Notes under the pieces: model-generated | What the model saw: only the letters and a program-made list of their open reading frames with translations | Told to the model about the DNA's origin: nothing | Database searches by the model: none | Translations under genes and position numbers: made by a program | Assembly: GCF_016598475.1 (NCBI RefSeq) | Contig: NZ_JAEMUX010000033.1 | Span: forward strand, 1 to 64,000 | Direction: 5' to 3' | From: Streptomyces adelaidensis | Lineage (GTDB): Bacteria; Actinomycetota; Actinomycetes; Streptomycetales; Streptomycetaceae | DNA length: 64,000 nucleotides | Shown: piece by piece, positions 1 through 64,000 of the stretch | Layout: each line of letters starts with the position of its first letter | Numbering within the stretch: position 1 is the first letter of the stretch

Positions 1-2
1 TC

Positions 3-968
3 CTAGGGCAGCTCGGGCTTCTCGCTGGGAAACGGGCTTCCCGTGATCACCGCGGCGATCGTCGTCCCGCGCGGGAAGGCGCCTTCCGAGGCCAGGGTGA
101 CAAGTCCGTAGAGCAACTTGGCGACATAGAGACGCTCCACCGGGAGGGCGTGGCGGCTCTCGAAGTCGGCCGCGAAGGCGTCCAGTTCGGGGGTCGTGCG
201 GGCGTATCCGCCGAAGTGGAAGCGGTCGTCGAGGTGCCAGTCGCCGCGCGGGCCGCCGAAGGCCCGGTGCTGGAGCCGGCGTATCTCCTCTTCGAGGAAG
301 CCGCCCTTGAGGACGGGGACGCCGAGAGCACGCCGGCCGGGGGCCAGGCCGGCGGCCAGACCGGCGAGGGTGCCGCCGGTGCCGCAGGCGACGGCCACCA
401 CGTCGGCCCGGCCGCGCAGCTCCGCGCCGAGCTCCTCGCAGCCGCGTACGGCCAGGCTGTTACTGCCGCCCTCGGGGACGACGTACGCGTCCCCGGCGTC
501 GGCGGCGCGACGGACGGCGGCCAGGGTGGCCGGGTCGGTCTTGTGGCGATACGTCGATCTGTCGACGAAGTGCAGCCGCATGCCGTCCGCCGTGCAGCGG
601 GCCAGGGACGGATTGAGGGGGCGGTCGGCCAGCTCCTGGCCGCGGACCACGCCGATGGTGGGCAGCCCCAGGAGGCGGCCCGCGGCGGCGGTGGCGCGCA
701 GGTGGTTCGAGTACGCGCCGCCGAAGGTGAGCAGCGGGCGGCCGGCCGCCGCGCGCAGGTTGGGGGCGAGCTTGCGCCACTTGTTGCCGATGAGCTGCGG
801 ATGGATCAGGTCGTCGCGCTTGAGGAGCAGCCGGACGCCGTGGCGGGCGAAGCGGTCGTCGACGACCTCCTGAAGGGGGGACGGCAGCCGGGGGCGCAGC
901 GCGGTGGTGGCGTCGGGGGTGGGGTCAGGGGTGGAGGGCTGGCCGGTCACATGGCCATTGTCGGACAC
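3..968 (-). CDS. PLP-dependent ACC deaminase / D-cysteine desulfhydrase family enzyme
   Basis: A 321-residue fold-type II PLP enzyme of the ACC deaminase/D-cysteine desulfhydrase family, which deaminates small D-amino or cyclopropane amino acids in the cytoplasm. The sequence shows a RDDLIHPQLIGNKWRKL block near residue 50, where the Lys of GNKWRK is the expected Schiff-base lysine, then FGGAYSNH, PEGGSN and a glycine-rich phosphate loop (ACGTGGTLAG). The stop codon is the third base of the window, so the gene is complete. The first ~25 residues are Pro/Thr-rich and may not all be translated. The amidase gene lies 37 bp upstream on the same strand, so the two may be co-transcribed. Which substrate is used cannot be told from the sequence. 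Confidence 0.85.
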   Translation of the reverse strand: MSDNGHVTGQPSTPDPTPDATTALRPRLPSPLQEVVDDRFARHGVRLLLKRDDLIHPQLIGNKWRKLAPNLRAAAGRPLLTFGGAYSNHLRATAAAGRLLGLPTIGVVRGQELADRPLNPSLARCTADGMRLHFVDRSTYRHKTDPATLAAVRRAADAGDAYVVPEGGSNSLAVRGCEELGAELRGRADVVAVACGTGGTLAGLAAGLAPGRRALGVPVLKGGFLEEEIRRLQHRAFGGPRGDWHLDDRFHFGGYARTTPELDAFAADFESRHALPVERLYVAKLLYGLVTLASEGAFPRGTTIAAVITGSPFPSEKPELP

Positions 969-1005
969 ATGACCGGTCGGCGTCCGGTGGCCTACGGCCG
1001 GGCCC

Positions 1006-1596
1006 TCACCGCAGGCGGGCCCGTATTCGGTCTCTCATGTGGGCCATCGTGAAGCCTCGGGGGTCGATCTTGCCGGGCTGCCATTCGAGGTGGCCGATGA
1101 CGGACCGCTGGGTCCAGCCGTGGTGGCGGCAGACGGCGGCGGAGACCCGTTCGACGGCGTCGAGCTGGGGCGCGGGCCAGGGGTCCTCGCCGTCGCCGAG
1201 GTTCTCGCACTCGAAGCCGTAGAAGTGGCGGTTGCCGTCGGTGTTGGCCTCGTTGTCCCGCGGGAGGGCCGTCTCGGCGATCACGGCCCGCAGGACGTCG
1301 TCGTCACCGAGGCCGGCGTGGTTGGCGCGGCCGTAGCCGACGAGATGGACACGGCCGTCCTTGGTGATGACGCCGTGGCACAAGGGGCCGGGCAGGCCCG
1401 CGTAGCCGTCGCGGCAGATGCGGACGGTGCGGGCGCTGCCGGAGGTGACGGTGTGGTGGATCATCACGCCGTGGACGGGTCCCCAGGGGCCCTTGTGGTT
1501 GCGGTTGTGATGCTCCCAGTCGCCGACCTCCACGACTGTGACGCCCTCGTTCCTGAGGACGGTGAGAAATCTGCCCGCGGACATGGGTGGGGCCAT
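1006..1596 (-). CDS. N-acetylmuramoyl-L-alanine amidase (Amidase_2/PGRP fold)
   Basis: A 196-residue amidase_2/peptidoglycan-recognition domain protein, expected to cleave the MurNAc-L-alanine bond of peptidoglycan. Zinc-ligand candidates are visible: the first His pair in GVMIHHTVT (residues ~44-52) and a C-terminal His in SVIGHLEWQPGKIDPRG (residues ~165-181), a typical family ending. There is no signal peptide, so it is a cytoplasmic, holin-released or non-classically exported enzyme; small amidases like this are also found in phages and tailocins, but no phage genes are nearby. It precedes the PLP enzyme gene on the same strand. Confidence 0.85.
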   Translation of the reverse strand: MAPPMSAGRFLTVLRNEGVTVVEVGDWEHHNRNHKGPWGPVHGVMIHHTVTSGSARTVRICRDGYAGLPGPLCHGVITKDGRVHLVGYGRANHAGLGDDDVLRAVIAETALPRDNEANTDGNRHFYGFECENLGDGEDPWPAPQLDAVERVSAAVCRHHGWTQRSVIGHLEWQPGKIDPRGFTMAHMRDRIRARLR

Positions 1597-1884
1597 GGCC
1601 GCCTCCTTCGCGCGTGCGGTGCGACGGCCGCCGGTCGTGGCCGCCTCGTACGCACGCTTGTACCCCCGACTTCCGATGGGAGCCAGGGGTACGTGGGACG
1701 TGCGAGTCGATCCGGTCAGATTCGGTCAGGAGTACGGGTGGTCGACAAAGTCCCCTGATATGCCCAGGGTTCGTAAGATCCATTCCCGCTCTTTCGGGTA
1801 ATAGCACCGGCACGCTCCGTGGTGCGAGGCTTGATCGCGAGATCGGTGACCGCGATATCAGTGCATACCCGGAGGGGAATCCGT

Positions 1885-3291
1885 ATGTCGGTAGGCGAAG
1901 AGGTTCGCTCGCAGCAGGACAAGCCGCAGCAGAGTCTCGGCACGGCCGCTGCCCGGAACCTGGCCACCACCACGAAGTCCGCGCCCCAGATGCAGGAGAT
2001 CAGCTCGCGCTGGCTGCTGCGCAACCTGCCCTGGGTGAATGTGCAGGGCGGCACGTACCGGGTGAACCGGCGGCTCACCTACGCGGTCGGCGACGGCCGC
2101 GTCACTTTTGTGAAGACCGGCGACCGGGTCGCCGTGATCCCCGCGGAGCTGGGCGAACTGCCGGCCCTGCGGACCTACGAGGACATCGAGGTGCTGGGCG
2201 AGCTGGCCCAGCGGTGCGAGCAGCGGGAGTTCGCACCCGGCGATGTGCTGGGCGAGTTCGGCAGCCGGGCCGAGGAGGTGTTCCTGCTCGCGCACGGCAA
2301 GGTCGAGAAGATCGGCACCGGACCTTATGGAGACGACGCGGTCCTCGGAGTTCTGGCCGACGGGGCCTACTTCGGCGACCAGGCGCTGCTGGACGACGAC
2401 GCGATCTGGGAGTACACGGCCCGCGCGGTCACCGCGTGCACGGTGCTCGTCCTGCCACGTCGGGCCGTCGAACAGCTCGCGGAGCGCGCCGAGACCCTGA
2501 GCGCGCACCTTCAGGAGCAGCGTGCCATCCCGTCGCAGCGCACCAACACCTACGGCGAGAAGGAGATCGACCTCGCCGCCGGCCACAGCGGTGAGCCGGA
2601 CATCCCGCACACCTTCGTCGACTACGAGGCGGCGCCGCGCGAGTACGAACTGAGCGTCGCCCAGACCGTCCTGCGCATCCACACGCGCGTGGCCGACCTC
2701 TACAACCAGCCGATGAACCAGACCGAGCAGCAGGTCCGGCTCACCGTCGAGGCGTTGAAGGAACGCCAGGAGCACGAGCTCATCAACAACCGCGAGTTCG
2801 GCCTCCTCCACAACTGCGAGTACGACCAGCGGCTCCAGCCGCACGACGGCGTGCCCAGCCCGGACGACCTGGACGAACTGCTCACCCGCCGCCGGGGCAC
2901 CAAGCTGCTGCTCGCCCACCCGCGCGCGATCTCCGCGTTCGGCCGCGAACTCAACAAGCGCGGACTGGTCCCGGAGACCATCGACATCGCCGGCAACCGC
3001 ATCCCGACCTGGCGCGGGGTGCCGATCTACCCGTGCAACAAGATCCCGGTGACCGAGGCCAGGACCACCTCGATCATCGCCATGCGTACCGGCGAGGACG
3101 ACCAGGGCGTCATCGGGCTGCGGGCCGCGAACATCCCGGACGAGATCGAGCCCAGCCTGTCCGTCCGCTACATGGGCATCAACGAACAGGCGATCATCAA
3201 GTACCTCGTGACGGCCTACTACTCGGCCGCGGTCCTGGTCCCCGACGCGCTCGGCGTTCTGGAGAACGTCGAGATCGGCCGCTGGCGGTGA
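1885..3291 (+). CDS. family 2B encapsulin nanocompartment shell protein (cNMP-binding domain plus HK97-fold)
   Basis: A 468-residue encapsulin shell protein of family 2B, which self-assembles into an icosahedral protein compartment. Residues ~36-90 ([20 protein letters not shown] onward) are the N-terminal arm and first HK97 segment. Residues ~95-208 are a cyclic-nucleotide-binding domain ([30 protein letters not shown]). Residues ~240-468 are the rest of the HK97 coat fold, including the hallmark [23 protein letters not shown] and [26 protein letters not shown] blocks. The ATG at 1885 is chosen because GGAGGGG lies 7 bases upstream; the frame stays open earlier without a site. The prenyl-synthase gene follows directly and is the likely cargo. 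Cyclic-nucleotide control of the shell is a family hypothesis, not shown here. Confidence 0.93.
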
Positions 3292-3332
3292 CCTTGGCCG
3301 ACCGGACGCCGTGTCCCCGCCCGTCAGGGCGG

Positions 3333-4595
3333 GTGCACCCAGGGAGCACACCGGAAAGGCGGAGCCCCATCACGATTCCCTCGGACCCGACGGGTGGTGC
3401 GGAGCCGGCGGGAGGCGGGGAACCGACCGGAGCCGTGGCTCCGGCGCGGGTGGTGGCTCCGGGCGCGGTGACTCCCGCCGGCGAGCGGGGACCGGGCGGC
3501 GGGCCGGGTGCGCCGGGGCGGCTCGACGGGCCGGGCACACGCGGGTCGTCGGACGGGCCGGGCACACCGGGTTCGTTGGACGGGCAGGAGGCTGCGGTCA
3601 TCCTGGAGCAGGCGCGGATCTCCGTCGATCCCGAACTGCGCCGTGCCATCGAGTCGTTGCCCGGCTCGATGCGCCGGGTCGCGCGCTACCACTTCGGCTG
3701 GGAGCACGCGGACGGCACCCCGGCCACGGGCAACGCGGGCAAGGCGATACGCCCCGCGCTGGTCCTGGCCGCGGTCGCCGCGCTCGGCGGCCGTGAGTCC
3801 GTCGCCGTACGGGCCGCCGCCGCGGTGGAGCTGATCCACAACTTCACGCTGCTGCACGACGACGTGATGGACCGGGACGCCACCCGCAGACACCGGGCCA
3901 CCGCGTGGACCGTGTTCGGCATCCCCGACGCGATCCTCGCAGGGGACGCGTTACAGGCCCTGGCGCAGCAGTTGCTCGCCGAGGACCCGCATCCGGCGTC
4001 GGCCGCGGCTTCCGCGCGGCTCGCTTCCTGTGTCGTCGAGCTGTGCGCCGGACAGCACACGGACACGGAGATGGAGGGGCGCGGTCCGCAGGAGGTCACT
4101 CTCGACGAGGTGCTGGCGATGGCCGAGGCGAAGACGGGCGCGTTGCTCGGCTGCGCCTGTGCGCTGGGCGCGTTGTACGCGGGCGCCGACGAGGAGGACG
4201 TCGAGGCCCTGGACGCGTTCGGTCGGGAGGCCGGGCTGGCCTTCCAGCTCATCGACGACGTCATCGGCATCTGGGGGGACCCGAGCCGCACGGGCAAGCC
4301 GGCCGGGGCGGACCTCATGGTCCGCAAGAAGTCCCTCCCGGTGGTCGCCGCGCTGGCTTCCGGCACCCCGGAGGCGGCCGAACTGGCCGAGCTGTACGGA
4401 CTGCCGTACGAGGAGGGGGATCTGGAGCGCACGGCGTTGGTGGTGGAGCGGGCGGGCGGTCGCGACTGGGCACAGATCCAGGCCGCCGATCGCATGGCCC
4501 GGGCCATGCACGAACTGTCCCGCGCGGTACCGGATCCGGCGGCGGCCGGAGGGCTTCTCGCGCTGGCCGAGTTCGTGACGCGACGAAGTAGTTGA
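3333..4595 (+). CDS. family 2 encapsulin cargo-type polyprenyl diphosphate synthase
   Basis: An isoprenyl diphosphate synthase with an N-terminal extension of ~90 residues rich in Gly, Pro and Ala, typical of disordered cargo-loading segments in family 2 encapsulin systems. In the catalytic part the first Asp-rich motif is LLHDDVMD (near residue 176) and the second is LIDDVIGIWGD (near residue 308), with Gly where the last Asp of DDxxD often sits. Phe five residues before the first DDxxD suggests a C15-C20 rather than long-chain product. The start is uncertain: there is no in-frame ATG. GTG 3333 is given here, but GGAAAGGCGGAG (3353-3364) sits just before in-frame ATC 3369 and ATT 3375, and GTG 3435 is also possible. 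A TTA codon at 3951-3953 suggests bldA dependence. Confidence 0.88.
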   Translation: MHPGSTPERRSPITIPSDPTGGAEPAGGGEPTGAVAPARVVAPGAVTPAGERGPGGGPGAPGRLDGPGTRGSSDGPGTPGSLDGQEAAVILEQARISVDPELRRAIESLPGSMRRVARYHFGWEHADGTPATGNAGKAIRPALVLAAVAALGGRESVAVRAAAAVELIHNFTLLHDDVMDRDATRRHRATAWTVFGIPDAILAGDALQALAQQLLAEDPHPASAAASARLASCVVELCAGQHTDTEMEGRGPQEVTLDEVLAMAEAKTGALLGCACALGALYAGADEEDVEALDAFGREAGLAFQLIDDVIGIWGDPSRTGKPAGADLMVRKKSLPVVAALASGTPEAAELAELYGLPYEEGDLERTALVVERAGGRDWAQIQAADRMARAMHELSRAVPDPAAAGGLLALAEFVTRRSS

Positions 4596-4707
4596 GGAGA
4601 CGCGGTAGCTGAGGCGGCACTGTGCGTCGCGGGTTCCGGTGAAGCCCCGGAGGTACCGGTGCCGTGCGACCTGACACCGCACGGTCCCGGAGCCTTCGGC
4701 CAGGGGC

Positions 4708-4740
4708 GGGTCCCGCACATCCCCACGGTGTGCGGGGCCC
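4708..4740 (+). terminator. hairpin after the encapsulin-cargo gene
   Basis: A 12-bp stem (GGGTCCCGCACA with TGTGCGGGGCCC, one G-T wobble) with a 9-base loop. It lies 112 bp past the prenyl-synthase stop and 24 bp before the next start. There is no U-tract, as is usual in Streptomyces; it could terminate transcription or sit in the leader of the next gene. Confidence 0.5.
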
Positions 4741-4764
4741 GTCGGGACGAGAAAAGAGACCGGT

Positions 4765-5364
4765 TTGCGTAAGCTCACATACTTGGTCGCCTGTTCGATC
4801 GACGGCTTCATCGGGGACTCGGACGGCGACGCGTCGTTCATGTACCCCTTCGTGGTGGGGGATTTCGCCGAGTACCTCAACACGGAGCATCCGGACACCA
4901 ATCCCACCCATGTGCGTCGGCTAGTCGGCACCGACGGCCTGGAGAACAAGGATTACGACACGGTCGTGCAGGGCCGCGCCAGCTACGACGTGGCGCTGAA
5001 GGAGGGCATCACCAGCCCCTACGCCCGTCTGCGCGAGTACGTCGCCTCGCGCACGCTCACGGAGTCGCCCGACCCGAACGTCGAGATCATCTCGGACGAT
5101 CTGGTCGGCAAGATCCGCGAGCTCAAGGCGGAGGACGGCCGACTCGGTATCTACCTGTGCGGCATCTACCTGTGCGGCGGCTCGGCCGTCGCGGGCGCGC
5201 TGGTCGACGAGATCGACGAGCTGATCATCAAGACGTATCCGATCGTGTTGGGCACCGGCATGCCGATGTTCGGCTCCGGCTTCGCCCTCTCCGAGTTCAC
5301 GCTCGACGGGGTGCGGACCTTCGACAACGGGGTTCTGGTGCGGACGTACGGCAGGAAGCGCTGA
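4765..5364 (+). CDS. RibD C-terminal/dihydrofolate-reductase-fold protein
   Basis: A 199-residue member of the DHFR-like RibD C-terminal family, pyridine-nucleotide-dependent reductases of mostly unknown substrate. The N-terminus KLTYLVACSIDGFIGDSDGD and the C-terminal KTYPIVLGTGMPMF block are typical. The start is a TTG with AAAAGAG upstream. A 15-bp in-frame tandem duplication (5146-5160 and 5161-5175, one mismatch) gives LGIYLCGIYLCGGS where relatives have a single IYLCGG strand-loop. It follows the encapsulin pair on the same strand after a hairpin, so it is probably a separate unit. Confidence 0.85.
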   Translation: MRKLTYLVACSIDGFIGDSDGDASFMYPFVVGDFAEYLNTEHPDTNPTHVRRLVGTDGLENKDYDTVVQGRASYDVALKEGITSPYARLREYVASRTLTESPDPNVEIISDDLVGKIRELKAEDGRLGIYLCGIYLCGGSAVAGALVDEIDELIIKTYPIVLGTGMPMFGSGFALSEFTLDGVRTFDNGVLVRTYGRKR

Positions 5365-5481
5365 CGGTCGGCGGCGGTGGGGGAGGGGCTGACGGCTGGT
5401 CGGTGGCCGGCCGTCGGTCGACGGGTTGATGTCGGTGTACAGCGGCAAGCGCCCCGGGGGTGTCGGCAATATCCTGGAAAC

Positions 5482-5739
5482 ATGGGCATCGACGAGGAGG
5501 TCTGCCCGGTCTGCGGACAGCCGGTGACCACGGTCGTACGGCGGCACAAGACGCTGGGCGCGTGGGTACCCGTGTGGGGTCCGGGCCCGTGCAGGAACGT
5601 GAAGTGTGAGGCGTATGTCGACGCGGCTGTCGAGGCCGAGGAGAGCGCCGAGGAGAAGCCGCGGGCTGTGGCTCGGCGGACGCATGGCACGCATGGCACA
5701 CACGGGGGGCATGGCCAGCATGGGGTGGATGAGCCGTGA
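5482..5739 (+). CDS. small zinc-ribbon-like protein
   Basis: An 85-residue protein starting at ATG 5482. It has CPVCG at residues 7-11 and a second Cys pair further on (PCRNVKC), so a treble-clef or ribbon zinc site is plausible. The tail is a low-complexity run of HGT/HGG units (four HG pairs) that could bind metal. The ribosome site is weak. I recognise no specific function; it looks like a conserved streptomycete small protein. Confidence 0.65.
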   Translation: MGIDEEVCPVCGQPVTTVVRRHKTLGAWVPVWGPGPCRNVKCEAYVDAAVEAEESAEEKPRAVARRTHGTHGTHGGHGQHGVDEP

Positions 5740-5740
5740 C

Positions 5741-5820
5741 GAGTGAGCCGTGGGCTTCGATGGGCTCAGGGAAACAAGTCGAGTGAGCCGTGGGCTTCGA
5801 TGGGCTCAGGGAAACAAGTC
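5741..5820. repeat. perfect 40-bp tandem duplication
   Basis: Two identical head-to-tail 40-bp copies (5741-5780 and 5781-5820), beginning just after the zinc-ribbon stop codon. They are in the leader region of the YCII gene, about 100 bp before its start. They look like a recent slippage or unequal-crossover duplication. Confidence 0.95.
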
Positions 5821-5917
5821 GCTCGGGTGTGTCGAGGAGCGCGGGCGGCTCCGGCGTCTTCCGCGAGAGCCGCCCACCGCGGGTGGTTCGAACCGAGGAA
5901 GGCGAAGGAGTGGGCTC

Positions 5918-6331
5918 ATGAAGTACCTGGTGATGGTCCTCGGCACACAGGCGGACTACGAGGGCATGCGAGGCAAGGCCTCCGAGGGGTCACCGGCCTG
6001 GACGCGGGAGCAGGTGCGGGCCATGCACGCCCACATGAGCGCGATCAACGACGACCTCGCCGAGAGCGGGGAGATGGTCGACGGGCAGGGGCTGGCCGAG
6101 CCGGCGCGGGCTCGGTTCGTCACGGCCGGCGCCGGCGGCGAGCCCGTGGTCACGGACGGGCTGTACTCGGAGACCAAGGAGTCGCTTGCCGGCTACTGGC
6201 TGCTGGACTGCGCGAGCCTGGACCGTGTCACGGAGATCGCGGTCCGTGTCGCTCAGTGCCCTGGCCCCGCGGGGCTTACGGAGTATCCGGTGGTGATTCG
6301 GCCGGTGCTGGATGGGGCGGGGGACATCTGA
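5918..6331 (+). CDS. YCII/DGPF-domain family protein
   Basis: A 137-residue YCII-related (DGPF) domain protein. These are small ferredoxin-like-fold proteins, often found next to ECF sigma factors and of unknown reaction. The sequence begins MKYLVMVLGTQADYEG and ends in VIRPVLDGAGDI, with the strand YWLLDCASLDRVTEIA typical of the family. ATG 5918 is chosen because GAAGGAG lies 7 bases upstream, although the frame is open earlier. No sigma factor gene is adjacent. Confidence 0.82.
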   Translation: MKYLVMVLGTQADYEGMRGKASEGSPAWTREQVRAMHAHMSAINDDLAESGEMVDGQGLAEPARARFVTAGAGGEPVVTDGLYSETKESLAGYWLLDCASLDRVTEIAVRVAQCPGPAGLTEYPVVIRPVLDGAGDI

Positions 6332-6974
6332 GCAGGTGAGTGGGTGAGGGTCTTTTCTCGCCCCCGCCGCCCCTACCCGTCCCATCCCCAGGGGCTGCCG
6401 CCCCTGCGACCCTGCCTGCGCGCCCGTTGCGCACGCCCTCACGGGGCTCCGCCCCGGACCCCGCCAGGGGCGCTGCGCCCCCTGGACCCCCGCTGGGTTC
6501 TGCGGACCTGCGGCTTCTGGGTCCTGCCAGGCTCCCCCGACCCGCCAGGGGCGCTGCGCCCCCTGGACCCCCGCTGGGTTCTGCGGACCTGCGGCTTTCT
6601 GGGCGCCGCCGCCAGGCTCCCCGGATTCCAGCAGGGGTGATCCTCCCGGCCCCCGTTCCGCAGGGGTGATGCGCCCCCGGCCCCCGCGAGATTCCTGGGC
6701 TTCCGCCAGGTGTACTGCGAATCCCGGACCCTGCTGGGTTTCGGGCTGGGTGAGGGCTGGTGCCCTCGCTGGACCCCGCTGGTTGCTTCCGGTTCGGTCA
6801 AAGGCTGGGGCACGTTCGCTGGGCTTCCGCCCAGGTTTTCGGGCGTCGCCAGAGTGGTGTGCTCGTGAGCCCCGCTTTATTTCTCGGGTGCCGTCAAGGC
6901 CGCTGTGCCCCGTGGCGCCGCTGGATTCCTTGGGCCCCGTCAGGGGCGCAGCGCTCCGCCGGGTTCGTGATCCT
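6332..6974. repeat. 643-bp non-coding region of Streptomyces-type GC repeats with a perfect 57-bp direct repeat
   Basis: No credible gene is seen. A perfect 57-bp direct repeat occupies 6460-6516 and 6541-6597, and the 24-bp spacer is also partly repeated after the second copy, so the period is ~81 bp. Positions 6359-6389 (31 bp) recur exactly at 61586-61616, and GGGGCTCCGCCCCGGACCCC at 6443-6462 recurs at 61617-61636. The rest (6630-6960) is a decayed version of the same C/G-rich phrases. Such extragenic phrases are common between Streptomyces genes. Confidence 0.8.
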
Positions 6975-7763
6975 TCAGTTCGGTGTCGGCAATCCGCCTG
7001 TTTCCGGGGCTCGGGCCGTCAGGCAGTACGTGCCGCCTGTCGGGTCGCGCATCACGGTCCAGTGGGGGTGGCGGGTCACTGGCGTGGCGCCGAGGTGTTC
7101 GTGGTGGGCCTGGGTGGTGTCGATGTCGGTGCAGGCCAGGTCGAGGTGGGCGGAGGCGGGGCCGGGGGTCTCCAGGCGTTGGAGGAGGATGCGGGTGGTG
7201 AGGCCGGTCGGGGGGCGTAGTACGTGGAACTCCGGGCGGGAGCCCGGGTAGGAGTCCCAGCCGGACAGGGCGGTCCAGAAGGCGACCTCGCTGTCGAAGT
7301 CGGCCGGTGGCACGTCCAGGCAGACCTGGTCCAGGCGGGTGCCGTCGACCACCGGGGGCCGCGCCGACTCGCCGTGCCAGGGCACCGCGCAGAAGAGCTG
7401 CCCGGCTGGTGAGCGGAGCACCGCCCAGCCCTTGTTCGGGGCGACGACCTCGGCGCCGAGCCGGACGGCACTGTTGACGAGCGCGGGTACGTCCTCCACG
7501 GCGAGACCCAGGTGGGCGCCGCCGTCGCCGGACGTGATGGCCTGCGCCTTCACACACGCGTCGCCCACCTCGGGCAGCAGGGTCACGAACTCGCCCCGCT
7601 CACCCCGCGGTGCGGACAGCCTGGTCGCCGTGACCGCCGTCCAGAAAGCACAGGCCCGCTCGAATCCGGCCATCGGCCGGTCGACGAAGGCATACGTCCA
7701 CCGGATCGCCCCGCCCACTCCGCCCACTCTGCCTACACCGTCCAATCCGTCTACTCCGCCCAC
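6975..7763 (-). CDS. two-domain VOC (glyoxalase/bleomycin-resistance) family protein
   Basis: A 262-residue protein with two vicinal-oxygen-chelate modules. The first covers residues ~18-130 (IRWTYAFVDRP to FCAVPWHG) and the second ~140-250 (LDQVCLDVPPADF to WTVMRDPTGGTYCL). VOC proteins are metal-dependent lyases, dioxygenases or drug-binding proteins; the substrate cannot be told. The first ~18 residues are Gly/Val repeats and may be upstream of the true start. A foldback element separates it from the next VOC gene on the same strand. Confidence 0.85.
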   Translation of the reverse strand: MGGVDGLDGVGRVGGVGGAIRWTYAFVDRPMAGFERACAFWTAVTATRLSAPRGERGEFVTLLPEVGDACVKAQAITSGDGGAHLGLAVEDVPALVNSAVRLGAEVVAPNKGWAVLRSPAGQLFCAVPWHGESARPPVVDGTRLDQVCLDVPPADFDSEVAFWTALSGWDSYPGSRPEFHVLRPPTGLTTRILLQRLETPGPASAHLDLACTDIDTTQAHHEHLGATPVTRHPHWTVMRDPTGGTYCLTARAPETGGLPTPN

Positions 7764-7811
7764 ACCGTTGTCTCTTCTCGTTTCGAGTCGCGCCTGGCCC
7801 CGGCCGCCCTA

Positions 7812-7947
7812 GGCGGTGTCGTCAATTCCCGTCTGCCTCACGACGCCGTGCACGCTCCCCCATTCTCGGCTTCGCTCCAACGGGAGGGGCCGCCATGACG
7901 CCGCGAGGCCGGCCTCCGGGCGACGGCGGGAATTCGATGACACGGCC
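7812..7947. mobile_element. MITE-like foldback element (imperfect ~136-bp palindrome)
   Basis: The ends are imperfect inverted repeats: GGCGGTGTCGTCAATTCCCG at the left matches the reverse complement of GGCGGGAATTCGATGACACG near 7925-7944 with a few differences. The pairing continues inward (GCCTC..CG.CG against CG..GCGAGGC, then CTCCC...GGGAG) to a central CTCGGCTTCGCT segment. It has no coding capacity. It sits between the two VOC genes, 12 bp from the stop of the downstream one. Short palindromic phrases like the centre are familiar from Streptomyces intergenic DNA. Confidence 0.65.
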
Positions 7948-7958
7948 CAGGCCTACCC

Positions 7959-8396
7959 CTACCCCCGGCGTTCCATGAAACGGAGCATGTTCCCCGCAGG
8001 GTCGCGGAAAGCGCAGTCGCGTACCCCGTACGGCTGGTCCGTCGGCTCCTGGAGGACGTCGGCGCCGGAGGCCTCGACCCGAGCGTAGAGGGCGTCGCAG
8101 TCGGTGGTGGTGAAGTTGACGCCGCGTAGGACGCCCTTGGCGAGGAGGGTGGCCATGGCCTCGCGGTCGGCGGCGGAGATGTCGGGGTCGGCGGCGGGGG
8201 GCTCCAGGACGATCTCCACGTCCGGCTGGAGGGGGGAGCCGACGGTCACCCAGCGCATGCCCTCGAAGCCAACGTCGCCGCGGACCTCCATGCCCAGCAC
8301 GTCGCGGTAGAAGGCGAGCGCCTTGTCGTGGTCGTCGACGGCCAGGAAGCACTGGGCGAGCTTCACGTCCGTGCCCAGGACTCTGTTCGTATCCAT
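7959..8396 (-). CDS. VOC family protein
   Basis: A 145-residue single-module VOC protein. It starts MDTNRVLGTDVKLAQCFLAV and shows the family's FYRDVLGMEV segment and a C-terminal CAFRDPAGNMLRFME, where the Glu is the usual last metal ligand. It lies 46 bp downstream of an AraC-type regulator gene on the same strand, a common pairing in actinomycetes, so the two probably form one operon. Substrate unknown. Confidence 0.88.
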   Translation of the reverse strand: MDTNRVLGTDVKLAQCFLAVDDHDKALAFYRDVLGMEVRGDVGFEGMRWVTVGSPLQPDVEIVLEPPAADPDISAADREAMATLLAKGVLRGVNFTTTDCDALYARVEASGADVLQEPTDQPYGVRDCAFRDPAGNMLRFMERRG

Positions 8397-8442
8397 GCCC
8401 TCACGCTAGGCCCTGTTGCCGAGGTCCCACCCGCCGCTGCCG

Positions 8443-8868
8443 CTACGGCGCCTCGCTCGGTTCCGCCGTACGTATGCGATGGCGGGACGGGCGGGTAAGG
8501 CGCTTCGCCACGCATGCGGGGACCGCCGCGCCCTCGTCGTGGGAGCGGGCGCGGTACGCGCTCGGGGTCTCGCCGACCAGTTCGGTGAAGCGGGAGCTGA
8601 AGGAGCCGAGGGAGGTGCAGCCCACGGCCAGGCACACCTCGGTCACGCTCAGGTCGCCGCGGCGCAGCAGGGCCTTGGCGCGCTCTGTTCGGCGGGTCAT
8701 GAGATAGCCGTAGGGGGTCTCGCCGTAGGCCGCGCGGAAGCTGCGCTGGAAGTGGCCGGGGGACATCAGCGCGGTGCGGGCGAGGGCGGCCACGTCCAGC
8801 GGCTCGGCGTATTCGCGGTCCATGCGGTCCCGCGCCCGCCGCAGCCGCACCAGATCGTCCCGGTTCAT
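8443..8868 (-). CDS. AraC-family transcriptional regulator (DNA-binding domain only)
   Basis: A 141-residue protein made of two helix-turn-helix units of the AraC/XylS type (residues ~20-110: VAALARTALMSPGHFQRSF and VTEVCLAVGCTSLGSFSSRF) with no separate ligand-binding domain. The ATG at 8868 is used; the frame remains open upstream. The basic C-terminal tail is variable. It directly precedes the VOC gene and probably regulates it. Confidence 0.87.
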   Translation of the reverse strand: MNRDDLVRLRRARDRMDREYAEPLDVAALARTALMSPGHFQRSFRAAYGETPYGYLMTRRTERAKALLRRGDLSVTEVCLAVGCTSLGSFSSRFTELVGETPSAYRARSHDEGAAVPACVAKRLTRPSRHRIRTAEPSEAP

Positions 8869-9424
8869 GCTCACAGCATCGCACCGGCCACTGACAACAG
8901 GCGGTCCATGGGGCGTCCGGCGGGCGGATCGGCCGGCCTGGCCGGATGACCGCCGAGCCGACCTTCCTCCCACGCGTCGCCCATCGCGACCGGGAAGTCA
9001 CCGGGCCCTGCTCGCGCTCTTCGCCGACGATCTGCGCACCGGCTGCGGCACCGCCCGGCTCCCCGACGGACTGTGGCCCCGACGGGCGGCCCGAGAACCC
9101 CGTCAACCCGCGCCGTCCGTGCCGAGCAGCGAGAAGACCGTTCCCTCGGCCACCGAGATGTCGATCCCGTCCAGCACGGCGTGCTCGCCGTATGCCTTCC
9201 GCACGCCGCGCGTCCAGATCGAGGGCTCGGGCCGTGGTGCCGCTGTCGTCGGAGAAGGCGAAGGGGCGGACGTACGGCTGTCCTGCCCGCACCTCGGGGA
9301 GAGGGCCGCTGAAGCCGTCCGCTGGAGTGATCCGCCTCACACATGTCACAAACGCCGGCCGCGCGGTGTCTCTAAGGCGAACGCACGCCACGAGCGGGCC
9401 CGAGCCACGAACGAGGGAGACACC
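8869..9424. other. 556-bp interval with decayed coding remnants
   Basis: No intact gene. It holds an ABC-transporter ATPase relic on the minus strand (listed separately) and a plus-strand stretch near 9000-9075 that reads like protein (LLALFADDLRTGCGTARLPD) but needs a frameshift to join an upstream ATG at 8946. The last ~100 bp carry the promoter region and the GAGGGAG ribosome site of the next gene. Confidence 0.55.
9103..9240 (-). pseudogene. N-terminal fragment of an ABC transporter ATP-binding protein
   Basis: Read on the minus strand this gives GVRKAYGEHAVLDGIDISVA then EGTVFSLLGTDGAG and a TGA stop at 9105-9103. That is the opening of a drug-resistance-type ABC ATPase (family form VRKxYG..VLDGIDLxVxEGTVFxLLGPNGAGKTT), cut exactly inside Walker A: the GKTT part and everything after are missing, and there is no start codon. 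The downstream bases do not continue the family. A relic, not a functional gene. Confidence 0.75.
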
Positions 9425-10711
9425 ATGACCGGGAACACGGAGACGAACGGGAACACCGGGAACACCGGGACGAACGGGAACACCGGGAACACCGGGACGA
9501 ACGGGAACACCGACGTGGTCGTGATCGGCGGCGGGTACGCGGGCGTCATGGCGGCCAACCGCCTGACGCGGCGCGACGACGTGACCGTGACCCTGATCAA
9601 CCCGCGCCCGACCTTCGTCGAGCGGATCCGGCTGCACCAGCTGGTCGCCGGGTCCGACGACGCGGTCGTCGAGTACCGGGACGTTCTGGCCGAGGGTGTC
9701 GCCCTGGTCGTCGACACCGTGACCGGAATCGAGGCCGCCGAGCGCCGGGTACGGCTGGGGACGGGCGGCACGGTCGGCTACGACTACCTGGTCTACGCGG
9801 TGGGCAGCGGCAGCGCCGACCCGGGCGTGCCCGGAGCGGCCGAGTTCGCCCACCCGATCGCCACCCTGGAGGACGCGGAGCGGCTGAGGCCGGTCCTCGA
9901 CGCGGCACCCGCGACGGCCGCGGTGACCGTGGTCGGCGCCGGTCCCACCGGCATCGAGACCGCCGCCGAGCTCGCGGAGGCGGGCCGCGCCGTGACCCTG
10001 GTCTGCGGCGGCGTGCTCGGCCCGTACCTGCACCCTCGGGGCCGGCGTTCGGTGGCCGGGCGGCTGGCGGCGCTCGGGGTGAGCGTGCTCGACGGCGCCG
10101 ACGCGAAGGTGACGGCGGTGACCCGGGACGCCGTACGGCTCGCCGACGGCCGCGAACTGCCGAGCCAGGTGACCGTCTGGACCGCCGGCTTCGGCATACC
10201 GGACCTGGCGGCGCGCAGCGGCCTGACCACCGACGCCCTGGGCCGCCTGCTCACGGACGAGACGCTGACCAGCGTCGACGACGTACGTATCGTCGCGGCC
10301 GGCGACTCGGCGGCGCCGTCGGGCCTGCCGCTGCGGATGAGCTGCCAGGCCGCGATGCCGCTCGGCGCGCGGGCCGCCGACACGGTACTCAGCAGGATCG
10401 AGGGTGAGCGGCCCGACACCCTCAACCAGACGTTCGCCGGTCAGTGCATCAGCCTGGGACGACGCGCCGGCATCTTCCAGTTCGCCCACAGGTACGACGT
10501 CGCCGTGTGGTTCCACGTCGCCGGCCGCCCCGGCGCGAAGCTCAAGGAGTTCGTGTGCAAGGGCATCGTCAAGCACCTGGCCGACGAGGCGCACAAGCCG
10601 GGTTCGTACAGCTTGCACCGCGTCTCAGGGGGCGCCAAGCGTGAGGAGCTGCTGCGGGCCAAGGGCGGGGAGGCGCCGGCGGCGGCCGAAGCGGCGGTCC
10701 AGGTGAATTGA
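9425..10711 (+). CDS. NAD(P)/FAD-dependent oxidoreductase (type II NADH dehydrogenase-like)
   Basis: A 428-residue two-dinucleotide-binding-domain flavoprotein. The FAD-binding VVVIGGGYAGVMAANRL is at residues ~36-52, the NAD(P)-binding VTVVGAGPTGIETAAELAE at ~166-184 and the FAD-closing VRIVAAGDSAAP at ~288-299. The layout is that of type II NADH:quinone dehydrogenases and related carotenoid/disulfide reductases. ATG 9425 has GAGGGAG 7 bases upstream. The N-terminus is a 27-bp tandem repeat coding TNGNTGNTG units (9443-9469, 9470-9496 plus a part copy), an unusual Asn/Gly/Thr tail before the first strand. Confidence 0.88.
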   Translation: MTGNTETNGNTGNTGTNGNTGNTGTNGNTDVVVIGGGYAGVMAANRLTRRDDVTVTLINPRPTFVERIRLHQLVAGSDDAVVEYRDVLAEGVALVVDTVTGIEAAERRVRLGTGGTVGYDYLVYAVGSGSADPGVPGAAEFAHPIATLEDAERLRPVLDAAPATAAVTVVGAGPTGIETAAELAEAGRAVTLVCGGVLGPYLHPRGRRSVAGRLAALGVSVLDGADAKVTAVTRDAVRLADGRELPSQVTVWTAGFGIPDLAARSGLTTDALGRLLTDETLTSVDDVRIVAAGDSAAPSGLPLRMSCQAAMPLGARAADTVLSRIEGERPDTLNQTFAGQCISLGRRAGIFQFAHRYDVAVWFHVAGRPGAKLKEFVCKGIVKHLADEAHKPGSYSLHRVSGGAKREELLRAKGGEAPAAAEAAVQVN

Positions 10712-10994
10712 TCACGAGCGTTGTTGGGGTGCCGTTGACGAGCGGCGAACCAGGTGACAAGTAACCCGCCAGTAACCTTCGGACCGAAGGTCGGCCCTTT
10801 TGCCGGGACGGGCGAGGGGGCCTGGTGCGGCTCGGGCTCGGCGCGTACCTGTGTCACCTCGTGACCATCAGGTGACCGCTGTCCGCCGGACGATTGATCG
10901 GATCCCAGGGAACGATGGGAGAGCGCCACCGCGAGCAACCAGCCGCCGATTCACCGCGCGAACACCCGAACCGCGCCGGAAGGAATCTCACGTC
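10712..10994. other. 283-bp intergenic region, presumed promoter of the esterase gene
   Basis: No gene is seen. It contains two GTAACC phrases near 10761-10775 and a GGAAGGAATC ribosome site immediately before ATG 10995. Confidence 0.4.
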
Positions 10995-12431
10995 ATGACC
11001 GCCACCGCTCCCAAGGCCCCGACCGCACCAGGGGTGCGGTCCTGGTGGGGAATTTCGTACGCCACCGCCGAGCGATACCGCCGCCCCGTCGTCGCGGACT
11101 TCGATCCAGACCGCCCCTATGACCGCAAGGGCGTCGTCTCTGTCCAGCCCGACAGCGGCGACTGGCTCGAAGCGGACAGCGGGATGGGTGAGGACTGTCT
11201 GAACCTGAACGTGTGGGCCCCCGAGCAGCCGGCCGGGGAGGCGCTGCCGGTGGCCGTGTACATCCACGGCGGCGGATTCGAGTACGGCGCGAACACGCAG
11301 ATCACCTCGAACGCCGCCGGTCTCGCCGCGTCGGGGCGCGTGGTGGGCGTGTCGGTCAACTACCGGCTCGGCGCACTGGGCGCGCTCTCGCTCTCGCAGT
11401 ACGGCGGGCGGCTGGCCGAGGCCAGCAACCTCGGCCTGCAGGACGTCATCGCCGCGCTTGCCTGGGTCAGGCAGAACATCGCTTCCTTCGGCGGCGACCC
11501 CGACAACGTCACGGTCTACGGCCACAGCGCCGGCGCCTATTCCACTTTCGGGCTGCTCGGCGCCTCCTCCGCCGACGGCCTGTACCGGCGGCTGGCCGGG
11601 TTCTCCGGCGGGCCTTCTCGTATCGTCCCGGCGTGGTGGGCGGAGGAGCTCGCGCACCGGTTCGTCACCGAACTCGGCGTCGCGGACAATCCCGACAAGC
11701 TGATCGACCTCGACGCGACCTCCCTGACGGCCGCCCTGCGCAAGGTCTGTCCGACGGATCTCGGAGTCCGTGGCGGGGTGGACAACCAGGCCACCGGCGT
11801 CGTCCTGGACACCGGACAGCCCGGCGCGGTGTTGCACGCCCACCCCATGGACGTCCTCGCCTCGGGCGCGCACCGTGACGTCGACGTCCTGCTGAGCATG
11901 GCGAGTGACGACATGGGCTGGTGGGTGGCGAACGACCTCGACCGTTTCGACCCGCACACCCTCGACCGTGTCACCGACGAGGTCGCGGGATGGCGCATTC
12001 CCCGCTCCCGCGCGAAGGAGATCGTCGATGCCTACGACCAGGGCGGCCGTACCCCGGCCGAGGTCCGCGCCGCGGTCATGGCGGACTACCTCTTCGCGCT
12101 CCCCGCGGCCCGCGGCGCCCTGGCGCACGCCGCCGCGGGCGGCAACGCCCATCTCCTGGCGATCGGGCCCGCCGCGGGTGCGCCCGCTGTGCACGGCACC
12201 GAGATGTACGCCCTGGTCGGGCAGGAACAGCCGGGCCGCAGCCCCGAACAGGCCGACCGTGACACGCGTATCCGCGACCTCGTGCTCGACTTCGTCACCG
12301 GTGAGCAGTCCCGTCTGTGGCCCGCCGTCACCGACAGGCCCACTTCGGGAAGCGTCGGCGACCCGCCCTTCGGGGCCGGCGCCCACTACCAGGCGGCCCT
12401 CGGCCTGTGGGAGAGCATCGACCGCCCCTGA
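10995..12431 (+). CDS. type-B carboxylesterase/lipase family protein
   Basis: A 478-residue alpha/beta hydrolase of the carboxylesterase type-B family, which cleaves carboxylic esters. The conserved EDCLNLNVWAP and oxyanion-hole YIHGGGFEYG come first, then the nucleophile elbow VTVYGHSAGAYSTFGLLG near residues 173-190. No secretion signal is visible, so it is probably cytoplasmic. The start ATG 10995 follows GGAAGG. The zinc-type dehydrogenase gene follows 130 bp downstream on the same strand. Confidence 0.9.
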   Translation: MTATAPKAPTAPGVRSWWGISYATAERYRRPVVADFDPDRPYDRKGVVSVQPDSGDWLEADSGMGEDCLNLNVWAPEQPAGEALPVAVYIHGGGFEYGANTQITSNAAGLAASGRVVGVSVNYRLGALGALSLSQYGGRLAEASNLGLQDVIAALAWVRQNIASFGGDPDNVTVYGHSAGAYSTFGLLGASSADGLYRRLAGFSGGPSRIVPAWWAEELAHRFVTELGVADNPDKLIDLDATSLTAALRKVCPTDLGVRGGVDNQATGVVLDTGQPGAVLHAHPMDVLASGAHRDVDVLLSMASDDMGWWVANDLDRFDPHTLDRVTDEVAGWRIPRSRAKEIVDAYDQGGRTPAEVRAAVMADYLFALPAARGALAHAAAGGNAHLLAIGPAAGAPAVHGTEMYALVGQEQPGRSPEQADRDTRIRDLVLDFVTGEQSRLWPAVTDRPTSGSVGDPPFGAGAHYQAALGLWESIDRP

Positions 12432-12561
12432 CGGTCACCGGGCGGTACCGAGATGCAGAGCGGCGCCGGGTCACCACTGACTGACCGCCCGGGTACCTGC
12501 GCCCGGAGTCCCGGCTCCGCCTTCACATTCCCCGGGGGACGAACAGAGCAAGGAGCTCGGC

Positions 12562-13581
12562 ATGAGCCAATCGACAGCAGCCGGCGGCGCCGCACCGGCG
12601 ACGATGCGGGCCGTCGTCGTCACCCGGCCCGGCGACCTCGACGCACTGGAGATCAAGGATGTGCCGGTGCCCGTCCGCAAGCCCGGCCGGGTGCGGATCA
12701 GGGTGAAGGCGTTCGGCGTCAACGAGTCCGAGGTCACCACCCGCAAGGGCGAGTCGGACGCGGTGGTCACCTACCCGCGGATTCCCGGCATCGAGGGCGT
12801 CGGCGTGGTCGATGAGGCCGACGCGGACAGCGGGCTGCGGCCGGGGCAGCAGGTGGCCACGATGATGGGCGGCATGGGCCGCTCGTACGACGGCGCGTAC
12901 GCCCAGTACGTGACCGTCCCCGCGGCGCAGGTCATCCCGTTCGAGACCGACCTGCCGTGGGAGGTCGTCGGGGCGCTGCCGGAGATGTTCCAGACCGCCT
13001 ACGGATCACTGGCCACCGGCCTGGACCTCAAGGCCGGGCAGACGCTGCTGATCCGCGGCGGCACCTCCGCGGTCGGGCTGAGCGCGGCCACGATCGCGAA
13101 GGACCTCGGAGCCACCGTGCTGTCCACCACCCGCAGCCCGGAGAGGGCCGGGGAACTGCGGGCCGCGGGCGTCGACCATGCCCTCGTCGACAACGGCACC
13201 CTCGCCGACCGGGTGAGCGAGCTGATGCCGGACGGCGTCGACGCCGCACTGGAGCTGGTGGGCTGCTCGGTCCTCGCCGACACCCTGCGCACCGTCCGCC
13301 GGCACGGCACCGTCTGCTTCACCGGAGCCCTGGCGGGCCGGTGGACGATCCCCGACTTCACCCCGTTCATGATCCCCAACGGGGTGCGGCTGACCTCCTA
13401 CGGCGGTCAGGCCACCGACCTCCCGGCCGACGTCTTCGCCCGCCAGCTCCAGGCCATCGCCGCAGGGCGCCTCAAAGTCCCGGTCGCGAAGGTCTACCAC
13501 GGCCTCGAACAGATCCGTGACGCCCAGGCCGACGTCGAGTCCGGCACCACGCCGGGCAAGCACGTCGTCGTCCTCCAATGA
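12562..13581 (+). CDS. zinc-binding-dehydrogenase family quinone reductase-like protein
   Basis: A 339-residue medium-chain dehydrogenase/reductase of the quinone-oxidoreductase branch. It has an N-terminal GroES-like domain (MRAVVVTRPGDLDALEIKDV, IPGIEGVGVV) and an NADPH-binding Rossmann segment (LLIRGGTSAVGLSAATIAKDLGATV). The catalytic zinc ligands of alcohol dehydrogenases are not seen, as expected for quinone reductases. AAGGAGC precedes the ATG. It ends 35 bp before the convergent TetR gene. Confidence 0.88.
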   Translation: MSQSTAAGGAAPATMRAVVVTRPGDLDALEIKDVPVPVRKPGRVRIRVKAFGVNESEVTTRKGESDAVVTYPRIPGIEGVGVVDEADADSGLRPGQQVATMMGGMGRSYDGAYAQYVTVPAAQVIPFETDLPWEVVGALPEMFQTAYGSLATGLDLKAGQTLLIRGGTSAVGLSAATIAKDLGATVLSTTRSPERAGELRAAGVDHALVDNGTLADRVSELMPDGVDAALELVGCSVLADTLRTVRRHGTVCFTGALAGRWTIPDFTPFMIPNGVRLTSYGGQATDLPADVFARQLQAIAAGRLKVPVAKVYHGLEQIRDAQADVESGTTPGKHVVVLQ

Positions 13582-13615
13582 AGCGAGGCGCCGCTTCGAG
13601 GGCTCGGGGCACCTG

Positions 13616-14206
13616 TCAGTTCGCAGTCGCGGGAAACAGGCGCTCGACGGCTGCGACGATGGCGGCTCGGCGTGCCGCCAGGAACGTGGCGCGGCCCTCG
13701 TCGTGAGGGGGCAGCAGGTCAGGCTGCGCGGCCCAGGCGGTGGCGATCTGGTGGACGAGGACCAGGATGTCGACCGGGTCCCAGTGGGCGTCCAGCCGAC
13801 CGGCTTCCTGGGCCTCGCGGAGTTGTTCGATCTTTCCGGCCACCGATTCCCGGAAGGTGTCGTGGGGGAGCGAGTCGCCGGCGTCGAGCTCCAGCTGCCC
13901 CCAGCTCATGAGCCGGAAGCGGTCGGGGTGGTCGGTGAAGTAGTCATGGACGCGGCCGGCGTAACCGGGCAGATCGGTGGGGTCCATGCCGGTCGCTTCG
14001 GCCACGGCCGCCAGCTCCTGCGCGCAGACGAAACGGTAGAGGGCCACCTTGCTGGAGAAGTAGGCGTAGACGCGTTCCTTGCTCGTCCTGGCGGCCTTGG
14101 CGATCCGGTCGATCCGTGCCCCGGCGATCCCGTACTGGGAGAACTCGGCCTTGGCGGCACTCACGATGCGGTCGCGGACCGAGTCTGCGCGGGTTGGGGG
14201 GCTCAT
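13616..14206 (-). CDS. TetR/AcrR-family regulator
   Basis: A 196-residue TetR-type repressor. The N-terminal HTH (RDRIVSAAKAEFSQYGIAGARIDRIAKAARTSKERVYAYF) is typical and the rest is an all-helical ligand domain. It is divergent from the aldo/keto reductase gene, and the 98-bp gap holds two near-identical palindromic sites, so it very likely represses both itself and the reductase. Confidence 0.92.
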   Translation of the reverse strand: MSPPTRADSVRDRIVSAAKAEFSQYGIAGARIDRIAKAARTSKERVYAYFSSKVALYRFVCAQELAAVAEATGMDPTDLPGYAGRVHDYFTDHPDRFRLMSWGQLELDAGDSLPHDTFRESVAGKIEQLREAQEAGRLDAHWDPVDILVLVHQIATAWAAQPDLLPPHDEGRATFLAARRAAIVAAVERLFPATAN

Positions 14207-14223
14207 GCCGCCACGCTACCCGA

Positions 14224-14284
14224 CCAAACCGTTTGGTTTGCCGCTGGGCGGTGGTCGGCGTAGGCTTAAAACCGAACCGTTTGG
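14224..14284. promoter_or_regulatory. pair of TetR-type operators between the TetR and aldo/keto reductase genes
   Basis: Two copies of a CC[AG]AACCGTTTGG palindrome: CCAAACCGTTTGG at 14224-14236 and CCGAACCGTTTGG at 14272-14284, exactly 48 bp apart. One is 18 bp from the repressor start and the other 20 bp from the reductase start, ideal for repressing both directions. Confidence 0.82.
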
Positions 14285-14289
14285 TTTGA

Positions 14290-15282
<993 letters not shown>

Positions 15283-15385
15283 TCCCACCCCAAGGGGACC
15301 TCCGAAGCGATCGGGAGTCCCGCAGCATGAGCGCCCGTTGCTTTCCCGGACGGTCAGGGTTCCGCGGGCCGCCGCCGCGCTCTGC

Positions 15386-16324
15386 TCATGGGTGGGGCGT
15401 GGCTTGGCGGGCCGCGAAGGCGGCCGGGGTGAGACCGGTGCGGCCGCGGAAGAAGCGGCCGAAGTTCGCGGGATCGGTGAAGCCGAGGTGGACGGCCACC
15501 GCGCGGGCGCCCCACCGGGCACCTCCCAGCAGGCGCCGGGCTTCGAGGAGGCGCCGCTCGTCGATGAGCTCACGTACTCCCTTGCCGGTGGCGTCCCGGG
15601 CGGCGCGGCTGAGGGTGCGGACCGAGCAGCCGAGCAGCTCGGCGTAGTCCGCGGCTTGGTGCAGTTCGCGGAAGTGCAGCTCCAAGGCGTCCACGAACCG
15701 TCCGTAGGTGCCACCACGGCCCGTGCCGACTTTCGCCGCGTCGGTGGAGGTGATGCCGGGGGCGTCGGCAAGACGCAGCAGCAGCGATTCGAGCAGGCTG
15801 CGGCGCAGCGCGTGGTGGATGTCGAGGGGGCGGCGCCCCAGTGCGCGGTGTTCGTCCAGGAGCTGGAGTGCCGTTTGCCGGAGCCAGGCGGCGTCGGCGG
15901 GGTGCGGGCTCAGCACGGCGGGGGCCTCGTGCGCGGTGAGCGGGGCCAGGAGGCGGGCGGTGCCGGGCGTCAGCACGTCCGGCTCGAACAGGATGAACGG
16001 GCCGCGGGCGGCGCCGGGCGGATGCCAGCACTGCGTGTGTCCGGGGCGCACCCACAGCCACTGGCCGGGTTCGACGGTCCGCGTGACGTGGTCGACGTCG
16101 TGCCGCAGTTCACCCTCGGTGACCGCGATGAGGTAGTGGAAGGTGGCGCGGCCCGGACGGGGAGGGTTCCACGGCCAGTCGTCGTGCTGGGCGAAGAAGT
16201 CCTCGACGGTGCTCACCTCAAGCCCGTAGGGAGTGCCGACCGGGGGCTGGAAACCGTACAGCGGGACCGTGGCCGGTCCGGCCTGTCTCCTCGGGGAGCT
16301 GGGGTGTCGCTTGTCGACCATCAC
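15386..16324 (-). CDS. AraC-family transcriptional regulator with cupin-type sensor domain
   Basis: A 312-residue regulator. Residues ~20-180 form the AraC-type ligand-binding cupin (TFHYLIAVTEGELRHDV, GQWLWVRPGHTQCWHPP) and residues ~215-305 the double HTH (YAELLGCSVRTLSRAARDAT, VAVHLGFTDPANFGRFFRGRTGLTPAAFA). It is convergent with the aldo/keto reductase and divergent from the MmcQ pair, either of which it might control. Confidence 0.9.
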   Translation of the reverse strand: MMVDKRHPSSPRRQAGPATVPLYGFQPPVGTPYGLEVSTVEDFFAQHDDWPWNPPRPGRATFHYLIAVTEGELRHDVDHVTRTVEPGQWLWVRPGHTQCWHPPGAARGPFILFEPDVLTPGTARLLAPLTAHEAPAVLSPHPADAAWLRQTALQLLDEHRALGRRPLDIHHALRRSLLESLLLRLADAPGITSTDAAKVGTGRGGTYGRFVDALELHFRELHQAADYAELLGCSVRTLSRAARDATGKGVRELIDERRLLEARRLLGGARWGARAVAVHLGFTDPANFGRFFRGRTGLTPAAFAARQATPHP

Positions 16325-16376
16325 GTGTCCGCAGCCTACTGCCCGTTTTCGTCTGTTCCAGGGAAAGGATGGGCTG

Positions 16377-16400
16377 TGCCGCCGCGACTGCGCGGCGGCA
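16377..16400. other. perfect 10-bp hairpin in the leader of the MmcQ/YjbR pair
   Basis: TGCCGCCGCG and CGCGGCGGCA separated by ACTG, 58 bp before the first MmcQ start. It could be an RNA leader hairpin or operator. No other signal supports a specific role. Confidence 0.4.
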
Positions 16401-16457
16401 TCCTCCGCGTCCTTCGATGCCGCAGCCCGTCACCATCTCAAGGAAGACAACGCCCCC

Positions 16458-16853
16458 ATGAACGGACCGACCGTGCAGAAGACCGCCGCCGACTGCGCGG
16501 AGGAACTTCCCGGAGCCCAGCTGGAGCATCCCTTCGGCCCCGACTGGGAGGTCTTCAAGGTGCGCGGCAAGGTGTTCATGCTGATGACCGAGGTCCCCGG
16601 GCGTCCCGTCGTGATCCTCAAGGCGGACCCCGGCGAGGCCCACGCCCTGCGCCAGCAGTACAGCCACATCACCCCCGGCTACCACATGAACAAGAAGCAC
16701 TGGATCACGCTGGAGGGCGGGGAAGGCGTCGACAAGAAGCTGGTCGAGGAACTCGTCACCGAGTCCTACCGGCTCGTCGTCGCTCACCTGCCCAGGGCCG
16801 AGCGGCCCGTCGACCCGCGGACCTACGGCAGCGGAACGCGGGCGGCCCGGTGA
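16458..16853 (+). CDS. MmcQ/YjbR family protein (first of a coupled pair)
   Basis: A 131-residue MmcQ/YjbR-like protein, a double-wing DNA-binding fold of undefined role. The hallmark LEHPFGPDWEVFKVRGKVFML, an ITPGYHMNKKHWITL core and LVTESYRLVVAHLP end are present. ATG 16458 is the sensible start (AAGGAAG upstream). Its stop overlaps the start of a paralogue in GTGA, so the two are translationally coupled. Confidence 0.88.
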   Translation: MNGPTVQKTAADCAEELPGAQLEHPFGPDWEVFKVRGKVFMLMTEVPGRPVVILKADPGEAHALRQQYSHITPGYHMNKKHWITLEGGEGVDKKLVEELVTESYRLVVAHLPRAERPVDPRTYGSGTRAAR

Positions 16854-17218
16854 GCGCGGCCGGTGACCGGCTCCAGGACACCGCCCGCCAGGTGGCCCTG
16901 GCCCTCCCCGACGTCAGCCACGGATACCCCTTCACCCCCGGACTCGACGTGTACAAGGTCGCGGGCAAGGTGTTCCTGATCGTCACCGACGACCCGGACG
17001 AGCAGATCATCACGGTCAAGTGCGAACCCGAACACGCCCGCGCGCAAGAACACGGCTACGCCACGATCACCCCGGGCCGCTATCTCGACAAACGCCACTG
17101 GATCTCGCTGGGGCCGGGCCCCGGCATCACCGAGCGGCTGGTCACCGACGCGGTCGAGGATTCCTACGACCTGGTCGCCGAGCGGCTGCCCCGACGCGAC
17201 CGCCCCGGTGCCCGATGA
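16850..17218 (+). CDS. MmcQ/YjbR family protein (second of a coupled pair)
   Basis: A 122-residue paralogue of the preceding gene: SHGYPFTPGLDVYKVAGKVFLI, ITPGRYLDKRHWISL and DAVEDSYDLVAERLP match it block by block. It starts at GTG 16850, overlapping the upstream stop by 4 bases. Conserved coupling of two diverged copies suggests they work as a heterodimer; this is inference. Confidence 0.86.
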   Translation: MSAAGDRLQDTARQVALALPDVSHGYPFTPGLDVYKVAGKVFLIVTDDPDEQIITVKCEPEHARAQEHGYATITPGRYLDKRHWISLGPGPGITERLVTDAVEDSYDLVAERLPRRDRPGAR

Positions 17219-17318
17219 GCGCCGCGAGCTTCCCCACGAGCGGCTGAGCCGACGCCTGTCAGTGTTCCGTGCAAGGCTCGCCACGTCCGCACACGTCCGC
17301 CTCCGACCCGAGAGACCG

Positions 17319-18632
17319 ATGGAACCGACCGAAGCGACTCTGCCGCTCTTCGGCGAGGAGCCTGCCCGGCCCCTCGCCGACCGCCTGCGCCCCACCCAGC
17401 TGAAAGAGGTCGTCGGGCAGGACCACCTCCTGGCCCCGGACGCCCCGCTGGGCCGCATGGTCGCCCAGCAGCGCCTCAGCTCCGCCATCCTGTGGGGCCC
17501 GCCCGGCGTCGGGAAGACCACCATCGCCCGGCTCCTCGCGGACGGCAGCAACCTGGCCTTCGAACCGGTGTCGGCCACCTTCTCCGGCGTGGCCGAACTG
17601 CGGAAGGTCTTCGCCGCCGCACGAAGCCGGCGCGGCATCGGCCAGGGCACCCTGCTGTTCGTCGACGAGATCCACCGCTTCAACCGCGCCCAGCAGGACA
17701 GCTTCCTTCCCTACGTCGAGGACGGCACGATCACCCTGATCGGCGCCACCACGGAGAACCCGAGCTTCGAACTCAACGGCGCCCTCCTCTCCCGCACCCA
17801 GGTCCTCGTCCTCAAACGCCTCGACGAAGCCGCCCTGTCCACGCTGCTCGACCGCGCCGAGCAGCTCACCGACCAGCACCTGCCCCTGGACGACGACGCC
17901 CGCCGCTCCCTGATCGCCCTGGCCGACGGCGACGGCCGCTACCTCCTCAACATGGCCGAACAACTCCAGGCCCTCCCGGACACCGAGACACCCCTGGACA
18001 CCACCGCGCTCGCCCACCACATCCAGCAGCGCGCCCCGTTGTACGACAAGGCGCAGGAGGGCCACTACAACCTGATCTCCGCGCTGCACAAGTCGATGCG
18101 CGGCTCCGACCCGGACGCGGCCCTGTACTGGCTCGCCCGCATGCTCGACGGCGGCGAGGACCCCCTGTTCGTAGCCCGCCGTCTGGTCCGCTTCGGATGC
18201 GAGGACATCGGCATGGCCGACCCGCACGCCATCCAGCAGGCCCTCACCGCCTGGGACGTGTACGAGCGACTCGGCTCCCCCGAGGGCGAGTTGGCGATTG
18301 CCCAGGCCGTCGTCTACCTCGCCACCGCACCCAAGTCCATCGCCGTCTACCGCGGCTTCAACGCAGCGCACCGAGCCGCCCGCCGCACCGGCTCACTCAT
18401 GCCGCCCGCCCACATCCTCAACGCCCCGACCCGGCTGATGAAGGACCTCGGCTACGGCAAGGACTACCAGTACGACCCCGACACCACCGACGGCTTCTCC
18501 GGCGCCGACTACCTTCCCAGCGGCATGAACCGCGAGACGTACTACCAGCCCACCCGCAATGGCTACGAAGCCCAGATCACCGAGCGCCTGCGCCACTGGG
18601 CCGCTCTGCGTGCCCGCCGGCAACGCGGCTGA
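17319..18632 (+). CDS. rarA: replication-associated recombination protein A (AAA ATPase)
   Basis: A 437-residue RarA/MgsA/WRNIP1-type clamp-loader-like ATPase that acts at stalled forks. It has Walker A GPPGVGKTTIARLLA (near residue 60), Walker B LFVDEIHRFNRAQQDSFLP and sensor IGATTENPSFELN. The C-terminal RarA region contains YDKAQEGHYNLISALHKSMRGSDPDAALYW and ends in GYEAQITERLRHW. The start ATG 17319 gives the usual N-terminal LFGEEPARPLADRLRP segment. It lies 100 bp after the MmcQ pair on the same strand. Confidence 0.95.
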   Translation: MEPTEATLPLFGEEPARPLADRLRPTQLKEVVGQDHLLAPDAPLGRMVAQQRLSSAILWGPPGVGKTTIARLLADGSNLAFEPVSATFSGVAELRKVFAAARSRRGIGQGTLLFVDEIHRFNRAQQDSFLPYVEDGTITLIGATTENPSFELNGALLSRTQVLVLKRLDEAALSTLLDRAEQLTDQHLPLDDDARRSLIALADGDGRYLLNMAEQLQALPDTETPLDTTALAHHIQQRAPLYDKAQEGHYNLISALHKSMRGSDPDAALYWLARMLDGGEDPLFVARRLVRFGCEDIGMADPHAIQQALTAWDVYERLGSPEGELAIAQAVVYLATAPKSIAVYRGFNAAHRAARRTGSLMPPAHILNAPTRLMKDLGYGKDYQYDPDTTDGFSGADYLPSGMNRETYYQPTRNGYEAQITERLRHWAALRARRQRG

Positions 18633-18680
18633 CCGGACGACTGAGGCGCTGCACGATTCTCACAAATGGACAGTCGGAAT

Positions 18681-18694
18681 GGTTTCTTGAAACC
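18681..18694. promoter_or_regulatory. palindrome GGTTTC-TT-GAAACC downstream of rarA
   Basis: A 6-bp-arm palindrome 49 bp after the rarA stop. It looks like an operator half-site pair, but no intact gene starts just after it; GTG 18718 opens only a short unconvincing frame. It may be a remnant of a lost promoter. Confidence 0.35.
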
Positions 18695-18740
18695 ACGTCA
18701 CTCGTAGCTTCTGAAGCGTGACTGGCGCGGAGTTCGACGC

Positions 18741-18761
18741 CCCCACCGCCTGGAGGTGGGG
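18741..18761. terminator. hairpin between convergent rarA and the phosphotransferase-like gene
   Basis: CCCCACC and GGTGGGG separated by 7 bases, immediately past the stop codon of the minus-strand gene. A 7-bp GC stem without a U-tract; a possible terminator for that gene. Confidence 0.45.
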
Positions 18762-18762
18762 A

Positions 18763-19767
18763 TCACGGCGGTCCGGATCGGCCACGCGTGCTGCTCGACG
18801 GCCACCCAGGACCCTGCACCCGCACGTCCAGGTCATCCTGGCCGTTCATGAGCCAGCGGTCGACGGCGGGCTCGAGGTACTCCATCAGCTGGGGCAGTTG
18901 CGGGACCAGCGTGAGAGAGGCGACGACCCGCAGCATGCCCAGGGCGTTGACGAAGCCCAGGACCTCCTCGTCGAGCGGTCTCGTGCCGTTGCGCCGCGCG
19001 CCACGGTTGTAGGCGGATTCGTGCTCGGGTCCGAGAGAGGCCAGGTCCCACTCGACGGGCCCCAGCGTGACCAGTTCGAAGTCGGCGTAGAGGTTGCCGT
19101 CCACCCCGGAGAAGATGTTCGCGGGCGGGGAGTCGCCGTGGATGGGCTGGAGGCCGATGCCCGGGAACCGGGTTTCGAAGGCCGTGCGTGAGCGCACGAG
19201 GGGTTGCAGGACCTGCCACTCGCGGCGGGCGCGGTCCAGCTCCGCCGCACCGATCAAGGTGGGGTGTCGGTCGAGCCGGGCGAGGCTTTCCGCGATGAAC
19301 CGCGGATCGGCCGCGGCCAGGAACTCCAGGTGGCCCGGGTAGGCGCGCATGGCCGCGTGCAGGTCGGCGACGCTCTCGGCGTTCGCCACATAGTCGGGTT
19401 CCTTGTCCCGGTCCTCCGGGACGAACGGCCAGAACGTCATCGAGAAGCCGTCGCGCCGCACCGGTTCCCGCGGCACGAGCGGGCTGGGCGCGATCACCGG
19501 GACCCCCTGGTCGGCGAGCCAACGTGTCACCTCCAGCTCGTCCTGCTGGCGGCGGGCGAGGGCGGCCAGGTCGTCCGGCCGCGGCAGGACGGTGGGAATC
19601 CGGGCCACGACCGGCGAGGGCGCCAGATGGACGACGACGGAGAAGAGGTCGTGGAGGACCGTGGGGTCGGTGACGGTCAGGCCGAGCTCGCGCCCCGCCG
19701 CGACGGCCGCGTCGACAGCGGCGGACGTGCGGCGGGCGAGCTGTCGCGGTGTCAGGAAGGTGGTCAT
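18763..19767 (-). CDS. aminoglycoside/macrolide phosphotransferase-like (APH fold) protein
   Basis: A 334-residue APH/choline-kinase-fold protein. The catalytic loop PIHGDSPPANIF (HGDxxxxN, near residue 205) is followed by the metal-binding Asp in LYADFELV. The N-terminal lobe has a VVARIPTVL strand that could supply the ATP-binding residue. The ATG at 19767 with GAGGGAG just before it is preferred over the longer open frame. It lies 103 bp after the ABC-F gene on the same strand, so the two may form a resistance-type unit, but the real substrate could equally be a metabolite. Confidence 0.82.
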   Translation of the reverse strand: MTTFLTPRQLARRTSAAVDAAVAAGRELGLTVTDPTVLHDLFSVVVHLAPSPVVARIPTVLPRPDDLAALARRQQDELEVTRWLADQGVPVIAPSPLVPREPVRRDGFSMTFWPFVPEDRDKEPDYVANAESVADLHAAMRAYPGHLEFLAAADPRFIAESLARLDRHPTLIGAAELDRARREWQVLQPLVRSRTAFETRFPGIGLQPIHGDSPPANIFSGVDGNLYADFELVTLGPVEWDLASLGPEHESAYNRGARRNGTRPLDEEVLGFVNALGMLRVVASLTLVPQLPQLMEYLEPAVDRWLMNGQDDLDVRVQGPGWPSSSTRGRSGPP

Positions 19768-19870
19768 GGCTCCCTCGTTCGTTGCAGCGGGTTTCCGGCT
19801 GTCGGGCAGGTCGGGGCGGAGGCGGGGGCGAGGGCCGTTCGCGGCGGTGGCGGAGGAGGACCCGAAAAGG

Positions 19871-21523
19871 TCAGCATCTGCGGCCGGCACGCAGTTCCAG
19901 CCGCTCCCCGTCGAAGCGTGCGCGGAAGTCGCGGTCGTGCGACACCACGACCACCGCCCCCGGGTACGTCGCGAGCGCCGCCTGAAGGTCCTCCACCAGG
20001 TCGAGCGCGATGTGGTTGGTCGGCTCGTCGAGGACGAGGAGGTCCGCGGGCCGGGTCACCAGGCGGGCGATCTGCAGACGCCGCTGCTGGCCCGCGGACA
20101 GGGCGGCGACCGGGACGTACAGGTCCTCCTCACGGAACAGGCCCAGTGCCAGGAGCTGTTCGGCGTACCCGTCCGGCAGTCCGGGCCGTCCGGCGGCGAA
20201 CGCGGCGAGCAGCGGGAGCCGCGTGGAGTGCGCGGGCAGTTCCTGCGCGAGGTAGCCGATCCGGGCGGGGCGGCGTGCCGTGCCCGCGTCCGGTTCCAGG
20301 TCGCCCGCCAGGACGCGCAGGAGCGTCGTCTTGCCCGCGCCGTTCTCACCCGTGACCAGCAGCCGCTGTCCGGGCGTGATCGCGAGGAGCCCGTCCAGAC
20401 GCAGCCGCTCGCCGACCCGTACGCCGTCGAACTCGGCGAGGGGGCCCTGGCCGGGGCTGTCTGCCGCCGACAGCGTCGTCGTGAAGCGGAGCGGTGCCGG
20501 CGGCTCCGTCACCGGGTCGCGCCGCAGCTGGGCCAGGCGCTCCCGGGCGGAGCGGACCTGCCCGCCGAGCTTCGCCTCGCTGGACCGGCGGTGCTTGCCG
20601 AAACCCTGCTTCGGGTCGCGGCCGGTGGTGGCGAGCCGCCTCCCCGCGGCATCGAGCAGCTCCTCCGTGCGGGCCACCTCCTCGACCCAGTCCGCGTACC
20701 GCTGCGCCGCGCCGCGCCGGGCGGCGGCCTTCGCGGCGCGGTAGCCGGCCCAGCCGTCGCCGTACCGGAGCACCGTGCGCGCGTCCCGGTCGACCTCGAG
20801 GACCGTGGTGGCGACGCGTTCCAGGAAGCCGCGGTCGTGGGTGACCGCGACGACGGTGCCGCGGTGGGCGCGCAGGTGCTCCTCCAGCCAGCGCGTGGCC
20901 GCCGCGTCGAGGTGGTTCGTCGGTTCGTCGAGGAGCAGCAGTTCGGGGGCGGCGGCCAGCACGCAGGCGAGCGCGAGCCGCGACTGTTCGCCGCCGGACA
21001 GCGAGCCGAGCCGGCGGTCGCGGGTGATCCGGGCGAGCCCGAGCCCGTGCAGCGCGGCATCCACCCGGGCGTCCGCCTGGTATCCGCCGCGTTCCTCGTA
21101 CGCGATCAGCAGTTCGCCGTACGCGGAGAGCTCCTCTTCCGCCGCCTCCCCGAGGGACTCCTCCGCCACCCGCAACCGGCGCTCCATGTCACGCAGTTCG
21201 GCGAGGGCGAGATCGACGGCGTCCCGCACGGTGCGGTCCGCGTCGAGGGCGAGGGTCTGGGCGAGGTGGCCGGTGCCGCCGGGGAAGCTGACGGTGATCT
21301 CCCCGGCGTCCGGCACCTCGACCGCGGCGAGCAGCCGCAGCAGGGTGGACTTGCCGGAGCCGTTCTCGCCGATGACGGCGGCCTTCTCGCCCGGACGGAC
21401 GGTGAAGTGGACCTGGTCGAGGACGGTCCGGGTGCCATAGGACTTGGTGACGTCCTTGACGGACAGCTGCACCACGGCAGCGGGGGCGACGGCGGGCACG
21501 GCGGTATGGGCGCGGTCGCGCAT
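19871..21523 (-). CDS. ABC-F family ATPase, probable ribosome-protection/translation factor
   Basis: A 550-residue protein with two ABC cassettes and no membrane domain. Cassette 1 has GENGSGKSTLLRLLA and LSGGEQSRLALA; cassette 2 has GENGAGKTTLLRVLA and LSAGQQRRLQIA. Between them is a long charged helical linker (residues ~245-335) of the kind that reaches into the ribosomal P site. ABC-F proteins of this shape give resistance to ribosome-targeting drugs or help stalled ribosomes. ATG 21523 is preferred to ATG 21541 because GGGAAAG lies 5 bases upstream. A seven-residue leader ORF and an operator-bearing promoter precede it. Confidence 0.9.
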   Translation of the reverse strand: MRDRAHTAVPAVAPAAVVQLSVKDVTKSYGTRTVLDQVHFTVRPGEKAAVIGENGSGKSTLLRLLAAVEVPDAGEITVSFPGGTGHLAQTLALDADRTVRDAVDLALAELRDMERRLRVAEESLGEAAEEELSAYGELLIAYEERGGYQADARVDAALHGLGLARITRDRRLGSLSGGEQSRLALACVLAAAPELLLLDEPTNHLDAAATRWLEEHLRAHRGTVVAVTHDRGFLERVATTVLEVDRDARTVLRYGDGWAGYRAAKAAARRGAAQRYADWVEEVARTEELLDAAGRRLATTGRDPKQGFGKHRRSSEAKLGGQVRSARERLAQLRRDPVTEPPAPLRFTTTLSAADSPGQGPLAEFDGVRVGERLRLDGLLAITPGQRLLVTGENGAGKTTLLRVLAGDLEPDAGTARRPARIGYLAQELPAHSTRLPLLAAFAAGRPGLPDGYAEQLLALGLFREEDLYVPVAALSAGQQRRLQIARLVTRPADLLVLDEPTNHIALDLVEDLQAALATYPGAVVVVSHDRDFRARFDGERLELRAGRRC

Positions 21524-21590
21524 ATGACTTTCCCTGGGCATGCGAAGGGTCTACGGGCAGCAGAAACGGCGACATCGGCCGGGCCCGGAC

Positions 21591-21614
21591 TCAGACGAAG
21601 AAAAGGAAAGCCAT
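21591..21614 (-). CDS. candidate leader peptide MAFLFFV upstream of the ABC-F gene
   Basis: ATG GCT TTC CTT TTC TTC GTC TGA, 67 bp before the ABC-F start. The A of its ATG is 7 bases past a good -10 box, so the transcript would be leaderless, starting on this peptide. A very hydrophobic, Phe-rich short peptide in this place fits drug-induced ribosome stalling, known for other resistance ABC-F genes. No clear alternative terminator is seen in the short gap, only CCGGGCCCGG, a 10-base palindrome. Inferred. Confidence 0.5.
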   Translation of the reverse strand: MAFLFFV

Positions 21615-21620
21615 GCCCTC

Positions 21621-21650
21621 ACCATAACAAGACGAATCGTCTCGCCTCAA
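21621..21650 (-). promoter_or_regulatory. promoter of the ABC-F unit with an embedded palindromic operator
   Basis: Minus strand: TTGAGG (21650-21645), an 18-base spacer, then TATGGT (21626-21621). The spacer holds AGACGA-T-TCGTCT (21642-21630), a perfect 6-bp-arm palindrome of TetR-operator style lying between the -35 and -10. No TetR gene is adjacent, so the regulator would act from elsewhere. Confidence 0.6.
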
Positions 21651-21961
21651 TTCATTTATCTCGTGAGGTCCGAGATCCGCAGCACCCTCACTCGGCCGAC
21701 TCTTCGCCCGGCCGGCAACCGGAGTTGTCGTCCTCGGGCGGCGCCCGCTCCGTGGCGGTACCGCCCGTACCGCCCGGGCGGTATGGGCCGGTGGCTCGGC
21801 TGGCGCAGGCCTGCCGTCGGGGGCGGGCTCGTGGGTCTTCGCCTTCCCGGCCGTCATCACGTCACGTGCCTGGGTGGCATCTCGTCCGCCGTCGCTGAGG
21901 GCCGACTCCTCAGCGTCCTCACGCTGCGGATCCACACCCACCCCCGGCCGCCCGAACAAGA

Positions 21962-22067
21962 CCGCACCCGGACCGTCAAGGACGCCGGATTCGGCGACCC
22001 GCGGACCGGGTGCGGGGGGTGGACCGGGCGATCGGAGCGAGCGCAGGTCCAGCGGCTTGATCGAGGA
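21962..22067 (-). ncRNA. sodN 3' untranslated region, candidate s-SodF-like small RNA with terminator hairpin
   Basis: In S. coelicolor a small RNA cut from the sodN 3' UTR represses the iron SOD gene sodF (known biology). The 106 bases after the sodN stop here end in a stem CCGCACCCGG/CCGGGTGCGG (22015-22006 and 21971-21962, minus strand) with a 34-base loop, 14 bp long with one mismatch. Whether it matches a sodF leader cannot be checked because sodF is outside the window. Confidence 0.35.
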
Positions 22068-22463
22068 TCAGGCCTTCTTGGTCTCCCAGAAGATCTTGTC
22101 GATCTGGGCGATGTAGTCGAGCGCCTTCTGGCCCGTCGCCGGGTCGGTGGACGCCTTGGCGGCCGAGAGGGCCTTGAGGGCGTCGTTGACCAGCTGGTGC
22201 AGCTCCGGGTACTTCTCGAAGTGCGGGGGCTTGAAGTAGTCGCTCCACAGGACCGACACGTGGTGCTTGGCGAGCTCGGCGCGCTGCTCCTTGATGACGG
22301 TCGCGCGAGCCTGGAAGTGAGGGTCGTCGTTGGCGGCCATCTTGTCCTGCACGGCCTTCACCGACTCCGCCTCGATGCGGGCCTGGGCCGGGTCGTACAC
22401 ACCGCAGGGCAGGTCGCAGTGCGCGCTGACCTTGACCTTGGGGGCAAACAGGCGGGAAAGCAT
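22068..22463 (-). CDS. sodN: nickel-containing superoxide dismutase
   Basis: A 131-residue Ni-SOD precursor, which destroys superoxide as a hexamer. A 14-residue propeptide MLSRLFAPKVKVSA is followed by the Ni-hook HCDLPCGVYDP: after cleavage His1, Cys2 and Cys6 bind nickel. The rest is the usual four-helix bundle (IKEQRAELAKHHVSVLWSDYFKP). The AAGGAATG site precedes the ATG. The protease gene sodX is divergent across a 143-bp gap, the standard arrangement. Nickel control by Nur is expected from the family; no Nur box was assigned. Confidence 0.97.
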   Translation of the reverse strand: MLSRLFAPKVKVSAHCDLPCGVYDPAQARIEAESVKAVQDKMAANDDPHFQARATVIKEQRAELAKHHVSVLWSDYFKPPHFEKYPELHQLVNDALKALSAAKASTDPATGQKALDYIAQIDKIFWETKKA

Positions 22464-22606
22464 GGAGCATTCCTTCCTCGTGATCGTCTTCTCAGGTGGG
22501 ACATTACTCCCTGCGAGAGTGGTTTCGGCGAGTGCCCCCATGGGCTTAGGACAAAAGTCCGGGGCCAGACTGGGACTGGCGGAGGATCGGATCGGGGAGG
22601 TGCCGG

Positions 22607-23041
22607 GTGATGCCGGAGCTGTCGCAGGAGACCGAGGGGCGGGGCCTCCTGCCCTGGGGGGCGGCCGAGGTGACGGGACCCTCGATGGTCCCGACGCTGC
22701 GCCACGGGGACCAACTGCTGGTCCACTACGGGGCGCGGCTGCGGATCGGTGACGTGATCGTGCTGCGGCATCCCTTCCAGCAGGACCTGCTCGTCGTCAA
22801 ACGGATCGCCGAACGGCGCGACGGCGGCTGGTGGGTGCTCGGGGACAACGCGTACGCCGGCGGGGACAGCACGGACTACGGGGCCGTGCCCGGCGAACTC
22901 GTCCTCGGCAAAGTCCGGTTCAGGTATCGGCCCAGGGCCGCCGGTCAGCGCTCGCCGTTCGCGCTCGCCCGCTGGGCGTTCTCGGCCGCCCGTCCCGTGC
23001 TCTGCGACCGGTCCGCCTCCAGGCGTTTGCGGGCCCGGTAG
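22607..23041 (+). CDS. sodX: nickel-type superoxide dismutase maturation protease
   Basis: A 144-residue S26/S24-type signal-peptidase-like protease that removes the SodN propeptide. The nucleophile Ser is in VTGPSMVPTLRHGD and the general-base Lys in LVVKRIAER, followed by WWVLGDNAYAGGDSTDYG. GTG 22607 has GGGGAGG 6 bases upstream and is followed at once by ATG. The last 97 bp overlap the convergent CGNR gene. Confidence 0.95.
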   Translation: MMPELSQETEGRGLLPWGAAEVTGPSMVPTLRHGDQLLVHYGARLRIGDVIVLRHPFQQDLLVVKRIAERRDGGWWVLGDNAYAGGDSTDYGAVPGELVLGKVRFRYRPRAAGQRSPFALARWAFSAARPVLCDRSASRRLRAR

Positions 23042-23574
23042 GCCGCCACGTTGGCGCGGGTCGCGCAGCGGTCCGAGCAGTAGCGCCGGGAGCGGTTGGT
23101 CGAGGTGTCCAGGTAGGCGTTGCGGCACGGCGCCGCTTCGCACAGACCGAGCCGGTCCACGCCGTACTCGGTGAGATGGAAGGCCAGGCCCATCGCGGCG
23201 ATGGCGGCATAGCCGGCCGTCGCGTTCGACGGGTGGTCCGCCAGGTGCATGTGCCACAGCGGGCGGCCGTCGTCGTCCCGGAAGTCGTGCCCGGAGATCT
23301 GCGGGCTCACCGGGAACTCCAGCAGGAGCGAGTTCAACAGGTCCACGGCGAGCGTCTCGTCGCCGCCGTCCGCCGCCTCGAAGACCGAGCGCAGCCGGCC
23401 CCGCACCGACCGGAACCGGGTGACGTCGGCGTCCGCCGCGCGCCGGGCCGCCGACTGGTTGCCGCCGAAGAGATCGCGGACGGCATCGACCGAGGTGAGC
23501 GAGTCCTTGCCCCGGGCCGGCTCCTCGGTGTTGACGAGGCGTACGGCATAGTCCGAGTAATAGGCCAGTTCCAC
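22945..23574 (-). CDS. CGNR zinc-finger (ABATE-domain) regulator-like protein
   Basis: A 209-residue protein with an N-terminal stress-response ABATE domain (YSDYAVRLVNTEEPARGKDSL) and a C-terminal CGNR-type zinc finger. The CEAAPCRNAYLDTSTNRSRR segment and YCSDRCATRANVAAYRAR supply four Cys (near residues 148-173). These are probable transcriptional regulators. Its 3' end overlaps the 3' end of sodX by 97 bp on the other strand. Confidence 0.9.
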   Translation of the reverse strand: MELAYYSDYAVRLVNTEEPARGKDSLTSVDAVRDLFGGNQSAARRAADADVTRFRSVRGRLRSVFEAADGGDETLAVDLLNSLLLEFPVSPQISGHDFRDDDGRPLWHMHLADHPSNATAGYAAIAAMGLAFHLTEYGVDRLGLCEAAPCRNAYLDTSTNRSRRYCSDRCATRANVAAYRARKRLEADRSQSTGRAAENAQRASANGER

Positions 23575-23734
23575 TTGTAGTCCTTACGAGGGCGCTCTAT
23601 CGTCGTGATGCGGGTCAGGTAACAGCTGCTCGCACTTACAGGGTATTACGGGTGTGACGGGTATGACGGGTATCGCGGTGCTGGGGATTTCGCGCGGTAC
23701 CGGGCAGAAGCGACACGCGGCGGAAGGGGCTTCC

Positions 23735-24502
23735 ATGACCACCACGACCACCACGACCGGAACCGACTGGCACGCCTGGCAGGAGAGCTGGGACCGGCAG
23801 CAGGAGTGGTACATGCCGGACCGTGAGGAGCGGTTCCGGGTGATGCTGGACATGGTCGAGGCCTTCGTCGGCCCCGAACCCCGCGTCCTCGACCTCGCCT
23901 GCGGCACGGGTTCCATCACGTCCAGGCTGTTCGCCCGGTTCCCGAAGGCCGTCAGCACCGGCGTCGACCTCGACCCCGCGCTCCTGACCATCGCCGAGGG
24001 CACGTTCGAAGGCGACCGGCGGGTCACCTTCGTCACGGCCGACCTCACCGACCCCGACTGGACGACACGGCTGCCGTACGACTCGTACGACGCCGTCCTG
24101 ACGGCCACCGCCCTGCACTGGCTGCACAGCGAACCCCTCGCCGCCCTCTACGGTCAGGTCGCGGAGCTGGTCCGCGACGGCGGAGTCTTCATGAACGCGG
24201 ACCACATGATCGACGAGACGACGCCCCGGATCAACGCGGCGGAGCGCGCGCACCGTCACGCCGGTATGGAACAAGCCAAGGCGAACGGCGTCGTCGACTG
24301 GGCCGAATGGTGGCAGCTCGCCGCCCAGGACCCCGCCCTCGCCGCGCCGACGGCCCGCCGGTTCGAGATCTACGGCGAGCACGCCGACGGCGACTGCCCC
24401 GGCGTCGACTGGCATGCGCGCGTCCTGCGCGACAAGGGCTTCGCCGAGGCCCGCGCGGTGTGGTCCTCGCCCTCCGACGCGCTGGTCCTGGCGGTGAAGT
24501 AG
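23735..24502 (+). CDS. class I SAM-dependent methyltransferase
   Basis: A 255-residue Rossmann-type methyltransferase. The SAM loop VLDLACGTGSITSRL is near residues 50-64, the acidic STGVDLDPALL follows, and motif IV-like YDAVLTATALHWL is near 125. The N-terminus begins with a poly-Thr run (ACC/ACG repeats). ATG 23735 follows GGAAGGGG. The acceptor molecule is unknown. Confidence 0.88.
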   Translation: MTTTTTTTGTDWHAWQESWDRQQEWYMPDREERFRVMLDMVEAFVGPEPRVLDLACGTGSITSRLFARFPKAVSTGVDLDPALLTIAEGTFEGDRRVTFVTADLTDPDWTTRLPYDSYDAVLTATALHWLHSEPLAALYGQVAELVRDGGVFMNADHMIDETTPRINAAERAHRHAGMEQAKANGVVDWAEWWQLAAQDPALAAPTARRFEIYGEHADGDCPGVDWHARVLRDKGFAEARAVWSSPSDALVLAVK

Positions 24503-24519
24503 ACCGCAGGGCGCACGGA

Positions 24520-24553
24520 TGAGGGGCGGTACGGGATTCCGTACCGCCCCTCA
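24520..24553. terminator. strong bidirectional terminator hairpin
   Basis: A perfect 15-bp stem (TGAGGGGCGGTACGG with CCGTACCGCCCCTCA) and a GATT loop lie between the stops of the convergent methyltransferase and ABC importer genes, so it can serve both. Confidence 0.85.
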
Positions 24554-24572
24554 CTCATGGCTCATGCCGCGC

Positions 24573-25334
24573 TTACAGCACCTTGGACAGGAAGGACTGC
24601 GTCCGTTCCTCCTGTGGGTTCGTCAGTACGTCGCGGGGGTTGCCGGATTCGACCACCACACCGTCGTCCATGAAGACCAGGCTGTCGCCGACCTCGCGGG
24701 CGAAGCCCATCTCGTGGGTGACGACGACCATGGTCATGCCGGACTCGGCCAGGTCGCGCATGACGTCGAGGACGTCGCCGACCAGCTCCGGGTCGAGCGC
24801 CGAGGTCGGCTCGTCGAAGAGCATCAGCTTCGGCTCCATGGCCAGCGCCCGGGCGATCGCCACCCGCTGCTGCTGGCCGCCGGAGAGCTGGGAGGGGTAG
24901 TTGCCCACCTTGTCACCGAGGCCCACCCGGTCGAGCAGCTCACGGGCGCGCTCGCCTGCCTGGGCCCTGCTCACGCCCTTGACCTGGACCGGTGCCTCCA
25001 TGACGTTCTGCAGGGCCGTCATGTGCGGGTACAGGTTGAAGCGCTGGAAGACCATGCCGATGTCACGGCGCTTGAGCGCGACCTCGCTGTCCTTGAGCTC
25101 GTACAGCTTGTCGCCCTTCTGACGGTAGCCGACCAGCTCACCGTCGACGTACAGCCGGCCGGCGTTGATCTTCTCAAGGTGGTTGATGCACCTCAGGAAC
25201 GTCGACTTGCCGGAGCCGGACGGGCCGATGAGGCAGAACACCTCGCCCGCCCGCACCTCCAGGTCGATGCCCTTGAGGACCTCGACGGGGCCGAACGACT
25301 TGTGGATGCCTTCGGCCTTCACCATGGCGGTCAT
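24573..25334 (-). CDS. polar amino-acid ABC transporter, ATP-binding protein
   Basis: A 253-residue ABC ATPase of the glutamate/glutamine (GlnQ/GluA) type. Walker [13 protein letters not shown] is near residue 39, signature [15 protein letters not shown] near 160 and Walker [15 protein letters not shown] near 180, and the family marker [13 protein letters not shown] follows. ATG 25334 overlaps the permease stop in ATGA and has GAAGGGAG upstream. Last gene of a three-gene importer operon. Confidence 0.95.
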
Positions 25335-26272
25335 GCCGAGACTCCCTTCGGGCGGCGCGTGGGCAGTACCGCCGCCTTGAAACGCTGGATCGGCGTCGGC
25401 GGGAGGGACCGGCTGGAGCCCTTCGCGTAGTGCCTCTCCAGGTAGTACTGCCCGACGCTGAAGATGCTGGTCAGGATCAGATACCAGGCCGCGGCGAGGA
25501 ACAGCATCTCCACGATGGAGCCCGCGTTCTGGCCGATGTCCTGGGCCGCTTTGAGCAGGTCCACGTACTGCACCGTCGAGACGAGCGACGTGGTCTTCAG
25601 CATGTTGATGACCTCGTTGCCCGTCGGCGGCACGATCACACGCATCGCCTGCGGGATGACGATCCGGCGCAGGGTCTTGGCGTGGCTCATACCGAGCGCG
25701 TGCGAGGCCTCCGTCTGGCCCTCGTCGACCGAGAGCAGACCGGCCCGGCAGATCTCCGCCATGTACGCGGCCTCGTTGAGACCGAGGCCGAGCAGCGCCG
25801 TCAGCAGCGGCGTCATGAAGGACGACCAGTAGTCCTTGTAGACCGGCCCGAGGTTGATGTACTCGAAGACCAGACCCAGGTTGAACCAGACGAAGAGCTG
25901 GACCAGGACCGGCGTACCGCGGAAGAACCAGATGTAGAACCACGCGACCGTCGAGGTCACCGGGTTCTTCGACAGCCGCATCACGGCCAGCAGGATGCCG
26001 CCGACGATGCCGATCACCATGGACAGCACGGTGAGCAGGAGGGTGTTCAGTACGCCCTCGATGATGCGGTCGTCGAAGAAGTAGTCGGGGACCGCGCCCC
26101 AGTTGATCTTCTTCGCCTGCGCGAACGCGTAGACGATCGAGCCGAGGACAGCGAGTGCGATGGCCGCGGACACATAGCGCCCCGGATGCCGGACCGGGAT
26201 GGCCTTGATGGCCTCCGGACCGGCAGGGGGTGTGTCGGCGGGACCGTCCGTCTTGTTGACGTCAACAGTCAA
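25331..26272 (-). CDS. polar amino-acid ABC transporter, permease protein
   Basis: A 313-residue His/Glu/Gln/Arg/opine-type permease with five or more membrane helices. It has the EAA loop [21 protein letters not shown], followed by [33 protein letters not shown]. Only one permease gene is present, so it probably forms a homodimer with the downstream ATPase. It overlaps that gene by 4 bases. Confidence 0.95.
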
Positions 26273-26317
26273 GGGTGGAGCCTTTCAGAGCCGAGCCGAG
26301 AGATACCGCGCGAGAGA

Positions 26318-27277
26318 TCAGGAGCCGCCGTTGATCTTGGACTCGGTGATCGCGCCGTCCTCGACGCCCCACTTCTTGATGATCTTCTCGTACTCGCCGT
26401 TGTCGATGATCGCCTGGACGGCGGCCTGCAGCGCGTCGCGCAGCTCGGTGTTCTCCTTCGCGACCGCGATGCCGTACGGGCCCGCCTCGACCTGGTCGCC
26501 GACGATCTCGAAGTACTCGCCGTCGCCCGAGGTCTTCACCGAGTACGCGGCGACCGGGTAGTCGGCGGAGACGACGTCCGCGCCCTTGGAACGCATCCGG
26601 GTCTCGGCCTCGGGGTTGGTGGCGAAGTCCTCGATCTTGAGGGTCTTCGCGCCGTCCTCCTTGCACTTCTTCGCCTGGTCCTTGGCGAGATCGTGCGAGA
26701 ACGTGTTGCGCTGCACGGCGATCGTCTTGCCGCACAGGTCGTCCCAGGTCTTGATCCCCTGATCGTCGCCCTTGTTGGTGTAGAGCGAGACGCCCGCGGT
26801 GAAGTAGTCGACGAAGTCGACGCCGGAGCCGACCTTCTTGCCGGTGTCGGAGTCGACGCCGTCCTGGCGGTCCTTGGTGTCGGTCATCGCCGACATCGCG
26901 ATGTCGTACCGCTTGGCGGCCAGACCACCGATGAGGGTGTCGAAGGTGGCGTTCTGGAACTTGAAGTCCACACCGAGCTGCTTGCCCATCGCCGCGGCGA
27001 TGTCGAGGTCGATGCCGACGACCTTGCCGGAGGCGTCCTTGTACTCGACCGGGGCGTACGCGATGTCCGAACCGACGTTGATCACGCCCTTGTCCCGGAT
27101 CGTCGCGGGGAGCTGGTCGGCCAGCGGGGCCGCGCTGGCGGAGGCTTTGTCGGAACCGTTGTCCTTGGTCTGGTCACCGCAGGCGGTGAGCAGCAGTGCG
27201 CCCGCGACCGCGATCGCTCCGACCGCGGCTGTCCGGGAACGCAGGCCGGTCGTACGACAGGTGGTGCTTGCGGTCAT
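26318..27277 (-). CDS. polar amino-acid ABC transporter, substrate-binding lipoprotein
   Basis: A 319-residue solute-binding protein of family 3. The lipoprotein signal ends in LLLTAC|G (Cys near residue 33). The mature part has INVGSDIAYAPVEYKDASGK, GIDLDIAAAMGKQLGV and KRYDIAMSAMTDTKDRQ, the usual ligand-binding blocks. It is the first gene of the importer operon; the promoter would lie in the 618-bp gap upstream. Confidence 0.95.
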   Translation of the reverse strand: MTASTTCRTTGLRSRTAAVGAIAVAGALLLTACGDQTKDNGSDKASASAAPLADQLPATIRDKGVINVGSDIAYAPVEYKDASGKVVGIDLDIAAAMGKQLGVDFKFQNATFDTLIGGLAAKRYDIAMSAMTDTKDRQDGVDSDTGKKVGSGVDFVDYFTAGVSLYTNKGDDQGIKTWDDLCGKTIAVQRNTFSHDLAKDQAKKCKEDGAKTLKIEDFATNPEAETRMRSKGADVVSADYPVAAYSVKTSGDGEYFEIVGDQVEAGPYGIAVAKENTELRDALQAAVQAIIDNGEYEKIIKKWGVEDGAITESKINGGS

Positions 27278-27895
27278 GGTGGGTTCCTCCGGCGGGGTGG
27301 TGTGGAGTTGCCGACAGGTCGACGATTAACACGCGTCTTCGAGTGTGGCGACCTCGTGTGATTACGGCATCTTGCCATTCGGACATGTGCATTCAGATGA
27401 CCAGCCATGTCAAAATCGGATAACGGGTGATCCCCGAATGACCGCCGGATGACCTACGAACCGCTGCGGACCAGGCGATCCCGCCGGATCCTGTGCGGGG
27501 ATCCTCCCTTCCGGCCGGAAGATCTTCGGTGCATCTCAGGATGCGATCGGCTGCGAACTCCGCACACGTGGTCGTACAGGGTTTGTTATGACTTGTCTGA
27601 CTTCTCCTGTCATCCGTAGATGAGCCGAACCGGCCGAGATCGGCTGCGAATGACCTTCGAGTTGTGACCTTCGAGGTATCAACAGGTGTGGACTCGTCGT
27701 CGACAGCGTCCGTCCGGTAAGAAGGTTCCTTACACCCCTCATCCGGGGCCCAGGGCGCGTGTGCGGCGCGCCCGTCGCGTCTGAGTCCATACCTGACGCC
27801 GTACGTATCGGTGATCCGGGACTGGCGCGGTGCCCGCCCGCCCCCGAACCGGGAGCGGTCACCCTCAAACCATGAAGACCTAAGGGGTAAACAAA
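27278..27895. other. 618-bp divergent promoter region between the importer and malic enzyme genes
   Basis: No gene is supported. It contains the direct repeat TGACCTTCGAG (27651-27661 and 27665-27675) and the phrase GATCGGCTGCGAA twice (near 27547 and 27639). AAGGGG 8 bases before GTG 27896 is the malic enzyme ribosome site. I cannot place the promoters with confidence. Confidence 0.45.
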
Positions 27896-29137
27896 GTGGC
27901 AGCGGAGATTGTCAATCCTCGCACCGGGAGCGGCGACGGCAGTACGGGCCACGAAGGCGGCGGGGACCCTCTCAATTCCCTGGACTCCTTCGACCCGGCG
28001 TTCGCGCTCCACCGCGGCGGCAAGATGGCCGTGCAGGCCACCGTGCCGATCCGGGACAAGGACGACCTGTCCCTCGCCTACACGCCCGGCGTCGCGCGGG
28101 TGTGCACCGCGATCGCCGAGCAGCCGGATCTGGTCAACGACTACACCTGGAAGTCGTCGGTCGTCGCCGTCGTGACGGACGGTACGGCGGTCCTCGGTCT
28201 CGGCGACATCGGCCCCGAGGCCTCCCTGCCCGTGATGGAGGGCAAGGCGATCCTCTTCAAGCAGTTCGGCGGCGTCGACGCCGTGCCGATCGCGCTCGCC
28301 TGCACCGACGTCGACGAGATCATCGAGACCGTGGTCCGCCTCGCGCCCTCCTTCGGCGGCGTGAACCTGGAGGACATCTCCGCGCCCCGCTGCTTCGAGA
28401 TCGAGAAGCGGCTCCAGGAGCGCCTCGACATCCCCGTCTTCCACGACGACCAGCACGGCACGGCCGTGGTGACGCTCGCGGCCCTGCGCAACGCGGCGAA
28501 GCTGACCGGCCGTGGCATCGGCGACCTGCGCGCCGTCATCTCCGGCGCCGGCGCGGCCGGTGTGGCCATCGCGAAGATGCTGCTGGAGGCGGGCCTCGGA
28601 GACGTCGCGGTCGCCGACCGCAAGGGCATCGTCTCCGCGGACCGCGACGACCTCACGCCGGTCAAGCGTGAACTCGCCGAGCTCACCAACAAGGCCGGGC
28701 TGTCCGGCTCCCTGGAGAACGCCCTCGCGGGCGCGGACGTCTTCATCGGCGTCTCCGGCGGTACGGTCCCGGAGGCGGCGGTGGCCTCGATGGCCGAGGG
28801 CGCGTTCGTCTTCGCCATGGCCAACCCCAACCCCGAGGTGCACCCGGACGTGGCCCACAAGTACGCGGCCGTCGTCGCGACCGGGCGCTCCGACTACCCG
28901 AACCAGATCAACAACGTCCTCGCCTTCCCGGGCATCTTCGCGGGCGCCCTCCAGGTGCGGGCCTCCCGGATCACCGAGGGGATGAAGATCGCGGCCGCCG
29001 AGGCGTTGGCCTCGGTCGTCGGGGACGACCTCGCGCCCGACTACGTGATCCCGTCGCCGTTCGACGAGCGGGTCGCCCCGGCCGTGACCGCGGCGGTCGC
29101 CGCGGCGGCTCGGGCGGAGGGTGTGGCGCGGCGCTGA
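27896..29137 (+). CDS. NAD(P)-dependent malic enzyme
   Basis: A 413-residue short-form malic enzyme that oxidatively decarboxylates malate to pyruvate, linking the TCA cycle to lipid and polyketide supply. It has LAYTPGVARVC (catalytic Tyr), the metal-binding VFHDDQHGTAVV, the nucleotide-binding ISGAGAAGVAIAKM and ANPNPEVHPDVA. The start is GTG 27896. The cofactor cannot be settled by eye; S. coelicolor has one NAD- and one NADP-dependent form. Confidence 0.95.
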   Translation: MAAEIVNPRTGSGDGSTGHEGGGDPLNSLDSFDPAFALHRGGKMAVQATVPIRDKDDLSLAYTPGVARVCTAIAEQPDLVNDYTWKSSVVAVVTDGTAVLGLGDIGPEASLPVMEGKAILFKQFGGVDAVPIALACTDVDEIIETVVRLAPSFGGVNLEDISAPRCFEIEKRLQERLDIPVFHDDQHGTAVVTLAALRNAAKLTGRGIGDLRAVISGAGAAGVAIAKMLLEAGLGDVAVADRKGIVSADRDDLTPVKRELAELTNKAGLSGSLENALAGADVFIGVSGGTVPEAAVASMAEGAFVFAMANPNPEVHPDVAHKYAAVVATGRSDYPNQINNVLAFPGIFAGALQVRASRITEGMKIAAAEALASVVGDDLAPDYVIPSPFDERVAPAVTAAVAAAARAEGVARR

Positions 29138-29224
29138 CGCCGGGGATGGATACGAGCGTTGACGGTCCCGTCCCTGTGTGTGGGGGGCGGGGCCGTTGGG
29201 TTCGTGGGTCGATCGCGGGGTGTT

Positions 29225-29301
29225 CGGCTGCGGGTCCGGTGGGGGCTGGTCGCGCAGTTCCCCGCGCCCCTGAAGACCAGCCCCCACCGGGCCCGCAGCC
29301 G
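29225..29301. repeat. 27-bp-stem hairpin carrying a dispersed loop sequence
   Basis: The arms 29225-29251 and 29275-29301 pair over 27 bp with a single G-T-type mismatch. The 25-base stretch 29251-29275 covering the loop recurs exactly at 59223-59247. It probably terminates malic enzyme transcription. The constant loop with a locus-specific stem is a repeated Streptomyces extragenic element. Confidence 0.8.
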
Positions 29302-29398
29302 ACCGAACAGCCCCACCCTGCCGCACCGAGCGCGACGGGACGCGTGTCACAGTGCTCTTCGGTTCCATCGCCCCCGGCGTCCCCCTATGGTCAGGCCC

Positions 29399-30364
29399 AT
29401 GTTCGCTGCCTATGCCGCCCGCATCGACCGTGACCGACCGCTCGACGGACTGGAGCTGGGCGACCGCCCGGCCCCGGACCCGAGGCCCGGCTGGACGACC
29501 GTGAAGGTGAAGGCCGCCTCGCTGAACCACCACGACCTCTGGTCCCTGCGCGGCGTCGGCCTCGCGGAGGACAAACTGCCGATGATCCTCGGCTGCGACG
29601 CCGCCGGCGTCGACGAGGACGGCAACGAGGTCGTCCTGCACTCGGTGATCGGCCAGACCGGCCACGGCGTCGGCCCCGAGGAGCCCCGCTCGATCCTCAC
29701 CGAGCGCTACCAGGGCACCTTCGCCGAACTCGTCGCCGTCCCCACCTGGAACGTGCTCCCCAAGCCCAGGGAACTCTCCTTCGAAGAGGCCGCCTGCCTG
29801 CCCACCGCCTGGCTGACGGCTTACCGCATGCTCTTCACCAACGCGGGCGTACGTCCCGGCGACTCCGTCCTCGTGCAGGGCGCCGGCGGCGGTGTCGCCA
29901 CCGCCGCGATCGTGCTCGGCAAGGCGGCCGGCCTGCGGGTGTTCGCCACCAGCCGGGACGAGGCCAAGCGCAAGCGGGCCCTGGAACTGGGCGCGGTGGA
30001 GGCACTGGAGCCGGGGGCTCGGCTGCCGCAGCGTGTCGACGCGGTCATCGAGACCGTCGGCGCCGCCACCTGGTCCCACTCGGTGAAGTCGCTGCGCCCC
30101 GGCGGCACCCTCGTCATCTCGGGCGCCACCAGCGGCGACCGTCCCTCCCACGCCGAGCTGACCCGCATCTTCTTCCTCGAACTCAAGGTCGTCGGCTCCA
30201 CCATGGGCACCAAGGACGAACTCGAAGACCTCCTCTCCTTCTGCGCCGCGACCGGCGTACGCCCCGTCATCGACGAGGTGCTGCCCCTGGACCGCGCCCG
30301 CGAGGGCTTCGAACGCCTGGCGTCCGGCGATCAGTTCGGCAAGATCGTCCTCACTGGTCCCTGA
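29399..30364 (+). CDS. zinc-binding-dehydrogenase family oxidoreductase
   Basis: A 321-residue medium-chain dehydrogenase/reductase. It starts MFAAYAARIDRDRPLDGLEL (ATG 29399), with the GroES-like part LNHHDLWSLRGVG and LGCDAAGVDEDG, then the Rossmann loop VLVQGAGGGVATAAIVLG and IETVGAATW. The catalytic Cys/His zinc set is not evident. It follows the hairpin after the malic enzyme gene, so it is probably transcribed on its own. Confidence 0.9.
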   Translation: MFAAYAARIDRDRPLDGLELGDRPAPDPRPGWTTVKVKAASLNHHDLWSLRGVGLAEDKLPMILGCDAAGVDEDGNEVVLHSVIGQTGHGVGPEEPRSILTERYQGTFAELVAVPTWNVLPKPRELSFEEAACLPTAWLTAYRMLFTNAGVRPGDSVLVQGAGGGVATAAIVLGKAAGLRVFATSRDEAKRKRALELGAVEALEPGARLPQRVDAVIETVGAATWSHSVKSLRPGGTLVISGATSGDRPSHAELTRIFFLELKVVGSTMGTKDELEDLLSFCAATGVRPVIDEVLPLDRAREGFERLASGDQFGKIVLTGP

Positions 30365-30383
30365 GTGCTGACTCCTCTCGTGC

Positions 30384-30414
30384 GACGGCCGGCCCGGACA
30401 TCGGGCCGGCCGTC
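30384..30414. terminator. terminator hairpin after the zinc-dehydrogenase gene
   Basis: A perfect 13-bp stem (GACGGCCGGCCCG with CGGGCCGGCCGTC) with a GACAT loop, 20 bp past the stop codon. Confidence 0.8.
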
Positions 30415-30419
30415 GTCAT

Positions 30420-30463
30420 GTCAACCGGGGTTGACGCGAGCGGTGGTGTCAACGTAAGTTGAC
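30420..30463 (+). promoter_or_regulatory. twin palindromic operators overlapping a leaderless promoter
   Basis: GTCAACC-GG-GGTTGAC (30420-30435) and GTCAAC-GTAA-GTTGAC (30448-30463) share the pattern GTCAAC-N4-GTTGAC and are exactly 28 bp apart. The first contains a -35 TTGACG (30431-30436), the second a -10 TAAGTT (30455-30460), spacer 18. The ATG at 30467 is 7 bases past the -10, so the mRNA should start on AUG. Binding would block RNA polymerase; the HTH protein encoded next is the obvious candidate. Confidence 0.75.
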
Positions 30464-30466
30464 GGC

Positions 30467-30676
30467 ATGACCGAAGCAACGGATCTCGCCGAGCGCGCGG
30501 GCGACCGCGACCCCCGGATCGGGCTGCGTGCCGTCGCCGCGCTGCGCAGGCTGCTGGAGCAGCTGGAGGCGGTACAGGTGCGCGGCGCGCGCAATCAGGG
30601 CTGGTCGTGGCAGGAGATCGCCGCGGAACTCGGTGTGAGCAGGCAGGCCGTGCACAAGAAGTACGGGAGGCATTGA
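30467..30676 (+). CDS. small helix-turn-helix protein, likely autorepressor
   Basis: A 69-residue protein: an N-terminal helix pair with LRRLLEQLEAVQVRGARNQG then a clear HTH (WSWQEIAAELGVSRQAVHKKYG). The start ATG 30467 has no ribosome site but lies at the predicted transcription start. Its stop overlaps the next start in TGATG, so it is coupled to the Clp-N gene. Confidence 0.85.
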   Translation: MTEATDLAERAGDRDPRIGLRAVAALRRLLEQLEAVQVRGARNQGWSWQEIAAELGVSRQAVHKKYGRH

Positions 30677-31239
30677 TGTTCGAACGATTCACGAAGGACG
30701 CCCGCGCCGTGGTCCTGGGCGCGGTCGACCACGCCGAGCGCTCGCACGCGAACGCGGTGACCGAAGAGCACCTGCTGCTCGCGCTGCTGGACCGCGAGGC
30801 CGGTCGAGCCTCGTTCGCCCTGACCGCGCTGGGCCTGGCCGACTGCCGGGACTCGGTGACACAGGCCCTCGCCGAGGCCCGCCGCCGGGGCGGCCTCTCC
30901 CGCGCCGATGCGGACGCCCTCGGTGACCTCGGCATCGACGTCTCGGAGATCGTCTCCCGTGTCGAAGAGGCCCATGGAGTGGGTGCGTTGGCGTCGGGCA
31001 GGAAGGGCAAGGGGCGCCGCTCGGGCCATCGCCCCTTCACCCGGGACGCCAAGGACGTCCTCACCCGCTCCCTCCGCACGGCCCAGGCCCACCGCGACCG
31101 CCACCTCGGCGACGAACACCTCCTCCTCGCCCTCACCACCCGCCCCGGAGTCCCGGCCGAGATCCTCGCGGACCACGGGGTGACCTACGAGGCACTGGAA
31201 CGCGTCCTGTACGGCGCGGGGGAGGCCAAGGCGGGCTGA
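30676..31239 (+). CDS. Clp N-terminal-domain protein (two Clp_N repeats, no ATPase)
   Basis: A 187-residue protein with two Clp_N half-repeats: residues 1-45 (MFERFTKDARAVVLGAVDHA) and ~117-165 (RPFTRDAKDVLTRSLRTAQA, HLGDEHLLLALT). No AAA domain follows, so it is not a ClpC/ClpB chaperone itself; it may bind peptides, act as an adaptor, or serve as a sensor for the HTH protein, similar to other Clp_N-only proteins in actinomycetes. The role is inferred. Confidence 0.88.
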   Translation: MFERFTKDARAVVLGAVDHAERSHANAVTEEHLLLALLDREAGRASFALTALGLADCRDSVTQALAEARRRGGLSRADADALGDLGIDVSEIVSRVEEAHGVGALASGRKGKGRRSGHRPFTRDAKDVLTRSLRTAQAHRDRHLGDEHLLLALTTRPGVPAEILADHGVTYEALERVLYGAGEAKAG

Positions 31240-31245
31240 CCCGCC

Positions 31246-32358
31246 CTACCCCTTGGGCACCCGCAGCGTCACTCCGATGTGGGCCGCCGCTGTCGACAGA
31301 TGGCGGCGGGCGTCGCGGAGCTGGGCCTCCGTGACGCCGTGGTCGCGGGCCGCGTCACGGATGTCGTCCCGGAAACGGTCCAGCAGGCGGTCGAGATCGC
31401 GGGCCGGGTCGCCCGTGGGGGCCTCGTGCACCCAGGTGGGGTCGTAGTCGGCCGGGAAGTCCTCCGGGGTGGTCGTGTACTCGGGCTCCCCGACGCCCGC
31501 CCCGGCCCCGCTGCCGGTCCGGGTGTCGGTCCGGGGCCCCGCGCCGCTCTCGGCCCCGGCTCCCGTACCCGTACGCCCGAAGCCGAAGTCCTTGCCGAAC
31601 TCCTTTCCGAAGTCCTTCCCGAACTCGCCGAACTCCTTGGCCAGTTCGGTCAGCCCCTCGCGCACCCCGGTCGGCCAGTCACCCCGCGTGAAGTGGTCCT
31701 GCACATGGTCCTGGACCCGCTGAGCGATGCGCTGAAGCTCCTCCTGGGCCTGGGTGCGCGCCCGGTCCTGCGCCTCCTTGGCCTGGCGGCGGGCGCGCTG
31801 GGCCTCCTCGCGGGCCCGCCGGCTCTCGTCCTTCGCCCGCCGGGCCTGCTCCTTCCACTCCTGCTTGACGCGGCGCATCTCCTCCTTCGCCGCACGCCAG
31901 GCCTCGCTGTCGGCGTGCTCCCCGAAGTCCCCGGGCGGGCCCTGCTCCCCGGCACCCGTCCCGGCACCCTTGCGGGCCTCGGAGGCCGCCGCCCGCATCT
32001 CCCGGCGCAGGTCGCCCGCCGCGCCCCGTACGTCGGCCCGGATCTCGGCGGCCAACTCCGCCACCGACTCGCGGATCTCCAGCTCCAGGTCGGCCAGCTC
32101 CCCGCTCCGGTCGGCGAGTTCGGCGCGGCCCGCGTCCGTGATCGCGTAGACCTTGCGGCCGCCCTCGGTGGTGTGGGTGACCAGGCCCTCGGCCTCCAGC
32201 TTGGCCAGCCGGGGGTACACGGTGCCGGCGGAGGGGGCGTACAGGCCCTGGAAGCGCTCCTCCAGCAGCCGGATCACCTCGTAGCCATGGCGCGGCGCCT
32301 CGTCCAGCAGCTTCAGCAGATACAGCCGCAGGCGTCCGTGGGCGAAGACGGGAGGCAT
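31246..32358 (-). CDS. PadR-family regulator with a long charged C-terminal extension
   Basis: A 370-residue PadR protein. Residues 1-95 are the PadR winged helix (RLYLLKLLDEAPRHGYEVIR, APSAGTVYPRLAKLEAEGLV). The remaining ~270 residues are unusual: Glu/Arg/Ala-rich coiled-coil helices (residues ~110-235), a KDFGKEFGKDFGFG repeat, a disordered Gly/Thr/Ala part and a last helical domain. ATG 32358 follows the upstream stop by one base, so it is coupled to the DUF4097 gene and probably regulates that operon. Confidence 0.9.
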   Translation of the reverse strand: MPPVFAHGRLRLYLLKLLDEAPRHGYEVIRLLEERFQGLYAPSAGTVYPRLAKLEAEGLVTHTTEGGRKVYAITDAGRAELADRSGELADLELEIRESVAELAAEIRADVRGAAGDLRREMRAAASEARKGAGTGAGEQGPPGDFGEHADSEAWRAAKEEMRRVKQEWKEQARRAKDESRRAREEAQRARRQAKEAQDRARTQAQEELQRIAQRVQDHVQDHFTRGDWPTGVREGLTELAKEFGEFGKDFGKEFGKDFGFGRTGTGAGAESGAGPRTDTRTGSGAGAGVGEPEYTTTPEDFPADYDPTWVHEAPTGDPARDLDRLLDRFRDDIRDAARDHGVTEAQLRDARRHLSTAAAHIGVTLRVPKG

Positions 32359-32359
32359 G

Positions 32360-33454
32360 TCAGAGCACCTTCTTGTCGGTCGTGCGGGAGGTCGCCTCGA
32401 CGGGCGCGCCATCGGCCGAGCCATCGGCCGATGGCTCGGCCGAGCCGGTGGCGGCCGAATCGCCGGCCGAACCGTCGAGGTCGGTGGGGGGAACGGCAGC
32501 GGGCGCGGCAGGCGGAATGGGGGAGTCCACAGTGGAATTGTCGGTCACTGGAGCGGGTCGCTCGGCCGCCGGGGTGGTGGCCCCGTCGCCCAGCCCCCGA
32601 CCGGCGCCCGCGCCCGTGCCCGGGTCCTCGCCCCAGGGCTCGTCCTCCGCCGGAGGGCGGCGGAGGAGGGCGATCGAGCCGGAGACGGTCATGGCCTTGA
32701 GGCGGCCGTTGCCCGTGCCGAGGCGGCCGGTGACTTTGTGGGCGCCCCAGAGGCCGCTGACGCGGAGGTCGTCGAAGGCGTTGGAGATGGTGCCGGCGGC
32801 GGTGTTGGCCTCGACCTCGGCGTCCGTGGGGTGGGGGAGGCGGATGGCGATCCCGCCGGAGACGCTGGTGAGGCCGATGTCGGCCGGGCCGCCCGTGGAG
32901 TCGAGGTCGAGGACGATGGAGCCGCTCACCGACTCGGCCTTCACGGTGGGACAGGCACCCTCGATGACGGTCAGATCGCCGGAGACGGAGCTGAGCCGGA
33001 GGCTGCCGGTGAGGGCCTGTGCCTCGACGTTCCCGGACACCGTCGTGGCGCGCACCGGGCCCGTCAGGCCGACCAGGGTGGTGTCGCCCGAGAGGCCCTT
33101 CACCTCCGTACGCCCGGCGAGACCGGTCACGACGGCGGTGGCGCCGACGACGCCCACCTCGACGCGGGTGCCGCTCGGGACGGCGAGCGAGACCAGTGCG
33201 CTGCGACGCCATCCCTTGCGGTCCAGCCACTTCAGGAAGCCCTTCCAGGGCAGGTCGTCGTAGGCGACGGTCAGTGTGCCGTCCTTCTGCGTCACCGTCA
33301 GTGGCGGGCCCTCCAAGGCGGAGACTTCCAGACGGGCGGAACCCTCGTCGGTGCCCACGACGTTCACCGTTCCGTGGACGACTCGCACCCGCAGCGCCGT
33401 CACCGGCTCGTCGAACGTGAGCTTCCGCGGCTCGGCGACGGACCACTCGGACAT
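32360..33454 (-). CDS. DUF4097 family beta-helical protein
   Basis: A 364-residue protein. Residues ~15-270 are a DUF4097 right-handed beta-helix made of repeating strands (VSGNVEAQALTGSLRLSSVS, SVSGSIVLDL, SVSGGIAIRLP), and the last ~90 residues are disordered Ala/Pro/Asp. The role of DUF4097 is not established; the domain is often seen with PadR regulators and membrane stress genes. The ATG at 33454 has GAGGAGG upstream. It is the first gene of the pair, behind an A/T-rich promoter. Confidence 0.88.
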   Translation of the reverse strand: MSEWSVAEPRKLTFDEPVTALRVRVVHGTVNVVGTDEGSARLEVSALEGPPLTVTQKDGTLTVAYDDLPWKGFLKWLDRKGWRRSALVSLAVPSGTRVEVGVVGATAVVTGLAGRTEVKGLSGDTTLVGLTGPVRATTVSGNVEAQALTGSLRLSSVSGDLTVIEGACPTVKAESVSGSIVLDLDSTGGPADIGLTSVSGGIAIRLPHPTDAEVEANTAAGTISNAFDDLRVSGLWGAHKVTGRLGTGNGRLKAMTVSGSIALLRRPPAEDEPWGEDPGTGAGAGRGLGDGATTPAAERPAPVTDNSTVDSPIPPAAPAAVPPTDLDGSAGDSAATGSAEPSADGSADGAPVEATSRTTDKKVL

Positions 33455-33548
33455 GGTGCTGACCTCCTCGAAAAGACCAGACAGAACCAGATGGAACCGA
33501 CAGGAGCGACAGAAGCGAGACACGCAATATCGCGTCTCACGTAATTCA

Positions 33549-33558
33549 CGATATATCG
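33549..33558 (-). promoter_or_regulatory. A/T-rich palindrome in the DUF4097-PadR promoter
   Basis: CGATATATCG is a perfect 10-bp palindrome 95 bp upstream of the DUF4097 start, next to a related ATATCGCG near 33527. It is the most A/T-rich spot in several kilobases and is a candidate PadR operator. Confidence 0.45.
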
Positions 33559-33636
33559 CGGTCACGGAAAGTCAAGACACCCGTTCTGGTGATCCCGCAG
33601 GGATATATGCGAACAAATCGACCTAGCGTGGGGGGT

Positions 33637-34464
33637 ATGTCGACGGAAAACTCTCAGGGAGCGCGTGGCGCGCTTCTGCTCTGCCGGGCGGATCCCGACT
33701 CCGTCGCCCCCGTCGCCCAGCTGCTCCGCGAGCGGATGCTGCTCACCTCGGCCGGCCCCGAGTGGAGCGTGCTCGTACCCGAGGGCAAGCCGTGGACGCA
33801 CGGCGGGGAGCCGGTCGACCGGGTCCTCACCGGCTGGGCCACCGCCCTGGCCGTGGGCGTCCCCTGGCCGGTACTGGCCGTGTGGTGGGACGCGGACCGC
33901 AGCGGCTACACCCTCGCCGTGGGCTTCCGCCGCACCGTCGGCTATGTCTGGCTCGCGAACGGCACCCCGGTCGGCGAGGACGAGGCGATGCGCACCTTCG
34001 CCGCCCGGCTGGGCCTGGACCCGGTCCTCGACACGCAGTCCCTGGACGACCTCACGAGGCCCGACCCGGAGGCGGACGCGCGCGCCCGGATGCGTGGCCT
34101 CCTCGCCGTCCTCACCCGTGCGGGGGTAACCCTCCCGGCCGGCTTCGTCCCGGGCGAACCCGCCGACCGTCTCCGCGAGGCCGCCCGAGTGCAGCCCGAC
34201 GTCCAGCGCATCGAGTGGACCGGCTGGCGCGGAGCCGTCCGCAGCGAACTGGACGTTCTCGAACGCGGTCGCCTCGGCCCCTGGCTCCCCTGGGCCGGCA
34301 CCCCGAGGGCCCGCGCCCTCGCCACCGCCCAACTGCTCGCGGGCCTGCCGCTCACGGCCTGGGGCCTGCACCGCCGCAGCCCCGGCTGGCTGGTCGCCGG
34401 CGGCCTCCTCCTCGCCCACGGCGCCCTCGGCCTGCTGTACGACCTGGCCCACCCCCGCGACTGA
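33637..34464 (+). CDS. hypothetical protein with C-terminal hydrophobic segments
   Basis: A 275-residue protein starting at ATG 33637. The first ~220 residues are soluble (LLLCRADPDSVAPVAQLLRE, GWATALAVGVPWPVLAVWWD) and the last ~50 form one or two membrane segments (LLAGLPLTAWGLHRRSPGWLV and AGGLLLAHGALGLLYDLA). No catalytic motif is recognised. It is divergent from the DUF4097-PadR pair. Confidence 0.75.
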   Translation: MSTENSQGARGALLLCRADPDSVAPVAQLLRERMLLTSAGPEWSVLVPEGKPWTHGGEPVDRVLTGWATALAVGVPWPVLAVWWDADRSGYTLAVGFRRTVGYVWLANGTPVGEDEAMRTFAARLGLDPVLDTQSLDDLTRPDPEADARARMRGLLAVLTRAGVTLPAGFVPGEPADRLREAARVQPDVQRIEWTGWRGAVRSELDVLERGRLGPWLPWAGTPRARALATAQLLAGLPLTAWGLHRRSPGWLVAGGLLLAHGALGLLYDLAHPRD

Positions 34465-34485
34465 CGCGAGTCCTCGCGGGAGTGG

Positions 34486-34668
34486 CTACTCGTCCTCGTT
34501 CTCGTCGTCCAGCCGTGCCAGCCACGTCGCCAGCCGCTCCACCGGAACCTCGAAGTCCGGATTCAGATCGACGAACGTCCGCAGCTGCTCGGCGAGCCAC
34601 TCGAAGGTGACTTCCTCCTCGCCGCGCCGCTTCTCCAGTTCCTCGATGCCACGGTCCGTGAAGTACAT
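34486..34668 (-). CDS. DUF6104-type small protein
   Basis: A 60-residue acidic protein (MYFTDRGIEELEKRRGEEEV, FEWLAEQLRTFVDLNP, ERLATWLARLDDE). It matches the small conserved actinobacterial proteins found just downstream of the 2-oxoglutarate dehydrogenase gene. It is on the same strand as that gene but behind a strong terminator. Function unknown. Confidence 0.8.
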   Translation of the reverse strand: MYFTDRGIEELEKRRGEEEVTFEWLAEQLRTFVDLNPDFEVPVERLATWLARLDDENEDE

Positions 34669-34692
34669 GGGTCAAGGATAAGTGCGCCGAAA

Positions 34693-34734
34693 CGGCCGGG
34701 CCGCACCCCCTGGAGAGGGGGTGCGGCCCGGCCG
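34693..34734. terminator. strong terminator after sucA/kgd
   Basis: A perfect 19-bp stem with a GGAG loop (left arm 34693-34711, right arm 34716-34734), 21 bp past the stop codon of the large minus-strand gene. Confidence 0.9.
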
Positions 34735-34754
34735 CGTACGGTCCGCGAGAGCTG

Positions 34755-37700
34755 TTACGCCTCGAACACCTCACGCACCAGCTGCTCCTGCTCGGCCTGG
34801 TGCCGCTTCGCCGAGCCCACTGCCGGCGACGAGCCGTGCGGGCGGGAGATGCGGCGCAGGCGCTCGCCGTGCGGCACGTCCGCGCCGACGGCCAGGTCCA
34901 GGTGGTCGATCAGGTTGAGGGCGATGAAGGGCCAGGCGCCCTGGTTCGCCGGCTCCTCCTGGGTCCAGAGGTACTTCTCGGCGTTCGGGTACTTGGCGAT
35001 CTCCGCCTGGAGCTCGGCACCCGGGAGGGGGTACAGGCGCTCGATGCGGATGATCGCCGTGTCCGTGATGCCGCGCTTCTGCCGCTCGGCGTTCAGGTCG
35101 TAGTAGACCTTGCCGGCGCAGAAGACGACCTTCTTCACCGCGGCCGGGTCGACCGAGGCGTCGCCGATGACGGGACGGAACTGGCCCGTCGTGAACTCCT
35201 CCGCCTTCGACGCGGCGGCCTTGAGGCGCAGCATCGACTTCGGGGTGAAGACCACCAGCGGCTTGTGGTGCGGGTTGTGCACCTGCCACCGCAGGAGGTG
35301 GAAGTAGTTCGACGGCAGGGTCGGCATCGCGACCGTCATGTTGTTCTGCGCGCACATCTGGAGGAAGCGCTCCGGGCGGGCGGACGAGTGGTCCGGGCCC
35401 TGGCCCTCGTAGCCGTGCGGGAGCAGGAGCGTGACGCCGGACGTCTGGCCCCACTTCTGCTCGGCCGACGAGATGAACTCGTCCACGACCGTCTGCGCGC
35501 CGTTGACGAAGTCGCCGAACTGCGCCTCCCACAGGACGAGCGCGTCGGGGCGGGCCAGCGAGTAGCCGTACTCGAAGCCCATCGCCGCGTACTCGGAGAG
35601 GAGGGAGTTGTAGACGTTCAGGCGCGCCTGGTCCTCGGAGAGGTACATCAGCGGCGTGAACTCCTCGCCGGTCTCACGGTCGATGATGACCGCGTGACGC
35701 TGGCCGAAGGTGCCGCGCTGCGAGTCCTGGCCCGCCAGGCGGACCGGGGTGCCCTCAAGGAGGAGGGAGCCGACCGCGAGGGTCTCGCCCATGCCCCAGT
35801 CGATCGTGCCGTCCTCGACCATGCCCGCCCGGCGCTGCAGCTGCGGCAGCAGACGGGGGTGGGCGGTGATGTGGTCGGGGACGTTGACCTGGGACTCGGC
35901 GATGCGCTTGACGACCTCCGCCGTGATCGCGGTGTTCACCGAGACCGGGAAGCCGTCCTGCGGGTCGTGGACCTCGGCGGACGCCGGCTGCGAGGTGGCC
36001 TCGCGGACCTCCGTGAAGACCTTCTCCAGCTGGCCCTGGTAGTCCTGCAGCGCCTGCTCGGCCTCTTCCAGGGTGATGTCGCCGCGACCGATGAGGGACT
36101 CGGTGTAGAGCTTGCGCACCGAGCGCTTCTTGTCGATCAGGTCGTACATCAGCGGCTGGGTGAAGGCCGGGTTGTCCGACTCGTTGTGACCGCGGCGGCG
36201 GTAGCAGATGAGGTCGATCACCACGTCCTTGTTGAACGCCTGGCGGAACTCGAAGGCGAGCCGCGCGATGCGGACCACGGCCTCCGGGTCGTCGCCGTTC
36301 ACGTGGAAGATCGGGGCCTCGATCATGCGGGCCACGTCCGTGGCGTACATCGAGGAACGCGACGACTCGGGGGCCGCCGTGAAGCCGACCTGGTTGTTGA
36401 TGACGATGTGGACCGTGCCGCCGGTGCGGTAGCCGCGCAGCTGCGACATGTTCAGGGTCTCGGCCACCACGCCCTGGCCCGCGAAGGCCGCGTCGCCGTG
36501 CAGGGCCACCGGCAGGACCGTGAAGTCCGTGCCGCCCTTGTTGATGATGTCCTGCTTGGCGCGCGAGACGCCCTCCAGGATCGGGTCCACCGCCTCCAGG
36601 TGCGAGGGGTTCGCGACCAGGGAGACCTTGATCTGCTCGCCGTCGAGACCGGTGAAGGTGCCCTCGGCGCCCAGGTGGTACTTCACGTCGCCGGAGCCGT
36701 GCATCGACTTCGGGTCGAGGTTGCCCTCGAACTCGCGGAAGATCTGCGCGTACGACTTGCCGACGATGTTCGCGAGGACGTTCAGGCGGCCGCGGTGGGC
36801 CATGCCGATGACGACCTCGTCGAGACGGGACTCCGCCGCCGAGTCGAGGACCGCGTCCAGCAGCGGGATGACCGACTCGCCGCCTTCGAGCGAGAAGCGC
36901 TTCTGGCCGACGTACTTCGTCTGCAGGAAGGTCTCGAAGGCCTCCGCCGCGTTCAGGCGGCGCAGGATGCGCAGCTGCTCCTCGCGCTCCGGCTTGGAGT
37001 GCGAGCGCTCGATGCGGTCCTGGATCCACTTGCGCTGCTTGGGGTCCTGGATGTGCATGAACTCGACGCCGGTGGTGCGGCAGTACGAGTCGCGCAGCAC
37101 ACCGAGGATGTCGCGCAGCTTCATCAGGGACTTGCCGGCGAAACCGCCGACCGCGAACTCGCGCTCCAGGTCCCACAGGGTGAGCCCGTGCTCGGTGATG
37201 TCCAGGTCGGGGTGCTTGCGCTGGCGGTACTCCAGCGGGTCGGTGTCGGCCATCACGTGGCCGCGGACCCGGTAGGAGTGGATCAGCTCGAAGACCCGCG
37301 CGGCCTTGGTGACGTCGTCGTCGTGCGAGGCGTCGATGTCCTTGAGCCAGCGGACCGGCTCGTAGGGGATGCGCAGCGCCTCGAAGATCTCGTCGTAGAA
37401 GCCGGTCTCGCCGAGGAGGGAGTTCGCGACGACCCGCAGGAACTCGCCCGAGGCCGCGCCCTGGATGACCCGGTGGTCGTAGGTCGACGTGAGCGTCATG
37501 ACCTTCGCGATACCGAGCTTGTTCAGGGTGTCCTGGGAGGTGCCCTGGAACTCGGCCGGGTAGTCCATGGAGCCGACGCCCATGATGACCGACTGGCCGG
37601 GCATCAGACGGGGCACGGAGTGGACGGTGCCGAGGCCGCCGGGGTTGGTCAGGGAGACCGTCACGCCGGTGAAGTCGTCCATCGTCAGCTTGCCGTCACG

Positions 37701-38537
37701 GGCGCGGCGGACGATGTCCTCGTAGGCCTGCCAGAACTCGAAGAAGTTCAGCGTCTCGGCCTTCTTGATGCCCGCGACGACCAGCTGACGGTCGCCGTTG
37801 GGCTTCACCAGGTCGATGGCGAGGCCGAAGTTGACGTGCGGCGGCTTGACGAGGGTGGGCTTCCCGTCCTTCTCCGCGTAGTGCCAGTTCATCGACGGCA
37901 TGGCCTTGATGGCCTGCACCATCGCGTAGCCGATCAGGTGCGTGAAGGAGATCTTCCCGCCCCGGGCGCGCTTCAGATGGTTGTTGATGACGATGCGGTT
38001 GTCGAACAGCAGCTTCACCGGGACGGCGCGCACGGACGTGGCCGTGGGCAGCTCCAGGGAGGCGTTCATGTTCTTCGCCACCGCGGCGGCGGGGCCGCGC
38101 AGCGTGACCAGCTCCGGGCCCCCGGTGGGAGCCGCGGACGCGGCCTTCGCGGGGGCGGCGGCAGCGGCCGGCTTGGCGGCCGCGGGCTTCGCGGCGGCCG
38201 GGGCCGGGGCGGCAGCGGCGGGCTTCGGGGCCGCCGGCGCGGGCGCGGCCGGGGCCACCGGGGCGGCCTTGGCCGGGGCGGCGGGCGCCGCGGGTGTGGT
38301 GGTCGCTGCGGCCCCCGCGGCCGCAGTGGCCGACGGAGCCGAGGCGGCAGCTGCGCCCGGCTTGTAGTCGGCGAAGAAGTCCCACCAGGCTCGGTCTACC
38401 GAATTCGGGTCCTGGAGGTACTGCTGATAGATCTCGTCGACGAGCCATTCGTTCGGACCGAAGGCCGCAGCGGGGTTCTTACCCGCTTGGTCTGCGTCGG
38501 TCGAGATGCTCGAGTTACTGGGGGACTGTGGCGACAC
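34755..38537 (-). CDS. sucA/kgd: multifunctional 2-oxoglutarate decarboxylase/dehydrogenase E1 fused to a succinyltransferase E2 domain
   Basis: A 1260-residue actinobacterial-type enzyme that converts 2-oxoglutarate to succinyl groups in the TCA cycle. The order is: N-terminal E1 segment ([19 protein letters not shown]), an Ala/Pro-rich linker (residues ~55-125), an E2 acyltransferase core ending in [18 protein letters not shown] (catalytic His near residue 348), then the ThDP-dependent E1 part ([48 protein letters not shown]). No lipoyl domain is present, as in relatives. The GTG at 38537 gives the usual [10 protein letters not shown] start; the frame stays open earlier. Confidence 0.96.
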
Positions 38538-38964
38538 GGCGGCAACCGCCCTCTTCCGCTTCACAAGGTGATGGACAGCGGGAATAAAGGCTACGCCCCC
38601 GTGGCCGGGAAGGTCAGGCCGAGCCCGCCCATCGTCGTGTAAGTCACATCGGAAAGTGCGTTTCGGTGGCGGAAATGGCGGGAAACAAGCGTGGTTCCGG
38701 TCCGGAACGGGGGTGAGGGGCGCGGTGTGGGCATGCGTACGGTCGGGCCTGCGGTGATGTACACGCGGCCCTTTGCCCGAACGCACCTGATCACACGTGT
38801 CCGTCAGTGCGGACCTGGCGTGGATCTTGTGGCTCCGTTTCGAACTTTACGTCAACTTGGCGAAGAAGTAAGCCCCGGGAGGATGAGCGAAATCCGGCAA
38901 TGGCGGGGGGATTCAGCCAGGGGTGTGGCGGGTATCCGGGGCGCCCCTGTCGCGGGGCGGCGCC
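38538..38964. other. 427-bp intergenic region upstream of sucA/kgd
   Basis: No gene is supported. It should contain the sucA/kgd promoter and the end of the two-component transcript, all on the minus strand. I see no clear terminator hairpin or -10/-35 pair. Confidence 0.4.
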
Positions 38965-40203
38965 TCATGGCGCCGGTAGCGCCACCTGGATGCGGCAGCC
39001 CTTGGGGGACTCGGCCACGCCGATGCGGCCGCCGTGCAGGTCCACCGCCCAGCGGGCGATCGCGAGGCCGAGGCCGGTGCCGCCGTCACTGCCGGGGCCG
39101 TGGGGGGAGCTGACGGCACCTCGGTTGAAGCGTTCGAAGACGCGGTGCCATTCGGACTCGGGGATGCCGGGGCCCTCGTCGAGGACTTCGAGGTCGATGG
39201 ACTCGGGGGTGGGGCCGCGGCGGGCCTTGACGGTGACGCGGCCGTGCGGCGGGCTGTGCTTGACCGCGTTGTCGATGAGGTTGGCGACGACCTGGTGGAT
39301 CCGCTCCGGGTCCGCGTTGGCCGTCAGTTCCGGCGGGTGCACATCGAGGTGCAGATGGACGTCCGTTCGCGTGTGGTTGCCGGAGCCCGAAGTGATGCCG
39401 CCGCGCGCGGTGGACACCATCTGGGCCTCCTTGAGGACGCCCGAGAGGTACGGCCACACCTCGAAGCGGCGGCGGCGCAGGGGGACGACGCCGTTGTCCA
39501 GGCGGGAGAGGTCCAGCAGGGTCTCCACCAGCCGGCCCAGGCGCTCGGTCTGCTTCAGGGCCGTACGCATCGTCTCGGGGTCGGCGGCCGAGATGCCGTC
39601 CACGATGTTCTCCAGGACGGCCCGCAGGCCCGCGATGGGCGTGCGCAGCTCGTGCGAGACATTCGCCACGAGCTCCTTGCGCTGGCGGTCCTGGGCCTCC
39701 AGCTCGTCGGCCATGAGATTGATCGTGTGCGCGAGGTCGCCCAGCTCGTCCCGGCGGTTCTCCCGGACCCGGCGCGTGTAGTCGCCGCGCGAGATGGACC
39801 GGGCGACCGCGTTCATCTCGTCCAGCGGGGAGGTGAGCGAATGCGCCACGAACTGCGTAATCAGAAGTGTGGCGATCATCGAGAACACCATGATGAAGCG
39901 CAGCTCGGTCTTGGTCTGCACCGCGATCATCGACAGACCGGTGGTGATCAGGACCGAGATGACGACGAGCGCGCCGAGCTTCGTCTTGATCGAGAAGGGG
40001 CGCAGACCGCCGAGCGGTCCCGCGCCCTTCCGCGACTGCGTGCCACTGACGCTCAGCGGGCGTGGGTCACCGACGCTCGGCGAGTGTGGGTCACCGACGC
40101 TCGGCGAGTGTGGGTCACCGACGCTCGGCGAGTGTGGGTCACCCACGCTCGGCGGGCGTGGGTCACCGAGGTTCCGCGACCGTGGGTCACCGACACCGCT
40201 CAT
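38965..40203 (-). CDS. two-component sensor histidine kinase
   Basis: A 412-residue membrane kinase. Residues 1-60 are a repeat-rich cytoplasmic tail, ~75-95 and ~103-120 are two membrane helices with almost no outer loop, and HAMP is ~120-175. The HisKA box ELVANVSHELRTPIAGLRAV (phospho-His near 183) is followed by the ATPase parts NLIDNAVKHS, DEGPGIP and GTGLGLAIARW. The tiny loop suggests it senses the membrane or an intramembrane partner. Its response regulator gene lies 65 bp upstream. Confidence 0.93.
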   Translation of the reverse strand: MSGVGDPRSRNLGDPRPPSVGDPHSPSVGDPHSPSVGDPHSPSVGDPRPLSVSGTQSRKGAGPLGGLRPFSIKTKLGALVVISVLITTGLSMIAVQTKTELRFIMVFSMIATLLITQFVAHSLTSPLDEMNAVARSISRGDYTRRVRENRRDELGDLAHTINLMADELEAQDRQRKELVANVSHELRTPIAGLRAVLENIVDGISAADPETMRTALKQTERLGRLVETLLDLSRLDNGVVPLRRRRFEVWPYLSGVLKEAQMVSTARGGITSGSGNHTRTDVHLHLDVHPPELTANADPERIHQVVANLIDNAVKHSPPHGRVTVKARRGPTPESIDLEVLDEGPGIPESEWHRVFERFNRGAVSSPHGPGSDGGTGLGLAIARWAVDLHGGRIGVAESPKGCRIQVALPAP

Positions 40204-40205
40204 AC
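40062..40205 (-). repeat. six-copy 24-bp tandem repeat inside the histidine kinase gene
   Basis: Units begin at 40062, 40086, 40110, 40134, 40158 and 40182, the central ones nearly identical. Each codes an octapeptide, mainly SVGDPHSP. Being a multiple of three, copy number can change without a frameshift. Confidence 0.95.
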
Positions 40206-40268
40206 CGCCACCAGCCCCCTGTGCCTACGTGCCTGCGTGTGCTCTGCGCACGCGGTGCGAGCACCGGT

Positions 40269-41006
40269 TCAGGGCGTCGGGGTCTCCAGGGCGTACCCCA
40301 CACCGTGCACCGTGCGGATCCGCTCCGCGCCGATCTTCCGCCGCAGCGCCTTGATGTGGCTGTCCACGGTCCGCGTCCCCGACGCGTCCGCCCAGTCCCA
40401 CACCTCGGCGAGCAGCTGTTCGCGCGAGAGTACGGCACGCGGGGTGTTCGCGAGGCATACGAGGAGGTCGAACTCGGTGGGCGTGAGGTGTACGTCCTCG
40501 CTGCGCACCCGGACCCGGCGCTGCGCGTGGTCGATCTCCAGCTCGCCGAGGCGCAGGATGCCCGAGCGCGGTGTGGTGGCGGCCAGCGCGGCCCGCTCCA
40601 CCCGGCGCAGCAGGACGTGCACACGCGCGGCCAGCTCACGCATGGAGAACGGCTTGGTCATGTAGTCGTCGGCGCCGACGCCGAGCCCGACCAGCATGTC
40701 CGTCTCGTCGTCCCGGGCGGTGAGCATCAGCACGGGGACGGGCCGCTGGGCCTGGACGCGCCTGCACACCTCCAGGCCGTCGAAGCCGGGCAGCATGATG
40801 TCGAGGATCAGCAGGTCGGGCTGCCAGGCCTCGGCGGTGTCCACGGCGGCCGGACCGTCGGACGCGGTCTGTACGACGAAACCCTCGGCGCGCAGGCGGG
40901 CCGCGATGGCGTCGACGATCGTCGGGTCGTCCTCGACCACGAGCACCCGGCGCTGCGCGCCCGGCGTCGCTGTCGTGCTGCTGTGGGAGGTGTGTGTCTG
41001 CTCCAT
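40269..41006 (-). CDS. OmpR/PhoB-type response regulator
   Basis: A 245-residue regulator. The receiver domain (residues ~20-135) has acidic VVEDD, phospho-Asp in LLILDIMLPGFDG and Lys in YMTKPFSMREL. The winged-helix output domain (~150-240) has LTPTEFDLLVCLA, DSHIKALRRKIG and IRTVHGVGYAL. It is upstream of the kinase gene on the same strand. In S. coelicolor a similar pair sits next to sucA, as I recall. Confidence 0.95.
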   Translation of the reverse strand: MEQTHTSHSSTTATPGAQRRVLVVEDDPTIVDAIAARLRAEGFVVQTASDGPAAVDTAEAWQPDLLILDIMLPGFDGLEVCRRVQAQRPVPVLMLTARDDETDMLVGLGVGADDYMTKPFSMRELAARVHVLLRRVERAALAATTPRSGILRLGELEIDHAQRRVRVRSEDVHLTPTEFDLLVCLANTPRAVLSREQLLAEVWDWADASGTRTVDSHIKALRRKIGAERIRTVHGVGYALETPTP

Positions 41007-41137
41007 CGCCCGCCCCTGAGTTGCTTTCCGGAATCAGTGGGGTGATCCCTTGACTGCGCATGGGTGCGCATGACTGCGATTGACGCTTGAATGATCGGCG
41101 CCAGGCAAGCAGGGTACGGGCAGTCACCACGCCACGG

Positions 41138-41812
41138 CTATCCAGGTCGGACCGCGAGATGTACGACGTCCGGAACTCCCCGGGCAACCGGGATCTCTTC
41201 GGTACGCACGTGTTGGAACCCGGCATTCCCCAAGGTTTCCTCGAATTCCGCAGATGGCTGGGCGGACCACACCGCGAGTACCCCACCAGGCCTCAACACC
41301 CTTGCGCAGCTTGCCAGTCCGGCAGGTGAGTACAGGTTTCCGTTGCCCTCGCAGACGGTCCAACCAGGCCCGTTGTCGATGTCGAGGCAGAGCGCGTCGA
41401 ACGTGTCGGATGTCTCATTGACGTACTCGACGAGATCCGCTGCGACGATGTCCGTGCGGGGGTCGGCGAGCGCCCGCTCGGAGACTTGGGCCAGTGGTCC
41501 CGCGCGATGCCATTCGATGACGGAGAGTTCGCGTTCGACAACTGTGATCGGCCCCCAACGCGGGTCGGCCGCGGCGTGCGCGAGCGAGAAACCGACGCCC
41601 AGACCCCCGATCAGCACACTCGGCCGAAAACGACCGGCCAGCGCGTCGAGGGCGGCGTCGACCAGTAACCGCTCCGAGCGCCCGTCCGAAGTGTCCATGA
41701 GGAAGCACCCGTTGGCGATGATCTGCAGCAGCTCCCCGTGCCGCCGCAGCACGACCTCGCCGTACGGGCCCTCGCGCCGGTCGATGACTTCGGGTGGGTC
41801 AGTGGTGGGCAT
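41138..41812 (-). CDS. spermidine synthase-like (SAM-binding) protein
   Basis: A 224-residue Rossmann-fold protein of the polyamine aminopropyltransferase/methyltransferase group. It has GPYGEVVLRRHGELLQIIANG and the nucleotide loop VLIGGLGVGFSLAHA (near residue 77), then ITVVERELSVIEWH, the acidic adenosine-binding stretch. It is shorter than true spermidine synthases. ATG 41812 is used; GTG 41839 is also possible. A TTA codon at 41668-41666 (the first Leu of RLLVDAAL) marks it as a possible bldA-dependent gene. Confidence 0.82.
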   Translation of the reverse strand: MPTTDPPEVIDRREGPYGEVVLRRHGELLQIIANGCFLMDTSDGRSERLLVDAALDALAGRFRPSVLIGGLGVGFSLAHAAADPRWGPITVVERELSVIEWHRAGPLAQVSERALADPRTDIVAADLVEYVNETSDTFDALCLDIDNGPGWTVCEGNGNLYSPAGLASCARVLRPGGVLAVWSAQPSAEFEETLGNAGFQHVRTEEIPVARGVPDVVHLAVRPG

Positions 41813-41882
41813 TGGCCCATCTTCACGCGTCCTTGGCACGCGGGCGGCCGAATTACGGCGGCCCCGCCGCCACTTGGCGTGA

Positions 41883-43637
41883 TCAGAGCACCAGGCCGTG
41901 GCCGTACGGGAAGACCGGGTCCTCGGTGTCGTTGGGTACGTCGGAGCGGGACGCCTCGACGGCCGCCATGGAACGCGGCAGCTCGAAGGGCAACCGGCCC
42001 TCGGCGCGGGCCCGTCCGAAGGCCACGTCCAGCAGGGCCGCGTCGGACGCCCCGTAGTCGGCGACGAGCGCGGCGGCCTTCGCGGCGATCTCCGGGAGTA
42101 CGGCGGGGCGTTCCAGGTTGACGCAGACCAGGGTGGGCACGGCCTTGAGCAGCGCCAGGATCTCCTTCAGCCGCTCCTCGCCGAACGCCAGCGACCCGGC
42201 GTGGAAGAACGACTCGAAGAACCCCGGCCGTTCCTCATGCGGCGTGCGCAGCCGCAGCACGGCCACGTCCGCGTCGGCCGGCTCGGCCACGACATTGCCG
42301 TACAGGGACGCCGTCTGCGCGCCCACGCCCTCGACGTACAGGTTCGGGCGGTCGGTGAGGGGGAGCAGGGAGTGGTTGGTCAGGACCGTGAGGGAGCGGC
42401 GCTGGGCGGCGCGGCCGAGGGCGGTGAACTCGCTCGCGCCGACGGTCTCCTCGGCCCGGTTCGGGTCGACGTAGCGCCGCTCGAAGAGCCCGAGCACGAA
42501 CTTCTCGCGCAGGAGCCGGCGTACGGAGGTATCGAGGCGCTCCTCGGAGATCCGGCCGGAGCGGACCAGCTCCACGATCACCTCGGGGCACTGTTCGCCG
42601 CCGAACTGGTCGGCGCCCGCGTCCAGGGACTTCGCCGCGCGTTCGGCGACGGTGAGGTGTTCGACGCCCCAGGCGCGGGCCTCGTGCATCTCGTCGCCGA
42701 TGGGCGCGTCGGTGAGCAGGCCCCAGTCGGTGCAGACGATGCCGTCGAAGCCGAGGCGTTCGCGCAGCAGCCCGGTCAGGACGTCCCGGTTGAAGCCGAA
42801 GCCGACCTCCTCCCAGTCGTCCACACCGATCGGCCGGCCGTAGTACGGCATCATCTGCGAGCAGCCGGCCTCGATGGCCGCCTTGAACGGCGCGAGGTGG
42901 TGGTCGCGCATGCCGCCCGGATAGATCTGGTCCTTGCCGTGCGGGAAGTGCGGGTCCTCGCCGTCCTTCTGCGGTCCGCCGCCGGGGAAGTGCTTGACCA
43001 TGGCGGCGACGGAGCGCGGACCGAGCCGGGGTCCTTGAAGACCGCGTACGTACGCCCGTACGAGTGCGCTCGTGACCTCGGCGGACGAGCCGAAGGTGCC
43101 GGACTGGCGGGACCAGCGGGGCTCGGTGGCGAGGTCGATCTGCGGATGCAGGGCGACGCGGAAGCCGACGGAGAGATACTCGCGGCGGACCGTGTCGCCG
43201 AACCGTTCCACCAGCTCCGGTTCGCCGATCGCGGCCAGGCCCAGGGGTTCGGGCCAGGCCGAGAAGGCGCCGGAGTTGAAGGACGCGCCCGGGTTGTCGG
43301 TGAACGAGTGGCGCGGGTCGGTGGAGAGGGTGACCGGGATGCCCAGCCGGGTGTCCGCCGCGAGCGCCTGGAGCCGGTTGACCCACTCGGCCGTCTCCCG
43401 GACGCCGTGCTGACCCAGGAGGTTGAAGTGGGTCAGATGCCCCTCCGTGACCAGCTCGGTGGTGCCGCGCCGGAGGAACGGTCCGTCGGTGGCGTCGACG
43501 AGCGTCCCGTCGCCGTTCATCGTCAGCATCGAGTGGAAGAGCTGGCCCGCCTTCTCCGCGAGGGTCATCCGGGCCAGGAGGTCCGCCACCCGTTCGTCGA
43601 CGGGGCGGTTCGGGTCGCGGTACGGGGACGTGGGCAT
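41883..43637 (-). CDS. glycoside hydrolase family 3 beta-glucosidase-like enzyme
   Basis: A 584-residue GH3 enzyme without a signal peptide, so cytoplasmic. The start RVADLLARMTLAEKAGQLFH and the blocks VAAMVKHFPGGGPQKDGEDP and KAAIEAGCSQMMPYYG are typical. The nucleophile Asp is in GFDGIVCTDWGLL (near residue 306). It follows an MFS sugar-type transporter gene by 42 bp on the same strand, so imported glycosides are probably cleaved inside the cell. Confidence 0.93.
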   Translation of the reverse strand: MPTSPYRDPNRPVDERVADLLARMTLAEKAGQLFHSMLTMNGDGTLVDATDGPFLRRGTTELVTEGHLTHFNLLGQHGVRETAEWVNRLQALAADTRLGIPVTLSTDPRHSFTDNPGASFNSGAFSAWPEPLGLAAIGEPELVERFGDTVRREYLSVGFRVALHPQIDLATEPRWSRQSGTFGSSAEVTSALVRAYVRGLQGPRLGPRSVAAMVKHFPGGGPQKDGEDPHFPHGKDQIYPGGMRDHHLAPFKAAIEAGCSQMMPYYGRPIGVDDWEEVGFGFNRDVLTGLLRERLGFDGIVCTDWGLLTDAPIGDEMHEARAWGVEHLTVAERAAKSLDAGADQFGGEQCPEVIVELVRSGRISEERLDTSVRRLLREKFVLGLFERRYVDPNRAEETVGASEFTALGRAAQRRSLTVLTNHSLLPLTDRPNLYVEGVGAQTASLYGNVVAEPADADVAVLRLRTPHEERPGFFESFFHAGSLAFGEERLKEILALLKAVPTLVCVNLERPAVLPEIAAKAAALVADYGASDAALLDVAFGRARAEGRLPFELPRSMAAVEASRSDVPNDTEDPVFPYGHGLVL

Positions 43638-43679
43638 CCGGGTTCCTTGTATGTGGCGGCCGGGCGGGCCGGTGCGGGG

Positions 43680-44987
43680 CTACTTGACCGAGCGGACGAA
43701 CCGGACGGCGAGGGCGCCCGCGACCGAGACGACGGCGCCGAAGAGGAACAGGGCGCTGTAGTTGCCGCCGCTCCCTCCCGCGCCGATGGCGAGCAGGCTG
43801 GGGGCGATGATCGGGACGAGGGACTGGGGCAGGGCGTTGCCGATGTTCAGGACGCCCATGTCCTTGGCGGACTCCTCCGGGTTGGGCAGCACCGCGGCGG
43901 CCAGTGCCATGTCCACCGAGAGGTAGAGGCCCTTCGCGAAGCCGAACACGACCATGGCGACCAGGTACATCCCGAACGTCTGGGAGGTCGCGACCAGCCC
44001 CAGACCGACGGCCATGCCGAGCGAGGAGCCCAGGACGTACGGCTTGCGGCGGCCCGAGCGGTCGGAGAGCTGACCGCCGACGAGCGAGCCGACGACGGTG
44101 GCCGCGACCATCACGAGGATGCCGACGAAGAACTTGTCGGCGACCTCGGTGCCGTCGTAACCCATCCGGTCCATCAGGAAGTAGACGGAGTAGCTGGTCA
44201 CGCAGGCGGCGCCGGTGAAGATCAGGAAGCGGCCGGCGAAGTTCCACGCGAAGTCGGGGTGCCGGCGCGGATTCACCCAGAAGCTGCGCAGGAACTCCTT
44301 CACGCTGTACGGCTGGAAAGCGCCGGCGCGCGCCGGGCGGTCGCGGTCCTTGATGACCACGGTCAGGAAGCCGACGGAGGCCAGCCCGATCAGCCCGGGC
44401 ACGAGGAACGCGAGGAAGAGCGAACCGCTGAAGAGCTGGGCGAGCCCCGCCCCGGCGACCATCGACAGCGACAGCGTCATGCCGACGATCCCGGAGACCC
44501 GGGCCCGCTGCCGGTCCGGGACCAGGTCAGGTACGCACGAGGTGAGCGCGGCGAGGGTGGCGTTGATGCCGAGCTGCGCGAGCGCCCAGCCGAGCATCAG
44601 CGTGAGCACGCTGGTGCCCAGGGCGACCACGAGAAGACCGGCGAACCCGGCGACCATGCCGCCGAGCAGCCACGGGCGGCGCCGGCCGAAACGGCTGGTC
44701 GTACGGTCCGACAGGGCGCCGAAGACCGGGTTGCCGAGCATCGCGAGCAGCGCGCCGACGGACAGCACCTGACCGAGGGCCGCACCCCGGTTCGCCTCCG
44801 GCACGATCTGGTTCACCCGCAGGGCGAGGGTGACGATGACCGGGGTGAGGACGGCGAGATAGGCGCCGAACTGGGCGAGGGCCAGGCCGAGGACGAGGGT
44901 GGCGGAGGCGGGCTCGATCTGTTCCGAGGGAGTGGGGGACGCAGCGGTCGCCTTGCTGAGCGGGGAGGCGTCTGGGGTGACGGCCAT
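43680..44987 (-). CDS. MFS transporter, probable glycoside importer
   Basis: A 435-residue protein with about 12 membrane helices. The loop DRTTSRFGRRRPWLLGG after the second helix and DRSGRRKPYVLG in the second half are MFS signatures, and the family is near the sugar:cation symporters. It is co-directional with the GH3 gene and divergent from a TetR gene, suggesting a small uptake-and-hydrolysis operon controlled by that regulator. Confidence 0.9.
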   Translation of the reverse strand: MAVTPDASPLSKATAASPTPSEQIEPASATLVLGLALAQFGAYLAVLTPVIVTLALRVNQIVPEANRGAALGQVLSVGALLAMLGNPVFGALSDRTTSRFGRRRPWLLGGMVAGFAGLLVVALGTSVLTLMLGWALAQLGINATLAALTSCVPDLVPDRQRARVSGIVGMTLSLSMVAGAGLAQLFSGSLFLAFLVPGLIGLASVGFLTVVIKDRDRPARAGAFQPYSVKEFLRSFWVNPRRHPDFAWNFAGRFLIFTGAACVTSYSVYFLMDRMGYDGTEVADKFFVGILVMVAATVVGSLVGGQLSDRSGRRKPYVLGSSLGMAVGLGLVATSQTFGMYLVAMVVFGFAKGLYLSVDMALAAAVLPNPEESAKDMGVLNIGNALPQSLVPIIAPSLLAIGAGGSGGNYSALFLFGAVVSVAGALAVRFVRSVK

Positions 44988-45130
44988 GGGCTCTCCTGGG
45001 GGACGAGGGCGGCATCATCGCCGCGCAGGCCCGTTCAGGGAAGCAGCAAAACCGAGTGGGTGCTAGGTATTGGTCAAGTGGCCAGAATCACGCCGCGCAT
45101 GGCTTGAAGGGAGGGCCGGTTGACTCGTGT

Positions 45131-45141
45131 AACCGACGGTT
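45131..45141. promoter_or_regulatory. palindrome AACCG-A-CGGTT between the MFS and TetR genes
   Basis: An 11-bp palindrome 46 bp before the TetR start, just after TTGACT (45120-45125), which could be a -35 box. Candidate operator for the TetR protein. Confidence 0.4.
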
Positions 45142-45186
45142 CGCGCGGGCCTTCGAGGGCGCGGGATACGCGGCTGATCCGGGGAT

Positions 45187-46002
45187 ATGGTGACGGGCAT
45201 GGTGCAGAACCGGAGGTCGGAAGGGTCTGGCGCGGGCGGGCCGGAAGGGTCCGGTGGGCGGAGCCGGGACGGCTCCGGCGCGCGAGGGGGAGAAGGCTCC
45301 GGCGGCCGGAGGGGGGAGGGCTCCGGCGGAGGGAAGCGGGAAGGGTCCGGCGGACGGAAACGAGAGGGTTCCGCCGGAGGGAAGCGGGAAGGGTCCGGTG
45401 CGCGTGGCTCGTACGCCGTCGGTGACGAGCGGCGGCTGCGGATTCTCGACACGGCCGTCGACCACTTCGCCGAGCGGGGTTTTCACGCCTCCTCGCTCGC
45501 CCGTATCGCCAAGGCCGTCGGCATCACCCAGGGCGGGCTCCTGCACCACTTCCGCACCAAGGAGGACCTCCTCGTCCAGGTGCTGGAGCGCATAGACGAC
45601 AACGACCAGGAGCGGTTCTTCGCGCGCGACTTCGGGTCGGCCGCGGAGATGTTCGCCGTGCTCGTGAAGCTCGCCGAGTACAACAGCACCAGGCTCGGCC
45701 GCACCCGGATGTTCAACATCCTCGCGGCCGAGGCGGGCGACCCCGGGCACCCCGCCCACGCGTACTTCGTCAAGCGGTACGCGATGGTGGTGGACACCGT
45801 GTCCGGTGCGCTGAGGCGGGCGATCGAGACGGGTGAACTGCGGCCGGACACGGATGTGGTCGCCGTCGCGCAGGAGTTGGCAGCCGTGATGGACGGCCTC
45901 CAGGTCCAGTGGGTGCTGGACCCGAAGGGGTTCGACATGACGGGCCGGTTCCGGGCGTACGCGGAGCGGGTGTTGCGGGGGATCGGCACGGAGAGCGCGT
46001 AG
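45187..46002 (+). CDS. TetR/AcrR-family regulator with a repeat-rich N-terminal tail
   Basis: A 271-residue regulator. Residues ~79-125 carry the HTH (LRILDTAVDHFAERGFHASS, KAVGITQGGLLHHFRTKED) and the rest is the ligand/dimer domain. The first ~75 residues are a low-complexity array of EGSGG-[RK]-[RK]-type units coded by imperfect tandem repeats (45226-45406), positively charged and disordered. ATG 45187 or 45199 may be the start. It is divergent from the MFS-GH3 operon and probably regulates it. Confidence 0.88.
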   Translation: MVTGMVQNRRSEGSGAGGPEGSGGRSRDGSGARGGEGSGGRRGEGSGGGKREGSGGRKREGSAGGKREGSGARGSYAVGDERRLRILDTAVDHFAERGFHASSLARIAKAVGITQGGLLHHFRTKEDLLVQVLERIDDNDQERFFARDFGSAAEMFAVLVKLAEYNSTRLGRTRMFNILAAEAGDPGHPAHAYFVKRYAMVVDTVSGALRRAIETGELRPDTDVVAVAQELAAVMDGLQVQWVLDPKGFDMTGRFRAYAERVLRGIGTESA

Positions 46003-46119
46003 CACGGAGACGGCGTAGAGCTGTCGGTTGACTGTGAATCATGTCGAGGGTGGCGGGGGTCACAGACAGGGGCGTACCGGGGCGTCGAGGGTGGGGTGAA
46101 ACGGAAGGAGCGCCTCACC

Positions 46120-46947
46120 TTGGATGTCGCCGAGACCGTGGTGACCGCGGAGACCGCCGAGGCCCCTGCCGGGGCGGCGGCGGGGGCCGACGTGACGCCG
46201 TCGGTGGCTGGTCCGGTGCTCGACGGGATTCCGAGGCAGGCGGGGGCGGCACCCGCGCGGGTGAGGGCGTCGGAACCGGAAGAGGGGCCCGCCCGGCTCA
46301 CCCGCCTTCGCCCCTGGCGGCTGCTCCCCACCCCCAGGGCCACGCCCTTCACCTTCTCCTACGCCACCGTCCTGGTGATCACCTCGGTCGTCGCCGCGTA
46401 CGCCGACCCGGCCCTCGTGCACGCGCTGCACCAGGGCTCCAGCACGGACGTGGCACACCTCGTCCGGACCCCGGCGCTCGTGCTGTTCGCGAGTGCGCTG
46501 TGGGTCGCGGGTGGGGTCGGTTCGCCGTACGCCCTCGGTTTTCTGCTGGTGCTGACCGCGTTGGAGCGCCGTATCGGCGGGTGGCGCACGGCTGGCGTCT
46601 TCCTGCTGGGTCATGTGCTCGCCACCCTCGCGACCGAGGTCCCGGTGGGCTTCGCCGTCCTGGCGGGCCACCTTCCCGACAGCTCCCTCCACCGCCTCGA
46701 CTACGGCATCAGCTTCGGGGTGGCGGCCACTGCCGGGTCGTTGGCGGGGCTGCTGTCGCAGTGGCTGCGGTGGCCGATCCTGGTGGGCTACGGGGCGATG
46801 CTGGTGGACGACCTGCTCGCGTTCACGGACCCGATGACGAACTGGGGGCACCTGATGGCGTTGGCGATCGGGGTCGCGACGTGGCCGGTGGTGCGGCGGT
46901 GGTGCCCGCGTCGGCGGGCGGCTCAGGCCGCCACGACGGCCGCGTAG
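46120..46947 (+). CDS. rhomboid-like integral membrane protein
   Basis: A ~275-residue protein with a disordered first ~70 residues followed by about six membrane helices (FTFSYATVLVITSVVAAYAD, ALGFLLVLTALERRIGGWRT, GVFLLGHVLATLATEVP). It resembles rhomboid-like proteins, but I see no GxSG/His catalytic pair, so protease activity is doubtful. TTG 46120 is favoured because GGAAGGAG lies 9 bases upstream; GTG 46096 is in the same frame. Its 3' end overlaps the broken ABC gene on the other strand by 25 bp. Confidence 0.78.
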   Translation: MDVAETVVTAETAEAPAGAAAGADVTPSVAGPVLDGIPRQAGAAPARVRASEPEEGPARLTRLRPWRLLPTPRATPFTFSYATVLVITSVVAAYADPALVHALHQGSSTDVAHLVRTPALVLFASALWVAGGVGSPYALGFLLVLTALERRIGGWRTAGVFLLGHVLATLATEVPVGFAVLAGHLPDSSLHRLDYGISFGVAATAGSLAGLLSQWLRWPILVGYGAMLVDDLLAFTDPMTNWGHLMALAIGVATWPVVRRWCPRRRAAQAATTAA

Positions 46948-47632
46948 CCGCCGGCCGCGGCGAGGGTGGCCGGCGGTCCGTGGAAGGCGACCCGGCCGGC
47001 GGGCGACAGGACGGTGGCGTCGTCGCAGGCGCCTTCCGTGTCCTCCATGAGGTGCGTCGACACGACCACGCAGGCCCAGCGGCCCAACCGCCGTACGAGG
47101 GCGTGGAAGTCGGATCGCCGACGGGGGCCGAGACCGGTCGTCGGCTCGTCGGCTCGTCGAGGAGGAGCAGGGCGGGTGAGTTGACGATGGCCTGGGTGAT
47201 GCCGGCGCGCTGCTCCATGCCGTCGGAGAGGGTCCGGAGTCTGTGGCCGAGGCGGTCGCGCAGGCCGACGGCTTCCGCCGCACTGGTGACCGCCTTCGGG
47301 ACGCGCCGACCTGGCATCTCGCGCAACCAGGCCGCGTAGGACAGGAACTCGCGGACCGCGCAGCCGCGGAACACGCCGAATTCCTGCGGGAGACAGCCGA
47401 GACGGCGCCGGATTTCGAGACGTTGCGCCGGGACGCGGGGGTCGCGGTCCAGGAGGCTCACCGAGCCCTCGGTGGGGGCGGTCGTGGTGGCGAGGACCCG
47501 GAGGAGAGTGGACTTTCCGGCGCCGTTGGGGCCGAGGACGGCGTGGACGCCCACGCCGGGGGTGAGGGTGAGGGTCAGATCGTCGAGGATCAGGGCGCGG
47601 CGGCGTACGGAGAGACGGTCGGTGTGAGTCAC
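46923..47632 (-). pseudogene. ABC transporter ATP-binding gene disrupted by an 8-bp tandem duplication
   Basis: It starts at GTG 47632 and reads as a normal ABC ATPase through Walker A (LGPNGAGKSTLLRVLA), CLPQEFGVF, the signature-like LSDGMEQRAGITQAIV and Walker B LLLLDEPT. There GGCTCGTC is present twice (47143-47150 and 47151-47158). Dropping one copy restores TTGLGPRRRSDFHALVRRLG, then CVVVSTHLMEDTEGACDDAT and a natural stop at 46923. As written, the frame shifts into junk. No partner permease gene is next to it. A slippage mutant, a phase-variable gene, or a sequencing error. Confidence 0.85.
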
Positions 47633-47891
47633 CGGGGCCCCGGGGTGGGCGGGGGTGCTGAAGGCGTGGTGGCGGAGGTAGAGGAGTTCTACGAGTACGG
47701 CGGCGCCGATGGCCCTGATCCGGGTGCGGGCGGCGGGTCGGTGCAGGACCGGCACCCGGGAAACGTGGTCATGCGGCGTCGGTGGCCGTCGGTCGATCGG
47801 GCCGTCAGGTCCTCAGGGACGGGGGTGTGCGCCGGTGGTGCGGGCACGGCCCGCGCGCCGGTCAGGCCGGGGGCGCGCGCTGCCCCCGGCC

Positions 47892-48536
47892 TCAGCCCGT
47901 GAACCTCGCGCTCGTCAGCGGCGCCACCACCGCCCAGCCCAAGGACTCGTACAGTGCCCGCCCGTCCGGTGTTCCACCCAACACCCCTGTCTCCGCGCCC
48001 AGCTCGGCGGCGGCCTGGGCCAGGGTGCGCATGACGAGGGTGCCGAGGCCGCGGCGGCGGTGGGCCGGGGAGGTCTCGATCTGGTCCACGACCGCCGTCC
48101 TCCCCGTCGGCGCGATCTGGCCGCGCGCGGCCAGGGAGCCGTCCGGCGCTGCGACCATCACCCGGGTCACGCCGCCGCGCGACCAGGTGCGCAACCGGTA
48201 GCCGTCGGGGGCGGGGGGCGGGGTCTCATCCGCCTTCAGTCGTACGGACATCAGGTACCCCGGCTCCGGGTCGACCCACCAGCCCTCGCCCAGCCAGGGG
48301 GTCACCCTCTGTGGCTCCGCGAACACCTTGAGCCAGACCCCCGCTCCGGTGACCGCGTCCGCCACCTTCCGGACGGTCGCTTCCTCCACCTCGTCGCCCG
48401 TCGCGGAGAAGACGTGGCGGGTGACGTGGTGGGCCATGCCCATGTCGATCGTGCAGCCCCAGGGCTCGGCCGCCGGGGGCGCCGCGCCACGCGATACGAC
48501 CCATCCGTCGACCCAGGCCCGCACGATTCCGTCCAC
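47892..48536 (-). CDS. GNAT family N-acetyltransferase
   Basis: A 214-residue protein. The C-terminal ~90 residues are a GNAT fold: VDQIETSPAHRRRGLGTLVMRTLAQ holds the acetyl-CoA loop (RRRGLG), then GVLGGTPDGRALYESLGW. The N-terminal half (MDGIVRAWVDGWVVSRGAAP) is family-specific. The start is GTG 48536. Acceptor unknown. Confidence 0.87.
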   Translation of the reverse strand: MDGIVRAWVDGWVVSRGAAPPAAEPWGCTIDMGMAHHVTRHVFSATGDEVEEATVRKVADAVTGAGVWLKVFAEPQRVTPWLGEGWWVDPEPGYLMSVRLKADETPPPAPDGYRLRTWSRGGVTRVMVAAPDGSLAARGQIAPTGRTAVVDQIETSPAHRRRGLGTLVMRTLAQAAAELGAETGVLGGTPDGRALYESLGWAVVAPLTSARFTG

Positions 48537-48664
48537 CGCGACTCCATGTGTGTAATAGGTGTGATTGACCTAAGGGTATTACGTCGACTGCGTGCCCGTA
48601 TCCCTGCGGTGATCGCCCACAGCGAACGCACGCTCTCCCGGGGAACATTCCTCCGCTCAGCTGC

Positions 48665-48685
48665 ATTGAGTCGGCATTGCTCAAC
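48665..48685 (+). promoter_or_regulatory. HAIR-type HspR box upstream of lon
   Basis: TTGAGT (48666-48671), a 7-base spacer and GCTCAA (48679-48684) match the HAIR consensus CTTGAGT-N7-ACTCAAG at 11 of 14 positions. It lies 22 bp before the lon start. HspR control of lon is established in Streptomyces. Confidence 0.88.
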
Positions 48686-48706
48686 TTGACTGCCTGAGGA
48701 GAGATC

Positions 48707-51109
48707 ATGGCTTCGACGTCCGCACCGCTCACTCTGCCCGTGCTGCCGCTCGACGAAGAGGTCGTGCTGCCGGGCATGGTGGTGCCGTTGGACCTCAATG
48801 ACACGGATGTACGGGCCGCGGTGGAGGCCGCGCAGGCGGCGGCGCGGGCGGAGTCCGGCAAGCCGCGGGTGCTGCTGGTGCCGCGGATCGACGGGGCGTA
48901 CGCGGGCACGGGTGTGCTCGGGACCGTCGAGCAGGTCGGACGGCTGGCCGACGGGGATCCCGGGGCGCTCATCCGCGCGATCGGACGGGTGCGGATCGGG
49001 GCCGGGACGACCGGGCCCGGCGTCGCGCTGTGGGTCGAGGGGACGCGGTTCGACGAGAGCGTGCCGGAGCCGCTGCCCGGCCATGCCGGTGAACTCGTCA
49101 AGGAGTACAAGGCACTCGCCACCAGCTGGCTGCGCAAGCGCGGCGCCTGGCAGGTCGTGGACCGCGTCCAGGCCATCGACGACGTCTCCGCGCTCGCCGA
49201 CAACTCCGGATACTCGCCCTTCCTGACCACCGAGCAGAAGGTGCTGCTCCTGGAGACGGCCGACCCGATCGCCCGGCTGAAGCTCGCCACCCAGCAGCTG
49301 CGCGACCACCTCGCGGAGCAGGACGTCGCCGAGACCATCGCCAAGGACGTCCAGGAAGGCGTCGACAAGCAGCAGCGCGACTTCCTGTTGCGCCGCCAGC
49401 TCGAAGCCGTACGCAAGGAACTGCGCGAGCTGAACGGGGAGAAGGACGGCGAGGAGTCGGACGACTACCGGGCGCGCGTCGAGGCCGCCGATCTGCCTCA
49501 GACGGTACGGGAGGCCGCGCTCAAGGAGGTCGACAAGCTGGAGCGGTCCAGCGACCAGTCGCCCGAGGGCGGCTGGATCCGTACCTGGCTGGACACGGTT
49601 CTCGAGCTTCCCTGGAACGAGCGGACCGAGGACTCGTACGACATCCAGGGCGCCAAGGCCGTGCTCGACGCCGAGCACGCGGGTCTGGAGGACGTGAAGG
49701 AGCGCATCACCGAGTACCTCGCCGTGCGCAAGCGGCGGTCGGAGCGGGGGCTGGGCGTCGTCGGCGGACGGCGCGGCGGCGCTGTGCTCGCCCTCGTCGG
49801 GCCGCCCGGCGTCGGCAAGACCAGCCTCGGCGAGTCCGTGGCGCATGCCATGGGGCGCAAGTTCGTCCGGGTCGCGCTCGGTGGTGTGCGCGACGAGGCG
49901 GAGATCCGCGGACACCGGCGTACGTACGTGGGCGCACTGCCCGGACGGGTCGTCCGGGCCATCAAGGAGGCGGGTTCCATGAACCCCGTCGTCCTCCTCG
50001 ACGAGATCGACAAGGTGGGCTCCGACTACCGGGGCGACCCCGCCGCGGCCCTCCTCGAAGTCCTCGACCCCGCCCAGAACCACACCTTCCGCGACCACTA
50101 CCTGGAAGTGGAACTGGACCTGAGCGACGTCGTCTTCCTCGCCACGGCCAATGTGCTCGAGGCGATTCCGGAGGCGTTGCTCGACCGGATGGAGCTCGTC
50201 CGGCTGGACGGGTACACCGAGGACGAGAAGGTCGTCATCGCCCGGGACCACCTGCTGCCGCGGCAGTTGGAGCGCGCCGGGCTCGCCGCCGACGAGGTCG
50301 CCCTCGACGAGAGCGCGCTGCGCAAGCTCGCCGGTGAGTACACCCGTGAGGCCGGCGTACGGAACCTGGAGCGGTCCGTCGCCCGGCTGCTGCGCAAGGT
50401 GGCGGCCCAGCACGAACTGGGGCGGCGGGAGCTGCCGTTCACCGTCACGGACGGCGATCTGCGCGGCCTCATCGGGCGCCCGCACCACGTGCCCGAGTCG
50501 GCGCAGGACCCGGCGGAGCGGCGGACGGCCGTGCCGGGTGTCGCGACCGGCCTCGCGGTCACCGGCGCGGGCGGCGACGTCCTCTACGTCGAGGCGTCGC
50601 TCGCCGACCCGGAGACCGGCGCGGCGGGGCTGACCCTCACCGGCCAGCTGGGCGACGTGATGAAGGAGTCCGCGCAGATCGCCCTCTCCTTCCTGCGCTC
50701 GCACGGCGCGGAGTTGGAGCTGCCCGTCGCCGACCTCAAGGACCGGGGCGTGCACATCCACTTCCCGGCGGGCGCGGTCCCCAAGGACGGCCCGAGCGCC
50801 GGCGTCACCATGACGACGGCCCTCGCCTCGCTCCTGTCCGGGCGGCTCGTCCGTACGGATGTGGCGATGACGGGTGAGGTCTCGCTGACGGGGCGGGTGC
50901 TGCCCATCGGCGGCGTCAAGCAGAAGCTGCTCGCCGCGCACCGGGCCGGCGTCACCACCGTCGTCATCCCCAAGCGCAACGAGCCCGACCTCGACGACGT
51001 CCCCGCCGAGGTCCTCGACAAGCTCGACGTCCACGCCGTCACGGACGTACGCCAGGTGCTGGAGCTGGCGCTCGCTCCGGCGGCCGTGGAGGTGCCGGTG
51101 GCCGCCTGA
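48707..51109 (+). CDS. lon: ATP-dependent protease Lon
   Basis: An 800-residue Lon (endopeptidase La), the heat-shock protease for damaged and regulatory proteins. Residues ~8-200 are the substrate-binding LON domain (LPVLPLDEEVVLPGMVVPLD). The AAA module has Walker A GPPGVGKTSLGESVA (near 364) and Walker B VVLLDEIDKVGSDYRGDP. The protease domain has Ser-Lys dyad blocks KDGPSAGVTMTTALASLLSG (Ser near 704) and GGVKQKLLAAHRAG (Lys near 747). GAGGAGAG precedes the ATG. Confidence 0.98.
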   Translation: MASTSAPLTLPVLPLDEEVVLPGMVVPLDLNDTDVRAAVEAAQAAARAESGKPRVLLVPRIDGAYAGTGVLGTVEQVGRLADGDPGALIRAIGRVRIGAGTTGPGVALWVEGTRFDESVPEPLPGHAGELVKEYKALATSWLRKRGAWQVVDRVQAIDDVSALADNSGYSPFLTTEQKVLLLETADPIARLKLATQQLRDHLAEQDVAETIAKDVQEGVDKQQRDFLLRRQLEAVRKELRELNGEKDGEESDDYRARVEAADLPQTVREAALKEVDKLERSSDQSPEGGWIRTWLDTVLELPWNERTEDSYDIQGAKAVLDAEHAGLEDVKERITEYLAVRKRRSERGLGVVGGRRGGAVLALVGPPGVGKTSLGESVAHAMGRKFVRVALGGVRDEAEIRGHRRTYVGALPGRVVRAIKEAGSMNPVVLLDEIDKVGSDYRGDPAAALLEVLDPAQNHTFRDHYLEVELDLSDVVFLATANVLEAIPEALLDRMELVRLDGYTEDEKVVIARDHLLPRQLERAGLAADEVALDESALRKLAGEYTREAGVRNLERSVARLLRKVAAQHELGRRELPFTVTDGDLRGLIGRPHHVPESAQDPAERRTAVPGVATGLAVTGAGGDVLYVEASLADPETGAAGLTLTGQLGDVMKESAQIALSFLRSHGAELELPVADLKDRGVHIHFPAGAVPKDGPSAGVTMTTALASLLSGRLVRTDVAMTGEVSLTGRVLPIGGVKQKLLAAHRAGVTTVVIPKRNEPDLDDVPAEVLDKLDVHAVTDVRQVLELALAPAAVEVPVAA

Positions 51110-51203
51110 CCCCGACGGCTGCTCCGCGAGGCGCGGCCGCGCCAGGCACGGCGGCTCCACAAGGCTCCGGTGGTGGTGTGACGGACACCCACCGGAGGGG
51201 AGA

Positions 51204-51234
51204 AGGCCCGGGTCCCGTGAAGGGGTCCGGGCCT
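51204..51234 (+). terminator. lon terminator hairpin
   Basis: A 13-bp stem with two G-T pairs (51204-51216 with 51222-51234) and a GTGAA loop, followed by TCTCCTT, 95 bp past the lon stop. Confidence 0.75.
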
Positions 51235-51367
51235 CTCCTTCGCGCCGGCCGGGTGAAGGGTTGTCGGCCGACGGCCCCATCCTGCGAAATACTTGCGCTG
51301 CTGCCGGCAATGGCGGTCTTCGGCGGAAATTTCTCAGAGACGCGGCATCGACATCAGGAGCACCGAC

Positions 51368-51895
51368 GTGCACGACGAGGGCGGGAAAGGCGACGACGAC
51401 GGCGGCGTCGGGGCCGACATGCCGGTGGGCGGTATGCCCCCGGCCGGTACGCCGGTGGGCGGCATGGACCAGGCGTATCTGGCGCTGGAACGGGAGCTGA
51501 CGGTCCTGTTGCGGCGGGCCCGCGCCAAGTCCGGGGAGATGGCCCGGGCCGTCCACCCCGACCTGGAGTCCGCCGCGTACGGCCTCCTCGCCCGACTCGA
51601 CCAGACCGGCCGCCTGCGCGCCACCGAACTGGCCGCCTTCATCGGCGTCGGCAAGGCCACCATGTCCCGTCAACTCCGCGCCCTGGAACACCTCGGCCTC
51701 ATCGCCCGCGAACCCGACCCCGCCGACGGCCGCGCCTGGCTCGTCCACCTCACGGAGGAGGGCCGGGACCGGTTCCGCGCGGTCCGGGACGCCCGCCGGG
51801 TCGCGTACGTACGACAGCTGGCCGGGTGGGACCGGGACGAGGTGGCCGAACTCGCGCGGCTGCTGCATCAGCTGAACCGGGGTGTGGAGGGCTGA
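51368..51895 (+). CDS. MarR-family regulator
   Basis: A 175-residue winged-helix regulator. The first ~35 residues are Gly/Asp-rich (MPVGGMPPAGTPVGGMDQ), then ESAAYGLLARLDQTGRLRAT, LAAFIGVGKATMSRQLRALEHLGL and the wing REPDPADGRAWLVHLTEEG. GTG 51368 follows AGGAG by 7 bases. It is convergent with the phosphatase gene. Confidence 0.9.
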   Translation: MHDEGGKGDDDGGVGADMPVGGMPPAGTPVGGMDQAYLALERELTVLLRRARAKSGEMARAVHPDLESAAYGLLARLDQTGRLRATELAAFIGVGKATMSRQLRALEHLGLIAREPDPADGRAWLVHLTEEGRDRFRAVRDARRVAYVRQLAGWDRDEVAELARLLHQLNRGVEG

Positions 51896-51945
51896 GGGCC
51901 ACTACCCCTGACCCGCACCACTGCGCACCTCACCACTGCGCACCC

Positions 51946-52731
51946 TCACCACTCCACGACCACCACACTCGCGTCGTCATGCGTCTTGCTCCGCCCCAGG
52001 AACTCCCGCTCCACATCGGTGGTTTCGAGTTCCCGCACCCGCTGCACCAGCCCCCGGGCCCCCGTCTTCCGTACCAGGGTGAGGCAGTCCGCCCAGTCGC
52101 CCTCGCGGAACTTCTCCACCCACCGGCTCGCCCCGTCCGTCAACGCGACGAGTGCCCGGACCTCCTCGCGGGGCACGACGCCCGTCACCGCCCGCGCGGC
52201 GACGGCCGGATCGGCGGCCGCCGTCCAGAAGCCGCCCTCCTTGTTGCGGACCGTGGAATCGGCGATGGCGGCGGTGGCCAGGGAGGACCTCGGGAGCCGG
52301 GAGAGGCGGTCGTCCAGTACGGCTGTCACGGTGCCGTCCGGCCGCTCGAACAGGAGGGCGGAGTCCGACAGGACCAGGTACTCCAGGGCGGCGGCGGACC
52401 AGCGGGCGAGAACCACTGTGGCCTGCGGAGTTCGCTGGTGAGAAAGGTCACAGGTTTGGGTGTGGGCCCGCGCGGTACGAGAGATGGCCTGTGCGAGGAC
52501 CTCGGGCAAGGGGGAATCCCGTAGTGAAACGGATAGTTCGGTCAGGGCGCCGCCCAGGCGGGAAGTGAACCATGCGACCGAATGTCGACAGCCGTAGTCG
52601 GTGGCCGGTGGGGTCACACCGTCGAGGAGGACGAGGGCGCCGCCCTGTCCCGCCGCGGGCAGGGCGACCGACGCGAAGTCCTCGTTGGGGCGAGTGGGGT
52701 CGCCGGGCTCCGAGACGAGTTCAGTGCGCAT
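51946..52731 (-). CDS. PP2C-like protein phosphatase family protein
   Basis: A 261-residue protein with the PPM/PP2C layout: NEDF (residue ~16), VLLDG with the first metal Asp, LVALTDGASRWVEKF near 200 and the C-terminal KTHDDASVVVVEW, which supplies the last metal-binding Asp pair. It is shorter than SpoIIE-type enzymes and has no sensor domain. The ATG at 52731 is used. Its upstream region is shared with the conservon kinase. Confidence 0.82.
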   Translation of the reverse strand: MRTELVSEPGDPTRPNEDFASVALPAAGQGGALVLLDGVTPPATDYGCRHSVAWFTSRLGGALTELSVSLRDSPLPEVLAQAISRTARAHTQTCDLSHQRTPQATVVLARWSAAALEYLVLSDSALLFERPDGTVTAVLDDRLSRLPRSSLATAAIADSTVRNKEGGFWTAAADPAVAARAVTGVVPREEVRALVALTDGASRWVEKFREGDWADCLTLVRKTGARGLVQRVRELETTDVEREFLGRSKTHDDASVVVVEW

Positions 52732-53088
52732 TCGGCCAGTCTGCACGAGCCCTCCACGAGATCCGCGAAAGGCCGACAATGGTCGCCGTACGCCCCGGAC
52801 CCTCCAGGCCGGGCGCCGGGTTTGGCATGGAATGAACGTCAGTGGCGAAGCGCGGCGGCGAATACTGTCAAAGCGCGTCGCCGACGTCCAACCGGCCCGC
52901 CACACGGGGCATCGGCACGAGCCGAAGGAACTTGCTCGCCAACTCCCCGGGGATGTTCACTCCTTCGGGTGGCGGGACTGATGATGCGGGACCGCTGCCC
53001 ACCGGCACTGGGAGGGTCGGGAGCCGTACCGGGGGACGCTCATAAGTTGACGGAACGTCACCCGGGCCCATGGGTAAACGAGTCAGGA
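52732..53088. other. 357-bp divergent region between the phosphatase gene and the conservon
   Basis: Presumed promoters for both directions. The conservon kinase frame is open from 52582, and ATG 52981 is an alternative, less likely start. No clear operator is seen. Confidence 0.4.
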
Positions 53089-56061
53089 ATGCGAGCACCG
53101 GTGCAGAAGACGCGGCCTCGGCGCGCAGGCAAGCAGGCGGCCTCGAAGGCCTCCGCGGCCTCCCCGAACCAGCAGGGGACGGCGGACCGGCAGGCCCCCG
53201 CCGTCGGCACCGGGCGGAAGGCGCACGTACGCAACCGGCTCATCGTCGCCGTGGCCGTCGTGGCCGCCGCCATAGCGGGCGCCGGAGCTCCCTCGGTCCT
53301 CGCCGCCTCGGAGCAACTGCACGACACCCAGAGCCTGGTGACGCTCGCCGAACAGACCCAGGAGACGCTCACGCTGGCGCACGCGCTGGCGGACGAGCGG
53401 GACGAGATCACCGTGTACGTCGCCGCCGGGCGGCCCGAGTCGGCCGTGCCCGGCAAACAGCGCGGTGACCGCGTCGACCTCCAGGTCGAGGAGCTGAGCG
53501 CGGACACCGACACGTCCGCCGCGCTGCGGGAGGACATCAAGTCCATCGCCGGCGTACGGGAAGCGGCGCTCTCCGGAAAGAGCACCGCTCTCGAAACGCA
53601 TCAGGCGTACACCGCCGTCGTCACCGAACTGCACGCCCTCGCCGAGGAACTCGCCGAGCAGTTGCCGCCCCGCGCGGGCGGCGGGGCGTACGCGCTCGCC
53701 GAACTCGACAGCGCCGTCCAGCAGGCCGCCGCCGCCCGCGGCCTGCTGGTCGCCGCGCTCAGCGTGCCGACCACCACCCGGACGGTCGTCGACCCGATCA
53801 CCGGGCTGCCCACCACCACGACCGGCGCCACGGCCGCCGACGAGAAGCAGCGCGACGCCCTCGGTGCCGCCGCCCAGCAGGCCCGCGTCCGCTCCGACGC
53901 CGCTCTCGCCCACTTCCGCGAGATCGCGCCCGCCACCGCCCGCTCCTCGTACGACGCCACGGTCACCGGACCCGAGGCGGACACCGCCGACACGTACCTG
54001 GCGAGCCTCACCGACCAGCCCACCCTCTCCGACAGCGAGGCGGGCACCAGCGCCAAGAAGGTCGACGCGGCGCTCTCCGCCCGCGTGGACCTGATGCGCG
54101 GCGCCGAGTCCTCCCTCTACGACCGGCGCACCAAGGACCTCGCCCAGCTCCGCGACGACGACGTCACCGCGCTGGAGATCCGCGTCGCCCTCCTCGGCGC
54201 CCTGATGCTGCTCGCCGTCGGTGTCGCCACCGGCATGGCCCGCTCGCTCACCCGCCCGCTCGCGGTCCTGCGCATCGGCTCGGCCCGGCTCGCCGGCGAC
54301 CCGGCCACCGAGGAACCCGTCAAGTTCACCGGCCGTAACGACGAGTTCGCCCAGGTCGTGCGCTCCGTCAACGCGCTCCACGCGCACGCCCTCGCGCTGC
54401 ACGAGCGCCTCGCGCCCCTGGAAGGCGACCGCAAGCACCTCATCGGCCAGCGCCGGACCATGGCCGACGACCGCGACCGGCTGCGCGCCGAACTCGCCGA
54501 GGCCACCGGGTACCTGGCGAAGGTCCAGCACAGCGTGCACGCCACCTTCGTCAACCTCGCGCTGCGCACCCTCGGCCTCGTCGAGCGGCAGCTCGCCGTC
54601 ATCGAGTCCCTGGAGGAGCGCGAGCAGGACCCCGACCGGCTCGCCACGTTCTTCAAGCTCGACCACTTCGCGACCGTCATGCGCCGCCACAGCGAGAACC
54701 TCCTCGTCCTGGCCGGCCACGAGCACATCCAGCACCACGCCGGACCCGTCCCGCTCGTCGACGTCGTCCGCGCCGCGGTCAGCGAGATCGAGCGCTACGA
54801 GCGGGTCCGCATCGCCACGCTGCCGCCGGGCGCGCACGTCGCCGGGTTCGCCGCCGACGACCTCAGCCACCTCCTCGCCGAACTCCTGGAGAACGGCACG
54901 TCGTTCTCGCCGCCGGAGATGTCCGTCGAGGTCTCCGGCCGGCTGACGGAGAACGGCGAGATCACCCTCTGCGTCCAGGACGGCGGCATCGGTGTCGCCC
55001 CCGACCGGCTCGCCCGGCTCAACTCCCGCCTCACCGACTTCGACCCCGACGCCCCCTACGACCAGGAGGGCGGCCAGGGCCTCGGCCTCGGCCTGTACGT
55101 CGTCGCCCGCCTCGCCCACCGGCTCGGCACCCGCGTACGGCTCCAGGAGCACGGCTCGGGAGGCACCGCCGCGGTGGTCGTCGTGCCCAAGGGGCTGCTG
55201 GCCACCGGGTCCGCCGCACCCGCGGGCACCCCGGCCGGAGTCATGCCCACGCTCACCCTGCCGGGCGCCGGTGCCGAGGCCAACTCCAACGTCCTGCCCG
55301 GCCGATCCGTCGCCGTACGCGAGCCGGAGGGCGACGGCGACCCGCTCATCGAGGCGGCCGAGCGGGCGATCCTGGCGAGGGAGGCCGTGGGGACGGCCGC
55401 CGACGCCCGGACCGAGTCCGTCTTCGAATCCGCGCCCGCGCCCGCACCCGCGCCCGCACCCGCGCCCGCGCCCGTACCCGCGCCCGCGCCCGTACCCGCG
55501 CCCGTACCCGCGCCCGCGCCCGCACCCGCGCCCGCACCCGCGCCTGAGTCCGCGCCCGTCTCCGAATCCGTGTCCGAGACGACCATGGAGCTCTTCGCTC
55601 CGGTGGGCCCGGGGAGGGCCGACGAGGCGGACCTCGACGACGAGGACATCGCGGCCGCGGACGCCGACGATCCGTACGGCTTCGGATCCGACACGCATGA
55701 GCGTGCCGCCGACGAAGCCGGCGAAGGGGACTCGGCGCGCACGGCGGAGGCCGCGTGGCCCCCGGCGGAGGCGCCGCGGGCCGAGCAGGCCCCACGCGTC
55801 ACCGACAAGGGCCTGCCCAAGCGCACACCCAGGATCACCGCGCCCGTGCCCACGGCCCCCAGGCCCAGGGTCGGGGGCGTGAACGCCGAGGAGCTCCGCC
55901 GGCGGCTCGGCGGATTCCACCAGGGGGCCAAGGAGGGGCGCCGCGACGTCGAGGCGGAGATCGCCGAGCAGTCGGGCGAGACACGGATTCCCGCGACGAT
56001 CGAGTACCGAACAGAGGCAGTTGACACCACGGGGGGCACTTCCGAGGAGGAAAGCAGTTGA
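53089..56061 (+). CDS. conservon sensor histidine kinase (CvnA-type, nitrate/nitrite-sensor-like)
   Basis: A ~990-residue membrane kinase, first gene of a conservon. A membrane helix spans ~47-70 and an extracytoplasmic helical sensor ~70-360 (NIT-like). A second membrane helix lies at ~364-386, then HAMP. The LDHFATVMRRHSENLLVLAG block (near 523) is the probable phosphoacceptor region and the HATPase follows (LLENGTSFS, DGGIGVAPDR, GQGLGLGLYVV, 557-700). The tail is disordered, with an APAPAPVPAP run (780-820, a hexanucleotide repeat) and acidic parts. The start is uncertain: ATG 53089 or GTG 53101. Confidence 0.92.
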   Translation: MRAPVQKTRPRRAGKQAASKASAASPNQQGTADRQAPAVGTGRKAHVRNRLIVAVAVVAAAIAGAGAPSVLAASEQLHDTQSLVTLAEQTQETLTLAHALADERDEITVYVAAGRPESAVPGKQRGDRVDLQVEELSADTDTSAALREDIKSIAGVREAALSGKSTALETHQAYTAVVTELHALAEELAEQLPPRAGGGAYALAELDSAVQQAAAARGLLVAALSVPTTTRTVVDPITGLPTTTTGATAADEKQRDALGAAAQQARVRSDAALAHFREIAPATARSSYDATVTGPEADTADTYLASLTDQPTLSDSEAGTSAKKVDAALSARVDLMRGAESSLYDRRTKDLAQLRDDDVTALEIRVALLGALMLLAVGVATGMARSLTRPLAVLRIGSARLAGDPATEEPVKFTGRNDEFAQVVRSVNALHAHALALHERLAPLEGDRKHLIGQRRTMADDRDRLRAELAEATGYLAKVQHSVHATFVNLALRTLGLVERQLAVIESLEEREQDPDRLATFFKLDHFATVMRRHSENLLVLAGHEHIQHHAGPVPLVDVVRAAVSEIERYERVRIATLPPGAHVAGFAADDLSHLLAELLENGTSFSPPEMSVEVSGRLTENGEITLCVQDGGIGVAPDRLARLNSRLTDFDPDAPYDQEGGQGLGLGLYVVARLAHRLGTRVRLQEHGSGGTAAVVVVPKGLLATGSAAPAGTPAGVMPTLTLPGAGAEANSNVLPGRSVAVREPEGDGDPLIEAAERAILAREAVGTAADARTESVFESAPAPAPAPAPAPAPVPAPAPVPAPVPAPAPAPAPAPAPESAPVSESVSETTMELFAPVGPGRADEADLDDEDIAAADADDPYGFGSDTHERAADEAGEGDSARTAEAAWPPAEAPRAEQAPRVTDKGLPKRTPRITAPVPTAPRPRVGGVNAEELRRRLGGFHQGAKEGRRDVEAEIAEQSGETRIPATIEYRTEAVDTTGGTSEEESS

Positions 56062-56579
56062 CCGCGCCCATTACCTTCGGACTGAGCAGTGAAGCCCGTA
56101 ACCTGCACTGGCTGCTGACGAACCTCGTCGAGGAGGTGCCGGGGCTGCTGTCGGTCGCGGTGGTCTCCTCCGACGGACTGCTGCTGCTCTCCTCCGACCC
56201 CGGCAGAATCGCCGAGGCCCGCCAGGCCCCCGGCGAGCGGCCCCAGGGCCCCCGGGGCTCCGCCGCCGACCTGGCCACCATCGTCTCCGGCATCGGCAGC
56301 CTCACCATCGGCGCCGCCAAGCTGATGGAGTTCGGCGGGGTCAAGCAGACGATGGTCGCGATGGCCGAGGGCAGCCTCTTCGTGATGTCGATCAGCGACG
56401 GCTCGCTGCTCGGCGTGCACGGCGCCCCGGACTGCGACATGAGCGTGGTGGCGTACCACATGGCCCTCTTCGTCGGCCGCGCCGGCCATGTCCTCACCCC
56501 GGAGCTCCGCAGCGAACTGCGCAAGTCCCTGGAGGCCGAGTCCGAGAAGGAGACCGAGGCGGCCGGGAGCAGTCGATGA
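56058..56579 (+). CDS. conservon roadblock/LC7-domain protein (CvnB-type)
   Basis: A 173-residue roadblock/LC7 protein (NLHWLLTNLVEEVPGLLSVA, VVSSDGLLLLSSD, VKQTMVAMAEGSLFVMSISD). In other conservons this partner helps control the small GTPase. It starts at TTG 56058 with GAGGAGG upstream, overlapping the kinase stop by 4 bases (TTGA), and overlaps the next gene by 4 bases. The extra Gly/Pro stretch near residues 50-70 is a local insertion. Confidence 0.93.
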   Translation: MTAPITFGLSSEARNLHWLLTNLVEEVPGLLSVAVVSSDGLLLLSSDPGRIAEARQAPGERPQGPRGSAADLATIVSGIGSLTIGAAKLMEFGGVKQTMVAMAEGSLFVMSISDGSLLGVHGAPDCDMSVVAYHMALFVGRAGHVLTPELRSELRKSLEAESEKETEAAGSSR

Positions 56580-57082
56580 GCGGCTCGAAGAAGACCAAGG
56601 TCCGCGGCCCCAAGTCGCCCGGTCCGGCGAAGAAGCCGACCGCGTCGAAGGGCGCGAAGAGGCTGCCCACGCGCGGCGGCGACCGCACACCCGCCCGCGT
56701 ACGCCCCTACTCGCTCACCGGCGGCCGCACCCGCTTCGGCCACGTCCTGCTCGTGGAGACGTTCGTCGCCGTCGCCGCACTCGAAGCCGCGCCGGAGCGG
56801 CCCGAGTTGGCCGGGGGCCCGGCCCACCTGTTCAGGGGCGGGGGTGGTTCACTCAACGCCAAGGTGATGCCCGAGATGCGGGCCATCATCGAACTCTGCC
56901 GCCGTATGCGGACGGTGGCGGAGATCGCCGCGCTGCTGAAGATGCCGCTCGGCGTGGTCCGCGTCCTCCTCAGTGATCTCGCGGACCAGGGAAAGATCCG
57001 CGTGTACGGAACAGGTCACGGCCCGGGACAGCCGGACCGCGCTCTGCTGGAAAGGGTGCTGAGTGGACTCCGCAGTCTCTGA
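56576..57082 (+). CDS. conservon DUF742 protein (CvnC-type)
   Basis: A 168-residue DUF742 protein. A basic Lys/Pro tail (residues 1-35) leads to VRPYSLTGGRTRFGHVLLVE and a winged-helix-like LCRRMRTVAEIAALLKMPLG, VVRVLLSDLADQGKI. It overlaps both neighbours (4 bases with the roadblock gene, 20 with the GTPase gene), so the four genes are translationally coupled. Confidence 0.94.
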   Translation: MSGSKKTKVRGPKSPGPAKKPTASKGAKRLPTRGGDRTPARVRPYSLTGGRTRFGHVLLVETFVAVAALEAAPERPELAGGPAHLFRGGGGSLNAKVMPEMRAIIELCRRMRTVAEIAALLKMPLGVVRVLLSDLADQGKIRVYGTGHGPGQPDRALLERVLSGLRSL

Positions 57083-57890
57083 CGCCGCCTCGCCTGGCGT
57101 CACCCCCGACGCCTCGCCCGGCGTCACCCCGGGCGTCGACGACGACGCCCCCCGCGTCGAGCTCGACGCGGACGCTCCTTGTCTCGACCCCGGCGCCGCC
57201 CGGGCGGCCTCCCCAGGGCTCGACCGGCTCACCGGCCCCGCGACCGAGCCCGAGCCCGAGCCCGGGCCCGAGCCCGGGCCCGAGGAAGCGGTCGCGGCGG
57301 AGCCCGAGGAGGAGCTGAAGCCCTGGCAGTCCGACCTCTCCCGGGCCCCCATCGCCACGAAGATCGTGGTGGCGGGCGGCTTCGGCGTCGGCAAGACCAC
57401 CTTCGTCGGCGCGGTCTCCGAGATCACCCCTCTGCGCACCGAGGCGCTGATGACCGAGGCGAGCGTCGGCACGGACGACCTCTCCGCGACACCGAACAAG
57501 GTCACCACCACCGTGGCCATGGACTACGGCCGCATCACCCTCTCCGACGACCTCGTCCTCTACCTGTTCGGCACGCCCGGCCAGGAGCGGTTCTGGTTCA
57601 TGTGGGACGACATGGTGCGCGGCGCGATCGGCGCGGTCGTCCTCGCCGACACCCGCCGCCTGGACGACTGCTTCCCCGCTCTCGACTACTTCGAGAGCTG
57701 CGGACTGCCGTACGTCGTCGCGGTCAACGAGTTCGACGGCAGTGCGCGGTTCGAGCCGGAGGACGTACGGGACGCGCTGTCCGTGTCCGCGCATGTACCT
57801 GTCATGATCATGGACGCGCGTACCCGGGCCTCGGCGATGCAGACCCTGCTGGCGCTCTGCTCGCACGCGATATCCGTCAGCCCCGAGTAG
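57063..57890 (+). CDS. conservon Ras-like GTPase (CvnD-type)
   Basis: A 275-residue small GTP-binding protein. The first ~90 residues are acidic/Pro repeats (PEPEPGPEPGPE). Then the G1 loop GGFGVGKTTFVGAVSE (near 108), G3 LFGTPGQERFWFMWDD with Gly-Gln, and G4-like AVNEFDG, where NExD replaces NKxD, common in this family. It starts at GTG 57063 within the upstream gene. Conservons act as membrane-linked signalling modules in Streptomyces development. Confidence 0.94.
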   Translation: MDSAVSDAASPGVTPDASPGVTPGVDDDAPRVELDADAPCLDPGAARAASPGLDRLTGPATEPEPEPGPEPGPEEAVAAEPEEELKPWQSDLSRAPIATKIVVAGGFGVGKTTFVGAVSEITPLRTEALMTEASVGTDDLSATPNKVTTTVAMDYGRITLSDDLVLYLFGTPGQERFWFMWDDMVRGAIGAVVLADTRRLDDCFPALDYFESCGLPYVVAVNEFDGSARFEPEDVRDALSVSAHVPVMIMDARTRASAMQTLLALCSHAISVSPE

Positions 57891-57935
57891 TCCCTCCCAG
57901 CGGGACGACACGGACGAACCAGGAGACCTGTCCGG

Positions 57936-59171
57936 ATGCGGAAGATACTCGTCGTCGGAGCCGGCCAGTCCGGGCTGCAACTGGCCCTCGGACTTCAGTC
58001 GCACGGGTACGAGGTCACCCTGATGTCCAATCGCACCCCGGACGAGATACGCACCGGCCGGATCATGTCGACGCAGTGCATGTTCGACTCCGCCCTGCGC
58101 CACGAGCGCGACCTCCAGCTGAACTTCTGGGAGTCCCAGACCCCGAGGATCGAGGGGATCGGGGTCTCCGTCGCCGGCCCGGACGGGCAGCGCGCCGTCG
58201 ACTGGGTCGGCAGGCTCAGCGGGTACGCCCAGGCCGTCGACCAGCGCGTGAAGATGGCCGGCTGGATGGAGACCTTCGCCCGGCGCGGCGGCCAGCTGGT
58301 CATCCACGGCGCCGCTGTCTCCGACCTTGACTACTTCGCCCGGATGTACGACCTCGTGCTCGTCACCGCGGGCAAGGGCGAACTGGTCCGGTTGTTCGGC
58401 CGCGACGCCGCCCGCTCGCCCTACACGGAACCGCAGCGCGCGCTCGCCGCCGTCTATGTGCACGGTCTCGGCCCGCGCCCCGAGCACCCGGACTTCCACG
58501 CGGCCCGCTGCAACCTGGTGCCCGGCCTCGGCGAACTCATCGTCCAGCCCGTCCTCACCACCTCCGGTCACGCCGACGCCCTGTTCTGGCTGGGCCGCCC
58601 CGGCGGCCCGCTCGATGTCTTCGCCGGCGTCGGGGACGCCGACCGGCAGCTCGCCCTGACCCTGGACCTCATGGAGCGGTACACCCCCTGGGAGTACGCG
58701 CGGGCCACCGAGGTCGAGGTGACCGACCCCGGAGCCGCCCTGATCGGCCGCTACACGCCGGTCGTACGGCACCCGGTCGCGCGGCTTCCCGGCGGTGGCC
58801 TGGTCCTCGGTGCCGGGGACGTGGTCGTCGCCAACGACCCGCTCACCGGTCAGGGCTCGAACTCGGCGACCAAGTGCGCGGCCGTCTACCTCGCCGCGAT
58901 CCTCGACCACGGGGACGCGGAGTTCGACGAGACGTGGATGCGGCGGACGTTCGAGCGGTTCTGGCGGATCGCCGGTCCCGTCACCAAGTGGACCAACACG
59001 ATGTTGGCTCCGCCGGCTGAGCATGTGCTGGGGTTGATCGGGGTGGCGGAGGGGCTGCCGGTTGTGGCGGATCGTTTCGCCAATGGGTTTGACGATCCGG
59101 CGGATTTCGAGGGGTATTTCTACGATGCGGAGAAGACCTCGGCGTACCTGTCGGAGGTCGCCGGGGGGTAG
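57936..59171 (+). CDS. styrene/indole monooxygenase (SMOA)-family flavoprotein
   Basis: A 411-residue group E flavin monooxygenase-like protein. It has ILVVGAGQSGLQLALGLQSHGYEVTL (FAD-binding GxGxxG), STQCMFDSALRHERDLQLNF and GAGDVVVANDPLTGQGSNSATK (the second FAD/Asp-containing motif). Such enzymes need a separate flavin reductase, none of which is next to it. It follows the conservon GTPase gene by 45 bp on the same strand, so it may be in the same transcript, as monooxygenases sometimes are in conservons. Confidence 0.9.
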   Translation: MRKILVVGAGQSGLQLALGLQSHGYEVTLMSNRTPDEIRTGRIMSTQCMFDSALRHERDLQLNFWESQTPRIEGIGVSVAGPDGQRAVDWVGRLSGYAQAVDQRVKMAGWMETFARRGGQLVIHGAAVSDLDYFARMYDLVLVTAGKGELVRLFGRDAARSPYTEPQRALAAVYVHGLGPRPEHPDFHAARCNLVPGLGELIVQPVLTTSGHADALFWLGRPGGPLDVFAGVGDADRQLALTLDLMERYTPWEYARATEVEVTDPGAALIGRYTPVVRHPVARLPGGGLVLGAGDVVVANDPLTGQGSNSATKCAAVYLAAILDHGDAEFDETWMRRTFERFWRIAGPVTKWTNTMLAPPAEHVLGLIGVAEGLPVVADRFANGFDDPADFEGYFYDAEKTSAYLSEVAGG

Positions 59172-59244
59172 GCGCCGTGGGGGTGCTCGATGAGTGCCGG
59201 GTGCGCGTGGTTCGTGGTTGCTCGCGCAGTTCCCCGCGCCCCTG

Positions 59245-59267
59245 AAGGGCGCGCTGGGCGCGCCCTT
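59245..59267. terminator. terminator hairpin with dispersed flank
   Basis: A perfect 10-bp stem AAGGGCGCGC/GCGCGCCCTT with a TGG loop, directly after the dispersed 25-bp element (59223-59247) also seen at 29251. It lies between convergent genes, 2 bases from the stop of the C40 peptidase. Confidence 0.8.
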
Positions 59268-59269
59268 GT

Positions 59270-60406
59270 CTACGGCGCGTCGTAGCCCTCGTCCGAGCCC
59301 TCCCTCGCCGTCTTCGGGAGCTTCGGAGGGGTGAAGTTCTTCAGGGGGCTGTCGTCGGGGTCGGGGCGTACGGCGCCGAGGACCGGGTTGGCGGCGATGG
59401 GGGAGACCTTGATCGTCGCGCCCGGGCGGGGGGCCTGGATCACCATGCCGTCGCCGAGGTAGAGCGCCACGTGGGTGGCCTTCGGGAAGTAGACGACCAG
59501 GTCGCCGGGGCGGAGGCGGTCGAGGGGGACCCGGGGGAGCCGGGCCCACTGCTCCTGGCTGGTGCGCGGGACGGGGCGGCCCGCGTGCGCCCACGCCTCG
59601 GAGGTCAGACCCGAGCAGTCGTACGTCTCCGGCCCCTCGGCGCCCCACTCGTACGGCTTGCCGATCTGGGCGACGGCGTGGCGGACCGCCTTCGCGCCGG
59701 TGCGGGTCGGCGGCCGTACCGTGCTCAGGGCGCCGGAGGCGACGAGCTCCCGCTGGGCCTCGGCGGTGCTGTCCTTCTCCAACTCCTCGATGCCGGCGAG
59801 CTGTTCGGCGGTGAGGGAGGCGAGGAGCTTCTCGATGTCGCCGAGGCGGTCGCGTACGCCGACGCGTTCCTTCTTGCGCCGCTCGGTGAGGGTGAGCTGC
59901 CGGTCGAGGGCCGCGCGCGCCTTGCGGGCCAGCGCGTCGGAGTCCTGCTCGCTGCCGGTCAGCCGCGACACCGTCTCGGCCCGCTCCCGCGCGACCTGCC
60001 CGATCACCTGGCCCTGCTCCAGCGCCCGGTGCGGATCGCGGGCGAGGAGGAGGCGTACGTACGGGGAGAGCGCCGTGCTGTTGTCTCGGTACTGCTCCCG
60101 GGCCAGCCGGCCGGCCGCGCCCCGGCTGTCGTGCAGCGAGAGCCGGGCCGCGGTGAGCCGCCGGTCGAGCTTGGTGACCTCGGCCCGCTGCTTCGCCAGC
60201 TCCTCCTCGGTGGCGTTGTACTCCTCGGTGGCCTCCTCGGCCTCGCGGTAGAGCCGCTGGAGGTCGGTGAGGAGGGTGGCGACGGAGCGGTCGTCGTCGG
60301 CCGCGGGGGGCTCGGGTACGGCGGTGGCGGGGGCCGTGAGGAGGGCGCCGGCCGTCAGTGCCGTGACCATCGCCGTACCGACCAGGCGCAGAAGCCTTCC
60401 TGACAC
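59270..60406 (-). CDS. secreted NlpC/P60 (C40) cell-wall peptidase
   Basis: A 378-residue D,L-endopeptidase-type protein. A signal peptide (GTAMVTALTAGALLTAPATA) precedes a long coiled-coil (residues ~45-210, LQRLYREAEEATEEYNATEE onward). The C-terminal NlpC/P60 domain has TYDCSGLTSEAWAHAG (catalytic Cys near 264), PGDLVVYFPKATHVALYLGD (His near 315) and a following polar residue. It hydrolyses peptidoglycan stems outside the cell. No c-di-AMP riboswitch is seen in the short leader. Confidence 0.94.
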   Translation of the reverse strand: MSGRLLRLVGTAMVTALTAGALLTAPATAVPEPPAADDDRSVATLLTDLQRLYREAEEATEEYNATEEELAKQRAEVTKLDRRLTAARLSLHDSRGAAGRLAREQYRDNSTALSPYVRLLLARDPHRALEQGQVIGQVARERAETVSRLTGSEQDSDALARKARAALDRQLTLTERRKKERVGVRDRLGDIEKLLASLTAEQLAGIEELEKDSTAEAQRELVASGALSTVRPPTRTGAKAVRHAVAQIGKPYEWGAEGPETYDCSGLTSEAWAHAGRPVPRTSQEQWARLPRVPLDRLRPGDLVVYFPKATHVALYLGDGMVIQAPRPGATIKVSPIAANPVLGAVRPDPDDSPLKNFTPPKLPKTAREGSDEGYDAP

Positions 60407-60508
60407 ATCATCACCTCCGGTGCGGAGGTGGGCCGTCCACCTCGCATCGGCAGGATGGGGGGAGTGCGGGGCGGGCGCGCGCCGGGTGGACCGTTCGGCG
60501 CCGGGGGG

Positions 60509-60814
60509 TCACTCGTCGGTGGGGCGCGGCTTCCCGGGCGGCGTGGCGGATTGCCCGCCCGGCCTGGACCAGGGCCACTTCAGCCGGCGGCCGGGGTCCG
60601 CGTCGGGGGCGTACTCGTACTTCCACAGCTGGTGCATGAAACCGCCCCGGCCGGCGTCGGCCCGGCGGTACACCAGCACGGTCGGGGGGCCGCCGGCCGC
60701 GTCGGGGACGGGGACCCGGTACGTCTTCGGGGGGTGCCCCGTGATGCCGAGCAGCACGGGCAGGACGCGCCCGTCGAGGGGGCCGCCCACGAAGGGGGTG
60801 TCTTGGCTCTTCAC
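60509..60814 (-). CDS. small hypothetical protein
   Basis: A 101-residue protein (MKSQDTPFVGGPLDGRVLPV, GFMHQLWKYEYAPDADPG). The VGGPLDG start is like that of small conserved actinomycete proteins of unknown function. It lies 10 bp after the TetR gene and upstream of the C40 peptidase on the same strand. Confidence 0.72.
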   Translation of the reverse strand: MKSQDTPFVGGPLDGRVLPVLLGITGHPPKTYRVPVPDAAGGPPTVLVYRRADAGRGGFMHQLWKYEYAPDADPGRRLKWPWSRPGGQSATPPGKPRPTDE

Positions 60815-60824
60815 CGGACCAGTG

Positions 60825-61550
60825 TCACAGCAGGTGGGCGGCGTCGCCGACCACGGGCAGGACCCGGCGGACCAGGGTGCCGACGACGCCCTGCGAGGTC
60901 TCCACGGCGAGGGTGTTCCGGACGACGCCGGCGGTCTGCGGGTCGCGGCTCGCGGTGGCGGTGAGACCGGCCACGAACTGCTCGACGAGCCAGTCGCGGA
61001 GCTCGCCGACGTCCGGCTGCTTGCCCTCGTCCAGCCAGATGAGGGAGGCGGCCTCCACCGCCGTGATCCACATCCGGACGGTCATCCGCAGCCGGAGGCC
61101 CGGCTCGGCGACCTCCAGATGCCGGAGGATGTGGTCCGCGGCCGCCCGCCGGACCCCGTCCACTATCGCCGTCGCCCGGCTCGTCTCGACGACGCTGCCG
61201 CCCTGGAGGAGGGCGCTGAAGCCGGTGTCGTGCTCGTCCACGAAGGTCAGGTAGCGGTCGAGGGCGCGGGCCAGGCGGGCGGAGAGGGGGCCCTCGACCG
61301 GCTCGTCGAAGCACTGCTCCAGCTCTTCGGCGGCCGTGCGGAGGGCGGCCTCGTACAGCTGCTGTTTGCCGCCGGGGAAGTACCGGTAGACCAGGGGGCG
61401 GGAGACGCCCGCTGCCTCCGCCACGTCGTCCAGCGACACGTCCTCCGGTGCCCGGTGCGCGAACAGCTCCAGGGCGGCGTCCAGCAGCTGGCTGCGCCGC
61501 TCTTCCACGCTCAGTCGGCGGTACGTGCGGGTGGGGGCCTCGGACGTCAT
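60825..61550 (-). CDS. TetR/AcrR-family regulator
   Basis: A 241-residue regulator with HTH RRSQLLDAALELFAHRAPED, DVAEAAGVSRPLVYRYFPGG near residues 18-62 and a large C-terminal ligand domain. It follows the AurF-like gene on the same strand after a repeat-filled gap, a pairing seen elsewhere, and may regulate that gene. Confidence 0.92.
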   Translation of the reverse strand: MTSEAPTRTYRRLSVEERRSQLLDAALELFAHRAPEDVSLDDVAEAAGVSRPLVYRYFPGGKQQLYEAALRTAAEELEQCFDEPVEGPLSARLARALDRYLTFVDEHDTGFSALLQGGSVVETSRATAIVDGVRRAAADHILRHLEVAEPGLRLRMTVRMWITAVEAASLIWLDEGKQPDVGELRDWLVEQFVAGLTATASRDPQTAGVVRNTLAVETSQGVVGTLVRRVLPVVGDAAHLL

Positions 61551-61585
61551 ATGTCGCAGCGTAGTCGTGACGCCAGGAGTTGTTC

Positions 61586-61735
61586 CGCCCCCGCCGCCCC
61601 TACCCGTCCCATCCCCGGGGCTCCGCCCCGGACCCCGCTCCTCAAACGCCGGAGGGGCTGGATGGTCGCGGCCGGCGCTGAATGGTCGCGGCCGGCGCTG
61701 GATGATCGGGCCGGCGCTGGATGATCTCGAGTCTG
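61586..61735. repeat. dispersed GC element followed by a ~20-bp tandem array
   Basis: Positions 61586-61616 are identical to 6359-6389, and 61617-61636 to 6443-6462. From 61657 a 20-bp unit (GCTGGATGGTCGCGGCCGGC) is repeated at 61677 and 61697 with a few changes and partly at 61716. The array runs into the last bases before the AurF-like stop codon (61737). Confidence 0.9.
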
Positions 61736-61736
61736 C

Positions 61737-62690
61737 CTACAGCAACCCCGATGACCTCCACAGCCGCCGCCCGGCACCCCGCAGTACCCCGATGTCGTCC
61801 AGGAAGTCGGTCAGCCGCTTCGCGCCGGTCTGCATGATGTCGCGCCGATGTGCGCTGTCCCGCACCTGGGCGACAGCCTCCCGCTGATCGAGCCCGACGT
61901 TGGAGTAGACGTCGGGATTGATGAAGGCGACGGAGAAGATACGGGCGAACTCCCCGGAGGTGATCCGGGTGAACTCCCGCGACCACCGCGGAGCGGTCAC
62001 CATCTGCCGCCGCAGCTCCTCGCGGGCGTAGCGGACATGCCGGGCCTCCTCCACGACATGGATGCGGGTCACCCCCCGGAGGAGCGGCTGGACCCGCTCG
62101 TCGGGGAAGGTGAGCCGCTGCATCCAGTCGAGGATCTCCTCACCGAGGAGGGTGGCGGTGAAGGAGCCGGGCGTCGTCGAGATCGTCTTGAAGACGCGGC
62201 CCAGGTTCCGGTGCAGTCGGCTGACCGGGTAGTACGGGGTGCCACCCTTGCTGATCAGCCGGGCGAACATCTTCGAGTGCCTGCACTCGTCCTCGATCTC
62301 GGTCAGCGCGTAGCGCACATGCGCACTGGTCGCCGCCTTGTCGTAGATGTGCCGCACGAGCAGCTGCATGAGGATGATCTCGAACCAGATGCCGAGGGAG
62401 GCCAGCGCCGCCGCCTCGTGCCGGGAGAGGGCGATCCGCTGGTCCTCCGGCATCCGCCGCCACAGCGGCGTGCCGTAGAGGGACACCAGCTCCGGCGTCC
62501 AGAACCACTTGCCCTCCTCGAAGGGCGCGTCCCAGTCCAGCTCCTTGTCGGGGTCGAAGGAGTGCTTCGCGGAAGAGACGAGCAGCCGCTCGGCCACCTG
62601 CTCCCGGTCCTTGAGGACCCCGAGCGCGTCGCGCAGCACCTCCGCCTCCGACACCGGGGGCACGGGTTTCACCGAGGGCACCGTAGTCAT
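61737..62690 (-). CDS. AurF-like diiron oxygenase
   Basis: A 317-residue protein of the p-aminobenzoate N-oxygenase (AurF) family. Both diiron helix pairs are visible: WFE-X29-DECRH near residues 103-137 and GEE-X28-EEARH near 183-217, the second with Glu for the usual Asp. AurF-type enzymes oxidise amines or related groups; no pathway genes are adjacent, so the substrate is unknown. The start is the ATG at 62690. Confidence 0.9.
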   Translation of the reverse strand: MTTVPSVKPVPPVSEAEVLRDALGVLKDREQVAERLLVSSAKHSFDPDKELDWDAPFEEGKWFWTPELVSLYGTPLWRRMPEDQRIALSRHEAAALASLGIWFEIILMQLLVRHIYDKAATSAHVRYALTEIEDECRHSKMFARLISKGGTPYYPVSRLHRNLGRVFKTISTTPGSFTATLLGEEILDWMQRLTFPDERVQPLLRGVTRIHVVEEARHVRYAREELRRQMVTAPRWSREFTRITSGEFARIFSVAFINPDVYSNVGLDQREAVAQVRDSAHRRDIMQTGAKRLTDFLDDIGVLRGAGRRLWRSSGLL

Positions 62691-62753
62691 GGCTGTTCCA
62701 GCTCCTCGTACCGAAGTTGAGGCTGTTACCGGCGGTCAGCGCTTATGAGACTA

Positions 62754-62773
62754 CTTGTCAGCAAGGCCGTCAA
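62754..62773 (-). promoter_or_regulatory. candidate promoter/operator of the AurF-like gene
   Basis: On the minus strand TTGACG (62773-62768) is followed by CTTGCTGACAAG (62765-62754), a 4-bp-arm palindrome. Similar short motifs are typical of TetR sites; the nearby TetR protein is the natural candidate. The -10 is not clear. Confidence 0.4.
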
Positions 62774-62799
62774 TCCCCTGGGTGTCACTTGTTGGCGGA

Positions 62800-63309
62800 T
62801 CAACGGAGAGCGGCGCCGGGCACCGGTTCCGTCGCCGCCGTCGAAGCCGGCTCCGCAGCCCCCGCCGGGAACGACGTCCGCAGCGTGAACGCGTACGCCG
62901 TCGGCCCGTGCGCCCGCAGGTGCAGGAGCCGCTGCTCCGCCTCGGCGACGGTGGGGCGGTGGCCGGCGGGTACCCACCACAGGGTGGTCATGGCCTCGGC
63001 CAGCCGCTCGAACCACTCCCGGCGGCGCGACAGCAGCTCCCGGTGCTGCCCCTGGTACATGAACGCCGTCAGGGCGTCGGTGTCCCGCCACACCGACATG
63101 TTGATGATCAGCCACTCGTCGCCGAGGACGGGAATGTCCGTGGAGTTGCCGGAGTCGTCCTGGAGACGCCAGACGAAACCCTCCGAGGTGTCCGCCACCG
63201 CGTTGACCGGGTCGAGGGCGTCGACGAAGTCCTTCAACTGCGGGGAGTCCAGGGGCGCTTCGAGGCGGGCGATGTTGACCTGGGCGAGTTCGTACGCGGC
63301 GGGATTCAT
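62800..63309 (-). CDS. DUF3291 family protein
   Basis: A 169-residue ferredoxin-like, ABM-type protein (YELAQVNIARLEAPLDSPQL, PVLGDEWLIINMSVWRDTDA, FMYQGQHRELLSRRREWFER). DUF3291 resembles antibiotic-biosynthesis monooxygenase folds, but its activity is unknown. ATG 63309 is used; the frame stays open to 63351. The last ~25 residues are Ala/Thr-rich. Confidence 0.87.
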   Translation of the reverse strand: MNPAAYELAQVNIARLEAPLDSPQLKDFVDALDPVNAVADTSEGFVWRLQDDSGNSTDIPVLGDEWLIINMSVWRDTDALTAFMYQGQHRELLSRRREWFERLAEAMTTLWWVPAGHRPTVAEAEQRLLHLRAHGPTAYAFTLRTSFPAGAAEPASTAATEPVPGAALR

Positions 63310-63389
63310 GACCGAACGATAGGTCGGGTGGGCTCGGCGGTTACCTCGCATATCTCAGATGGCGGACATGCGTGTACCGCCCGCGGACA

Positions 63390-64000
63390 CTAGTCCGCCG
63401 CCCTCAGCACCGCCTCCATCACCTCCCGCGCGATCGGCGCCGCGTCGCCACCCCCGCTGATCTCCCCCCGTACCGCCTCCGCGTCCTCGACGACCACGGC
63501 GACCGCCACCTGGGGTTCGACCGCGTCGTCGGCCTGGGCCCACCCGATGAACCAGGCGTAGGGCGTGCCGGAGTTGCCGATGCCGTGCTGGGCGGTGCCG
63601 GTCTTGCCGCCGACGGTGGCGTGGCGGATGGCGGCGTTGGTGCCGGTGCCGTCCTCGACGACGCCACGCATCAGCTCGCGCAGCCGCCTCGCGGTGGCCG
63701 GGTTCATGGCCTGGCGCAGGGTCCGGGCGCCCCTCGTGGCGACCGTGCGGCCGGCGGCCGTGGTGGTCCGCTCGACGAGGTACGGCGACCGGAGAGAGCC
63801 CCCGTTGGCGACGGCCGCCGTGACGAGCGCCATCTGCAGGGGCGTGGCCCGGGTGTCGTACTGGCCGATGGAGGAGAGGGCGAGCTGCGCCCGGTCCATC
63901 TCGGTGTCGAAGCTGCTGGGGGCGACGGAGAAGGGGATGCGCAGGCCCGAGTCGTTGAAGCCGAACGCCCGGGCCGTGTCCGTCATCGGGCCGAGGCCGA
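63390..64000 (-). CDS. penicillin-binding protein, transpeptidase domain (C-terminal part, truncated by the window)
   Basis: The last ~203 residues of a class B penicillin-binding protein. It contains DTARAFGFND, QLALSSIGQYDTRATPLQMALV and the catalytic KTG motif in VGGKTGTAQHG, then YAWFIGWAQADD. The Ser-x-x-Lys and SxN motifs must lie beyond the window edge. It cross-links peptidoglycan; PbpA- or FtsI-like members both end this way. Confidence 0.92.
   Translation of the reverse strand, partial: GLGPMTDTARAFGFNDSGLRIPFSVAPSSFDTEMDRAQLALSSIGQYDTRATPLQMALVTAAVANGGSLRSPYLVERTTTAAGRTVATRGARTLRQAMNPATARRLRELMRGVVEDGTGTNAAIRHATVGGKTGTAQHGIGNSGTPYAWFIGWAQADDAVEPQVAVAVVVEDAEAVRGEISGGGDAAPIAREVMEAVLRAAD

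Follow-up and report, generated by a model that had tools for sequence, protein, structure and literature searches.

The closest described relatives of the locus considered here are operons that pair a family 2B encapsulin shell with a polyprenyl transferase (PT). According to the accessible part of one survey (PMC8049743), the commonest neighbor of family 2b shell genes is a polyprenyl diphosphate synthase gene. Extracts from a second (PMC8346489) put the number of family 2B operons that contain a polyprenyl transferase at 900, with 888 of these in Actinobacteria, and count 165 systems that hold both a terpene cyclase and a polyprenyl transferase. The N-termini of PT cargo are described in the same extracts as disordered, 50–100 residues in length and devoid of a recognizable targeting motif; a GPTGLGTSAAR motif is reported there for terpene cyclase cargo. 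In Streptomyces lydicus, the available sections of a structural paper (PMC12407261) report that Sl-Enc2 alone forms 28 nm, T=1 shells, that Sl-Enc1 alone does not assemble, and that the insert domain of family 2B shells is located above the two-fold pores. EshA, the shell-type protein of the 2-methylisoborneol (2-MIB) operon, affects ppGpp and development, as excerpts from two papers relate (PMC6428758, PMC6627660). Among the open-licence papers listed, no report on purified PT-type particles and no biochemical study of this encapsulin class was found.

The shell and synthase genes discussed below (Table 1) lie in the window, i.e., the 64,000-nucleotide stretch that was analyzed, which was taken from the very start of contig C257 in the 9.3-Mb genome of Streptomyces adelaidensis. 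The pair itself is of a known kind, an ordinary and widespread representative of the described encapsulin class; what is new from comparing it with its relatives is a set of loci that keep the shell without the synthase. For the widespread Streptomyces locus as a whole, the most likely picture is that the shell protein assembles on its own, as a T=1 particle about 28 nm across, and encloses the prenyl diphosphate synthase encoded next to it. IPP and allylic diphosphates would pass in through the shell pores, and from them the enclosed enzyme would make GGPP (C20) or a chain of similar length.

Table 1. Features of the shell–synthase locus, in window coordinates.
Feature	Position	Strand	Basis
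Family 2B encapsulin shell protein, 468 aa, ATG start	1885..3291	+	NF041163, Pfam domains, 9bhu/9bje/9bix
N-arm segment of shell, residues 17-37	1933..1995	+	Column counts in 92 shells
Cyclic-nucleotide-binding-like insert of shell	2224..2487	+	PF00027
Trp175 at the phosphate-cassette Arg position of the insert	2407-2409	+	Alignment, column counts
Polyprenyl diphosphate synthase, encapsulin cargo type, 435 aa from GTG 3288 (inferred start)	3288..4595	+	PF00348, NF041169, fold model
Disordered Gly/Pro/Ala-rich N-terminal tail of synthase, residues 1-96	3288..3575	+	pLDDT
Conserved segment DGQEAAVILEQA, residues 98-109, start of helix 1	3579..3614	+	Column counts, 107 synthases

The shell protein scores 765.6 bits against the curated NCBIfam model NF041163 (encap_f2b; cut-off 400), and the preliminary description's placement of it in family 2B is borne out by its domain content as well. 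A SrpI-like Pfam domain (PF19307, 449.8 bits) covers residues 216-466, and a cNMP_binding match (PF00027, 62.1-65.8 bits) is inserted ahead of it at residues 114-201; as judged from these matches, the protein carries the HK97-type, SrpI-family shell domain with the cyclic-nucleotide-binding-like insertion of family 2B. The sequences of three solved shells (9bhu, 9bje and 9bix) are also near full-length matches. The family assignments of both the shell and the synthase rest on scores far beyond chance. Structure prediction, which had been proposed as a check, gave a poor model of the shell (mean pLDDT 50.6), so that its HK97 fold rests on sequence. The N-arm is highly conserved among 92 shells at all positions from 17 to 37 save 21 and 33. 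The part of this arm at window 1933-1977, with its LGTxAAR, resembles the terpene cyclase motif quoted above, possibly by chance.

The insert domain merits separate consideration. When the shell is aligned with the genome's own Crp-like protein, the phosphate-cassette Arg of the latter falls on Trp175, and the same position is Trp in all 92 aligned shells that were long enough to keep. We take the cassette Arg to be the residue that binds the phosphate of the cyclic nucleotide. The cassette Glu position is Asp in 58 of the 92 shells and Glu in 34. Because the Arg is replaced throughout, and because the structural paper states, in the part available, that the domains of family 2B lack cyclic-nucleotide binding (PMC12407261), binding of a cyclic nucleotide by the insert is doubtful, and the domain is unlikely to serve as a cNMP binder. 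An opposite indication exists for the related shell EshA, which has been termed a cAMP-binding protein (PMC6627660, in excerpt). A domain of the cNMP type had been anticipated in the shell and is indeed present, but the function that its name implies probably is not.

The synthase matches PF00348 at 197.7 bits and NF041169, the model for the family 2 encapsulin nanocompartment cargo protein polyprenyl transferase, at 495.3 bits (cut-off 450). Its reading frame is open far upstream, into the shell gene, and GTG 3288 is the first in-frame start from about 3198 on. This codon overlaps the shell stop (GTGA) and is the probable start; TTG 3294 and GTG 3333 are alternatives. An AlphaFold model of the protein has a mean pLDDT of 79.7. 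The residues D191, D192 and D195, R200 and R201, K282, and D323 and D324 are invariant across 22 synthases, and by sequence the enzyme appears catalytically intact. The first Asp motif is preceded by Phe (-5) and Thr (-4), a combination that, read through the chain-length rule, would support a GGPP-type product. The nearest named relatives of the synthase are from Streptomyces. A paralog on contig C201 reaches 405.6 bits on NF041169, below the cut-off, and 293 of 295 Streptomyces genomes hold some match at E <= 1e-80, so the margin that separates cargo from paralog is modest.

Both genes are common in the genus. A synthase over the NF041169 cut-off occurs in 227 of the 295 Streptomyces genomes and in none of 14 control genomes, and the PT-type shell (E <= 1e-225) occurs in 240. 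The pairing of a cargo-family prenyl synthase with the shell, as first described for the window, holds across the relatives: the shell is present in 77/77 named loci for which the sequence reaches 1.5 kb or more upstream of the synthase. The usual gene order among named relatives is PLP-dependent enzyme and amidase (both reverse), followed by shell, synthase and GNAT acetyltransferase (all forward); beyond the GNAT gene lie varying sets of TetR-like, RibD-like, YCII, glyoxalase and AraC-like genes, the TetR and AraC names having been assigned by eye. The GNAT gene lies downstream of the synthase in 54 of the 76 named loci that extend 1.5 kb or more on that side. It runs in the same direction as the synthase in many relatives, is also present in L148 (5620-6237), and is missing from the window. 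The reported absence of an adjacent terpene cyclase gene was confirmed for the entire contig (PF19086, E <= 0.001); the genome's four PF19086 matches lie on contigs C335 (two), C57 and C13. This absence was considered as a special feature of the locus and rejected, as it is the usual state of PT operons (900 with PT, 165 with both; PMC8346489, in extract). The two surveys had thus already described the arrangement, including the lack of a cyclase.

The N-terminal tail of the synthase had been viewed as the usual sign of a loaded cargo. Its disorder is supported by the AlphaFold model, in which pLDDT falls below 50 at residues 1-6 and 8-96 (numbered from GTG 3288) and the first helix, at residue 97, opens a confident helical domain. 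The protein would therefore possess a disordered extension of the 50-100-residue kind, provided that translation begins at GTG 3288. As a mark of cargo, the tail fares less well. In fourteen loci of the L031 kind the conserved helix follows after only some 10 residues, and in L105 and L110 after about 19-26 (starts inferred in each case), with the same shell type alongside. Moreover, alignment shows that the window synthase is missing the ancestral ATG segment, an M[GA]EF-like start that, close variants included, 33 of the 63 representative tails from the larger synthase group show, and that its tail partly translates through sequence that is untranslated leader in relatives. Owing to the short-tailed relatives and this read-through, a long tail is unreliable as a sign of loading, and comparison of the sequences suggests that it is probably not needed for it. 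At the other extreme, the tails of L061 and L076 show low-complexity Gly/Pro/Ala/Ser expansion to well over 150 residues (starts inferred).

No targeting motif common to all synthase tails was found among the 63 representatives, in an analysis that dropped 15 of 109 loci for misfit to the regular expression and set apart 14 of the remaining 94 as a separate short-tail group. An ERRxPIG-type pattern occurs in 24 of the 63 tails (shuffled mean 3.7, maximum 10); we do not put it forward as a motif, since the pattern was written post hoc and the tails share ancestry. The sole stretch found to be conserved in both synthase groups is a short [DE]G[QH]EAA at the start of helix 1. Among the 107 of 109 synthases that fit the pattern for this segment, D/E is found in 102, G in 92, E/D in 106 and A in 107. 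The GxEAA core is absent from five paralogs of the LLERGR kind (L012, L174-L177), in a comparison to which four more supplied loci (L010, L178-L180) contributed no line.

Loci that have lost one partner of the pair are perhaps the most instructive. Sixty-nine genomes without a synthase over the cut-off were listed by eye, one more than the difference between 295 and 227, such that one entry may in fact pass. In 18 of these, a shell with 73% or higher identity to that of the window is still present, and the loci of 17 were compared (G251 was left out). Eight have no synthase or a remnant, three a broken or shortened one, three a terpene cyclase gene next to that of the shell, and three (L152, L155 and L156) a full-length but diverged synthase. 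Within the first group, no synthase match was detected beside the shell in L148, L151, L154, L162 and L163, which keep at least some of the usual neighbors, or in L159, where the neighborhood is different. L149 has a frameshifted remnant beside the shell, and L150 (5727-6065, + strand) an in-frame, 112-residue remnant in which the tail and the start of helix 1 are fused to the C-terminal helices; it is without the catalytic core, and its NF041169 match is confined to the last 54 residues. The synthase is split over two frames in L160 and over three in L161, and in L164 it is truncated after residue 377 or so; assembly error is possible in all three.

Each of the three cyclase-bearing loci (L153, L157 and L158) has two PF19086 matches, and their cyclases score 1175.6, 812.2 and 1167.3 bits, respectively, on NF041168, under its cut-off of 1200. 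Their PT-type shells occupy separate places on long branches of the shell tree. In genomes G141, G239 and G157, the PT-type shell is the only family 2B shell match at E <= 1e-60. The type of cargo has probably been exchanged in L153, L157 and L158. The reverse situation, a synthase with no shell at threshold, was encountered in four genomes when the list was read by eye. In G130 and G221, the shell is cut by contig ends. In G076 (L170) and G266 (L173), the synthase has been kept and the shell lost from its syntenic place, with a 39-residue shell trace retained in L173; both genomes carry another family 2B shell elsewhere, 63% and 65% identical, respectively.

How the shells have fared without the enzyme was evaluated with a quick tree of 96 shells from 99 loci (L080, L088 and L128 lacked sufficient shell) and with pairwise dN/dS to the nearest synthase-bearing shell, a measure that includes the time before loss. 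The tree leaves 35 of 93 inner branches open, and L159 and the three cyclase-bearing shells sit on long branches of unsure placement. Six changes of the synthase label are needed on it, three of them forced by starred branches, and 84 of 500 label shuffles came out as low. None of the 96 shells has an internal stop. Values of dN/dS range from 0.09 to 0.27 for the eight synthase-less shells, from 0.20 to 0.23 for the three beside a broken or short synthase, and from 0.27 to 0.33 for the three adjacent to cyclases. For control, 77 synthase-bearing shells with dS >0.05 have a median of 0.12 and a maximum of 0.27 (0.267), and the 15 of them with dS >0.3 have a median of 0.16 and a 5-95% range of 0.10-0.22. 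The retained shells are open and mostly under purifying selection. L159, at 0.270, lies above the control maximum and L154, at 0.265, about equals it; these two values may reflect relaxed constraint. Together with the three shells next to cyclases, L154 and L159 reach or exceed the upper end of the control values, which is evidence against strict constancy. The shells of L149 and L150 are sisters, with a dS of 0.35 and a dN/dS of 0.09 between them; as the breakpoints of their synthase remnants differ, the two losses may have been separate.

The idea that the shell exists solely for the synthase is weakened by these persisting shells, and their retention in lineages without the enzyme means that the shell may have a function independent of it. 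It is conceivable, though the odds are somewhat against it, that selection maintains a function of the PT-type Streptomyces shell for which the synthase is unnecessary, given that in several lineages the enzyme has been deleted from syntenic loci with the shell left intact, in G141, G239 and G157 as the sole family 2B shell matched. The competing thought that such shells are relics ahead of decay has an equal, and likewise tentative, claim. Remnants of the synthase are still present in L149 and L150, pairwise dN/dS spans pre-loss time and is compatible with recent loss, and the label is no more clustered than when shuffled, as scattered recent losses would predict. Relics sit less easily with the lack of internal stops and with the low dN/dS between the sisters L149 and L150 at a dS of 0.35, though their losses may be separate. 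The retained shells and the EshA literature together suggest a possible second, cargo-independent role. From its operon, EshA would be the same kind of protein as the window shell, and according to the excerpts available 2-MIB synthesis can proceed without the eshA gene of its operon (PMC6428758), and adequate ppGpp and antibiotic production depend on EshA (PMC6627660).

Taken further, this line of thought would make the shell mainly a developmental or stress particle like EshA, with the synthase as dispensable cargo. In favor of such a particle are the 11 of 17 loci whose shell has no intact synthase beside it, the three more with a cyclase alongside, the dN/dS of the eight synthase-less shells and the two EshA findings, yet we regard it as rather unlikely. 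The synthase exceeds its cut-off in 227/295 genomes and outlasted local shell loss in G076 and G266, the EshA work concerns another subtype, the losses could be recent, and the dN/dS of L159 and L154 may mean relaxed constraint. Less probable still is an arrangement of two functions in one operon, in which a cytosolic synthase is translationally coupled to the shell and is not loaded. It would accommodate the lack of a shared targeting motif, tails that range in length between about 10 residues and about 200 or more, and the two genomes in which the enzyme persists without its own shell; both of these, however, hold another family 2B shell, and the adjacency in 77/77 loci, the existence of a curated cargo family (NF041169) and the naming of terpene cyclases among studied encapsulin cargo (PMC12407261, in its accessible part) speak against it. 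Encapsulation of the synthase by the shell stays the favored reading. Streptomyces has in effect performed natural experiments, with the shell deprived of its enzyme, the enzyme of its shell, and the enzyme swapped for a terpene cyclase, and these make testable both a role of the shell in its own right and the part of the enzyme that is needed for loading, for which the long tail is seemingly dispensable.

Several known systems can be set against the window. The best non-encapsulin model for the synthase is the IdsB-type GGPP synthase (NF045549), whose catalytic domain is alike (369.5 bits), but the window protein falls below the model's cut-off of 475. The 2-methylisoborneol operon (eshA-mibA-mibB) has the family 2B shell in common, but its cargo is a terpene cyclase. 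The same genome encodes such a 2-MIB-type set of shell, cyclase and GPP methyltransferase on contig C13 (L017, about 47480-51280). Its shell scores 711.1 bits on NF041163, the genome's other match over the cut-off, and on the tree a long branch separates it from those of PT type; the methyltransferase scores 454.5 bits (cut-off 400), and since it lies alongside, the cyclase is likely to be a 2-MIB synthase. It is conceivable that the shell proteins of the window and of C13 form mixed shells. The Sl-Enc1/Sl-Enc2 system (PMC12407261, in the sections available) belongs to the same shell family, and 9bje and 9bix, which bear the two motifs described in that paper, give matches of about 610 bits. 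At the first diagnostic motif the window shell has RRRG, which is closer to the Sl-Enc2 sequence (RRRK) than to that of Sl-Enc1 (TVWK), a comparison of few residues. That operon encodes a pair of shell proteins along with a xylulose kinase, whereas the window has one shell gene, the other family 2B shell being on C13. The closest likeness is to the PT operons of the two surveys (PMC8346489, PMC8049743, both in extract), which share the cNMP-like shell insert, the adjoining synthase with a disordered N-terminus, the actinobacterial host and the usual absence of a cyclase; nothing essential differs, and the window's tail is a lineage variant of the same design that has dispensed with the ancestral ATG segment.
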